DNA from: Owenia fusiformis
Taxonomy: Eukaryota; Annelida; Polychaeta; Sabellida; Oweniidae
Length of the DNA: 64,000 nt
Assembly: GCA_903813345.2 (NCBI GenBank)
Contig: CAIIXF020000001.1
Span: 58,793,885-58,857,884, forward strand
Reading direction: 5' to 3'
The notes under the pieces were generated by a model that searched no databases, was not told the origin of the DNA, and was given only the letters and a program-made list of their open reading frames with translations. This document shows, in pieces, positions 1-64,000 of this stretch. A program made the translations under genes and the position numbers. The first letter of the stretch is position 1; every line of letters begins with the position of its first letter.

Positions 1-2180
1 ATCAGGGTGGACACACTGTACTTACCAGTGTTACATCAGGGTGGATGCACTGTACTTACCAGTGTTACATCAGGGTGGGCACACTGTACTTACCAGTGTT
101 ACATCAGGATGGACACACTGTACTTACCAGTGTTACATCAGGGTGGATGCACTGTACTTACCAGTGTTACATCAGGGTGGGCACACTGTACTTACCAGTG
201 TTACATCAGGGTGGTCACACTGTACTTACCAGTGTTACATCAGGATGGACACACTGTACTTACCAGTGTTACATCAGGATGGACACACTGTACTTACCAG
301 TGTTACATTGACACCCTGTACTTACCAGTGTTACATCAGGATGGACACCCTGTTCTTACCAGTGTTACATCAGGATGGACACCCTGTACTTACCAGTGTT
401 ACATCAGGATGGATACCCTGTACTTACCAGTGTTACATCAGGATGGGCACTCTGTACTTACCAGTGTTACATCAGGATGGGCACACTGTAGTTACCAGTG
501 TTACATCAGGATGGACACACTGTACTTACCAGTGTTACATCAGGATGGGCACACTGTACTTACCAGTGTTACATCAGGATGGACACACTGTACTTACCAG
601 TGTTACATCAGGATGGACACACTGTACTTACCAGTGTTACATCAGGGTGGATACACTGTACTTACCAGTGTTACATCAGGGTGGACACACTGAACTTACC
701 AGTGTTACATCAGGGTGGACACACTGTATTTACCAGTGTTACATCAGGATGGACATCCTGTACTTACCAGTGTTACATCAGGATGGACACCCTGTACTTA
801 CCAGTGTTACATCAGGGTGGACACACTGTACTTACCAGTGTTACATCAGGATGGACACCCTGTACTTACCAGTGTTACATCAGGATGGACACCCTGTACT
901 TACCAGTGTTACATCAGGATGGACACCCTGTACTTACCAGTGTTACATCAGGATGGACACCCTGTACCTACCAGTGTTACATCAGGATGGACACCCTGTA
1001 CTTACCAGTGTTACATCAGGATGGACACCCTGTACTTACCAGTGTTACATCAGGGTGGACACCCTGTACTTACCAGTGTTACATCAGGATGGACACCCTG
1101 TACTTACCACCAGTGTTACATCAGGATGGACACACTGTACTTACCAGTGTTACATCAGGATGGACACCCTGTACTTACCAGTGTTACATCAGGGTGGACA
1201 CACTGTACTTACCAGTGTTACATCAGGATGGACACCCTGTACTATCAGTGTTACATCAGGATGGACACCCTGTACTTACCAGTGTTACATCAGGATGGAC
1301 ACCCTGTACTTACCAGTGTTACATCAGGATGGACACCCTGTACTTACCAGTGTTACATCAGGATGGACACACTGTACTTACCAGTGTTACATCAGGATGG
1401 ACACCCTGTACTTACCAGTGTTACATCAGGATGGATACATTGTACTTACCAGTGTTACATCAGGATGGACACACTGTACTTACCAGTGTTACATCAGGAT
1501 GGACACACTGTACTTACCAGTGTTACATCAGGATGGACACACTGTACTTACCAGTGTTACATCAGGATGGACACACTGTACTTACCAGTGTTACATCAGG
1601 GTGGATGCACTGTACTTACCAGTGTTACATCAGGATGGACACACTGTACTTACCAGTGTTACATCAGGGTGAACACCCTGTACTTACCAGTGTTACATCA
1701 GGATGGACACCCTGTACTTACCAGTGTTACATCAGGATGGACACCCTGTACTTACCAGTGTTACATCAGGGTGAACACCCTGTACTTACCAGTGTTACAT
1801 CAGGATGGACACCCTGTACTTACCAGTGTTACATCAGGATGGACACCCTGTACTTACCAGTGTTACATCAGGATGGACACCCTGTACTTACCAGTGTTAC
1901 ATCAGGATGGACACACTGTACTTACCAGTGTTACATCAGGATGGATACATTGTACTTACCAGTGTTACATCAGGATGGACACACTGTACTTACCAGTGTT
2001 ACATCAGGATGGACACACTGTACTTACCAGTGTTACATCAGGATGGACACACTGTACTTACCAGTGTTACATCAGGATGGACACACTGTACTTACCAGTG
2101 TTACATCAGGGTGGATGCACTGTACTTACCAGTGTTACATCAGGATGGACACACTGTACTTACCAGTGTTACATCAGGGT
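1..2180. repeat. 34-bp satellite array, about 64 copies
   Basis: Tandem array of a 34-bp unit that starts ATCAGGATGGACACACTGTA and ends CTTACCAGTGTTAC. It is already running at the window edge. Main variants are ACACAC/ACACCC and GGATGG/GGGTGG. Phase breaks occur near 307 (shortened unit), 1108 (3 bases extra) and 1241 (shortened unit). A higher-order copy of 15 units is visible: the marker GGATACATTG recurs at about 1433 and 1943, and GTGGATGCAC at 1601 and 2111, both exactly 510 bp apart. All three forward frames are open because the period is not a multiple of three, so the long reading frames here are not genes. The minus strand carries GTAAGTAC in every unit. Confidence 0.97.
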
Positions 2181-3324
2181 GCCAGACCTCAGGATTCTCA
2201 ATCTGTTCATACTTCAATCCAAGCAACTCCTGAAATTAAAAGTAAATATGTTAATGTTGTTAACATCTCATTTATGTGAACACATTGATAACTTATACAA
2301 CAAGAACTTCATTTGAAGCCTCTAAAAGCAATTATTCTTAACCAGGCCTTCATTTACAAAATGCACTTGTTATTAAGTTATATTTTATTCTTAGTGACTG
2401 CATGTATCACTCAAGCTCTTGGAAAATATTAACATGCCTGTTGATCGGAAAAAATGGACGGGGGGGGAGCAGGCAATTTCTGCTAGAAAATTCAACAAAT
2501 CCGGAAGACTTAGTTTTTCAAGAAAAAGTTTACTATTGAATTGCCTAACGGATAGGCGCATGGTATGGTAAAATATGTTAGGTATTCTAGGATCCTTTTT
2601 GAACCGATACGCTTCTAAGATACAAGATCTATTAAAAAGGTGCAAGGCCACCAACGTGCACAAGTCAATGTTTTTGCAATAATTCAAGCAACAATTATCT
2701 ATACGACCTGTAATAAATACTTGTAAGTGACATTATCATAACAAAATGAATTCAAAAATGCTCCTTCAATCTACACAAAATATTTCTGCCCTATCATGTC
2801 TTTTTGTTGTTGAACTCAGGCCAAAATATTATTCAAAATTTTGCTTGTTAAAGGTTATTCTAATTTTGAAATAGATGGTGAAATGGAATCCCATGTTATG
2901 CATGTTATCCCAATTGCATCTCTCAACAGGATGTAAATAAGATAGAGAACAGCCTGTTGTCAACAATGACATCTTGGCAAAGTTTCAATCTTGAGATTCA
3001 TAAAAACAAAACTTTGGGAATTTTTTTGATTAGCAGTAAAACCTAAGTAATACTACATATTCAACTCTATTGTACAACTGTACGTACATATGAAATAATT
3101 TACATACAGTTTGCAGTTTTACATTGGAAAATAGTTACCTACTATAACTTTTGTCACATTGTTATATCACCTGATGGACTAAATTGAAAATATGGGGATT
3201 CCCCTTTATTTCGTGGCTCAATAAAACACTTTATAGAGCACATTATTAGATTATGAGTCATAGCAAGTAACATTAAATTGATATACATAAATCAGTGTTG
3301 AAACAAACATTTTTATACTTTCAG
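2181..3324. other. Gene-free stretch upstream of the cytokine-like gene
   Basis: AT-rich DNA with no recognised coding sequence. A G-tract lies near 2461. The stretch ends in a pyrimidine-rich AG (3322-3324) that could be the acceptor of a 5'UTR exon of the gene starting at 3425. The exon would then carry a six-codon upstream ORF, ATG AAG TTC ATG CAA TAA, at 3361-3378. Confidence 0.5.
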
Positions 3325-3424
3325 CAAAATATTTTGATAGCTCAACAGTGCAGTACTTAAATGAAGTTCATGCAATAAATACATACAATAGAGTGGAGGA
3401 GTGGAAGAGCACTATAGCAGTACC

Positions 3425-6400
3425 ATGTCACAAATATTCAGATATTTAAGCTTAATTAGGAAAAAGATCAAGAGAAGAAATGACCAAGATGAGATTGCCA
3501 AGGAAGTTACAATTCCTTTAGATGGCATAGATGGCATTAGAACAATTGAAGGTCCAATTCAGTTCCTTCTCAAACATCGTGAAAGTGGACTCTTTTTGAA
3601 AATAGAAAATGGAAATTTAAAACTGGATATGCCAAGTAAAGATAATGAATCAAAATGTGAGTAAAATCCTGTTTTGTTACATCAAAATGTTAGAAATTTA
3701 TTTTATTTATATGACAAATTTTTCACTTAACTTGGTGTGAACCTACATGTAACATGCAGTCTCAGTCCCATCTTACGGTATTAGGATATAATTATAACTT
3801 ATAAGGAATTATAAGAAAATGATCACTAAGGGTATAAAGTTTTGGACTGTGAGAAGTTTATGCACAATACACATAGAATCATTCATTTTCAACAAAAAAT
3901 ATTCCACAAAACAAAAACACCTAGTTATTTCTATCATGAAGTGTTTAGAATGAGGAGTGATATGATAGAACATGTTTTTATGCGATTTGCTACTTTAGGA
4001 GTTTTTCTAGTGAATTAATGTGATCTAATTTCTATTTCAGTCTTAATTCATGCATACACATTTACTGGAATTGATGATGATGAACGAAGCAGACATTGGC
4101 AACGGCCTGTGAACATAATAATGATGTACGCCATAAACGACTGCTTCATCCAAGCCAAGAAAAAGACAACAACAGTCTACACTGCTGCAGTTATAACAAA
4201 GGTAAAATTTCAGCATTATTAGCTTAATTATAATAAGCATGGCCTCTACTCTTAAATTCTCCTTTTCAATATTTTTGGAACCAAAAAGAACTAGATGCAA
4301 GCATAGTCTTAACTAGACAACAGCAACGCCAAAGCGTAGCAAATCCCATCAAACAGCCATGGCTGGCATATTTACAAGCAAAGTATATAGCAAAAATGGC
4401 AGCCATTTTTCAAAATGGCCACCTTCTACCAAAAGTGTCATAAGACAGTGTGCCATGCTTATAGTATTCACATACCAAATATGAACAAAATCGCTCCACT
4501 ACTTTTCGAGTTATAGTAAAATACATTACAATGGTGGTCATTTTTCAAAATAGCCGCCTTCTACCAAAAGTGTCATTAGACAGTGTGCCATGCTTTTAGT
4601 ATTCACATACCAAATATGAACAAAATTGCTCCACTACTTTTCGAGTTATAGTAAAATACGTTAAATTGGTGGCGGTTTTTCAAAATGGTGCAACGCCAAA
4701 GCGTAGCAAATCCCATCGAACAGCCATGGCTGGCATATTTACAAGCAAAGTATATAGCAAAAATGGCAGCCATTTTTCAAAATGGCCACCTTCTACCAAA
4801 AGTGTCATTAGACAGTGTGCCATGCTTATAGTATTCACATACCAAATATGAACAAAATTGCTCCACTACTTTTCGAGTTATAGTAAAATACATAACAATG
4901 GTGGTCATTTTTCAAAATAGCCGTCTTCTACCAAAAGTGTCATTAGACAGTGTGCCATGCTTTTAGTATTCACATACCAAATATGAACAAAATCGCTCCA
5001 CTACTTTTCGAGTTATAGTAAAATACGTTAAATTGGCTGCGGTTTTTCAAAATGGTGCAACGCCAAACCGTAGCAAATCCCATCGAACAGCCATGGCTGG
5101 CATATTTACAAGCAAAGTATATAGCAAAAATGGCCGCCTTCTACCAAAAGTGTCCTTAGACAGTGTGCCATGCTTATAGTATTCACATACCAAATATGAA
5201 CAAAATCGCTCCACTACTTTTCCAGTTATCGTAAAATACGTTAAAATTTCGGCCATTTTTCAAAATGGCCACCTTCTACCAAAAGTGTCATTAGACAGTG
5301 TGCCATGCTTATAGTTTTCACATACCAAATGTGAACAAAATCGCTCCACTACTTTTCGAGTTATAGTAAAATATATTAAAATGGCGGCCATTTTTCAAAA
5401 TGGCCACCTTCTACCAAAAGTGTCATTAGGCAGTGTACCATGCTTATAGTATTCACATACGAAATATGAACAAAATCGCTCCACTACTTTTCGAGTTATA
5501 GTAAAATACGTTAAAATGGTGGCGATTTTTCAAAATGGCCACCTTCTACCAAAAGTGTCATTAGACAGTGTGCCATGCTTATAGTATTCACATACCAAAT
5601 ATGAACAAAAAGTATTTCAAGTCAACGAAAAACAAAAATGAAAAAACAAATAGAGCCATCCCATTCTGATACCCACCTTGCCTTCCTGTTTTTCAACTTG
5701 TAATTTGTTCTCATTTAGTTGTTTACATTTTGTGTTTTGATGAAGGATAGTTATACATATCTAACACTGCAAGAGTATATATCAACCCACCATGGACTAT
5801 AGGCAGAGGGGGAGAAACACCAGGGTTCAAAGATGACATACGCTTATAATGTAAATCTGTATTGAGATGACACGGTCGCTGATTGGTCAAAAGTCGACAA
5901 ACAAATGACGTCATCAATGGCGGTTTCAAAATTTTCGAAATACGCTTCGAATAATATTATGTTCATTTCTGGCGTGTTAACCAATATCATAGCTTCTCAT
6001 TTCACATCAAGATAAAGAAAGGTGTACGGAATATGCCTATATCAATTATAACATCCCATCGAAGTGTAGTATTTGATAACTAGCCGATGGAAATTCGAAC
6101 GAACGAAGGTGGTAAGCAAGAGAGGTAATTATGTCTGTCATCTTGAAACTCTGGGGCTTTCCCTCCTCTTGACAATAGGGTATATGTGTATAAAATATGA
6201 ACAAAATCGGGCCAACGAGTTACTAGTATTGCCTGGACGTATGTACAGACGGACAGACGGAGGCGTTCCCTATATCCCTCCGAAATTCGTTTGATGGAAT
6301 AATTAGTTAATTAATGTTATTTGGACCTCTTAAGCATATGACTTCAACATTATTCTATTTGACTGTTTATATTTGTAGAAAGGCAAGCCTCTGAAGAAAG

Positions 6401-6897
6401 ACACATCCAAAGTTGAGGAGGATGACCCAAGGTTTTTCATGTTACACAAAACACATGATGATGCAATCTCATTGGAATCTTTCTTAAGTCAACGTAAGGA
6501 TATGTAAATATTTTCATCGAATATACATACAAGCTTTCAATTCAGGTGTTTTGTACTCTTAAATCACCATCTTATTGACATAAACTAGTCAAAAACATTT
6601 TTTACTTTAAAACCACATGATTCACACGATTTCTAACTAATGTATAAAATATAAGACTTGATTATATGCAAATTTTATGTTATATACATGTATTTTTCAG
6701 AGTATTACCTCGCAAGTGAATACAATGGGAGGGAAGGTGACCCAAGACCCCAGCTATATCATCTACCATGTGATAGCCACAGGAACTCCAATAACTATGG
6801 TGCAAAATTTGATTTTATTTCTATGAACGAGTCAGCTGAAGAATATGCTAAGCATCTTAAAGAACAATATATCAGGCAAGGGAGGAGACAAACATGA
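3425..6897 (+). CDS. Candidate IL-1/IL-18-like leaderless beta-trefoil cytokine
   Basis: Four exons join in phase: 3425-3656, 4041-4201, 6379-6493, 6701-6897 (donors GTGAGT, GTAAAA, GTAAGG; acceptors TTTCAG, TTGTAG, TTTCAG), giving 234 residues. The start is the first ATG after an in-frame TAG at 3389. There is no signal peptide; residues 1-20 are basic (RKKIKRR). Asp33 and Asp36 precede the first predicted strand (QFLLKH, 46-51), followed by GLFLKIENGNLKLD (55-68). The C-terminal half reads RFFMLH (149-154), then SLESFLSQQYYLASE (162-176), then AKFDFISM (204-211). This order matches the IL-18/IL-1 pattern of an FF strand, an 'FES...P-x-[FY]-L-x' signature strand and a final hydrophobic strand. 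Against the classical IL-1 signature it differs at about four positions (Leu for Phe, Phe for a small residue, Gln for Pro, Ser for Thr). The main alternative is a divergent FGF-type or other beta-trefoil. The gene structure is strongly supported; the family is an inference. Confidence 0.62.
4313..6300. mobile_element. Tandem-core, ACGG-microsatellite element (pearl/HINE-like) in intron 2
   Basis: This block makes up nearly all of the 2.18-kb second intron of the cytokine-like gene; without it the intron would be about 190 bp. Its core is a monomer of about 135 bp (TGTGCCATGCTTATAGTATT, then CTCCACTACTTTTCGAG), repeated roughly eight times. The left part is re-copied at 4690 and 5060. The right end has GACGGACAGACGG followed by CCCTATATCCCTCCG. 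Sub-terminal inverted repeats are ATCCCATCAAAC (4343-4354) and GTTTGATGGAAT (6289-6300). A left flank, tandem core, ACGG microsatellite and right flank is the architecture known for bivalve pearl/CvE elements, now classed as helentron-associated. The assignment is by architecture only. Confidence 0.7.
5613..5800 (+). repeat. Copy of the host gene's own 3'UTR inside its intron 2
   Basis: These 188 bp match 6967-7154 at a constant offset of 1354 bp with no indel and one substitution (T at 5678, G at 7032). The source lies 70-257 bp after the stop codon of the cytokine-like gene. The copy sits directly after the last tandem monomer of the element at 4313-6300 and before its right-hand part. Confidence 0.95.
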
Positions 6898-7238
6898 CTA
6901 TGATGCCTTCATGGACCAGGAAAACATGAGTTACCAGTACATATACAAGTGGAATCTCTTCAGCTTTATTTCAAGTCAACGAAAAACAAAAATGAAAAAA
7001 CAAATAGAGCCATCCCATTCTGATACCCACCGTGCCTTCCTGTTTTTCAACTTGTAATTTGTTCTCATTTAGTTGTTTACATTTTGTGTTTTGATGAAGG
7101 ATAGTTATACATATCTAACACTGCAAGAGTATATATCAACCCACCATGGACTATGGACTATTTGTAAATACTGTATTATAGGAACATATTTGTGTTATCA
7201 GTTAGGATGGACTCAATTACAAGTTAATGTAACTTTAT

Positions 7239-7260
7239 ATTTATTTATTTATTGTATTTA
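7239..7260 (+). promoter_or_regulatory. AU-rich element, three overlapping ATTTA plus one more
   Basis: ATTTA pentamers at 7239-7243, 7243-7247, 7247-7251 and 7256-7260, within 35 bp of the poly(A) signal. Overlapping pentamers define class II AREs, which mark short-lived mRNAs such as those of many vertebrate cytokines. In AT-rich DNA chance occurrence is possible, but the position in this 3'UTR is apt. Confidence 0.6.
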
Positions 7261-7269
7261 TGTACACAT

Positions 7270-7275
7270 AATAAA
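7270..7275 (+). terminator. Poly(A) signal AATAAA
   Basis: Canonical hexamer directly after the ARE and the nearest one downstream of the stop codon of the cytokine-like gene. Confidence 0.6.
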
Positions 7276-7320
7276 CAATATAAATGTATTACAATATTCA
7301 TTAGATTATCCTTTCCAATG

Positions 7321-7862
7321 AAGAAACATCTGTCTACTGGGAACAAGGGATACAGTGTTTTATGTTTTAATATTCACTGTACATCCTATTATTTTAGAGA
7401 GTGAATGACAGCCATGTGATTCAGTAGGGTTTAGAAATATACAAATGAGATCTGGATAAGCCAATTGTTAACGTGATGTGATGTCCCACTTCCTGTTGAG
7501 CCCACCACCACAATTGTTTGAATCATAGTAGTCTGTTATTTAACAGAGATGACACTTAGATATGACACTTAGAAATGAAACTTAGAAATGACACTTAGAG
7601 TGCCAGACCCTAATATACCAGGCTCTGTCACCCAGGGTTTCATAAGGTAAGATATGATGAAATATTGGGAAAACCATGAATCAGCTTTCATCACTTACAG
7701 CATTAGACACCAGTGCATATCTCAAGGGCCAAGGATTAATTGTCCATTCACCTTTTTATAATAGAGTTAAAAATGCAAAGACAAAACTAAATGCCCAAGA
7801 AAATGGTTGCCTAAAATTGTAAAGCATGCAAAAAATACTAAGAGCACCCTTCATCATATATA
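7321..7862. other. Gene-free spacer
   Basis: No gene recognised. Near 7550-7600 there are short degenerate repeats of 'gacacttagaaatga'. The spacer ends at the inverted repeat of the mariner relic. Confidence 0.5.
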
Positions 7863-8846
7863 GGGTGTCTCAAAAAAATGTACCCAAAAGTATATCAACA
7901 TCATAGACAAACCAATCAATATTTTCAGACATTTTTTGCATGGTCTTGTAGATAAAAGATGAAAGTTTTCCCCCTATACACAGTTTTTAATTCAGTTTTG
8001 CCTTTTTGATACTTTAACCCGTTACCGTTTACACCACATATTCAATATAACCTCATATTTCGATGACAGTCTGCATCCTTACTACTACATTATTCATCAC
8101 ATTTGATATATCTGGTGGAATGTTTGATTTCTGTTCGGATGCTGGTCTTAAGTTGTTCTAGGTCATTTAGCTTGGGTTTAACATAAAAATGGTCCTTCAA
8201 ATAGCCTCAGAGAAAAAAGTATGGGCTGTCAAATATGGTGAATAGGGAGGCCCTCACAATGTCTTATAGCCCCCTTATACAGAGAGGTCAGAGGTTCAAG
8301 AAAATGCATTGCTTGGGATTCTAGTGTAGCTTTTGTTTGTGTATCAATTTGAGACCACGGTGTTTTCATTTGGATATGATTTGGTCTCCAGGCTAGCCTG
8401 CCTAACTCTGGAAGGTAACTCCTGAATTATTTGCCGATAATTGACCTGATCCTCTGTGTTTGTTCTGCCATCGTCATCCTCAAACATCTTTCTCTGTGGC
8501 TATTTGAAGGAGTGTTTTAATGCTCATTCAAAGCAAAAAGACCTAGAACAACTTAAGGGCAACATCCAAAGAGAAATCCAAAACATTCCACCGGAATTAT
8601 TATCAAATGTGATGAACAATGTAGCAGTAAGGATACAGACTGTCATCGAAATATGAGGTTACATCGATTATGTGGTGTAAAAGGTAAAAGGTTAAAGCAT
8701 CAAAAAGACAAGACTGAAATAAAAATGGTGTATTGGGGAGAAAACTTTCATGTTTTGGCTACATGACCAGGCAAAAAATATCTGAAAATATTGATTGGTT
8801 TATCTGTGCTCTTGATATACTTTTGGGTACATTTTTTGAGACACCA
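7863..8846. mobile_element. Palindromic mariner-type relic: two transposase 3' ends in inverted orientation
   Basis: The ends are inverted repeats of over 100 bp. GGTGTCTCAAAAAAATGTAC at 7864 has its complement at about 8826-8845, and similarity continues past the AAACCAATCAATATTTTCAG block. Inside, the plus arm (8456-8656) encodes the mariner transposase C-terminus: FLCGYLKE, then DLEQLKGNIQREI, then IPPELLSNVMNNVAVRIQ. The minus arm (about 8050-8220) encodes the same region with a stop in it: FFL*GYLKDHFYVKPKLNDL, then EQLKTSIRTEI. The element is therefore a head-to-head pair of 3' ends without the catalytic N-terminal part. It is dead but could still be mobilised by a related transposase. 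Confidence 0.8.
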
Positions 8847-8930
8847 TGTACACCAATCCAATAAAAGGTTTAGCTGAAAATTCATTAATAACAAATTCAT
8901 AATAAAAAATAACTAACATCGAAAAGTAAA

Positions 8931-8963
8931 GGCAAGGCATTAACATGCAAAATGTCACCACCT
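8931..8963 (-). repeat. Dispersed motif GTGACATTTTGCATGTTAAT (minus copy)
   Basis: Reads GGTGGTGACATTTTGCATGT on the minus strand, followed by TAATGCCTTGCC. The same motif is found at 19432-19465, 19662-19694, 32150-32176 and 36501-36534, in each case at or near the edge of a repeat block, so it looks like the conserved end of a transposon family. Confidence 0.6.
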
Positions 8964-9925
8964 GCCATTCGATACAGATGTCAAATGTCAACCAACAAAC
9001 ACTGTCACAAAAAGTTGGAGACCATAACAATATGTTGGTAGTAACAGTAGAAGCGATTGTTCTGACTGAAAAAGAAATGAATATCTATGAAAACACACAT
9101 TTTAAAATAGCGAAACAACTGCAGGGTCCTCCTATTAATACGGCAAACAGTGCATGTTTAGCACCATTGGGGTGGAATAATATTACAACTATAATCTTAC
9201 AAAGAAAGCACATGTTTTTATGGCAGTTACTCATGTTACCAGTGGATGTAGTCTATAAGAAAATTGCCATCATAAGAGTGTGTCAATGGTTGAACACCAC
9301 GCTTACCCACAAAAAGAACAATTGTCATTCTCCTATCTGGGATATACTTAACATAGCTGAAAGGTTAAATTTAATAGATCATGTAATGCAATGGCTTTTC
9401 TATGGAGTATCTGTCCCGATGTCACAGTGGAAAAGTATTGTTAAGGATGTGTTGCACAGACATGAGTTGGAAAAATGGAGGTCTAGTTGTATGATGTACA
9501 GGTCTCTCAGTACGTTCAGAAATGTTGTTAAGGTTATCAAACCCATTAAGTGGTGGATATTGGCAAAAAATGACCCATACCTAATTAGACCATGTATAAC
9601 CCTGGTGAGACTTTTGTGTGGAAACTCATCACTCATTTGTGAAAAATATAAAGATAGTGAGACATGTCCACTTTGTCATAGGGCAGTGCAGACACTGCAA
9701 CACTTATTATTTCACTGCCAGGCAGTTGAGCATCTAAGTCATCAATTAAACAATATTATTGAGAACAATAACCTATATGGCACTGATTTAGAAAAGATAA
9801 GACTTATCCTGGACAGTAGTCAGTTTGGAGATAGGGACTGTCTATTAATATTGAGGACAATACATGCAATTTATGAAATGCACAGGGATGCATTAAAGCA
9901 ATCATCGAACCCAAGGGGCATATAA
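8945..9925 (+). pseudogene. 5'-truncated non-LTR retrotransposon, ORF2 C-terminus
   Basis: An uninterrupted frame of about 326 codons matches the C-terminal end of a LINE reverse-transcriptase polyprotein. It has the thumb-like LQRKHMFLWQLLMLP segment and then the zinc-knuckle CPLCHRAVQTLQHLLFHC (Cys-x2-Cys-x7-His-x4-Cys spacing) that follows the reverse transcriptase in Jockey/CR1-type elements. The catalytic YADD palm is absent, so the copy is 5'-truncated. The apparent first ATG lies inside the dispersed motif at 8931-8963 and need not be a real start. The A-rich end near 10030-10060 fits a LINE tail. The open frame suggests a young copy. Confidence 0.75.
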
Positions 9926-10129
9926 TTATATCTTCTGTACAACACCACCAACCTTTACTATCACTGTAAAATTGTAATATTATTTTATTTTACTTAATAT
10001 ATACCAGTATGTATTTGTATGATCAATTTATGGTCCAAATAAAGAAAAATAAACATAATAACAAGGCACAGACGTGAACAATATTGTACCTAAAACACAG
10101 CATTGTGGTCTTGTTGACCAAGAAAGCAA

Positions 10130-10862
10130 GATGGCCGCAGAAAAGTTAATCAGCTCTAGAACTTATCACTGTGTAACATATGTGAAAATTTGAACGGTTT
10201 GGCTGGAAACCTGTAGACAAGCCTCAATAGACAAGATTTTAGGACGGAAAATCTAAAATGGCAGCCTTAACATTTACCCAGAATGCCCAAAAACTAATCA
10301 GTTCTTTACGTTGATATCTAGAAACATCCCTGAAAATTTCAGATGAATCCCTCAAATGGTTTGGCTGGAAACCTGTAGACAAGTCTTGAAAGTGAAGATT
10401 TTAGGACGGAAAATCCAAAATGGCCACCTTAAAATTTACCCAGAATGCCCAAAAACCAATCAGTTCTTGACGTTGATATGTAGAAACATCCCTGAAAATT
10501 TCAGATGAATCCCTCAAATGGTTTGGCTGAAAATCTGTAGACAAGTCTTGAAAGTGAAGATTTTAGGACAAAAAATCCAAAATGGCCACCTTAAAATTTA
10601 TCCAGAATGCCCAAAAACTAATCAGTTCTTGACGTTGATATGTAGAAACATCCCTGAAAATTTCAGATGAATCCCACAAAAGGTTTGGCTGGAAACCTGT
10701 AGACAAGTCTTGAAAGTAAAGATTTTAGGATGGAAAATCCAAAATGGCCACCTTAAAATTTACCCAGAATGCCCAAAAACTAATCAGTTCTTGACGTTGA
10801 TATTTAGAAACATCTCTGAAAATTTCAGATGAATCCCTCAAATGGTTTGGCTGAAAACCTCA
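10130..10862. repeat. Tandem repeat of about 163 bp, 4-5 copies
   Basis: Units contain GGTTTGGCTGGAAACCTGTA, then ATTTTAGGACGGAAAATCCA, and the block TTTACCCAGAATGCCCAAAA recurs at about 10273, 10434, 10598 and 10759. The first unit (10130-10260) is more diverged. The array directly abuts the last visible exon of the M3 peptidase gene. Confidence 0.85.
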
Positions 10863-10919
10863 AGCTGACTACAATATCGTACCTCTTGTTAGGTACGATA
10901 AAAAACAGTCAAACCTTAC

Positions 10920-13900
10920 CTGGTAAATCTCTAGCAGCCCCATTGTAACTTTCTCCATTGGGAAATATTCCTTCAGTTTATTTTGGTCAACTGCAAACTT
11001 TTTCTCCTCAACCATGGTTTGATAATATCTATAGTCATACATCTTGAAGGTGCCGTCAAATGGATAGCCATACTTCTCACACTGTAAAATTAAAATATTA
11101 GAAATAAATGTGAGGAAGAATCTTGTTTTACAGCCACTACTCAAAACTACTCCTAGAGCAGTTGAGATGGATTATTGGGAAGACACTAAAAACCTTGGTG
11201 GGCAGCATACTGTTGGACAACATCAGTAAATGTTTTTTTAAATACACTATTTTAGTGTTACACCTAATCTTGGAGGCTTAAAAATAAGATAAAGCGTATA
11301 TTACTTTAAAATGACCATGATATAATTATGCTTCATACTAATCGAACAAAAAAGTTAGTGTCACTGAAGGTTTTTTATTAACAATTAATCTTTTTTTCAG
11401 TTTTGTAAAAGTGTTTTTAGACCTATATTTTGAATCTATGTGCTGAATGAGAATCCAGAATTTTTGTAAAATTTTTCAGAACTCTATATATGATTTTACT
11501 GGCCTTATGTATAATGGTTTTAATGAGCATTATTTTCTTCATATATAATATTGATATTAATGCGAACGTCATTTTACATCATTTGTCAAAACACAGATGG
11601 TGCCATGAGAAGAACTCTGCACCCTTGGCCTAACATAACTGACTCACCTCTTCTTTTTTATACTCAAGGAATATTTTCATCTCCTCTTCCTTGAGTGGTT
11701 GAAGTTTCTTTGAAAGGTCAGTGAGAAATGTCTGCACTGCTTCTGGGGTCTTAGCCATTCTCAGGTCCAACACAAATGCTGCATGGGTAGGGTATCCCAG
11801 TAGGTCTGCTTTCTAAAAGTAAAATTAGGACAAAATATTGCATATTTAAAGGAATGAATCTCTTTTTATTTGCTTTCTGAAATGAACATTTGAATTCAAG
11901 CTTGGGCAAGACTTCATGTAGCTCTTACAGTAGTTAAACAATTCAAAATCAGAAGTTTATGCCTTAACTCCTATATATATAAAATATATAAAACAAAAAT
12001 TATTACTAGAGGTTGATTCTTATACATCATATACATGCATGAGAGGGAAGGGCATGTATAACATGTATGAAACACCCTAAACATGTAGTACAGCATAATA
12101 AACATTTTAAAATGATTCATATTTACCTTTTGCCTGAGTTCCACCAGCTCCTCTAAGATTGGAGTGTTTTCTTTCATACATCTCTGATTGAAAGCCTTTT
12201 CTAAAGTTGCCCTTGTGGACTGAACTCTGCACTTCTTCATGACAGGGAAGTAATGTGGATATTTCAGGCTTATTTTCAGCTTACCAGAATCTGCCTGGAG
12301 AGTGATGGTTATACTTGTATTGAAGAAGGCCTAATACTTGTTTTATTTCATCCCCCTATTATCATGTCAGTTATACATTGAGAATACATTCAGGTTTTTT
12401 AGTTCATATAAATAGATATTTTGGATTGATTTCATAATTATACCCAATAATGGAATTAATAATGAATTTCAAAATGCTTGCCAAATTAAAACAAATACAG
12501 TAATACAGTATGTTTTACAAAGAAAGTACTGCTTGTCTCATATACAATTGGTGAAATGTTTGACAGAAAATCTAGTGCCCATGTAGTTCTGGACTAGATG
12601 ACCTACCTTTTCAAGAGACTTAATAAAATCTTCAGAGACACCAGCTGCAAGATAAAATACATATTGTTAATATTTCTAAAATGATTCCTCTAACTTTAGT
12701 AATTCATGTGAAGTATCATACATGGTACTGTTTTTTAATGAATGATAATGTTTGTTATGTTCATTTCACTAAACAATTGAAATCTCCTTTACTTTTGCGA
12801 GGTACAATTTTTAAAATGCAAAGTATGAGATGAGAACATACCAAGATCTTCCTCAGCAAACTCGAGTATTGTGTTCTCTTCATTGCAATTCTTACTGAAG
12901 TCAATAGACAACTCACTCATCCTCTTTTTGATGTCTTTTATCTTACCCTGGATCTCCTTGGACAAATGGAGGCCTGAAATATGATTTTATTTTTTTATAA
13001 TTTTTTTTATAAAAGTTTATCTTTTCTTTATTTCAAATGAAATAGATAATGCATGGAGGCCCCGTAACATGATGTACGGGGCCTGTATCAAAGCATTGTT
13101 GGCTATAAAATAAAAAATATAAAAGTTACTTAATGCTGATAAGCATAATCAAAGAGGAGTTGAAGACAAGTAGGGTCAACAATTTAATGATGAATTTCAA
13201 ACTATGCATTGATTTCTTTTAAAAGAAAAATGCAAGATATCAGGTGTTAGGTTGAACAACATTTTTGTTTAAAAAGTCAGATGAAGGATTAGTAAAGAGT
13301 AATTAGTCTACCCTTCCTGGAATTCAATGTAATAAACATTTTATATAAAGGAAAAAACCTTTGAATTGTACATTAAACACCTTTGGAACACAATATGCTA
13401 TGGTGCTGGTTTCTAAAAAGTGGGGTATATTGTGGTAAATGAAGTACATTCCAAGAAATGGTGTTCATAACATACAATACGTAGGTGTTCATGAGAGATA
13501 AGTGTTCATTTGACGATGTTTTTCAGAAAATAGATGGATTAGCTGGTAGGCCTCCGATTTGCCAATGATCAGAAGCAAGAATATTTCTTACTGCCTTAAA
13601 GGGGCAATAAGGCTTGTAGAGAGAAAATAGGAAAATTTTAACTTTTTCTGAGCTATCAAGGCAACACATGGCTTGATATCTTCTTTGACATACCTATTTT
13701 CTTAAAATGTATGGATAAACTATCAATTTCAGCATTAAAAAGTATAAATTCAGTTCAAAGCTTCAAAAAGGGGACGTCCACTTTTATATTTTTAAGATCC
13801 ACTATGTTTCAAGAGGAATATAAGCTGAAATAATGATTATCTAGGGGGTTTCTTTGTAGAAAATAAAAATAGATGTTAGTCTTGATGAAATATCCAAACT

Positions 13901-15283
13901 TAAATATATTTTGACACTGGTCCATGATTGTTGAATGGCCCCTCTGCACTACTTGTTGCACCTTTAATAAATGTTTTTGATCAAAAAGGAGACAAAGTTC
14001 TTGTTACATTCAAATGTTCACTTATGGTACTATTCATTAATTATACATTATATAGACACTGACATACCATTCCTTTTTCCAAGTTTGATTTGTTTTTCAA
14101 GATATCGCTTTGCCTCTGCTTTCAGATCACCGCTTCCTTCAAGTTTCTTCTGAAGGGCAACCAGATTGTTAAAGACATCTTCCCTCATACTATAACATGA
14201 TACATGCATGTCTTGTAGACTAATTCTATATAGATTAAAGTAACATATCGATAATAACTATGTTCATGGACTTACAGAAACTGGAAACTCTGGAAAAACT
14301 TGACTCACCCTATTTAACAAATTGTACCATTTTGTCGGGCCAAGATATCCTTAAGTATATAACCTATTGCACAAACATACACAATGAACTGACATTACCT
14401 CATTTCAACATCAAAGTCTGAGAGTTTTTTATCAGCATCACAGCTGGCTTCTCTGAGATCTTTATCAGCAGACACATGTTGTGGGAAATCCAAAATATTT
14501 CTGGCAACTGAAGACTCAACTTCATCATCTGCTATAGCCTGTAAAACATCATATAATACATGTATATACAATATGGAACTTAAAGCTTATTTATAAGTAA
14601 CCTTATGATTGGTTATCCATTACAAACATGTCTTTGTATTGTCTTAAACCAGCTTCTCATCATCGGGGACACAAGGCGCACAGAATTTTTCATGTTTTTA
14701 CAACATGCTACTTTTTACTTCTTCAAAGCGAAGGTCAAAGCAACAGTTTTAACGATACCTGTACATTTGTAGATAACAGACATATTGACCAATAGATACA
14801 TGTGCACAATCATCCCAGCTGATTCATTTTACGAGGAACGTATTGATTCAAAGTTTTTTCAAAACTTCTTCAATATAAATATATTATGTTATTGGATAAT
14901 AAACTTTCAAAGAACAGTGTCTCAAGTATGTGACGTGAGCTTACTTTCAAAACATTGTCGTATGTGACATCAGTTTCTTTAAGTTCTCCAACTGCATCAT
15001 AGACAGCCTTAGACTTGGCAATCAGTTCATCAGCTCTTGTCTTGATGTCATCAACAGTCAATGTGAACTTCATGTAATTTCCCTTTGAAGTTGCCATGTT
15101 TCTCTTTGAAATTTCAAATCCAATATTATTGATTGATTGACAATATTTTGAGCGAAAGTTTAACAAATAATTTCGGTTAGAACTTGTACTTATGAGAGTT
15201 CTTATTTGTCGAGATGATGCTTTATATATTGGACAACCAGAATATAAAAGTTTAAGACCCAACCGAGCAGTGCTTCTTGCCAT
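10920..15283 (-). CDS. M3 oligopeptidase (thimet oligopeptidase/neurolysin type), N-terminal half only
   Basis: Eight exons join in phase on the minus strand: 15283-14945, 14538-14399, 14189-14068, 12973-12842, 12644-12607, 12294-12127, 11812-11648, 11081-10920 (1266 nt, 422 codons). Family hallmarks include [89 protein letters not shown] and LKEYFP...GLLEIYQ. The first about 75 residues are Arg/Ser-rich with almost no acid residues, a likely mitochondrial presequence; a Met starting ATSKGNY is a candidate cytosolic start. Relatives have about 690 residues and a HEFGH zinc site near residue 473. Nothing resembling that half is visible between 1 and 10919. Reading through the last donor meets a stop at 10869. 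The gene is either truncated, or its 3' exons lie beyond the window's left edge after an intron that would contain the cytokine-like gene. Confidence 0.85.
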
Positions 15284-15369
15284 AAAGTGAAAAATAAGAG
15301 AGGTTTTCCCGGTGAGATCGTTGCCAAACGGAACTTCCGGCAAGAGAGAGAGCGTAATCCGGCAGAACT
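15284..15369. promoter_or_regulatory. 86-bp bidirectional promoter between two mitochondrial-type genes
   Basis: Only 86 bp separate the ATG of the M3 peptidase (minus, 15283) from the ATG of the acyl-CoA dehydrogenase (plus, 15370). The interval contains ACTTCCGG (15333-15340), the core ETS/GABP (NRF-2) site, and is less AT-rich than its surroundings. GABP sites are common in TATA-less bidirectional promoters of mitochondrial genes in animals. The two 5'UTRs must be very short or overlap. Confidence 0.6.
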
Positions 15370-18300
15370 ATGGCAGGTCCAAGATTTCTGAAAATATTTC
15401 GTTGCAGATATTCATCACATTTAGTATCTGACAGACAATTTTCAGCATTAAAAACAGTCCAGCGATGTTTATCAACATCTCGGACATCGTTTGCCGAATC
15501 TGCGGATTTGACAAAGGAGGCAATATTTGGAAATGACCATATTGAAATGAGGCGCTCTCTGAACAAGGTTTGTGCATCTGTCAACAATGTAAACAACAAT
15601 CATAAATGTTACAGAACAATATAAATTATAATTGCCATTTGAAAATTTTCATCATACCTTACAATTAACATTGATGGCTTCGTGTAATTCAATAAAATGT
15701 GCTGTTCTCGGGATCAAAGTATGTGTTTCTCTCTGGTTTTCTTTGAGACAGTAGTTCAGTAACTTGAATCAAGAGTTGGACTTTGTTCTCAGTTGACTCT
15801 TGTAGTTGTTTGATCAAGGTATAAATAAATGGAGAATGCCAAAGATAATGGGTTATACATTTTATTGCACTCTGGAGATGATAGATGTTGCACACCTTAC
15901 CTAAATAGCATGCAATTTATTACCCCCTTCATTTTGTCTTTTTAGACAATCAAGATGTTTCAAAACAACATACATGTACCTGTACCGTCACATTTATCAA
16001 AATAATGATATAGTGTAGTAGATTCTAATATAAATAGTACTATATAAAATATATTTTATGCATCTCTATTCTGGACATATTGCATAAACATACATGTATC
16101 ATACAGGTGTGCATGGGAAGATTTCATTTTAGTCAGTAATTATGGCCAACAACAATTTTACAACTACATATTGTACAAGTGTACATGAATGTACATTTAC
16201 AATATGTTTAGCAGCTGGTGTCTTCGACCTTGGTTCCTTTTACATTTTTGTATTAAACCCTTACATTATGTGTGTTTCAGATCATTGAAAAGGAGATTAA
16301 TCCTTATGTCGACCAGTGGGAGGAAGAACGAAGTTTCCCAGCACATGAGGTGTTTAAGAAGTTAGGAGATGCAGGTTTACTTGGAGTCTGTAAGCCTGTA
16401 GGTAAGAATACAGATCTGAATGATGTACAGTACTACTGCTACTGTTAATTAAAGTTGTTTGTCTGGTTGGAATATAGTAGTTCTTGTGCAATTCATCGAC
16501 AAAGAACAACACACATCAACTTATTTCCAATTGTGTGACATGATGTGATGTATCAATATGTAATTTAATACGATTGAATATTAATTTGATATGATGTTAT
16601 GATGTGATATGATTTTAATCCAATGTGATGTAAATGAATGTGATATACAATATGATAGTATATGATGTATTGCCAATGTTCTTACATGTATGTGAGAGGG
16701 TTTGTATTTCTAGAGAATGGTGGGCTGGGTCTGGATTACTCTTACAGTGTAGCAGTGGCAGAGGAACTGGGTAACATCAAATGTGGAGCTATCCCCATGG
16801 CAATAGGTGTGCAAACAGACATGTCTACACCAGCATTAGCAAAGTAAGACTCATGTACAGAAACACCTGTTTAATTGGAATACCACTGGGACCAACCAAA
16901 AGTGTTCAGATTAGCATGCATACAGATTTCAAGGTTTCTTTGTTTATGAGTTAGAAAAGACAACACAACTGGGACCCAGAACAAGTGTTCATATTGAGAG
17001 GTGTTTTGGATTAGACAGGTTTTACTGCATTTCATGTGGCATTACATGGTCTAGCTCTAATCCAATGGCAGAAAATTATTCATGTGCACCATCTTTAGTT
17101 GATAAACCTTTTTCATTCTCCTCAATGGGTGCACTGTACATCGTTCAAAACCCAGATCCATCCCTGACCTCTAAGAGGATAACCTACAATAACATTTGTA
17201 CTGAATGTGCTACTTAGGTTTGGCAGTGATGTGGTAAAGAAAGAGTTCCTGGAGCCTTCCATCAAGGGAGATTATGTGGCCTGTCTAGGTGTAAGTGAAG
17301 TGGGGTCTGGATCAGATGTAGCAAGTAAGTACAAATAAGTATAGGTATTTAAGGTAGGCAGCGTAAAGTGAATTATCTACCTTACAGTTCTTACAGTTCC
17401 AGACCTACCTTAGTACACATATTTCAACTCAACTAAATAAAGAAGCTTTTTTCACTTGAAATCTTATCCGGAAGAATTTATCCATATTTAACAGTTTATC
17501 GATCTTGCGAGGAAGATGCCATTGATAAGTTATCGTAGTTGTTCATGTTGTTTTGAATATGATTTCATTTGCAGGTATTGTTACCAAAGCTGAAAAGCGA
17601 GGTGGTGACTACATCATTAATGGGGGTAAAATGTGGACAACTAATGGGGCCCAGGCTGACTGGATGTGTCTTTTAGCCAACACAGGTGAAGGGAAACCTC
17701 ATCAGAATAAATCCCTGCTCTGCATGCCCATGAACCTTCCTGGTGAGATATTTTTAACATGGTTTTTACACTTCTCATCAAGCCCTCTAATAGAGTGATG
17801 ATACCCTTTCCCCATTCAGGGGCTTAATGCGAGACTATTACAATATGGATTTGTGTAATAATTATTATGTCACCACCAAAAGTGGTGACATATTGTTATG
17901 GTCTCCGTTTTTTTTTGCGACAGCGGTTGGCGTCCGGCGGTTGGCGTCCGGCGGTTGGCGTCCGGCGGTTGGCGTCCGGCGGTTGGCGTCCGGCGTCTGT
18001 AACAATTTCTTACAACTTCCTATAACTTAACAAATACTGTTTAGACTGACTTCAATTTTTTTCTAAATCATCTACATGTTCTCAGAAGTTCAAATCTGAC
18101 TTTAGATTTGACATTTGACCTTCAATGACCTTCTCAAGGTCAAAAAGGTCTTTTTTCAACTTGCTTCACATGGACTAAATTTTTTTTCAAAATCATCTAC
18201 TTGTTCTCAGAAATTCAAATCGGACTTTAGATTTGACATTTGACCTTCAAATCTGACTTTAGATTTGACATTTGACCTTCAATGACCTTCTCAAGGTCAA

Positions 18301-21300
18301 AAAAGGTCAAAAAGGTCTGTTTTCAACTTGCTTCAAATTGACTAAAAAATTTTTTCAAAATCATCTACGTGTTCTCAGAAATTCAAATCTGACTTTAGAT
18401 TTGACTTAAGATTTGACATTTGACCTTCAATGACCTTCTCAAAGTCAAAAAAGGTCAAAAAGGTCTTTTTTCAACTTGCTTCAAATTGACTAAATTTTTT
18501 TTTCAAAATCATCTACATGTTCTCAGAAATTCAAATCTGACTTTAGATTTGACATTTGACCTTCAATGACCTTCTCAATGTCAAAAAAGGTCAAAAAGGT
18601 ATTTTTTCATCTTGCTTCAAATTGACTAAATTTTTTTTCAAAATCATCTACATGTTCTCAGAAATTCAAATATGACTTTAGATTTGACATTTGACCTTCA
18701 ATGACCTTCTCAAGGTCAAAAAAGGTCAAAAAGGTCTTTTTTCAACTTGCTTCAAATTGTCTAATTTTTTTTTTCAAAATCATCCACATGTTCTCAGAAA
18801 TTCAAATCTGACTTTAGATTTGACATTTGACCTTTAATGACCTTCTCAAGGTCAAAAAAGGTCAAAAAGGTCTGTTTTCAACTTGCTTCAAATTGACTAA
18901 AAAATTTTTTCAAAATCATCTACGTGTTCTCAGAAATTCAAATCTGACTTTAGATTTGACTTAAGATTTGACATTTGACCTTCAATGACCTTCTCAAAGT
19001 CAAAAAAGGTCAAAAAGGTCTTTTTTCAACTTGCTTCAAATTGACTAAATTTTTTTTTCAAAATCATCTACATGTTCTCAGAAATTCAAATCTGACTTTA
19101 GATTTGACATTTGACCTTCAATGACCTTCTCAATGTCAAAAAAGGTCAAAAAGGTATTTTTTCATCTTGCTTCAAATTGACTAAATTTTTTCTTTTCAAA
19201 ATCATCTATATGTTCTCAGAAATTCAAATATGACTTTAGATTTGACATTTGACCTTCAATGACCTTCTCAAGGTCAAAAAAGGTCAAAAAGGTATTTTTT
19301 CAACTTGCTTCAAATTGACTAATTTTTTTTTTCAAAATCATCTACATGTTCTCAGAAGTTCAAATTTGACTTTACAAGTTCTCAGAAATTCAAATCTGAC
19401 TTAAGTTTGAACTCATAATATTGTGAGCAACTAGGTGGTGACATTTTGTCATGTTAATGCCTTGTAGTTATTTCTGTTTAGGTGACATTTCACCTTTAAT
19501 GACCTTCTCAAGGTCAAAAAAGTCTGTTTTCAACTTGCTTCAAATTGACCAAATTTTTTTTTCAAAATCATCTACATCTTTCAGAAGTTCAAATTTGACT
19601 TTACAAGTTCTCAGAAATTCAAATCTGACTTAAGTTTGAACTCATAATATTGTGAGCAACTAGGTGGTGACATTTTGTCATGTTAATGCCTTGTAGTTAT
19701 TTCTGTTTAGGTGTTACAGTAGCAAAGAAAATAGACAAGTTGGGAATGTGGTCGTCGGACACTGCTCAGATCTACCTTGAAAATGTGCGTATACCTCAGA
19801 GCTACATCATCGGAGAGGAAGGAATGGGATTCACATACCAAATGTTGCAGTTTCAGGAAGAGCGTCTCTGGGCAGTTGCTGCAGGTTGGTTCCCTGACAG
19901 ATTGAGCCAAAGAAATTTGAGCTCATTTTGTCATAAATGCAATTTTGCAGTTAAAGTGACACCAAAGAATAGAAAGAGTAAAATTTTAGAAGCAATCTTT
20001 TTAAAAAGGATGCCAGTGTAACCCTTACGGTTCTTATTTTATTATTTAAAAATTGAATTGAGATATCTAATCAAAACTATTAAATAGAAGGAAGAAAAAA
20101 TCAGTAGTCACACCTTTCAAGTCAATTTTTGGAAATAAGGCTGTTATGAATATAAATAAAAAAGTATGAATTTTTAGGGGGAGGGGGTCTCTAGATCTAG
20201 ATCATGCTTCTCATGTTTTATCCAATGATTCCAGCCCTGTTGCCTCTAGAAGAGTGTATCAATGCAACCGCAGAGTACTGTAAAGCAAGGATGGTCTTTG
20301 GTCAGCCACTTCTCAACAATCAGGTCATTCACTTTAGACTGGCTGAGATGCAAACTGAAGTTGAAGCATTGAGGTCATTGCTTTACAGAGCTACAGGTGA
20401 GTATGCATTGTAGTTATGCAATTTATACATAGAGGTTATTCTGTATAAGGCTCAGTATATCAAGATTATCCAGAGGAAAAAATTGCATGGCTCTGCTATA
20501 TCATCCATCTGAATCATTTTTCTCCCAAAAATTGTCACATCTTTGCTACATCTTAACATTCATCATTGGTCATATCATTTATATTTAAACCATACATTGT
20601 AAGGGGCCATGCCAATATAATAATTTTGTTCACAGCAATAATACATAATGGGAGTTTTGTAGAAGTGGCACAATGTTATTTGCAGGTATGTACTTGGAGG
20701 GGAATGATGTCACTAAGCTTGCCTCTATGTGCAAGTTGAAGGTAGGCAGACTGGCCAGAGAGATCACAGATGGCTGTCTCCAATACTGGGGAGGCATGGG
20801 CTACACCAGTGATGTCCTCATAAATAGATTCCACAGGTCAGTTTGCTAGCTTGGCAAGCCACATTGGCAAGCCACCTCTTGCCTATTCCTAAGTTATGAT
20901 CGATTTTGAACCTTAATGTGACATATGAACAGTTAACAGGTTAATTTTTAGTAGTTCTAGCAAAAAATAAAGAACACTAAAAATGGCTAACATTTTTCAA
21001 GATGGCCACTATGATGTTTGGCTTCTGAGCAGAATTTGTAATCCCACAGGCATATGTGTATCAAGAATTGGTCAGATACATAAGTAGATGAATGTTTTTT
21101 GTATATCCCAAAAAAGTTTGATTCAATAATATATTACATGTATGCTCATGCCGATGCCTACACCTTGTACGGAAATGAGATATATGGGAGATACCCATAT
21201 GTTCACGGATAGTGGGAAGTCCTCCATCTAGGAGGTATATACACCAGGTAATGCGAATAAAAATTAAAAAAATATGAAAAATATGGTCACCTGTCCTCTA

Positions 21301-22073
21301 GATTCAATTTTTGAATGAATCGTAGCATAATGTACAGATTATTTGATATCATGCTATTCTTGAAACATTTATACGCAAAAATAACTGGGTCGCTCACCTC
21401 TTATGCCTATATGTGTTCAGTAATCATCAATTCTCGTGAGTAAAATTTCTCCAGGCCATTGAAGGGTCCGCTCAGTAAATTGACAATTTCTACTCGCATG
21501 TGTGAAACACTGGACGAAATGGTTTGGTAAATTTCAAACTATTTGATTGGTCGAAAAAAATCACGCGCCTTTGCATGATTTGCTTTATTCTCGCGAGATT
21601 AGGCGCTCCGTCCCCTTAAATTTTTATTTTGAACAACCATTATGATTTGGTGCATTATCTGACCAAGATAAAGCAGATTTGGAGGTATGAGTATTTTTTT
21701 TATTTTTCTGTTTAGTGTTTTCTACAGGCCCTATGTGTCTCAGGGTATTTGTTTAACGAAAACTAGACAAATAATTTATTTTAAAAATACATATTTTTTA
21801 TTTTCGATGGAAGCTGCGTAACCTGACAAATAATATAAGTATTATATATGGAGGACTTCCCATAACCGTGCATATGTTATATTACTTATTCATTTTTCTG
21901 TTTTCCTTCTTCTAAAGTAAGACTGTACAGTCAGAATCTAATCATCTGTACATATTTTGTCTTGCAGAGATTTCAGACTGGTATCCATTGGAGGGGGAGC
22001 AGATGAGGTTATGCTGGGAATTATATGTAAATACATGGATATAGGACCTACCCTACCATCCAAGAAGAAATAA
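15370..22073 (+). CDS. Mitochondrial acyl-CoA dehydrogenase, LCAD/IVD-like catalytic base
   Basis: Nine exons join in phase: 15370-15567, 16281-16401, 16714-16843, 17218-17324, 17575-17742, 19711-19884, 20235-20396, 20686-20836, 21968-22073 (1317 nt, 438 residues, full family length). FAD-dependent alpha,beta-dehydrogenation of an acyl-CoA, passing electrons to ETF in the mitochondrial matrix. The N-terminus is basic with few acidic residues ([18 protein letters not shown]), a presequence. ACAD signature 1 is [13 protein letters not shown] (174-186). Signature 2 runs from Gln386 to Asp405 ([11 protein letters not shown]...). The MCAD catalytic-Glu position is Gly412 here (SIGGGADE), whereas Glu292 in QEERLW aligns with the base used by isovaleryl- and long-chain enzymes. 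The substrate cannot be told. The first donor (GTTTGT) is weak; the others are good. Confidence 0.93.
17869..19695. mobile_element. Intronic element with GTCACCACC/GGTGGTGAC ends and tandem core
   Basis: Fills most of intron 5 of the dehydrogenase. The left edge is GTCACCACCAAAAGTGGTGAC, itself a hairpin. The right edge is GGTGGTGACATTTTGTCATG. Inside are a 14-bp minisatellite (17922-17997) and a tandem repeat of about 135 bp (about 18060-19400) rich in direct and inverted AAGGTCA/TGACCTT half-sites. A fourth-order copy is visible: 'ttgacttaag' recurs at about 18401 and 18956. Like the element at 4313-6300 it has hairpin ends and a tandem core, but the core sequence is unrelated. Confidence 0.75.
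17922..17997. repeat. 14-bp GC-rich minisatellite, about 5 copies
   Basis: Perfect tandem repeats of GCGGTTGGCGTCCG inside the element at 17869-19695. Strongly GC-rich in an AT-rich region. Confidence 0.95.
19374..19713 (+). repeat. Duplicated segment carrying the intron-5 splice acceptor
   Basis: About 110 bp (19374-19484) recur at 19603-19713 with an offset of about 229 bp, including the polypyrimidine tract and AG (TTATTTCTGTTTAG|GTG). The downstream copy is the acceptor of the dehydrogenase exon at 19711. The upstream copy (AG at about 19480-19481) is an equally good decoy followed by non-coding repeat. Confidence 0.85.
21197..21876. mobile_element. MITE with inverted ends in intron 8 of the dehydrogenase
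   Basis: The ends GTGGGAAGTCCTCCAT (left, about 21211) and ATGGAGGACTTCCCAT (right, about 21848) are inverted copies. Similarity extends to ACGG-A/T-A outside them, and CATATG flanks both sides. No coding capacity. Confidence 0.7.
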
Positions 22074-22585
22074 ACTAATTTGACATAAAGAAACATATAC
22101 AATACCCAGATAATAATGAGTAGCTTGCTCAATTTTTTCCATGTCATTAAAAGGCTTTTATATTGGCAATTGATTCAATATTCAAGATTAAAAGTGGATC
22201 TAGTAACGTACATGTATCCAGTTTCTGGTTACAGTACACCTAGCAATCTGAACACTTTTGACTGGATCCAGTTGCATTCTGATTAGACAGGTTTTACTGT
22301 ATGCAAGGGTAATTTGAGCATTCACTCAACAAAATGTTGATTGTGGCCACCAGCTGGACAGTGCACAAGTTGATTAAAGTATTATAAAGCAACATATCAA
22401 TGCAATATTAGCCAGATAAATAGGCAAATTGATTGATTTAATGTTATAATCTCAGGTGATACTATATATTGTACAATCACAGTACATTCACATGTACAAT
22501 AATTTGTCTAATACTTTTTCAATTCATAATGCAATTTTTGTGTATAATATGTGTATAATGTGTTTTTAGTACTGGTAGTACACAC
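22074..22585 (+). other. 3'UTR and spacer after the dehydrogenase
   Basis: AT-rich sequence without a recognisable gene. No confident poly(A) signal is assigned. Confidence 0.4.
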
Positions 22586-22879
22586 TAGAGATGTCACGGA
22601 ACAAAAAAAAATCGGAACGGTTCGGTTCGGAACATTTTGCTTCGGAACGGAACAATTTCGGAACGGTTCGGAACAGAGTGACTGCGTGCATTAGATTAAA
22701 ATAATCTGATCATCTATAGGTCTATTTGGTAGCGAAAAGCTCTTCAAAACTCTTCAAAGAGAAGGAGTAAAAAGAATGAACCTCTTTTGATACAAAAATT
22801 CTTAATTCTTGTTCCATGTTCCGTTCCGAGGGCATAATTCCGCGGATCGGAACAAAATCAGGTATTCGTGACACCTCTA
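22586..22879. mobile_element. Non-autonomous hAT-type MITE with 8-bp target duplication
   Basis: 294 bp bounded by TAGAGATGTCACG and its imperfect complement CGTGACACCTCTA. GTACACAC is present on both sides (22578-22585 and 22880-22887). An 8-bp duplication and a TAGRG-type end fit the hAT superfamily. The interior has GGAACGGTTCGGTTCGGAAC-type repeats. Confidence 0.85.
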
Positions 22880-23623
22880 GTACACACAGTACAGAATGAA
22901 TATGCAATTTCATGATTTTATGTACTACTGAAAGTCAATAGTATGTAATGGAAAATTATTAACTTGTTACTTCAAATATCCAATCACTTTAAATGTAAAT
23001 ATATATATTTTTAAATACTAGGACTAGTTATGTACCAATAAAACATGTAATAAATTAAGGTACTGTAATTGTTGATTTGATATAACTGGTACAAAAATAA
23101 AATGTTTGAGCCTGTTTAGTTGGGAAATAAGATACCCAATGATGCAAATATTATCTTGAAGGTTGTCCATATTGTTCCAGTGTATCTAAATTGAAGTCAA
23201 TGTGGAAATATCAGAACAAACATTAGAAGAGAAATGAAAGTTTAATACCACTATTCAGTGTCACTTTTAAGCCTAGTGAAAGTATGAACAATTCAAAATC
23301 AAAATTAATTTTTCATATTTTATTACATTATATGACTATTTTATTTATATCTATTCCCTTGCATTCAGACCAATGTGAACACATTATCAATATTGTACAT
23401 TATCAAAAATAAATATTATCTGATTGATTTTAACAGATCAGTAATTTATACACTCATTAAATATAACAAATCCGCTAATAATTGGAGATAACACTCCCAA
23501 AGCCATCAAAGCAGTTATAAATAATTACAATCAATTGAGCAGAAACTTGGAATTGATTTTCCATGCATACATTTCATATCAAGGCAGTTAAAGTGACAAA
23601 CATCTAGTTTTGAAATCACTTAT

Positions 23624-24465
23624 GCACCCTATGCAGACAGAGCCTGTGGGAAATATGCGGTGCGGCGCAAATGGGCGGAGGGTGCGGAGCTAACGGTCAT
23701 TTTTGAATTTAAAATTGGGATATTTCTGAAACTAAGCCGTTTTGGGACTTAAAATATACCAAGATATGTGTATTTGACACCAAATATCAATAAAATTGTG
23801 CAATTCATTTTATAGCGACGCAGTATGCCTTAAACATTTCTCAGACCTATATATTTTGAGACTATCCTTTTAATACTGCGTCCCCAGCATTCATTAAAAA
23901 TGGTGTTCAAGATACACTACCCATGTAAATTATTTTTGCATCTTGGAAGCCAGGCAGTATCTGTGTGATTTTATAAAAATTCGGAAATGTTCTTCAGATA
24001 TGAGCCCCCTCTAAATATTGGGTGCGGAGGTACGTTTATGGAGCTCCTCCGCACCCAATATTTAGAGGGGGCTCATATCTGAAAAACATTTCCGAATTTT
24101 TATAAAATCACACAGATACTGCCTGGCTTCCAAGATGCAAAAATAATTTGTATAGATAGTGTACCTTGAACACCATTTTTTATGAATGCTGGGGACTCAG
24201 TATTAAAAGGATAATTTCAAAATATATAGGTCTGGGAAAGGTTTAAGGCACACTGTGTCGCTATAAAATGAATTACACTACTATTTTCACAATTGTATTG
24301 ATATTTAGTGTCAAATACACATATCTTGGTATATTTGAAGTCCCAAAACGGCTTAGTTTCAGAAATATCCCAAATTTAAATTCAAAAAAATGAACGTTAG
24401 CTCCGCACCCTCCGCTCATTTGCTCCGCACCCAATATTTCCCACAGGCTCTGTCTGCAAAGGGTG
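23624..24465. mobile_element. Long foldback element, two arms of about 400 bp
   Basis: The left arm (GCAGACAGAGCCTGTGGGAA onward) is repeated as its reverse complement in the right arm, ending TTCCCACAGGCTCTGTCTGC. The axis is near 24040, where GGGTGCGGAGG and CCTCCGCACCC face each other across about 20 bp. Similarity is high along the whole arm with few substitutions. No protein is encoded. A transcript would fold into a near-perfect long hairpin. Confidence 0.92.
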
Positions 24466-26021
24466 TTATGGTGAAAATTAAATTTCTTGTGTACATAGAG
24501 TTGTTAATGGAGCAATGGTTGTGTGCTTATATTACATGTACAACAAAATTAAGAGAAATCACATCTTTCTATCAAGACCAAGGGTTTATTTTTTAGTATA
24601 CCTGTGGGTTAGCCTAGTACTGTATGAGTACAAAACAAAATGACATGACGTATAGGACATCTTGCAAGGTCCAAGTTACACTAGTGGAAAATGGTGTATG
24701 GTAAAAATTCAAACGCCAAATATATCAGTATATAGAATTTACGAACAAGGCATATTTTTCAGGTTTTACGTTCGTCCTTGTCTAGAAATGCTCTTGCACC
24801 AAATCATAAAAAATGCAACTTCATAAATATGAATTATCAATCTTCTTTCACACATATAGATGCTATATACTTTTGACTCATTTTTTGGAGTTATTTCGTC
24901 AATAATGGTGATTTGACAAATACAGATTGCTTAGAAATGCATTGATGAATAATTTGGGACGAGGGCATGCTGAGATGGAAAATTTGATTTTCCTAAACTA
25001 TGGTCCTTTACACATTTTGGACAGTAAACTATTGTTTTCTCCATTGAACATTCTCTCTGCACCTGAACATTGTTTATATTATCAATCACTCCAACCATTG
25101 CTATATTGATCAATTAAATATTCATACAGCATTATATACATGTGAGTAAAAAATAGAACACTACCATTTACATCACACCAATATTTACAATTCATATAAA
25201 TAAAATAACTTTGTGGAATGTACAGACATTTAGCAAATGTTCATAAACGCTTTGAGGCTATATGTGACGGAGGCTATATGTGACAGAGGCTATATGTGAC
25301 GGAGGCTATATGTGACGGAGGCTATATGTGACGGAGGCTACATGTGACAGAGGCTTGCAGAAACCTTTTAATATAATAATATATTCATCATAAAGGCTAT
25401 GGTAAAATGGTAATGTATTTCTGATTCTAATCATTTCATGCATTGCATTTTTCCAAATTGTTTAGTCAATCGCTTGAGCTTTTTTCTTGTTTTCATGACA
25501 TTTTTCTCTTTATTTTTTGAGCAAGCTGAATAAACAAATATAATCGTAATATTCAATGAGTACGTCTCTTGAATAATACGTAATGGCAAATTGTGGAGAC
25601 TACCTATGACCAAATCAAACAGTGTGATATGTACATGACTCCGGTGAAAAATATTATTCATGTTGAAGAGTCAAGTGACAGATTCTTTCCAAACAAGATT
25701 GACTTAGAAAGACAAGCAAAGCTTATTCACTCCATTCTAAAGTGCAATTCTAAGAAGGATCACTGTTTAGTTATCCACAAAAATGTCATTTTATTGACCA
25801 ATTGCTTTTAATTTTCAACAGCTCTTGAATCAAGTCGAGATTTGCAATTTTTACTAGTTGCACATTATATTTTTTGGAACTTATGTTTTATATATAATGA
25901 ATGCATTAATTGGAAAGAGATGACTTAAAATTTTTTCTTATCTTCAGCAGCTTGAAGTATTTTTCTACATGGAAGTACATGTATATGGCAATCCATCCAT
26001 TCTACAAAATTTATCAAGATC
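24466..26021. other. Gene-free region with a 16-bp minisatellite
   Basis: No gene recognised. At 25254-25357 about six copies of GGCTATATGTGACGGA (some with ACAGA) stand in tandem. The rest is AT-rich. It probably includes the 3'UTR of the zinc-finger gene immediately left of 26022. Confidence 0.6.
25254..25357. repeat. 16-bp minisatellite, about 6 copies
   Basis: Unit GGCTATATGTGACGGA with the variant GGCTATATGTGACAGA. Confidence 0.95.
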
Positions 26022-27759
26022 TTATTTTTCTTGAATCTCAATTTCATTCCCATCAATAGCAGCATCATCGTTATTATTGTTGTTACTATCATAAACCATA
26101 GGTTTGCTATTGTTAGGTATATCATCGGAGGAATGCTGGACACTACTGTATGTGTGATCTGCGATATGAGGTGCCACTAGGGGTGGCATGGGTAATTCCT
26201 GTTTATTATCACAGTTGTCAGGACATTCTCTAGAGTGTTTATTCATCAATGCATTGGTGCACGATCGAAAATCACAACCCTTGCAGGTTATCACAGAGCC
26301 CTTGTAGCATTTTATGTGGGCCTGGAGTGAAACTTTCTGGAATGCTCTATAGTTACATCTTGGACATTTATGTGGTCCGTTGTTGAGGGCTGTGTGCGTC
26401 AGCCGATGACGTTGACAGTTTCCAGGGTAGGAGAAAGCAGCATCGCATATATCGCATATGTATGGTTTTATCCCTGAAAACAATTCAACCAAATGTTTTA
26501 ATCTTAAAATATTAAATTATTAAAAAAGATTATGTATTATATTGTTTTGTTATTAAGTTATTAGAGAAAAGTTGGAAAAATATTGCAATAAGTTATGCAC
26601 CATTCAAATGTTTGGGTGGGACCCCTACCTTAGGGAAGGCCAAGAATTTTGGCATAGTCCTTTGTACTTTGGCTTATCATTTGTGTTGGTGACATAATAA
26701 AGCAGATTTCTATGTAAACTGCCTTTTCTTTGTTACCAGGTGCATGTATTGTTGATCATTTTACCATAAGTATACAACATTCATGACAAAACAACATATG
26801 TTGGGCACAATAATATACATTTATAACATTTAATACAACATCATTTTTCAGTTTTATACTTACTGATGGAAATCCTTTGGGAAAGCTTTAAGTAAAAATA
26901 CAAATGGGTTTATAATTTTGTAAAAAAATGGAATTCTGAAATACAAGAACTGACAATTCAAAATTATTGATTAAATCATAGGGTTTTCACTTAGCAGCTT
27001 ATCATTTTAAGAGCAATACCTAAGACCTTCAAATTAAAGTAGTAAAATAGCACCATGGGTACTGGGTTCATTTGGTGAAAGTGCTTTTAAGACTGATATT
27101 GACCAGTCAAAGCAAGGCCATGTTTAGACTGAGGACTGAAAGTATGATATACACTTTTTCATGGCATCTTTATTTTGATAAAATGGAAGCAAAAGTTTAA
27201 GCCGAGAGAACAGTGATCAGGCCCATAGCCAGGGGGGGGGGGGGGGAGCGGCCGCAACATTCCAGAAAATCCATAATCAAACTCTTCAAGAATAAACACC
27301 TCTTTAGGCTTAAACTCAGATTTTATTATGCTCCAATTGTAAACATTATAGACATTTTATTGCAGTATTATAACCTTTCTCACCTGCATGTTTATTCATG
27401 TGCATCTTAAGCAATGGTTGGTGCCCCGTCGTATAGTCGCAAACATCACAGGAATAAGGCTTTTCAGTGGAATGTGTGTATAGATGTCGACGAAAGTTCC
27501 CCGTATCATTTGTCTCATATTCACAAGATGAGCATTTGTATTTCTTTGGTTCATCTACATTATGTACTTTCATATGACGTGTCAAGTTTTCTGATCGATT
27601 TGTAATGTAATCGCAATCCAAACAGCGGAAGAGATGTTTTGGAGTATGGCATCTTTCATGGCGCTTGAGGTTGTATAAGGAATCTCCAACATACATGCAT
27701 TTGTTACAGTATTCCTTTGATTTAGTTCTATCAGTCTTTCTCGTTGTTAATTTTGGCAT
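26022..27759 (-). CDS. C2H2 zinc-finger protein, seven finger-like motifs
   Basis: Two coding exons on the minus strand, 27759-27384 and 26473-26022, join in phase 1 (CAG|GTGAGA; TTTTCAG) to give 275 residues. The start is an ATG 8 bp after a TTTTAG acceptor, so a 5'UTR exon probably lies upstream. Finger motifs in order: EYCNKCMY..H..CH, FRCLDCDY..H..VH, YKCSSCEY..H..TH, YSCDVCDY..H..KH, YICDICDA..H..TH, then KCPRCNY with the last His missing, and ITCKGCDF ending in Cys (C2HC). The fifth finger is built across the intron (HAG|IKPY linker). The tail is acidic with an Asn-rich run. CDY-type spacing resembles REST-like or CTCF-like arrays, so a nuclear DNA-binding role is likely; target unknown. 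Confidence 0.85.
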
Positions 27760-28079
27760 TTTGTTGATCTAAAAGTACAAGTGATAATGCATTAAAGTAA
27801 TGAGCAATGAACATGTGATTTAGTGATTCCAAAATGGAGTAAAAACACATATGAAGTACATTAGATCTTTTCAAGGTTTTCGAAGCTAATATGGATTGTC
27901 AAAATGAATGTATATACATGTATAAAGTATGTAACTGAGTAAAAAACTAACTTAGGGCACAGAAGATCTATGTGATCTTAACTTTTAAAAATCTTGTATT
28001 TCAGTACATGGGCTTTCAAGAGATAATTGTACGATCTCCTTATCATGCAAATTCTTGCAGAAGGCCATTGTGAGAAATC

Positions 28080-28205
28080 ACAGCCTTCTATCAGAATGTA
28101 ACGAGCCTTGATAGCAAGTTCCTAGGTTCAATTCCCACACGGGGCAAGAAAGCCCATGATTGAACTTAGCACACTTTCTTTCAATTTCTTTATCTGGCTT
28201 GTTAC
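28080..28205 (+). mobile_element. Partial tRNA-derived SINE
   Basis: Shares 'aacgagccttgatagcaagtt', the B-box part CTAGGTTCAATTCCCACAC, and the tail TTTCTTTATCTGGCTTGT with the fuller copy at 28379-28560. The A box is lost. Confidence 0.65.
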
Positions 28206-28378
28206 ACTCTGCTCGATAGTTAGTCTTTCCCTTGCGGCGCCCTCGGATCATTACATTGGTGTCAGATGTGGAATCAAAGCATTGGTTGTATCCTTTGAAC
28301 TTGTGTGTGGGTGTTAAGTCATTGCTAGGGAAAGCAGGGCTGACCACGAGGGTGTGGTCCTTTCAAAGGGGGGATAGT

Positions 28379-28560
28379 GTAACGACCCTTGATAGCAAGT
28401 TGCTACTACGGCCCAGGAGCAGTGGCTTAAGCCTTTATAGCTCAGTTGGTAGCGCTAAGCGCATCAGTCTTTGGAGCCAAGGGTCCTAGGTTCGATCCCC
28501 ACACGCGCATTGAATTAAGCACAATTTCTTTATCTGGCTTGTAATACTATGCTCGTTAGT
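28379..28560 (+). mobile_element. tRNA-derived SINE with A and B boxes
   Basis: The body contains TATAGCTCAGTTGGTAGCGC (A box) and GGTTCGATCCCCACACGCG (B box), preceded by the family leader 'gtaacgacccttgatagcaagttg' and followed by the tail 'ttaagcacaatttctttatctggcttg'. The same leader and body recur near 48890-49040. The tRNA-like part does not close into a proper acceptor stem, so this is a SINE rather than a tRNA gene. Confidence 0.75.
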
Positions 28561-28863
28561 TTGTCTTCCCCTGAATGAAATAAGCACTAAAATGGCCGCC
28601 ATTTTTAAAGGAGCAGCCATTTCGAAAATTGGCTTTTCGAGTAGAACTTCTTTAAAGTCGGAGACAAAAATAAAGCTCAACCATCAATAGTTGTCACAAT
28701 GAGCCAAATCCTAAGTTTCGTGTCTCAAACTCTCCCAAGCGGTAGAAAAATAATTCCCGTTCACTTTAAGTAGCACAATGAATGAATCCAAAGCTTCATA
28801 CTTGCAAATGATGGATAAATTCCTACCATATCATACGAATATTTTCATGAATCAAAATGTATG

Positions 28864-30266
28864 GGGTTTGTGTAAAAAACCGGGTGACCGGGTTACCGGG
28901 TACCCGATTGACAGGGTACCTAACGTTCCTAGCAGGGTTACCAACTTTCCACATACCACATTTCCCCCGATATATAGTAGCGAATTGACTTGACAGAATT
29001 ACACCCCAGTCACATTTCCTACAGCGACCTTGCGGTCTATCATTTCTACGGCCAGTAACATTTCTACGCTCACCGTGGAATTTCTGCGCTCTCATACTTT
29101 TGCAGTCACATTTCCCACGGCAGCCGCACGGTGAATTTTAAATTTCTGTTGATAAATAATACTTTTTTCATTTCATATACATCGGGACAACTTATAAATG
29201 TTATTCATAGTGCTAGGATGTAATATCAAATGAAAAGTGATCGTGAAACATTGACAAATAATGATCCAATCTTGTTGAGCCAGTTGATTTCTACGGCGAC
29301 CTCAGAAATGAACATGAGTTGTAATTTCTACGCCGTCCCTGCGGCCTGTAAAAATCTGCATACGCCGTACGGAGGCCGCAAGGCGAGCATAGTTTTTCTA
29401 CGCTCGCCGCAGAAATTCACCGATTTTATTGATCTGCGGTCGACTTGCGGCCGCCGTGCGACAAATGTGACTGGGTGTTAGTCTACCGAGTGCACTGCTG
29501 TTCGATATTTTTACCCTATACGAGACAGAGCACTTTTTAAAATAATCCATCTAGCAAACAGTGACGTCCATTTCACGTTGCTCATAAGTAGCATATAAGT
29601 TCCTAGAAGATGTTGCACATTTTCGTTCTTAACACATCGAGGCAACGTAAACATGAGACATCTATTGATGGTATAAAAAGAACGTTGTTGTAACGTGTCC
29701 GTAAAGTTCGTTAGTAACAAACAGGAACGTTTGATTTTTACAACATTGGTCCATATGTGGCTTTTAATATCAAAATATTTGTTGGTGGAAAAAAAACATG
29801 ACAAAAACATTGTGTTCTCACTAAATCGGTTCATTTCCGACGTATTGTTAACGTTAAAATTTAACGTTATCGAAACGTTTTTTTGGATTTGAAATAACCT
29901 CAAAACGTGACGTCAATAATGACGTTCATGGACAGTATTGATCTGACGTTATTTAAATATTCAGCAAAACGTCGATAGATGGTTGAATTTCAACATTGTG
30001 GAAATGACTTCAAAATATTTGTGAGTTAAGGAACGTTACAAAGACGTCAATATGTTCTCACTAAATCGGTTCATTACCGACGTTATTTTAACGTTAAAAG
30101 TTAACGTTGTCAAAACGTTCTTACGATGTGAAATAACCTCAAAACGTGACGTCGAAAATAACGTACATGTGTCGTCCAGATCCAACGTTATAAATAAAAA
30201 AATTCCTAACCCTGCTAGGAACGTTAAGTACCCGGTCACCCAGTTACCCATTTTTTACACAAACCC
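28864..30266. mobile_element. 1.4-kb element with inverted termini of about 85 bp
   Basis: The ends are GGGTTTGTGTAAAAAACCGG (left) and TTTTTTACACAAACCC (right). Further in, both have GGGTAC and AACGTTCCTAGCAGGGTTA in inverted orientation. Inside, a block with AAATCGGTTCATT, CCGACGT, AACGTTAAAA and CCTCAAAACGTGACGTC occurs at 29817 and again at 30062. No intact transposase frame was recognised. Confidence 0.8.
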
Positions 30267-30279
30267 AAATGTTTGTGAT

Positions 30280-30411
30280 CCAAGGAGGATCCCAGAATGC
30301 AACATCAGTTAACCATATTTACTTGTGACAGGTTTCAAAATGGCGGAACGGCATTTTGAAAGCTGGCACGTGTCGCATTGCATTCTTGCTTCTGGGAGCC
30401 AATCCTCCTTG
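30280..30411. repeat. Imperfect hairpin, MITE-like
   Basis: CCAAGGAGGAT...CCCAGAATGCAA (30280-30303) faces TTGCATTCTTGCTTCTGGGA (about 30378-30397) and then ATCCTCCTTG. Confidence 0.6.
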
Positions 30412-32149
30412 CGGCGTAATCGGGCTCCAAAATCACCTCAACATTTGAAGAGTAGGCATTAACATGTGAATATCCACTTCAAATTTTTAAGTTCCTATTT
30501 GTCATTATGGACACAAATTCCACTATATTTGGACTTACTAGGACGGAGAAAATAGAGCACTGAATACACTGAGGTAAGAATTTATTACATGTGCGACAGC
30601 ATGTATTTTTCATAGCTAGATCTGTAGTAATTCTTTATGTTCCCCACTGTGCCTGGATGGACGTTCGTTTGTATGTATGTGCGGACGGACGGAGACATTC
30701 CCTATATCGCTCCGAACTTATACTCAGTCTAACTCTTCAGTCTCAATCTTGAATCTCGGATTCTCTCAATCTGAATGATTGAAAATAAAAAAAATAAAAT
30801 CATATTATGATAAATCACTCGAAAAAATGAACATGGATGAAACTCCCAACCAGTACTTATTAGGGTTGTCTTTTATCGCAGTGAAGTATCACATAAATGC
30901 TCTGCTTATTTTAACACATTTGAGCAAGTTTAAGCTAAGAAAGAACTAAAAATGTTACTTACGAAAAAGTGGAATTTTTATTTCCGGGACAACTGCCGGA
31001 TTACGCCTTGATCTAGACCAATCAAATAGTGCCACCTATTCAGTTCGGATTTATATTCGTCAGCTTGAAAAAAGGTAAAATAATTTTCTGTTACATTTCC
31101 CTAAATAGATTAGAGGTTATGCATACAATTGCGATAATATTTACACAGATTCTTTTAGGATGTATATTTTATGATTTTAGAAATTTTCAGCACATTATAA
31201 CGTATGGACGAAAAGGTAGGCCTATCGATAAGTAGGATCAGCTTTTTTACATTTTTTTAATTTTTTTTCAGGCTCAGGGTCCCAATTTCAATTCTGTTTC
31301 ACCTGTTTGTTTTCAATCAATCATTGAATTGTAATTGCTAAGATACCACAGATATAACAAAACAGATCCCCATACGGGGCTGCCCTGACTCTGATGACTA
31401 ACTTTTGTTTGACTATATTTCATGCGTTTTGAGAGTTTTACCCGGGGGGTTTACTGTAAACTTTATATAAACCTTTACGGGAATCCTTGCCGCACATGGG
31501 GTACCCTTTTTTACATTTGGTATGTCAATGGACCCAAATTTTAGGATGTGGTATGAGAATGCACCCTCATTATAATACAGAGGTATGTCAATGGTCAGAT
31601 TTTTCCACATTCTGGAATGAGAATGGTCATGAAAAACATGTTATTTCACACTTGTGGTATGGCATTGGTCTAGTAGTAACACATTTCCTTAAATCTGAGG
31701 TTGTTTTGGAACGTTTTTCTCAAAGATCACCTTTTTCTTGGGACCTTCTTCAGTTTAAATATTAGCTTTTTTCCCGGGAAATATTCTACTTTGGACCAGC
31801 AATAGCATTGGTATGGTATTGGTCCTGTATTTAGACATTTGGTATGGCATTGGTCTCATATTTGGGCATTTGGTATGGCTTTCGGACACCATATTGGTTG
31901 GTATGGGAACACATCCAAATTTGACATTATTTTGGTATGGGAATATATTGATTTCTGAGGGTTCAGCCTAGGACCCCACCAAAATTTGCACACAGTGAAA
32001 CCTCTGGGGAGTTTTATCATATAAATGATGAAAGTATTGTATCTGCAAAATTCCAATAATTCTAAATCGCAAAAAAACAAAGGGGGGCGGGCATATTCTG
32101 AGTGTGCAAAAAAATTTCAAAATGTTGGGCCCAAATTTTGAAAATATAA
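30412..32149. other. Gene-free, repeat-rich stretch
   Basis: No gene recognised. At 30650-30718 there is a second copy of the pearl-like right end (GCGGACGGACGGAGACATTC, then CCCTATATCGCTCCG), matching 6232-6288. From 31490 to 31940 loosely repeated 'tttggtatg..aatgg..' phrases occur about eight times. Confidence 0.6.
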
Positions 32150-32176
32150 GGCCACATTTTGCATGTTAATGCCTTG
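32150..32176 (+). repeat. Dispersed end motif at the left edge of the 38-bp satellite
   Basis: CCACATTTTGCATGTTAATG followed by CCTTG, the same motif as at 8931, 19432, 19662 and 36501. It immediately precedes the satellite, as if the array belongs to the same transposon family. Confidence 0.6.
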
Positions 32177-32179
32177 TTC

Positions 32180-34099
32180 TTGTATCTATTTCATGTGCGC
32201 AACACATTTACACATTCTCCTATCTATTTCATGTGTCCATTGTCCAGCACATTTTCACATTTTTGCATCTATTTCATGTGTGCAACACATTTACACATTT
32301 TCGTATCCATTTCATGTGTGCAATACATTTACAAAGTCTCTTATTCATTTCATATGTCCAACACATTTACACATTCTTGTATCCATTTCATGTGTCCAAC
32401 ACATTTACACATTCTCGTATCTATTTCATGTGTGTAACACATTTTCATATCTATTTCATGTGTCCAACACATTTACACATTTTTGCATCTATTTCATGTG
32501 TGCAACACATTTACACATTCTCTTATTCATTTCATATGTCCAACACATTTACACATTTTCGTATCCATTTCATGTGTGCAACACATTTACACATTCTCTT
32601 ATTCATTTCATATGTCCAACACATTTACACATTCTCGTATCCATTTCATGTGTCCAACACATTTACACATTCTCGTATCCATTTCATGTGTCCAACACAT
32701 TTACACATTTTCGTATCTATTTCATGTGTCTAACACATTTACACATTCTCGTATCCATTTCATGTGTCTAACACATTTACACATTCTTGTATCCATTTCA
32801 TGTGTCCAACACATTTTCACATTTTTGTATCTATATCATGTGTGCAACACATTCTCGTACGCATTTCATGTGTCTAACACATTTACACATTCTCGCATCC
32901 ATTTCATGTGTGCAACCCATTTACACATTTCTCGTATCCATTTCATGGGTGCAACACATTTACACATTCTCGTATCCATTTCATGTGTCTAACACATTTA
33001 CACATTCTCGTATCCATTTCATGTGTCCAACACATTTACACATTTTCGTATCTATTTCATGGGTGCAACACATTTACACATTCTCGTATCCATTTCATGT
33101 GTCTAACACATTTACACATTCTCGTATCCATTTCATGTGTCCAACACATTTACACATTTTTGTATCTATATCATGTGTGCAACACATTTACACATTCTCG
33201 TATCCATTTCATGTGTCTAACACATTTACACATTCTCGTATCCATTTCATGTGTCTAACACATTTTCATATCCATTTCATGCGCGCAACACATCTACACA
33301 TTCTCATATCCATTTCTTGTGTGCAACACATTTACACATTCTCGTATCCATTTCATGTGTGCAACACATTTACACATTCTCGTATCCATTTCATGTGCGC
33401 AACACATTAACACATTCTCGTATCCATTTCATGTGCGCAACACATTTACACATTCTCGTATCCATTTCATGTGCGCAACACATTTACACATTCTCGTATC
33501 CATTTCATGTGCGCAACACATTTACACATTCTCGTATCCATTTCATGTGCGCAACACATTTACACATTCTCGTATCCATTTCATGTGCGCAACACATTTA
33601 CACATTCTCGTATCCATTTCATGTGCGCAACACATTTACACATTCTCGTATCCATTTCATGAGCGCAACACATTTACACATTCTCGTATCTATTTCATGT
33701 GTGCAACACATTTACACATTCTCGTATCCATTTCATGTGTGCAACACATTTACACATTCTCGTATCCATTTCATGTGCGCAACACATTTACACATTCTCG
33801 TATCCATTTCATGTGTGCAACACATTTACACATTCTCGTATCCATTTCATGTGCGCAACACATTTACACATTCTCGTATCCATTTCATGTGCGCAACACA
33901 TTTACACATTCTCATATCCATTTCATGTGTGCAACACATTTACACATTCTCGTATCCATTTCATGTGCGCAACACATTTACACATTCTCGTATCCATTTC
34001 ATGTGCGCAACACATTTACACATTCTCGTATCCATTTCTTGTGTGCAACACATTTACATATTCTTGTATTTATTTCATGTGTCCAACACATTTACTCAT
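32180..34099. repeat. 38-bp satellite array, about 50 copies
   Basis: The unit runs CATTTCATGTGCGCAACACA then TTTACACATTCTCGTATC. The left half (to about 33300) is heterogeneous (GTCCAAC, GTCTAAC, GTGCAAC variants, shortened units). The right half, about 33390-34050, is nearly uniform GCGCAAC/GTGCAAC, which suggests recent amplification. As with the 34-bp array, all three forward frames are open, a consequence of the period, and are not genes. The array ends about 120 bp upstream of the calumenin start codon. Confidence 0.97.
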
Positions 34100-34219
34100 A
34101 GTTCTGTAAATGGGAAAGATGATCCATAGTTCTGGTTGGAATTTCCCATAAAGAGCTTGGTCCCTTCATTTGGCACTCGCTTTTCGAGTAAAGATTTCAT
34201 ATTTATATATATTATTTTC

Positions 34220-37200
34220 ATGAAGATGATGACCAAGACGTTCTTAGTGTTAGCTCTTGGAGTTCTATCAACTTTGGCTATTGATGAGGACCCACGTCAT
34301 GGGGCGCATAATGCAATTCACGAGGACCATTTCAGTGAGGATGGAGAACATAATCCAGAATATGATCATGAAGCAATTCTAGGTATGTTCTATTTCTAGT
34401 TGCATATTAAGCCTAGATGTACTGTATACAGGGTATATGTGTTTTGTTTGAAATAATCTCAAACACACAAGAATATTTCCAGCTTTGCTAAGGAATTGTG
34501 AAAATAAAGGATTACATAATGTTATATGATTTGTGATTGAGGCCATGGATGGAAACTATAAGCAAATAATTTCATTCTGTTGAGTTATTCATAGTTCATA
34601 GTGGAGAGGTATTGCCTGAACAGAGGATAAATATGAAATATTTGGTTTGTTGTATGATTGCTATTCCTATGAATGAAGAACAATGCAAATGAAGAACAAT
34701 AAGCTTGTGAACCTTTTCTGAAATATTCAGTTGCAATTTCAAGATATTTCTACATACATTCAGTTACTACAGTATATTGCTGCAGTGCAATCCAGATATT
34801 CCCACGGAAAATCATTAAGAAAAACACTTGAAATGATGATATTTATTCTTGTTTATATTTAAAACAATAGAAACTATAGATTAACCACATATGTATATCA
34901 TTCTCCTGATATTGATTTACTTTGAGCCTCTCCCTATTGTTCACATTGATATTCATTTGAAACAATTGAAGATTATGATAAAGTATATAAAGGTATACAT
35001 TGTAGTTATCTCAATTAATTGAGTTTGTTCATTCACAATCAGTTCATCTACATGTATTTTGGCAGAATCTCAAATAAAGATAGTTTTGCAATCATAAATT
35101 GCAAAATGCATAGTGCTCATTGTTATTAGCTCCCTCTCATTCCTCATTGGGTGACTGACTGATACTAATGAGTGATTTATATTTACCTTTTACAATAAAC
35201 ACCATGCATCTATTCACACCATCAATTGCCTTTTTCACATTCAGAATGTTCCTTTTACAAAGTCCCATTTCACTTTCACGACCATTAAAACATTCCAGGC
35301 TCTAGAAGTGAAGAATTCTCAGAAATGGATCCTGAGGAAGCCAGAGCAAAGCTTGCTGTTCTTGTTGACCAAATGGATACCAATGGAGATGGAAATGTTA
35401 ACAAGGAGGAGCTGAAGAATTGGGTGCTGCAGTCTTTCAAGTAGGCTCACCTTATCATTTTGTGTAAATCAGAAAGTCAGTGGAATACCAACCAAACAAG
35501 AGTCTCCAAAAGCATATGCCCTCTTCATCCCCCACAGAATTAATTACAAGTGGTCTCCTCTGGATTTTTGACTGGACAATTCTCATATTCCAATTCTGAC
35601 CAGAGTTGGTCTAATTATGCCTATATTCATGATTTTTCTCATTTAGAATTATATATTTTTTTCTCAGTTTTTTTATATTGAGGAGGTCACATTTTCCAAT
35701 TCTGACCAGAGTTGGTCTAATTATGCCTATATTCATGATTTTTCTCATTTTGAATTAAATTTTTTTTCTTGGTTTGTTTCATATTGAGGAGGTCACATTT
35801 TCCAATTCTGACCAGAGTTGGTCAAATTATGCCAATATTCATGATTTTTCTCATTTTGAATTTAATTTTTTTCTAGGTTCGTTTCATTTTTAATTTGCAT
35901 ATGTAAATTTGGTTATGTTTATTTGCATTTCCTATATCATATATAGAATGTGTAGTACACTTTTAAAATATATAGAACTATTGGGTTGAATGTTGATAAA
36001 AATAATACTGATTCTATGTTTAACAATTAAGCTCTTAACCAGCTTATTTTCAGCATTATTAAATAAATACCTGTGACATGTTAATTCTTTATATTAATGC
36101 TTACATTAAAATATTGATTCACATTCTTATTCATTTTCCTTTACATTATCGACACATTGTTAAATCCAAAACAAATTACAAAAGACCCTATAGACCCTGT
36201 ATCAATTCCTCTTCATGATTGGTTATTTTAGAAAATTAGATGAAGAAGAGGCTGAGGAAAAGATAGAAGAACAAGATCTAGATGGAGATGAGGCAGTGTC
36301 TTGGGTAGAGTACCTCAGCAAATCATACTCATATTCTCCAGATGATATTGAAAAATTCAAGAGAGATGAATCTCATGAAATGAAAGACTTTATTGGTGTA
36401 AGTGTACGGTTCATATAATTAGAGGCATAATCTGAGGTATACTGGCTTCATTTTTGGGGGTTGGTGTTCAATAGTCAGCTTTTCGGTGTCTGTAGCAAAT
36501 GGCAGGTGATGACATTTTGCATGTTAATGTCTAGTTAATGATCAGGATTAAGAATGATGGTAGCCCTGCCCAAACTACATGCAGTTATAAAATCTGTGTC
36601 TCCATGTTATAAGTAGAAGCATGGGCTCTCAATTAGAGTTCTAGTTGAAAGCCCATGGTAGAAGCAAGTGATTCTGAGCTCCATAGAACATTAGAACCTG
36701 ACACATAATCACAGTGATGATACCTACCAATTAATAGTTTAGCATCATGGAAACAAGATCAATACATCCTCAACATGCAATATGATATATCATTAGATTG
36801 CAGTGTGAAAATGCCATTAATGTTTAGTCAACGTGATTACAGTTTAATGTGGCATGGTTGTGGTAATTACTTTTGTTTGATGAACTGCATATACTCACAG
36901 AGACATGATGACTTTTACATGACATTTTACCTATGATAGCTAATTTTCTGCATCTATTGTATTATAATGTTTAACCATTGATTAAGGTGAGCAATACCTT
37001 TATTTGAATGCGTGTAATTGAGAAAGACGTATTATGATATTATTTTCCACTCTGATATTGCGCTCTAGAAAAGCAGATTGTGCGGATCCTGTAAATGTTC
37101 CGATATATGATATACATATAGTAAGTCATTTAAAGTGTTTAATCATTTGAACACCTTTAAATGAACACTTTTCATGATTCACATCAATGTTCACTTCACC

Positions 37201-38647
37201 AATGTCACCAGATTAATATGAACAACTCCAAACTATGAAATCTTTGTTTTCCAGATGGTTGAAAGTGATGACAAAAAGTTCAAAGTGGCTGATGTTGATG
37301 GAAATGGTTTGTTAAGCAGAGAAGAGTATGCTGCATTCCTCCACCCATATGACTACCCCCATATGTTTGATATAGAGGTGGACAGGACCATGGAGGATAC
37401 TGATAAAGATGGCAATGGTGTAGTATCAATGGAGGAGTATCTAACAGGTAGAGCTAAGGGCATTAAGGCTAATTTAAAGATGGCAGCACATGTAGAATTT
37501 TGTTATAAACCCATATTCTCAAAATCAATTCGTTTGTTGCGTACCTTACTACCTCTCTGACAATTGTAAAATCACCGGGGCAAACCAGTTTAAAGAAATC
37601 TTAGGAAAGTCCACCAACATTGAACAATAACAAATCAGTAAGTGATACTGAATCAACATTGCTCAAGAGATAACACAAATGATAATGTTGAAAATGATGC
37701 TACCACTAAATCAGTTGGTTAATGATGAACTTTAGGAAAAATATTAATTTATAATTGTACAGTGGGCTTTGCCGATGAAGAGGTTAGGAGAAATTCTCAA
37801 AATCCTGTGTCCCACTTATTACTGTCAGTATCTTAAAAATTACTTCTATTTCTTTTAGAAGAATTCCTATTTTATTAAAAAAATTGTAAATATCATGTAC
37901 GAGACACAATAACAATTTTTTTTAAAAGTAGCTCACATTTTCTCCTAATTTTAACATCTGCTTAGAGAAGGATTGAGGTACAATTGATCTGAAAAAATGC
38001 TAGGAAAAAACTTGACTACATTGCCATCTTTATTAATGGTTCATTTCCATAATCTATGATAAACTTCTATACTTCCTTGTATGATAATCTCACATTTTAG
38101 CTCATTTCCCCATGTCCTTTTTTGTACACCTCCCTTTACTACATTGGTTTAGATTTTCAAAGATTGAGAAATGAGTATATTTTCTGAGAGTCGGCTAGTT
38201 TTGCTTTAAGCACTTGTAACAGCCCATCCATACCTCACCTCTTAGTAGGAAGGAGGGAGGGGTTAAGAGACATGATAGAAATAGTCAGTTCATTTAAATG
38301 TTTTATCAAACACTTAAAAGAGAAATCTTTACGAAATAAATTCTGACCTTTAATTCTTTCCAGAAGATCTTGATGAAGAAAGTGTAATTGCTGAAAAAGA
38401 ACAATTTGCAGAATATGATGTTAACAAAGATGGCGTACTAGACAGAGAGGAAATCAGAGCCTGGGCTATTCCAGAAAATGATGAAATAGCTGATGAAGAA
38501 GCTGAACACTTAATAGAGGAGACTGATAGAGATAATGATAAAGTATTAAGTAAAGATGAGATACTTGAAAACGTTGATTTGTGGGTAGGCAGCCAGGCAA
38601 CAAACTATGGTCAGACTCTACAAGATATGGATCACGATGAGCTATAA
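34220..38647 (+). CDS. CALU: Calumenin (CREC family), ER-lumen EF-hand protein
   Basis: Five exons join in phase: 34220-34382, 35299-35440, 36232-36397, 37255-37447, 38364-38647 (948 nt, 315 residues, the size of vertebrate calumenin). The signal peptide is MKMMTKTFLVLALGVLSTLA. Six EF-hand loops follow: DTNGDGNVNKEE, DLDGDEAVSWVE, DVDGNGLLSREE, DTDKDGNGVVSMEE, DVNKDGVLDREE and DRDNDKVLSKDE. The second lacks a clean loop position (DEA), so its binding may be weak. The C-terminus is DHDEL, an HDEL retention signal, as in calumenin/reticulocalbin. It is a low-affinity calcium-binding protein of the secretory pathway. Paralogue choice (calumenin versus reticulocalbin) rests on length and on AAFLHPYDYPHM, typical of calumenin. 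The acceptor and donor signals are all GT-AG. Confidence 0.95.
35590..35880. repeat. Tandem repeat of about 116 bp in calumenin intron 2
   Basis: Three copies of a unit with TTCTGACCAGAGTTGGTCTA, AATTATGCCTATATTCATGA and GAGGAGGTCACATTTTCCAA. Confidence 0.85.
36501..36534 (+). repeat. Dispersed end motif in calumenin intron 3
   Basis: GGCAGGTGATGACATTTTGC followed by ATGTTAATGTCTAG. It stands without an obvious tandem core, so it may be a solo end. Confidence 0.55.
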
Positions 38648-41256
38648 TATAAGGCTGTCATTTTAGTATTAATTAAATATATTCAATTGTCATGTTTGCC
38701 CTCATGTTCTAGTGTAAATGAATTATGGGAGTCACCCTTTATATTGTCATAGTTCTAATGGCAAGGGAGGTGGTAGCTTTATCATCTCCGACCATTCTTT
38801 ATGTACAAGCACTAAAGATGTACATTTATTGACATTAGCATTATTAACACTGCAATCTGGGGGCTGTGTCATATCACTGTATTAGCTCATTTGTAGATAG
38901 TCTCATAATACTCAACATTCAACAGCATTTAGGTCTTGTAAGGCAGTCTGGCCTGTCTCCTATGATGCCGAGTTCAAATTTTAGTGCCAATTTATTATGA
39001 TCAAAGAAATGTATATTTTTCTCATGCTGAATTTTTCTTTTTTTTAAATGAGATTATGTCATTAAAGTAATGAGCAGCAATGATCAACCAACAGTAGATT
39101 TGCACTGTTGTTTTTGGATTTCCAAATTCAAAAGGCATATGTACTTATGATAAAGAAAAGATCTCTTTAAAACATGTGAATCATCTATGTAGAATACATA
39201 AATCACCATTAACCCTAAAAGAAGACTGTTTTATGATGCTTATTGATGGACGTAAAATAAGATGAAGTGGTTTCAGCATATTCACCGCTGTGCATTTTCA
39301 AAACAGAACTTGTATCTAAGTATATGATTTGAAATATTATATATCAAAATTTTCATATGGTTGAACTATTTATTTTCCATGTCCAAGTCCATGTCATTAT
39401 TTATTGAATGAATCTATATGTTCTGAATTTCATGGACTGTGGAGTCTTTGAATATGAGAGTTTCCAGAAATAATCATGTTTTATACCAAACATATACTCG
39501 TATTATCTTGTATAATAACAATAGTAACAAAAATAAAATCATGAAAAATATTCACTATCTCAGAAATCCTTTTATAGTGACTATTTTAATGTACAATGTG
39601 TATTAAGTGTGCATATTCATGCCCATGTATTCATTTTAGGTATTGGATATGTACTTTACAGATAAAGACTGAATGAATTCATAGTAGCTTAGATTTTGAA
39701 TTCAGGTCATCTCTTATTTGGCAATACTCGGCTTCACTGATCATATTGTATTAAACAGTTAAATATGTTTTTAGAGCTGTTTATTAAATTATCTGATTTT
39801 CACCCTTATTTTGGTGACCTAGAAACAATGAATCACTGTTAACATAGAGTCTATGAAACAAAAGCAATGGGAATTTTTATTATACTTAAAAGTGTTGTAT
39901 TGTAGTCATCTTGTCACTCTTGGTTTGATGGTGTCCTGGCAGGGGCTACCAAGAAATCATGCCATCAAGAGCCAAAAAACCATTCATCTGTTTATCTTGA
40001 AAGTGTTACAGATGTTACACACTACTGACTAAGGTTTTAAGGGAGCTAGGTAATTGGTTAGGTGGTCATTTTGAATTTAAAGTGAGATATTTAACACTCT
40101 GTGTTTTTTATAAATGCTATTTTGTGCTATTTATGTACTTAGTAGCTTAGTAAATGAATGTAGTAGAACTAGAAAGTGTGACAATGATATAATATATTAT
40201 AAAAATAATTGGTTTAATGATAAGTCACATTAAGACACTGTCTGTATGTTTATTAGTACCACAGTGTACTTAGATGTACTCATTCCATGTAATGTTTAAA
40301 TATCAATTTACTGTTGAATAAATATTACTAAAATGATAACAAAATAATTGACATCATTGTTTTTGAACAAGCGCCATATTGTTCAGGTAATTACAAAGAA
40401 GCTAAGAAAAGCGAAAATTACATCTGTTCAAGCACATTTTCAGTAAACCCTGCTACCATTTGCCTTATGAGAGAAAGGAGCAAGGATATATTGACCAGGT
40501 ACACAATCTATGTCATACGTTACTTATGCTTGATCAAGGATTGGACACTCACCAGTTGACACGCATGAGCATGATGCACAAGAATTTTATGCTTCGTGAT
40601 CTATTTTTCGGGAATATGGGAGGTAGGTGTGCAAGTAAAATTAGCCAGGCGAGGATTTTGTGAAAAATTGTTTAATTTATCCATGGACGGCTCTTTCTCC
40701 CAATGGCAACCATTAGTCATATTAGAGATTGGTGGACCTAAACGAGAAACCACTAAGAAATGCCAATTTAACTTGCTGGTTACGTTCGTGTGTAATTATT
40801 GAAAATCCTTCTGGAGAGATGCAACAGAGAGAGAGATATGAAATATTGCAGAAACATTCACATCTAATCAATTAAATCAAATTTAAAATTATCATCTATT
40901 AAAAGTATTTTACAGTTCTACATATTTACAGCAAATGTAATTTTGGTAATTAAAATATTCCAGAGTTGTTTCCTTATATCTTGATTTAATTAATTAATTA
41001 ATTATGAAATCAAATTGAAATGGACAAAAAATACAATATCAATGCAACTGCATATAGCACAACGCATTGTTAAAGATAATTTGATTAGTCGTCATCATGA
41101 ATAATTCATGGAATCAAACGAACGAATCTATAAACTATTATTTTCTATCACTAAATGCCTATGTATAATGTATATACCATAACAACAGAGAGTCCACCAA
41201 TCTGATTGGTTGAGGGGCTCATTCCATAACATCCTAGTTGTTGGATGTTGACATGT
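38648..41256. other. Calumenin 3'UTR and intergenic DNA
   Basis: The 3'UTR may end at AATAAA near 39533 or near 40317. The remaining sequence up to the next gene, including short frames around 40460-40800, shows no recognisable domain. Confidence 0.45.
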
Positions 41257-44200
41257 TTAAAACATAGTTTTGGATTTGATAGCAATGTCACATATCTTCC
41301 ACGTCATCGTTGGTTTGAGATTGAAGAATGCAACACCAATCTTTCCACATGGATTACATGCGCACTTGAACGTACATGATCCTGGATTGGATGTCCAACC
41401 GGCAGCATAGACCTCACATTGTTGGAACTTCCCCTCCATGAGATTGGTGGCAGCTGCCTCAGCGGGATCGGGACCATAAACTGACATCTCCCCTATTGCG
41501 CAATCCATTGTTCCTTTCATGACGACAAAGAAGTCAGTGTCAGATCCACAGTCGATGCTGTTGTCCTCTAAGCTGAAATGTATGAAGTCTGGGTGTTGTC
41601 CTTTGGTTGGCACAGCCATACACGTCTCAATTTGGCTATCTACCATTGACATAATTCCAAGTGTTGAGTACGCACCCTCATTGTAGATGTCCAAATCGGT
41701 TGAGCCGCCCTGGACGTTGCAGCCCAGAAGCTCAAACCTCATATCTGGCTTGGTCTCCCAGGTTACAGGGTAAATACGGACAAACCTTGCCAAGAATCTT
41801 TTGCCGAATTTACGATAGACTTTTACATTACCTATAATGGACAAATTATTATTTATTATATACTTAAGGAAGAGCTAACATTCAGAATAATTTATTTGAC
41901 AATGTCACGTCACATACTTCCCATCGTATTATATTTAGAAAACAGCCTTTTTCTACACCCTTTTCTACACCTTTTCTACACCAATGTATCATGTAGAATG
42001 TCAAGGACACACATTAGCTATAATTTAATTGATCAAAGGAACTATGAAACAGAAGTTATATCACAGCACCCCCAATCCATCTTACAGAAGCAATGTAACT
42101 CACCACACAGTTGTACGTCGCAGTACTCCCACCTTGTGCTACTATCAGTTGTGTAGCACCAAGGTCCTTCTTGCCAACTATTAGCGTTGCGACAATAGTT
42201 GTTAGCATCCCCCAGGGTTTCATCAGGAACCGCACTATTGTCAGTCACTTGGTGTGAATGCGGGCTTTGAGAATCCCATCTCTGACACGTTTTCCCTGTG
42301 TTAGTGACAGACAGCGTCCCTCTGTAGGCGTCGCCGAGAGTATCTGTTTTACATTCCGTAAAGTCGATCAATTCTGGAACACAATCATAAAACTTTAAAA
42401 CCTCATTTTAGCATTAGTGATATTGTATAAAATATATTGCAACGTGTGAAAAGAATTTAAGCCCGATGCTCAATGCAATTGTGGAATGACTTTTCCTTTC
42501 AGGCGTTTTTTCCTTAACACTCGATGCTCCGGCATCTCGTGCAAATTTTGGAAAGCAACACCTTCAAGCCTGAATGAATGATCATTCCAAGTTGCACTGA
42601 GTCCAGGGCTTAAATCCTTATATACATAACAATGGACCTGTAATTGTTGAATTAAAGCCAAAGCTTGACCGACACAACTTTGTCACAATTTATTGGTATA
42701 CAGTAAAACCTGCGAATGAGGAACGCTCTCCGAACTGGACAAACTGTTCCTTGTTGACAAGTGTTCCATAGAGAGGGTCTTTGGGCAAACTCAAAGAATG
42801 GAATGCTGAATTAGCATATATTTAGTGTTATGAGCATTATATTCTTTGATTTTCCTGCCTCTGTTGATGTCTAGATGATGAATTATTGATGTGATGTATA
42901 GAATTTGTCTAATTTGAGGGGGGGGGGGGGTAGAGGATGAAAAGCATTTTCTTCTTTTATGTGATGGTTATAAAGAATGTGGATATGATTTTTTAAACAA
43001 ACTTTTTATTGACGTGTTTGATGATATGTCGGATGAAGAAAAATGAAAGTTTTGTCCTAAGGGAATGGGAATGGGGATTATGTTCCATAGCAAGTCCGGA
43101 CGGAGATATGCTCAGGGGAATTGATTCCGCTTTCTATAGACACCAAATACACCTCTGAATGAAAAAGCCTTCTGATGATTATGAAATTGTAAACGAATTG
43201 AAACATTTTATTAATTAACTTTTCAATCAACGTCGGGAGCTATTTGAAAAATGAAGAAAATATATGTATGATTGTCATTTTGAAATGTTTGTTAAGCAAT
43301 GTATTGCACTATATAAACTATATAACTGTATTATTATTTGTAAATATCTTGTAATTGATGTTGTGAGGAAACCAAGTGTTTGGTTCGGAATACAATACAA
43401 TCTCGAATCTTGTATAGAAAAATGTTGCTAAGAATTGAAATTCAAGTTTCATCCACCCCATTTTATAGCATGTATAATCTGCAAGTTAAGATCATTTTAA
43501 GAATCAAGAGATTTGACTCAACATGACACATTTAAATTATCTCCAAAAACAATTGTGTCAATCCTTAGATTATCTAAAATGGTCAGTTGCAGTCTTTGTT
43601 GAAAGAAACCATTACACTGTGGTATCTTTATCATTCCGTATAAGTGGTTTTGTTTACATTGATAAGGAATAAAACCTTGTCCTACGGGAATGGAGGTTAT
43701 GTTCCATTTCAAGTTCGGACGGAGATACTGTTAAAAGCGCATGCTTATAATCATGGCGATTCAACAATGGTTTGCAATAAACTTTTAAGTTACATGTACC
43801 TTCATGAATGCCACCCTGCTGTATCCAGTTTCTCCCGTCTATACTTCTTGATGCAACTTTGTAGGATGTGCATCGGTTTCTATTTTCCGGATTCCCCTGG
43901 GTCATTATTCCATCAATTATTCTTAGACCAGAAAACTCCACCTTAAAATGTAAAATTCTAAGCAGTACTCATTGCCATATAAACTTTCATGATATCATAA
44001 ACGTACTATCATGACATCAATAATAGAGAGTTAAAGCATGGTATATAAAATCAAAACGACAATGTATACGCATAGATCATCACCCATGGATATACAGATG
44101 CGTGTAGCTTTCTTACTTGAATAGCCGTTCAGCTCCAGTGTTTGTTTAGATTACACCGCGATGATAGTTCACAATTTTTTGAACTCACAATTTTTTCACT

Positions 44201-47200
44201 TGGCACCTTTTGAGGTGGATCCCGGTGTAAAAGAAATTATGGTCCCCTGGGGATTATGGTCCCCTTTCCTTACGGCCCTTACTGGCCCTGACTGTGTATA
44301 AATAATAAGGAAAATAATTGTAATTAGGTCACCATATAAATCAATAGAGAGTAGGACCAACATTTGATAGGACAACCTACCCTTTTACACCGGCTATGGC
44401 ATTGATGGTTAAAGGAATATTCCTTGCCAGACCCTTTCTCTCTTGATATGGTAGCTATAATCATATATATAGTTTCCATATTTAGCAAAACATGGGGAAA
44501 TGTTTTAATATGGTCAATATTGATCATTTAAAAATCTAGTGCTTATTTCCAGTGAGCTGCCATCTTTTAAGATTTCTTGCAGGAAGTGATGTCATCAACT
44601 CTCAACTTCTATAACCTTGCCCATAACAGTATTGGAAAGTAGCACAAAATCACTTCTAGACAAGTGATCATTACTTTCTGTGTAAAAATATTTTCAAGGC
44701 TTGTCAACTTAGAATAAAAGAAGAGATTTTCAGAAGGATTAAATAAGATACAAAGTTGAAAAAGAATATTTAGCTGGTTTTGTAATTCTTAATAGCTTCT
44801 CACCTAATGCTATATGCAAAGTTGAGAGTCGATGACATCACTTCCTGTGTGAAACTTTAAAAGATGGCAGCTTACTGGAATTGAGCATCACATTTCTAAG
44901 TGATCAAATTTGACCATATCAAACATTTTTGCGTGTTTTGGTAAACATGGCAAGCATATATATGGTTATAGCTACCATATGAGGAGAGAGATGGTTTGGC
45001 AAGGAATATTCCTTTAAGAAATAGGGATCGAAACCAGCTTCAGTTTTCTCCTGATGACCATTGTAAATTGTTGTGTTTTTATATGGATTATGATGACGGC
45101 CTTGCGAACGGATGTTGACCCTTTGAATTGAATTCGAGGACTTCGAGACTGGATTTTATCTATCCCACATCATTTGAGACTGAATACTCTATCTTTTATG
45201 AGTACTAGTATCTACAACTTACTATTTTTGATGTTATGAGTATTGGCTATCAATTTTTTCAATTTTTCTTCAACATGTATTGTAATGACTTCAGTATGAT
45301 TGAAATGTCCCTTGGTGTTCTGGTCCTGGATTGTGATATTGGTTCTCCATTGGAGGGGGGAGAGGGATGTTAGACATTGTTTCGTTTCACGTTAGATCAT
45401 GGTTTTGTGATATATAGGGTCTACTTTTCTTATGACAGATTTACACTTACAGTTTGCTTTTCTTGTTGGGTTTCTTTAAAGTTTTTAGTCACCCTTCCCT
45501 TTGGCATTTGTGCATATATATTCTATAGCTAGTTTTCTAATACATATTTTAAACGAGCTCGTTTCGTAAGATATTTGGAGCTAAAACATGCATGCCATAC
45601 ACACTTTTCTTTGGAAATAATTCTACTGTTAAAGTCCCCGTCTAAAGTTTGAAAATATTTTTTTTATCATTCATTTACCTTTGTCAGAACTTAAAAAGTA
45701 ATTTTAAAGATTTTTGAACAAAAAAAATTTTGATAAAAAAGTTGTGAGCATTTCATTTCTCAAATATTCAAATTTCCCGCCATTTTTCAAAAAAAGTTGA
45801 AATTTCTTAATCATCAAATATTTCTTCATGCATTTCAAAAAAGATTATCTTTTTAACACCAATGCAAAGATTGAACAAAGGACACACTATTTCAATAATA
45901 AAATGCCATATTTAATGGGCCACTTCAATGTTTTAGCATATCAAAAATATTTTGAAACATTAGTGATGTCACTAAGGTACCAAAAACCTTTTGAAAAAAA
46001 TTGAAATTTTTTTTTCGATGCCAATCTTTTCTTAATATGTTAGACTTTCATAAAAAACCAATGTTGATTGTCTAACCAGGTCAAAAGGAAGAATAAATTA
46101 TGTTTTAGATATCATTGTACCATTGGTTTCTATGAGAACTGAAATTTTGAAATGCATTTTTCTCAGAACCATTTTCATGCACTGATAAGTTCATTTCTCG
46201 CTTATTTATGAACCGATTTTCTTAATTTTTTCGGCAAAAAACATGGGAGGATGAATGCTATGCATTGGTATGAATTGTGGCTAATTAGAAGATATGAGTG
46301 ACCTCTAAAAGTTGGTTTTAAATAAATTCACACATTTTGGAACAAAAAGTCTATCAAAAACCACATTTTGAAATTTAAAAAAAAGTTTCACATATCACAC
46401 TTTGATAACATTAGGTAAGACTACAATATAAGCCAAAGTGGTTTAAACTTTATATGGGGCCTTTAATCGAAATCAAAATAACCAGCATAATATCCAATAG
46501 TCACGAGTATAATGTTTCCCGTTGACACCTATGTGGAATTTCAATTTTCCCGTTCTAAACACGAAACTCTGAAGCTGAACTTGACACACTCCTATATTGA
46601 CTTGTAGTTACCGTTCACGGTTACGTTGTTAAAAGATGCTTAAACTCTCTATTTTATCCATGGGTGATGCCAGGATTTGTAAATACAAATTAAAAAAGAT
46701 TCAAATGAATATTACTTCTACATTGACAATTACAAAAGTGTAGCAACTGAATGTTAACATCGAGAGATGATGCAACATATTTGAGTGTCCCTGAGCTGAT
46801 TGCCCGAGGGGTTCACTCCACATAATTTGGGTAGGTGCAGTATGGGCATAAAACATGGAAATTGGCCAATCTAAGTGGAAAAAAAACATGGAAAATTGTC
46901 TCTGAAAGTAACCTTTTTAAGTCAAAATTCAGTCTTTCTACAAAAATTGTATTAAATTCGTTAAATCAGTTGCTTAGGCCTGGAACAAATCACTAGAAAA
47001 GTTGGTTTTTTAGTCAATTGTAAGTCTCGGAGGAATTAAACATGGAAACCTTCAATCTTGAGAGGAAATTGACATGGAAAATTGCTCAGAAAGGGGGTCT
47101 TTGGGGCGGCACATAGGTATTAAGAAGTATATTGCAGTGAAAGCCCCGGGGGCCCTGATTGTCGTGTGGACAGTCACAACTACTATAAGGATTCCATTCA

Positions 47201-48448
47201 ATCCTTCATTTAAGAGTTTCATTAATTACTCAATTCAGAAATTATGGAAAGGAGTGAAATAGGCTTGGACCAAGGTTTTCCCATTCCGACAAACAACACT
47301 TGGCTTTAATCGTCTAGCTAGTTTTAAATGTCCTCCATTTAATTTGGAAGAACAGAAAGTAGAACATGTTTCATCAATGTAAATCAATGAATGTACACTA
47401 TACCAACCGACCCCGGGTTTTGAGAGAATTAATCCATCACATTTTTTTTATTTAAATGAGTTGGTTTTATAATTTGAAAAGATGGATTGGCTGAATTTCG
47501 CGTATGTGTTCAGTTAACCTACGCACGACTCGATCCAAAAGTACTCACTTGGATCCACTCATCTTGACTAGCTGGTAATTGTAGCCCCCATGATCCCGTG
47601 AAGTCAATCTTTGCTTTATCGGGTTCCGATCCTTCTTCAAATGAGGATGCAGTCAGCAGAGCTGTGTTGTCAGTTGCTACAAGTTCACTCGAGCAAGCAT
47701 CGTGTGCAGAACACCCATAGAGTTCTAGTCCGAGTGCAATTACCCCATGCCAGGATTTGATTTCTAGGCGGACAATTATAGCATTGATCCTCGGCAGTAT
47801 AAGATGTGTTACAACGTCGTCGCCATTGATATTTGCTTGCCATGGTCCTCTTACCGTCCAGCTGGTAACTTCAGCGTGAGGTTTGTGCTTCAAGTAATAC
47901 TCTGTTACCCAATGGCTTCCACCATCTCCCCGTGTACTCATTTTGTCAATGGTGGTCAACTGACGGAGAGTCACCTGCAAGAATTGAGAGGCGTCACTTA
48001 CTGCTGGCGTCCATCCTGTTGAGTCTATGTAGGCGTTGTAGGGTCCGTATTGCAAGTGATCGTCATTCTGTGTTGTTGAGGTTTCAAATATAACGATGGG
48101 ATCGTTATTTATCAATGGGATTTTACAACTGTCTGGGTCGTAATGGATTTGGTACCCCGGATAACCACCAGGAAAATTGCAATTTGCGTTCTTTAAAAAG
48201 CAGCGATTTGTATAATCATAGTAGAATGCAATGCATCCACCTGTACTAAAACAGATATTATAGCAATCGTCTAGTGTTACGGATGAATGACTCGAAATGT
48301 CACTTCCAGCACATCCTCCATCACGTTTTGTCCAATTTTCATAGTCTGATGGTTGCACGCTGCCACGAATAGCCCCTCTTGTTTGACTAAGACATACTAA
48401 CAGTCCAAGTAAGGTAGTTGATTGAAAAATCCTGGACAGTCTTGCCAT
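41257..48448 (-). CDS. Secreted PAN-discoidin-discoidin protein with kringle cassette
   Basis: Four exons on the minus strand join in phase: 48448-47549, 43941-43800, 42373-42104, 41831-41257 (1887 nt, 628 residues; 538 without the kringle). The signal peptide is MARLSRIFQSTTLLGLLVCL. Then come a PAN/apple-like domain (CAGSDIS..TLDDCYNIC..GGCIAFYYDY..CFLKNANC), a first F5/8-type C domain ending LGLELYGC, and a second that begins CSSELVA, continues QDEWIQ|VEFSGLRIIDG..TSYKVASRSIDG and finishes FVRIYPVTWETKPDMRFELL. The 90-residue kringle exon (CKTDTLGDAYRGTLS ... NYCRNA ... GPWCYTTDSSTRWEYCDV) is class 1-1 and falls inside that second discoidin domain. About 140 unassigned Cys-containing residues follow, rich in CACNPCG-like motifs. 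Extracellular adhesion or lectin-like roles are plausible; function unknown. Confidence 0.85.
42104..42373 (-). other. Class 1-1 kringle cassette exon (90 codons)
   Basis: 270 bp, phase 1 at both ends, acceptor TTCCAG and donor GTGAGT. One complete kringle with six Cys. Because both flanking junctions are phase 1 as well, the exon can be included or skipped without changing the frame. Confidence 0.85.
44410..45018. mobile_element. Foldback element, about 600 bp, in the first intron
   Basis: AAAGGAATATTCCTTGCCAG at the left end faces TTTGGCAAGGAATATTCCTT at the right. Further in, GAGCTGCCATCTTTTAAG and CTTTAAAAGATGGCAGCTTAC, and GATGTCATCAACTCTCAACT and AGTTGAGAGTCGATGACATC, are also inverted. 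The axis is near 44715. Confidence 0.85.
45629..46467 (+). mobile_element. MITE family A, copy 1 (about 840 bp)
   Basis: The termini are TTAAAGTCCCCGTCTAAAGT and the complement of TTAAAGGCCCCATATAAAGT. Copies are at 57241-58056 (reverse) and 60591-61224 (shorter). No coding sequence. Confidence 0.85.
46468..47548. other. Intronic sequence without features
   Basis: Part of the first intron of the PAN-discoidin gene. Some loose repeats of 'aaacatggaaa' around 46850-47090. No exon recognised. Confidence 0.5.
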
Positions 48449-48889
48449 TTTTTTAAGTGTGCACTCTATGATCGCCACATCTTGTCTTTATTGCTTTTGC
48501 GAGGCTCTCTGCTTCTGTTATAGAGACCGTATCGAAGGCGAGGTTTTGTTGTAGACACCAAACACAAACTTGTATCGAAGGTGACAATCACAGGGTGGGC
48601 CATTGCAGATTTAATACAGCTGAAATCGCTACTGCTTTGAGTCCATGTGTACATGAACCTTTATCGTCAAAATGTTATTTTGATATCATCTTAGGTAAAA
48701 TGAAATATGTACGATGCAGATAATCAAGGTTCTTACATCATAATGATTCGGGTTGCAATTGCTTTAGATGTGCTTAGATATGGTATATGGTCATTATGAT
48801 AGTACTCATAATAGCATCTTTCTGTTTCACCTGAAACATCTCAGGGCTGAGAATGAATGAGATGTCATGGCTTATCATGTGGCTAACAT

Positions 48890-49040
48890 TGACCTTCGAT
48901 AGCAAGTCGGTACTACAGTCTCCGGCTGCAGGTAGTATCTGTCCCCTTTGGCTGAATCAGTAGAGCGTCTGCCTCGAGAGTGGAGGGTCCTGGGTTCGAT
49001 TCCCGCACCGGGCATTGGATTTAGCACACATCTTTTCGGG
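48890..49040 (+). mobile_element. tRNA-derived SINE, second family copy
   Basis: The leader 'ttgaccttcgatagcaagtcggtactac' and the body TTTGGCTGAATCAGTAGAGC and GGTTCGATTCCCGCACCGGG match the SINE at 28379-28560 in layout and box sequences. Confidence 0.7.
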
Positions 49041-50193
49041 TCTGGTCAATTATCTGGTAATTGTAAAATTGATTGTTTTTTACCTCTTCAAACATGATGT
49101 TTCTAAAAATATCATGTGAAAAACAATGTTCTGGTATTGTAAATCTGGTAATTGTATAAAATCCGATAATTATAAAAACATCATGTGTAAAACAATGTTT
49201 TTTTCAAATAACATTACAAGATGGTCAACACTATTGGGGAAAATGACAAGATAGTAGATAAAGTAACTAAGTGATATGATACACCAGTAGGGTATGGTTA
49301 AAATAGTAGATATGGATAATCCACTTATTTTAAAAGTGAACACACGATGCTAAAATTTATCACTTTATTTGGAATAACGATGCCACTAGGGTATGAACTT
49401 TTACAAGTTTTAGGAAAAAGCATGATAGGCCATGGGCCTACAAGATTCTGAAACTGAGATTCTTAATTTTGAAGTGACCTATATCTCTCTGATTCTACCA
49501 TTGATTGCATATACATCTAGATATTATAGTCAGGTCCATCCGAGGTTGACGTTTTTTGGCCGTGCCTGTACTTTAATAAATGGATTTGTAGAATATCTAT
49601 TTTCGTCGAATATATAATTCAATTGTTTTGCTTTATGAAGAAAAAATAAATGCGAGACAGACGTTTCTAAATATTTTATGACATTGAAATGTCATCGAGT
49701 TTTTACAAAAAAACAACAGAAATATAAAAGATCGTAATGACTTCGACTGTATCAAGCTTGCACGACATAGAAACTCCGTAGACTGCATCCTCTATCATGT
49801 TCGTACACCATAGCCAACAAAGAATACCCGGGAGAATACCCTTTACCGTGCAAAAATAAAGTGGTTGAAGATATCATTGGTTGAAGGCGACCATCCGCGT
49901 TATGGGAACGATTTATAATGTTGCAGAATTTCTGTGTCATTCAAACTTGATGTAGGCAGTCAGAATGTTTTCGGATGAAAAAAGAAATATCGAAGTCGAT
50001 ACTTGCCTTTAGCCATTTTGAAAGAGAATGTATTAAGCAAATATTTCATTTTATGGAGGGAAATACCTGTTCATCGTTCAATGATTTTTGTATTATTGCC
50101 CGCAGCCCGTACGGGGCGAGCGAAATACATGCTGCAAAAATCATTGAAAGTGCAAATGTAGCCCGAACATAAAATGAAATATTTGTTTTGTTA
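49041..50193. other. Gene-free region
   Basis: No gene recognised. 'ctggtaattgtaaaatt' and similar phrases are repeated between 49050 and 49170. Confidence 0.45.
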
Positions 50194-51199
50194 TATCCAC
50201 GGGGTACCATCGAATAATTTTGGCAACGTACCGGAGAACGACATTTTACTAAGAAATGGCAATAATTTAGCACAATATATTTTTTAACTAGAGTTCTACT
50301 TTGATTTTGACAAAAGTAAGTATTCCATGCAATGGCTATTTCATTCATGAGTTTGTAGGAATTCTGTTGGAACCCACTTCTGATCAAGTACGAAGTTATT
50401 GAAATCGGCGCAGTCGGACTTTACTCCGAAAGATGTTTTTTTGATAATAACTTTTTACAACATTTAAATATAGACTTTTGAAAAAAGTACAGAATAGTCC
50501 TTATACTATTGAATAATTCTGTTACTTCTGATTCACACGACTCTGATTTGTTTAATTAAAAAAAAGTATTAAAAATATTACTTAGGAACGTAACCGGAGC
50601 TGGGAACGTAACCGGAGCAGATCAGTTGAATTATATAATTCAAAAAAATAAAATATATGATTTAAAGCATATATATTAATAAATACGCATTCGAACAATC
50701 CCGTATGTTTTTAAATTAGTATGTGCTTTAAATCATATATTTTAATTTTTTTGATTAAATAATTCAACTGATCTGCTCCGGTTACGTTCCCAGCTCCGGT
50801 TACGTTCCTAAGTAATATTTTTAAGACTTTTTTTTAATTAAACAAATCAGAGTCGTGTGAATCAGAAATAACAGAATTATTCAAAAGTATAAGGACTATT
50901 CTGTACTTTTTTCAAAAGTCTATACTTAAATGTTGTGAAAAGTTATAATCGAAAAACCATCTTTCGGAGTAAAGTCCGTCTGCGCCGATTTCAATAACTT
51001 CGTACTTGATCAGAACTGGGTTGCAACAGAATTCCTACAAACTCATGAATGAAATAGTTATTGCATGGAATACTTACTTTTGTCAAAATCAAAATAGAAC
51101 TCTAGTTAAAAAATATATTGTGCTAAATTATTGCCATTTCTAAGTAAAATGTCGTTCTCCGGTACGTTGCCAAAATTATTCAATGGTACCCCGTGATAT
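50194..51199. mobile_element. 1-kb foldback element, arms of about 490 bp
   Basis: ATATCCACGGGGTACCAT at the left end is inverted as ATGGTACCCCGTGATAT at the right. Inner landmarks TTCTCCGGTACGTTGCC, ACTAGAGTTCTA, AAGTCC and the doublet GGAACGTAACCGGAGC also recur in inverted orientation around an axis near 50695. Arm similarity is high. No protein coding. Confidence 0.92.
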
Positions 51200-51431
51200 C
51201 ATTGCTAGACATTCTCTACGATCATTTTGCCGCCTTAGTGTATCTCATTGTGCATTTTAAATATTTATTCATATCGTCTGATATATAAGGGTCATGTACT
51301 GGGAGGTTCTGGATATGGGGTTTATCCAGAGGGAGATATGCATATCTACCTGAGGGACCGTAGGGACCGAAGGTAGATGTGCATATCTCACGAGGGATGA
51401 ACCCCATAACCAAACCGACCGTACATAACTG

Positions 51432-51747
51432 CTTTATCCTATACCAAGTAGAGTTTTCTAATTTTCTTTCAATTTTTTTCAATTTTTTTTATTTTTTAAA
51501 TTTTTTTCTATTTTTTCTATTTTTTTCTTTTTTTCAATTTTTTATTTTTTTCAATTTTTTCACTTTTTTTCTTTTTTTCAATTTTTTCTTATTTTTTCAA
51601 ATTTTGTTTTCGAAGCGGGAAGATATGCCCTGGAGCGGGAGATATGGCGGGAGATATGGAGGTTCAGGATATGGAAACCTCAAAATCAGGATACGGGATA
51701 TATTTTACCAACTTATCTCCCTAAAACCCTACTTGGCATAGGATAAG
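51432..51747. mobile_element. Hairpin-ended MITE with T-rich core
   Basis: The left end CTTTATCCTATACCAAGTAG is inverted as CTACTTGGCATAGGATAAG on the right. The interior is a low-complexity T/TTTC run (51450-51610) and GGAGATATGG repeats. Confidence 0.75.
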
Positions 51748-53071
51748 TTTCAATACTTCCAGTCATCTCAACCCAAAGTCAAGTCAATCATGTAAAACAT
51801 ATTAGTCATCAGTTTAGGCAAGTTAGCCTATAAGGGTAAGGGGCATCACCATTAATCAATTATATATTATTTTTGAAATGAAATTTTTTGGGAATTAAAA
51901 TCGCGGCAGTTCATAATGTTATGCAACTTTCTATTTGAATTTTATTGTACTTGAACTAATGAATTTATAAAACAATATTCAGTTCCAGATTTCAAAATGA
52001 TCTCGATCATTTCGAAAGAACTGTATAGGATGGACGATAACAAGCGGCGTATCAGTTGCCGATTTTCGACTATATTGCTGTCGTAATTAATTCCATATTT
52101 ATTGATGTTGCAACGGTCCATCTGCACACAAGAACCGAAACAAAGAATCATTGAAGATATTCAGAACTCGAGCGACGACAACACACTAGGAGGATGCGAA
52201 ACAGTCTTCGATTATTCTAAACGGAAATTATGCAAAGGAGCAGGCAACATAAAACTGAAGACAAGGACGGGAAATGCTTTATGTACAGCAAGGATATTTT
52301 CGAATTGTAAATATATATCGCGGATTAGGATGACAGATACCCAAGGGATATTCTTATCAATCGTCTTGGTTACTGGATAATTGCATCAATGGGACTGCCT
52401 CTATTGTAGTGTGGCGCTGTTGCAGACGTTTCTGATCGTGCTACGAGATTGCACCACACTACCAACCATGTTGGGAAGAAGACGTAGCTCAGACTGATGC
52501 CAAAATTTATTTACTTTGTCTAATGGAATTTCTCCACACTTGGTAATAACTCTTTGGTGAACTTATTTCTTTGGATGTGTGGACATAATAGTTTACATAT
52601 ATAAACAACAAAATAGTTTATACTAAAACTAATATATATTTAGTTCTTTCATATCAAAATTGCAAATTAATAAAGATAACGATTTGGAATAATTGTTCAT
52701 TGTGAATAATTGTTCTTGTTATCTATCAGTCATCTATACTCACTTATTTACATTGTTTTATGCTTATGTAAACATAAATATTCAATTAACACAAGACATA
52801 ATAATTTTTACAGTTTCCAATTACTAAGAGGCTTTTTCTGTATTGCATAAACATTACACGTATCCAACATGACACCCTCTCATGACAACGGATCAGTATG
52901 TTGACAACAGGTTCTAGTGCGAGTATTACTTGCTTGCTGACTACTTCTTTTCTTCATACTTTTTATACACAGTGTTACAAATAAATAAATAAATAACCGA
53001 ATGCCTGACTTAAATAGAGATCTCAAGTCAATTAATGAGCAAATCATCTGACAGTATCATATACGTTTAAA
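51748..53071. other. Gene-free region left of the TSP1 receptor gene
   Basis: Probably includes the 3'UTR of the minus-strand receptor (ending 53072), where AATAAATAAATAAAT is present on the plus strand around 52980. An unassigned frame near 52102-52380 shows no clear domain. Confidence 0.45.
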
Positions 53072-56000
53072 CTATAAAACATTACTTATTGCTGTAGACA
53101 TCATTGGTTGTTTTGATTTCACCTTCGTATGTAAATGTGATGCGGACAGAACAACATCAGGTTCTGCTATTTCACAATGTCTGTTAGTCGTAGGTGAACT
53201 GTCTCCACAGAATGAGTTGGGACGACTTAAATTAGTTTCTCTATGTCTTCCAACATCTTCTGGTAATTCTAAAAGGCCAGCACATAGCTGTTCTCTCTCC
53301 TCAGTACTAAACTCTTTGAGGTCTATATCCTCTATGCGGAAGGATTTTCTTAAATTTTCAACACGTTTTTTCTCCGCGTATGGATTCAATACTAGCTTGG
53401 TATTGTTATATTTGTTCTGCTCGTCGGTGTCATATTTGTCTAAAATGCCAGGAATTTTCTCCAAAACGAGACTTCGCCGAGGTGGTTTCCTAATTTTACA
53501 CCTGAAATGAGAGAATTTTACCAATAATATCAAACATTATGTATGGGAAACCCAGGTATCATCATTAAGTATATGCTGAATCAAAATTGTTTGCAAGCCT
53601 GTCAAAAATGTTCGTTGCTCTTTAAGATAAATGTAAACAGAAATTATATCAAATAATGTAACAGTTAGTACAAAATGAAGTTGATGTTGATTTTTTATGG
53701 AAAAGTCACATAACCATTGACATAGTATGCAGCCTTGTTTAGCACCAATACTATTGATTTGGTAAAATACATTACGACTATATGCGTCTTACCTTAAATA
53801 GATACAGATTGCAGCAATCACTGAGATGATGACAATCACAAGTCCAATTATCAGAGACAATGTACGGATGAAATATGGCTGGAATTGTTCATTTGAAAGA
53901 CTCGTGTTTGTACCATTGGCAACAAATACATTAACACCTGCAAATATTGAAGAAAGCTTTAATAATGATACGATTTTCTTTTTCCTGGTTTCTAGCATGG
54001 TGGTAAGCCACGCCCTCTCCATCTCTATCCTTCTGGAGATCTGCGATGCAACAGAGAGAGAGAGAGAGAGAGATGCTATGAGTATCAGAATGGGTTTCTA
54101 GTGATATGAATATGTACATATGATAACAAAACAGTTAGAGGGGAGATAAATTCAGTGAAACTTTAAGAGAATAAAATCTGTATACCATGTTAACATACAT
54201 TTATTTAGATGTGAAGACTTCCGATTCATGACATTCTATTGGTGTTCATTCTATGAGTTTTAAATCTTCCTAACCATTACTTCTCAAATTTGTTTCCAAG
54301 TTATTGATATTCTCATCTGCATGTTAGCATGGCATGATATATTGTATTGCTTAAAATCTGAAGATTTGTATTATTTGTGTTCACTTTATGAGTTTCAAGT
54401 TGTTCACCTATTGTAAACATAATCATCACACAGCCTCGTTCACATTTGAAATAAATATGTTCAGTTGCAGTAGACATTACCTTGGCAAGGTTTTCCACTG
54501 TAACAATCAACCCTTTCTATAGTGGAACCAATGCAGCTGCTTCCTCCATTTCTTGGTTCAGGGTTGCTACAGCTCCTCTCTCTAAATATAACACCGACAC
54601 CACATGAAACGTTACAACGTGTCCAGGCACTAAACTCAGTCCATCCACCATCAACAGCAATACATGAATCAACAAAACTACAGATTCCGTATATCGTCTC
54701 TGTTTTGTTCCCTACACACTCCTCGCCACCGTACATAGGAACTGGATTGTCGCACATTCTCCGCCTAGATCGTGTTCTCGTACCATAGAATGCAAGTCCG
54801 TCGCCATGGTAACACAAGGAACTATTACAACCGCTCCAACCTGACCATCTGGACCAGTCAGAGAAGTTACCATTCACTAAAATAACAAGGGATGTCTTAG
54901 ATGGAGTTCACAATCAAATTAAAAACTGGTATAAAACTCTTCAACCCTAAAGTAAAAAGAAACGTTATATTGTTTAGGCTCTCTGTATATTCTATACTTA
55001 GTCATCCTTCAAACGAAAATGTCCAGAACCAATCCACAATTCTTAGTACTTATGGAACCATTTTGAAATTATATCGATGTACCTGGACATAGTCCTATAT
55101 CTATGCATTCAGCTATCTCGCTAGGTTGGCCCTCACAGTTACTTCCACTGAACTTTGGTTTTGGGTTATCACATTGTCTAAATCGCTGTTTGGTGACTTT
55201 CCCACATGTGGCTCCACAGTTGCTCCATGGCCCAAATGCTCCCCAACCTCCATTCACTTTAAATGATTACCATAACAAAGTTTAGACAAGCACGCCATTG
55301 TCAATGCATGAACAAGATTCACCATATTTGATAAATGTGTTTGTGTCATGTTGAGTTGTCACAATATACAACGTGGGCCAAAATGTTCAAAATTTTATTT
55401 TGCTCTAATATTTTTAACGATTTAGGGGTGTCAATAATATTTTAGCAGGTAATGTAACAATAAAACTAATCTACAGCAAATCCCAAAATATCTTTGTTGT
55501 TTTCTACACTTATAGCACGCTGAATAACTAACATCAGCAGTTAAAGGGCGACCATTTTTGATTCCACTCTAACCACAAAAGGCGCTTGATCCCAGAGTTA
55601 ATGCCCTAAATATTATAATTCACACTTTTGGTACATAAAGTAAAGTTGATAGCACACAAATACCTGGACAGTTTGTCACTAATGTGCAGTTGATGACTTG
55701 ACGAGTGCTACCAATGCAAGGTTGGCCACCATGCTGAGGGGTAGGATTGGAGCAATCTCTGATTCTGTACATCACGCCTGCCTCACATGTCCTACTACAG
55801 CTGCTCCAGGGACCAAACTCACTCCATCCACCATTTACTAAATATTATATATGTTTAGGTATATGTATACATTTATGATAATATACAGCCTCCATATACG
55901 CACGGTAACAAACATGTCATATGATTACTGTTGACTTAGTTATATGCTTTCCATCCGGTACCTTCCAATTTCCCATACTCAAGTACGAGTATAAGTAATT

Positions 56001-59000
56001 CGATGCCTTCTGAAGAGGAGTAATCAAATGCAATTGCAACTTTCGGTGAACAATAAAATAGGGCTTTGTATGAAGAGAGAATAATTGAAGTGATCATCTG
56101 CAAAGTGGTAGATATCTGAGAGAATACTAGATATAATAACTCATTTGTTCTTGGCATTGGCATACACTCACCTGGACAGTATGATATTGCGCTGGTACAA
56201 TTTCTAATTCGCACAGAGTTACCCAAACACTCATCTCCCCCATACATTGGCATAGGATTGTCACACTTCCTTTTACTGAACTCTATACCATTTCCACATG
56301 TTACTGTGCACTTACTCCATGGGCCGAAGTCACCCCAACTGCCATGAACTGCAAAGATACGATAACATTACAGAACAAGTACAGTAAGATGTCTACACAG
56401 GTCAGACCCCCTGAGTGCCATTGAGTCTCATTGGGTCTTTTTAATTTTCTACACTGCTTTTTGTAGTTACATGGGAACATGTTCCATAATGCAGTACAGA
56501 GTGGGGAAAATGGGCCAAGGTAACATAGAAGGCCCATTTGAACTACATGGGGTGTGTTGGGCACTGATTTTGATAGATTAGTACGCATGAAATTGACACA
56601 GGCCGGCCCTTAATATGAATTATACTCCTATAGACTAAGTCTATGTATGACAAACCCACTTATCCTCATACTCTACCTGGCGGACAGGGCCGTGATGTAT
56701 AACATATCTCTGTGTTTGTTCTATTGGCCTCGTCCACGCAACCCTCTGATGGATATGCCATGCGTCCTGGATTGAGACATTTGCGTCTGCTTGTCCTGGA
56801 TCGACTACCCTGGCTCAACGTACCTCCTGTGCATGTCATGCTACACGGACCCCACGAGGACCACGGTGTCCAGGTAGACCAGCCCGTAGATTCTGTAAAG
56901 ACAACGTATATCTACAGAGTGGTCCGAAATAGATCAACATTTTCATTTTGATTTTCAATCTTTTTTATATGCGATCTGAATTTACAAAATATTGAATAAC
57001 TTTGGATATACAGAAGTAAATTATGCAATTGTATCTGAAACAGCGTGATTTGATATGGATATTTTTCCCCAAAACGGACTCCATGTTAAACATCAATTAA
57101 TGGTATTTTTATAATTATTTTTTGTTTGAAGTCTGTCCTTCCTCCGCTAAGATTTATTCTTCAATAACATTTCTAGAGATCATGATGTTACAATTGAAAT
57201 ACAGTTTTAATGAAAGATCGCCATGCCTTCGCAAATTACTTGAAGCCCCCATACAAAGTTTAAACCACTTTGGCTTATATTGTAGTCTTACCCAACGTTA
57301 TCAAAGTGTGACATGTGAAACTTTTTTTTTAATATCAAAGTGTTTTTTAAAGGACTTTTTGTTCAAAAAATCGTGAATTTATTTAAAACTAACTTTTAGA
57401 GGTCACGCGTATATTTTAATAAGCTGTAATTCATACATGTTTTTTTGGCCGAAAAAATTAAGAAAATCGGTTCATAAATATGCGAGAAATGAGCTCATCA
57501 ATGCATAAACATGGTTCAGAGAAAAATGCATTTCAAAATGTTAGTTCTCATAGAAACCAATGGTAATAATATTTACATCAAATATTCTTCATTTTACACT
57601 GGTTAGACAATCAACATTGGTTTATTATTGAAGTTTATCATATTTAGAAAAGACTGACATAGAAAAAAAATTTCATTTCATTATTTTTAAAAAGTTTTTG
57701 CCATCTGAGTGAGTCATAATGACATCACTTAGGTTGCAAAATATTTTTCATATGCTAAAACATTGAAGTGGCACATTAAATATGGCATTTTATTATTGAA
57801 ATAGTGTGTCCTTTGTTCAATATTTGCATTGGTGTAAAAACATAATTTTTTTGAAATGTATAAAGGAATATTTGATGATTAAAAGATTCAAACTTTTTCT
57901 GAAAAATGGCGTGAAATTTGAATTGAGAAATGAAAAGCTCTCAACTTTTTTTTTCAAAAAAAAGTTTTTTCAAAAATCTCTAAAATAACTTCGAAATCAT
58001 GACAAATAATAAGTGAATGATAAAAAAATATTTTCAAACTTTACATGGGGACTTAAACATGGTAAGTTACATGTTTAAGCTGGAAGGAGTTTGTGGGACA
58101 CTCTCAGATTCTGTAAATATCATTTTTGATTCTGTCCTCTTCTCTCTAAAGATTGGTGCAATCACAAGGTGGAATGTGTAGTTTTAGTTTATGGATTGAC
58201 TAAAGTCACTGGTGATCCACTCGATTACCCTGGTCACTGAAACCGTTCGTTTTGGTAACAAAATGACATCGAAGGTACGATTTTTCTTTTTTCCTTATTT
58301 CACACGTTGTAGGCAGAATTCCCACGACGACATTTTTAACACAAACGTGAATCAGTATCATATGTTTAAGAATATATACATATTTCCGAACAAATAGTTC
58401 AGAAGACAACAGAATCGTCGATTAAATTCCTCACTTAAGTTACATAAACGGTTTTTCGAAAAACAGTTAAGAGGTTGCACTTTTAACCCAAACCGTTTAT
58501 GTAACTTAAGTGAGGAATTAAATCGACGATTCTGTTGTCTTCTGAGCTATCTTTCGCAAACATGTACATTTTCTAAAACATATGATGCTGATACACGTTT
58601 GTGAAAAAAAGTCGTTGGGATTCTGCCTACAACGCGTGAAATAAGGAAAAAAGAAAAATCGTTCCTTCGACGTTCCGACATTTTGTTACCAGTGAAAATG
58701 CTTTACCTGTGCATGGAACAACTTGATGGTAGTAGTAGTTGCCATGTGTGAATTCTGTATTCTCGTCGTCTCTGGTCATCGAAGAAAGAAAGCATTCACC
58801 ATTGTAGATATTCACTTCTATTGACCTTCAAATTATAATATATAAATGGGTCAAAGATGGCTTTGATGACGTCTCCTTGAATCGAGTAATAAATTACATA
58901 TCTAGACATATTGTTTCAAAACAGTATCACTTACTTTTTAAACTATATTCTCATTATTTAGACATAAGTTCTTCGCCTTGATTTCGTAATTTTTAGCCGA

Positions 59001-60514
59001 TAACAGATCTAATTTACAGACGCCAAATGCATATCATTATAATCTACCATTAGTATTAGTTCGATGTCATAATAAAAGAGGGCGTTAGGATTATTCTGGG
59101 TTATCAGACCCCCTCTTTACCCGACGCTATCCACACTAGGATAGTACTCCCACTCCGGCTGTGGATCACACAATGTGCCAAAATGCTTGGAAATAACGCG
59201 TACTATACCTACCTACATTTAAATGTTTCCTCTGACAAACAAAGACCTCGACATTCGTCGTAGTTCCAGACACCAGAGTAGCGCTTGTTATTATGCCCTG
59301 TTATGACCTTATATGGTAAGACGTTCCACTTAATCTCGTTTGCCGATTGGTCAGGACATCTCTCTAAAAGGAAATCATGTCAGTTAAGATTTTCCCGAGC
59401 TTTGAAGTTTTTGATGGGATTTGATTTTATGGGAAAATCGCCAATGTTCTAATCAATTTGCTCTTGTTAATTCTATTTGCCCGGTGATCTACAATAGGGA
59501 TAAAGCATATGACGTTTGTTATTGCAGTTATATATGTTATTGTCCAGTCGTAGTTATTGGATTGGATTTATTTATAAAATCATATGATCCAAATACAGGA
59601 TTTCCTTTTTTAAAAATCATTTGCTGAAACCATCAAAAGCTGTGTAACGTCATCGATTCACGATAATACGACCTCGTTCCATAAGTTTTGGCAACCTATG
59701 GTTGTCGCTTTAAAGATTCATCAATTTTTGGAACTATTTCATTGTAATCATTGGAAGACAAGTAGAGCACACGTTGACAGGCTTTTATACAATGTATGCC
59801 ATCCGATAACAACTTCCTGTTGCCAATCTTATGGGGGGGGAGTGTATATCACTTTTCTCAAAGTATCAACTCTCATTTTTTTCACAATTTGAAGTTGACA
59901 AAAATTTACGGAAAACAAAATTTGAATTTAATTAGCTCGTGGACCTTCTACACATTTCCATTCGTGGTAGCTGTATACTTGTGAATGTTGGTAAGCGAGA
60001 GTGTCCTGCCAGCGTGTTTTGCCGTACATAATACAATGACCTTTGTCAACCTTGGGCGAGAAGGATAGCGATCTACCTGGAACAAAAATAGTTATAGATT
60101 CACTTTAAAACTTAGCTAATTCAAAGTATCAATATCTCATTTATGATTTCTTTATATTATACCTATATAATAGAAATACATATTTTAAGCCATGTATAAA
60201 TTATTATGGGGGGACATCGTAATTTTTGCTTTTATGTTTTCAAGTATTATTATTGTCAAATTCTGGAATCTGGAGCTGTATATATCCGTAGACAATAATA
60301 GAAATGTGGAAGAAGTATAGGTAAGACCTGTAACACGATTTGTGTTGATCGTGAATGGAGTACTTACATTGGAATGTTTTCTCCACAAGGCACGCGTATC
60401 TACACTCTGTGAGAGAGATGCCCTTCAATAACTTTCTGCTATCACCAACAAGCGTTCTGTCAAACACCTTCCACCAAAGGACTGACCACCCGACTTTACA
60501 CGGAAACACGTGGT
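53072..60514 (-). CDS. PAN-PAN-TSP1x6 single-pass receptor, 5' end not found
   Basis: Eleven minus-strand exons join in phase: 60514-60368, 60076-59945, 59363-59213, 58825-58707, 56892-56677, 56348-56172, 55837-55664, 55256-55083, 54876-54481, 53937-53793, 53501-53072 (752 codons plus a partial first). Two PAN/apple modules, each split by an intron before the CRS motif (TFQC|RSLSFS; TFKC|RSIEVN). Then six thrombospondin type-1 repeats (WSTWTPWSSWGPC, WGDFGPWSKC, WSEFGPWSSC, WGAFGPWSNC, WSRWSGWSGC, WTEFSAWTRC), mostly one per class 1-1 exon, the last two fused in one exon. WxxW motifs are possible C-mannosylation sites. One membrane helix (SLIIGLVIVIISVIAAICIY), and a tail of about 145 residues. 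No signal-peptide exon is recognised upstream, so the first exon is missing. A guidance or adhesion receptor is plausible; no named family is claimed. Confidence 0.85.
54053..54072. repeat. (AG)n microsatellite
   Basis: Uninterrupted AG dinucleotides between TM and TSP exons of the receptor gene. Confidence 0.9.
57241..58056 (-). mobile_element. MITE family A, copy 2
   Basis: Reverse-complement relative of 45629-46467, in the intron before the first TSP1 exon. Matching blocks include the TTAAAC...CCCCAT ends and the AATTGAGAAATGAAAAG/ CTTTTCATTTCTC-type interior. Confidence 0.85.
58253..58690. mobile_element. Foldback element, arms of about 205 bp
   Basis: GGTAACAAAATGACATCGAA at the left end is inverted as TTCGACGTTCCGACATTTTG and TTACC at the right. 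Inner landmarks AACAGAATCGTCGATTAAAT and ATTTAATCGACGATTCTGTT face each other across a loop of about 25 bp near 58465. Confidence 0.9.
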
Positions 60515-60590
60515 CTACAATTAATAGAGAACATAAGAAGTAATTTGAAATCGATAAGATAATACCCCATATTTGTAATTCTTAACTCTA

Positions 60591-61224
60591 TTAAAGCCCC
60601 CATATAAAGTTTAAGGGATTATATTACAGTTTTTCCAAATGTCATCAAAATGTGATATGGGGAACTTTTTTAATTTCAAAAAGTGATTTTGAAGGACTTT
60701 TTGAAAAATCGTGAATTTATTTGGACTAAACATTAGGGCTCACGCATATCTTTTAATAAGCGATAATTCACACCTATGCATTCATCCTCATGTGTCTTCT
60801 ATAGGAAAATGAAGAACATTTGTCCATAAATAAGCAACAAGAAATGAATTCATCCATGCATGAAAATGGTTTAGAGAAGAATGCATTTCAAAATTCTAGT
60901 TCTCATAGAAACCAAATGCACAATAATATTCAAACATAATATATTCTTTCTTTCAACCTGGTTTATAGACAATCAATATTGGTTTATTTTTGAATTATAT
61001 ATTTAGAAAAGATTGAACTGGCACATTAGATATGAGATTTTATTATTGAAATAGTGTCCTTTGCTCAATCGTTGCATTGTTGTTCAAATATGTGTTCTGC
61101 ACTGTATAGTTTAATATTTGATGATTAAAAAAATTTCAACTTTTATTTAAAAATAGCAAAAAATTTGAATATTTGAGAAATAAAAGACTCAAAACTTTTT
61201 TCAAAATATACACTGAGCCTTTAC
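60591..61224 (-). mobile_element. MITE family A, copy 3 (internally deleted)
   Basis: TTAAAGCCCCCATATAAAGT at the left and GAGCCTTTA at the right. Interior resembles copies 1 and 2 but is about 200 bp shorter. Confidence 0.75.
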
Positions 61225-64000
61225 GAAAAACAAACATAAATTACCAAAAACACCGTTTAGTTTGTGTCTTGCTTTTTACTATGTACGTACGTGTATTTCT
61301 GGAACATCATATTTTCATTAAGTTTCTATTTCATAATACTTACTTTTGTTTATGTATATTTTAGGGCTATCAAATATTCGGTTTAAGGACAATTTATTCT
61401 GTGTTCTTTTAACTATATGTATCACATTACTTATCGTTATCAATTTAAAACAATGTGTTTTGTTTTCAAGACTCAATGATATATATATATCGAATTTTTA
61501 GGGCAATCGTTTTCGTTTTCAACTATTATTTTGAAACAGTTAATTGGACATTTTTAGTAGTCTGGCCAACCAATTTGACAGAGCAATCTTACATCTTTGG
61601 ACGATAACACTTTTTATGTTTTGCTTAGAGCCATATTATAACAACCATTCAACAGTCCGATATGAGATTCGTCTGATTGAATTAAATTCGCTCCTCAAAA
61701 CAAGATTGGAAACAAGAAATTTGCATTGTAAGTATTCTTCGAACCTTGAATGTCTTTCGCGCTTACTGCTATTTGACTCACCAAAACCGCATTTACAATA
61801 ATTTGGAAAAATCATCATAAAAACCATATGTAAATATTTGCTCGATTATCTCGAAGTAATTACGAATAAACATTGATTCCTGTGCTCCATAACATATCAC
61901 TGAATTAATCCGCCATAAATGTGAGATTAGTAACCGTGTCCCTGTCGCATATCACATTATTTCCTACTCCCTAGGTACTTCTACTTTATATTGATTGCCG
62001 TGTGTCTTTGGCAGAACGTATTGTACATAAATCGGCCCTGGGGTCCAGGAAGCAAGGCTTGAAAGCTTTCTGATTGACATAACAGCCTCATCTCTTCAGG
62101 CTTTTTCCCATTCAAAACAAGGAATTACACTAAGTAATCCAGTATAGTCTAAATGTAAACTGTCGTTCAGTACTAATCTAGCAATGTAGCAAAGAAATCA
62201 AAGTTTGTAAATGATATCACTCCGTTTCAGATGAGAGCGAATTATTCCTTCATAGTGCGTCTGTCTGACAGAGTGATTTATTTTGATTTCAATTAATTGA
62301 TATTTGGTTATTGACTTGATGAATTGATTGACATTTGACATTAGTTGAGCAACACAATAACAGCCACAAAGGAATAAGGGTTTCTAAACTTTTTACGGGG
62401 AGTGTATTTCTCAGAATGACTTACTCCCTCCTTACAAAAAATATTTGACCCCCCCCCCATTAGATGCCTGTAAAGCTTGTTTGCGTTTATGTTTAATTTT
62501 TTCAGGCACTCAATTTTGAAATTGACGATTTTATGATTTCAGTCAGTGGAATCATCGAATATATAACAGACTCTCCTAACGTGATCCAATACGGGGAGCT
62601 GGTTCTGAAAGACTTTTGAAGGAGAGGGTAGTTTTGGAAGAATTGTAATTGGATTGAATTGAGTGATTGTTAAAGTTCAAGTAAAGGCACGATTTAAGGT
62701 CAACTTTGCTATTAATCTATGTCGTGTTTGATGATATTGGTAGGCAACTCTATGCATTTCATAAGATTAAATATGACATTAATAAGTTCCTATCTCTAGA
62801 AACTCTGACAGTTTACACAGAAAAATTCCTAGGAAGACATCGATATATTGATGAAGCAATTTTAGCCAATCAAGGAAGTCCTGATCATTTACATATATCA
62901 GCAAACATGAAGGGACGATCAACCGAAACTTCTCAGATCTAGGTGTGTTATGTCAGATAAACGATCAGTAATTATATGATTGTATAAATTATGATTTTAG
63001 ATTTTGATATTTTCTTCTTGCCTTGTATTGATATTCACTAACGTTAATTGCACATGGAATCTCATAAAGCAGGTTCAATTCAAAGAGCTGACTTTTCAAA
63101 TGTGCCCACTGTGTGTTCTGACTGAACTGGACTATTTTGATAAAATCGGTAGACGATAAATCAGTGAATGAAAACTGTTTTTTTTTTATTCAAGACTAGT
63201 GCATTGAATAAATAATTTTTCGTGATTAATACTGTTTAGTCCAGTACCATAGCCCAAATATCAAAAGAGAAAACTATGATGTATCATGAACCTAATATTT
63301 GGCATACAGTAGAATATTGATTGCAAAACTATTATAAAGTGTTTTGAAGAACTGTTAATTATTGTGTAGCATATCAAAGCGATGTACTTTGTAATAGATT
63401 ACAGGAAAAGATTGCGCAAACCCTCGCTATCCTGATATGGTATTCTCTAACTGCTTTGCCCCAAGATCTTGAAAAGATAGGGACGAATTCTGTAGCCCTG
63501 TGTTCGGAGGGTGTGATTAATTGCGATATGGTTGCTTGATCAACAAGAAAATAAAGTAGAAAATCCAAACAAATGAAATATGGTTTCGTAAATCTTTCGT
63601 ACATCGTGAATCTGATTCTGAATGTGAAAGATGTCACGATATAGTATTTGCTATCTACTCTTGACAATTAACAAATTGGAGATATGTCAACATCCCAGCA
63701 AATGCTGCGTTTTTGGAGGCCAACAACGATCATCTAGATCCTATAGACCTATAACTGTAACTGGAATATTTGGTACGCCACAGAAATCAGGACAGTTTCT
63801 CAACTAACAAAAACAAACCTTCTAACTGAATGAATTACAAAATTAAATGATTGTTCGAAAGTCCAGTTAAGGAAATTGTATCCAGTGAAGGAAACTTTAC
63901 TCAGACTCAAGAATAACTCTTTGACAAAAATATTCCCCGAAATTTCAGTGTACTATTCTGACGGATTAATTCTTTGAATATGTTAACAACATAAGCGTTT
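61225..64000. other. No gene supported
   Basis: AT-rich DNA, with C-tract near 62449. The window ends without a recognisable first exon for the receptor at 53072-60514. Confidence 0.4.

Follow-up and report, generated by a model that had tools for sequence, protein, structure and literature searches.

The gene on the forward strand at positions 3,425 to 6,897 of a 64,000-nucleotide stretch of the Owenia fusiformis genome (hereafter the window; C1:58793885-58857884 of a 498-Mb assembly) most likely encodes a very divergent protostome homologue of the IL-1 family, with a beta-trefoil of the FGF/IL-1 class. IL-1 is favoured over FGF because two distant paralogs join a PDZ domain to a trefoil, much as reported for fish nIL-1F (novel IL-1 family member), because the C-terminal half resembles IL-18 and IL-33, and because the Pfam FGF model has no match. 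IL-1 identity is not proven, since the Pfam IL1 model is equally silent, the PROSITE signature reaches 4/9, profile support is unstable and the structural models are of low confidence. A sequence-only reading of the same DNA had proposed an IL-1/IL-18-family cytokine in a protostome-looking genome. The genome is indeed that of an annelid, and the family claim stands in part, upheld by the trefoil profile, the C-terminal half and the PDZ paralogs and weakened by the negative and unstable results just named. New here are the tandem paralog, the PDZ-trefoil paralogs, the trefoil evidence with its reversed control, and the link to nIL-1F.

Gene model and tandem paralog

The window gene is real, and together with a tandem paralog it forms a pair under purifying selection. 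Spliced at three introns, all of them GT-AG, its four exons give a single reading frame of 234 codons (Table 1). The public Owenia record P0001 is a protein of 166 aa that matches the C-terminal 166 residues of the product at 100% identity. The paralog, P0002 (244 aa), lies ~33 kb upstream and is 57% identical to the window protein. Its introns match all three of the window gene in place and phase, the last three exons are equal in size in both genes (161, 115 and 197 nt), and one additional intron is found upstream. Over 234 codons, dN/dS between the two is 0.27 (NG86) or 0.21 (YN00), with NG86 values of 0.23 for exon 1 and 0.19 for its residues 34-77, and with 0.04 (NG86) or 0.18 (YN00) for exon 3. 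Such conservation supports coding from at least the first presumed trefoil strand, and the spliced 234-residue protein put forward by the sequence-only reading is confirmed. How far the gene extends in the 5' direction is uncertain: P0001, the public model, begins at M69, within exon 1, and P0002 has the extra upstream intron. By eye, a segment of ~190 bp occurs twice, at window positions 5613-5800 in intron 2 and at 6966-7150, soon after the stop codon.

The motifs of the C-terminal half are as previously described, namely RFFMLH, the seven residues KTHDDAI, SLESFLSQQYYLASE and AKFDFISM. The reported lack of a signal peptide also agrees with the N-terminus, which is not hydrophobic (best 12-residue Kyte-Doolittle mean 0.81 over the first 30 start positions), as assessed by this hydropathy heuristic rather than by SignalP. 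By the same measure, no hydrophobic N-terminus is present in P0002 or P0123 either, and P0124 has one if its first methionine is used. The two Asp residues beside the first strand of the window protein are not conserved in P0002, and their reading as caspase-type cleavage sites was set aside on that account.

Table 1. Features of the window (window positions) and the two distant paralogs
Feature	Position	Strand	Description
Tandem array	1-2178		34-bp unit x 64 copies
Exon 1	3425..3656	+	Residues 1-77 and first base of codon 78; ends in phase 1; N-terminal part without leader, presumed trefoil strands 1-3 (GPIQFLLKH..GLFLKI..LKLDM)
Exon 2	4041..4201	+	161 nt, phase 1 to 0; presumed strands 4-7 (FLIHAYTF..PVNIIMMYA..CFIQAK..AAVITK)
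Tandem repeats of intron 2	4323..5610	+	367-bp and 135-bp units; non-coding
Exon 3	6379..6493	+	115 nt; insert between presumed strands 7 and 8, KGKPLKKDTSKVEEDDP
Presumed strand 8	6430-6447	+	RFFMLH, in exon 3
Presumed strand 9	6469-6480	+	SLES, in exon 3
Exon 4	6701..6897	+	197 nt including stop; presumed strands 10-12 and basic C-terminal tail
Presumed strand 10	6703-6720	+	YYLASE, in exon 4
Presumed strand 11			In exon 4
Presumed strand 12	6802-6825	+	AKFDFISM, in exon 4
331-aa open frame	8930-9925	+	No Pfam match at E 0.001; by eye, resembles the remains of a retroelement (CPLCHRAVQTLQHLLFHC)
Acyl-CoA dehydrogenase exon	17529-17795	+	PF02770
Tandem repeats	17923-19713		After the acyl-CoA dehydrogenase exon
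C2H2 zinc-finger exons	26022-26516, 27346-27768	-	Second with REST-like fingers
Tandem array	32177-34099		38-bp unit x 51 copies
EF-hand exons	37222-37557, 38354-38644	+	
F5/8-type C exon	47519-48487	-	With sub-threshold PAN-like match
Thrombospondin type 1 exon	54461-54907	-	
P0123	Contig C5		346 aa; single open frame; 33% identity to P0002 within the matched region
P0124	C1 at 3.8 Mb		427 aa; single open frame; 31% identity to P0002 within the matched region

Distant paralogs with a PDZ domain

Four family members were found in the Owenia genome, the window protein, P0002, P0123 and P0124. When P0002 was compared with its own genome, the 10 matches corresponded to its four exons, the four exons of the window gene, P0123 and P0124; P0123 as the query matched itself, P0124 (52%) and one window exon (E 0.07). 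Over 342 codons P0123 and P0124 are 51% identical to each other, with an NG86 dN/dS of 0.27, and in both a PDZ domain lies N-terminal to the domain that aligns with the trefoil part of the window protein. Full-length scans with Pfam PDZ scored 21.7 bits for P0124 and 16.1 for P0123, both below the cut-off of 23.2; with the stretches cut out, P0124 passes at 24.9 bits and P0123 fails at 18.8. With a profile built from both PDZ stretches, the PDB gave 78 matches at E<=0.1 (best 1.4e-8), the best 60 of which are PDZ-carrying proteins. P0123 compared with the PDB returned 46 rows, the best being PDZ proteins and none being named as a trefoil. The Pfam scan detected no PDZ domain in the window protein. 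A PDZ domain and an IL-1 domain in one protein is the architecture reported for fish nIL-1F, and PDZ joined to a trefoil is known to us from no other family; this raises our estimate for a true IL-1-family relation from perhaps somewhat below even to slightly above it.

Evidence for the trefoil fold

Sequence profiles support a predicted beta-trefoil in the window protein. When the Owenia-only profile was compared with PDB sequences, designed beta-trefoils constituted the best 12 of 17 matches, with E from 2.4e-5 as summed over repeats, and the reversed profile gave 0 matches. The match covers strands 1-3, and the designs are presumably derived from FGF1. AlphaFold models were of low confidence, with pLDDT 31 from a two-row alignment and 37 from a five-row one. 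The top five Foldseek matches of the Owenia-only model of pLDDT 37 were IL-18, IL-38, FGF18, a botulinum toxin-complex chain and again IL-18, at non-significant E values of 0.86-1.2 that, on a low-confidence model, amount to a weak hint. Equally a weak hint, the VIA rows for this model mix FGF, fascin, lectins and IL-1. Of the checks suggested by the sequence-only reading, structure prediction with Foldseek yielded low-confidence models and non-significant matches to IL-18, IL-38 and FGF18, and the Pfam search matched neither IL1 nor FGF. LIMLE was considered as another trefoil-like protein, on passages of PMC3976354, and set aside.

In an internal repeat test, shuffles equalled the observed score in 31, 58 and 1 of 60 cases for the three pairs, two of which are thus at chance level. 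This outcome, the low pLDDT and the lack of any Pfam domain above cut-off in the trefoil part would suit a protein that is no trefoil and whose likeness is due to chance, but the designed trefoils among the PDB matches and the silence of the reversed profile make such a reading highly improbable.

Intron phases and the FGF/IL-1 class

Intron positions and phases support the assignment of the window gene to the FGF/IL-1 class of predicted trefoils. Its phases are 1,0,1 and those of P0002 are 1,1,0,1. The first window-gene intron (phase 1) follows the end of exon 1, just before presumed strand 4, and the second (phase 0) lies just after presumed strand 7. An FGF gene of Owenia itself (contig C2, L018/L017) has a 104-nt middle exon flanked by phases 1 and 0, its splice sites being hand-picked from candidate sites and the equivalence of position with the window gene being judged by eye. 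In IL-1beta, the introns are placed at the same strands. The last three intron phases of vertebrate IL-1beta are given as 1,1,0 in passages of PMC4880838, and P0002 shows this IL-1beta-type 1,1,0 and then, at its end, a further intron of phase 1. Phases in common with FGF are not specific to IL-1; being shared with the Owenia FGF gene and agreeing with IL-1beta, they point to the FGF/IL-1 class and make no choice between its two families.

Comparison with IL-1 and FGF profiles

Pfam IL1 (PF00340) gave no match up to E 10 in the window protein and its three paralogs, and none across the Owenia genome, with control genomes silent too. This is no proof of absence; diverged members may escape the model, and HMMER filters apply. 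Pfam FGF (PF00167) matched none of the four Owenia proteins, and its four FGF exon matches in the genome all fall on contig C2, away from these genes. The PROSITE IL-1 signature, its proline position being the one we assume, reaches 4/9 in all four Owenia proteins, a value also reached by 1933-1995 of 2000 shuffles. Among 12 IL-1 members it ranges from 5/9 (IL-33) to 9/9, with 6/9 for IL-18, and FGF1 scores 5/9. Part of the pattern was taken from passages of PMC7144542.

Profile-profile comparisons were carried out with hhalign, the Owenia profile consisting of four sequences. It aligned with seven human IL-1 members at Prob 74 (E 2.8e-5 for a single comparison), with a larger IL-1 set at 34, with a twelve-member IL-1 profile at 16, with mammalian IL-18 at 29, with mammalian IL-1beta at 5 and with three FGFs at 1. 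Taken alone, the tandem pair gave Prob 50 against IL-18 and 17 against the seven IL-1 members, and the trefoils of the PDZ pair gave 0.4-4.3 against four IL-1 profiles and 1 against FGF. In the alignment of Prob 74, presumed strands 2-10 are seen by eye opposite IL-18 strands, strand 3 being off by one, and exon 3 is part of the region best matching IL-18 by profile. Column shuffles reached the observed score in 0/360 cases for each of three IL-1 profiles and in 10/360 for FGF. Reversed against forward scores were 29.5 vs 37.1 for the seven-member IL-1 profile, 24.9 vs 26.7 for the twelve-member one, 14.7 vs 29.5 for IL-18 and 12.4 vs 17.9 for FGF.

Random six-member subsets were also compared, 40 of IL-1 and 40 of FGF. 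Prob exceeded 20 in 8/40 IL-1 and 0/40 FGF subsets, with median scores of 23.0 for IL-1 (reversed 23.2) and 17.4 for FGF (reversed 12.0). The forward score was higher than the reversed one in 20/40 IL-1 subsets and in 37/40 FGF subsets, the FGF scores being the lower ones; FGF matches had a Prob of at most 2.5, and the four best span 12-22 columns. As a scale, mammalian IL-18 gave a median of 36.8 against IL-1 subsets without IL-18, and the IL-18 and IL-1beta profiles matched one another at Prob 17. Taken with the reversed controls, the subsets thus indicate an IL-1 signal that lacks robustness, though it is at times strong and long, and an FGF signal that is weak, short and directional. Strands 7 and 8 are 22-24 residues apart in Owenia, 14-20 in four IL-1 members and 11 in FGF1, with hand-chosen anchors, so that the Owenia spacing resembles that of IL-1 more closely than that of FGF1.

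The FGF-type alternative of the sequence-only reading has lost ground with the negative Pfam FGF search and stays alive as an intracellular FGF-class adaptor. In this main rival, of appreciably lower probability than an IL-1 relation, a trefoil of the FGF-homologous-factor or fascin kind would bind a partner in the cytosol and, in the sister proteins, be anchored by the PDZ domain, with no cytokine role or special link to IL-1. The absence of an evident leader, the intracellular nature of PDZ domains, the resemblance of the trefoil start to FGF1-derived designs, the mixed VIA rows, the phases in common with FGF and the directional FGF signal are all compatible with it, but the location of every FGF exon match away from these genes, the low Prob and short span of the FGF subset matches and the strand 7-8 spacing speak against it.

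A search of 5.8 billion proteins with phmmer and a two-sequence profile matched only the two Owenia records, and in the PDB neither the window protein nor that profile matched anything but CdiI, at E above 1. A protein search with IL-18 and IL-1beta returned 215 proteins; among the 120 matches listed, the rows that name an organism are mammals, and some rows are nameless. That two protein searches gave no relative beyond Owenia, that reversed controls often score as high as the unstable IL-1 profile signal, and that PDZ is a common domain would all be expected of a trefoil from another family, lectin-type or lineage-specific for instance, that converged on IL-1-like loops and acquired its PDZ domain independently of nIL-1F. 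The intron phases shared with the Owenia FGF gene and agreeing with IL-1beta run counter to such convergence, which appears unlikely.

Candidate receptors

The Owenia genome has 123 TIR matches. Inspection by eye of 30 TIR loci distinguished 14 leucine-rich-repeat frames and 3 TIR exons of one cluster, the other 13 being unreadable; among the 17 readable loci, leucine-rich-repeat and EGF-TIR genes only were seen and no Ig-TIR gene was identified. The cluster (L049/L050, G000:C10:3181000-3198000) contains three similar TIR exons (SDGKEYDAFISY...), each after a membrane-spanning exon. Exons farther upstream are EGF-like, as judged by eye rather than by Pfam scan, and the cluster probably encodes EGF-TIR receptors, an unusual type. 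IL-1R-like genes are reported in protostomes in passages of a review (PMC9020223).

Proposed origin, mechanism and significance

Under the preferred IL-1-family reading, the PDZ plus IL-1 architecture common to nIL-1F and Owenia would be the ancestral state, from which the tandem pair (the window gene and P0002) would derive by loss of the PDZ domain. A wider version, to which we give slightly less than an even chance, is that the ancestral PDZ-IL-1 form persists as fish nIL-1F and the Owenia PDZ-trefoil pair, the PDZ domain having been lost in parallel in vertebrate IL-1/IL-18-type ligands and in the Owenia tandem pair. The protein, having no evident signal peptide, would be synthesized and stored in the cytosol, the PDZ forms possibly being retained by binding the C-terminal tails of partner proteins. 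Upon cell damage or proteolysis it could be released, and might then act as a short-range alarm signal via a TIR-domain receptor.

In passages of PMC9020223 and PMC9382457, IL-1 orthologues are stated to be absent outside vertebrates, with receptors preceding ligands. Titles, abstract openings and passages of the literature and preprints in PMC yielded no report of a protostome IL-1-family gene. If the proposed relation is true, the IL-1 family is older than vertebrates and its origin moves back to the bilaterian ancestor; the family may have begun as a PDZ-IL-1 protein, the fish PDZ-IL-1 form being suggested as primitive; and candidate, testable ligands become available for invertebrate IL-1/TIR receptors reported without ligands. 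Since the Pfam IL1 model is blind to them, the Owenia sequences offer new seeds for finding further members.

Comparison with known systems

With FGF, the Owenia proteins share the predicted beta-trefoil and the phases 1 and 0 flanking the middle exon. They differ from it in having no PF00167 match and longer inter-strand spacing than FGF1, and in that separate FGF genes are present in Owenia on contig C2.

As in IL-18 and IL-33, no leader is apparent. In the alignment of Owenia with IL-18, FF of strand 8, LES/FES of strand 9 and YLA/FLA of strand 10 face each other. Identity to IL-18 is 28% over the best 60 columns (16% over 110 aligned columns for the seven-member IL-1 profile), the Owenia spacing is longer than that of IL-18 before strands 5, 8, 11 and 12, and the PROSITE signature lies below those of both IL-18 and IL-33 (4/9 vs 6/9 and 5/9).

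nIL-1F occurs in teleosts, coelacanth and ghost shark. It contains an IL-1 domain and a PDZ domain, the lumpfish form having 352 aa, and grass-carp work cited by PMC7144542 has it binding the IL-1 receptor and dampening IL-1beta, as given in passages of that paper. The lumpfish gene has 7 coding exons, whereas the Owenia PDZ forms are single open frames and the window gene has no PDZ domain. In Owenia the PDZ domain precedes the trefoil; the PMC7144542 passages give no domain order for nIL-1F. Compared by architecture and not by sequence, lumpfish nIL-1F (352 aa) and Owenia P0123 (346 aa) are alike in carrying a PDZ domain and an IL-1 or predicted trefoil domain in one chain of ~350 aa.
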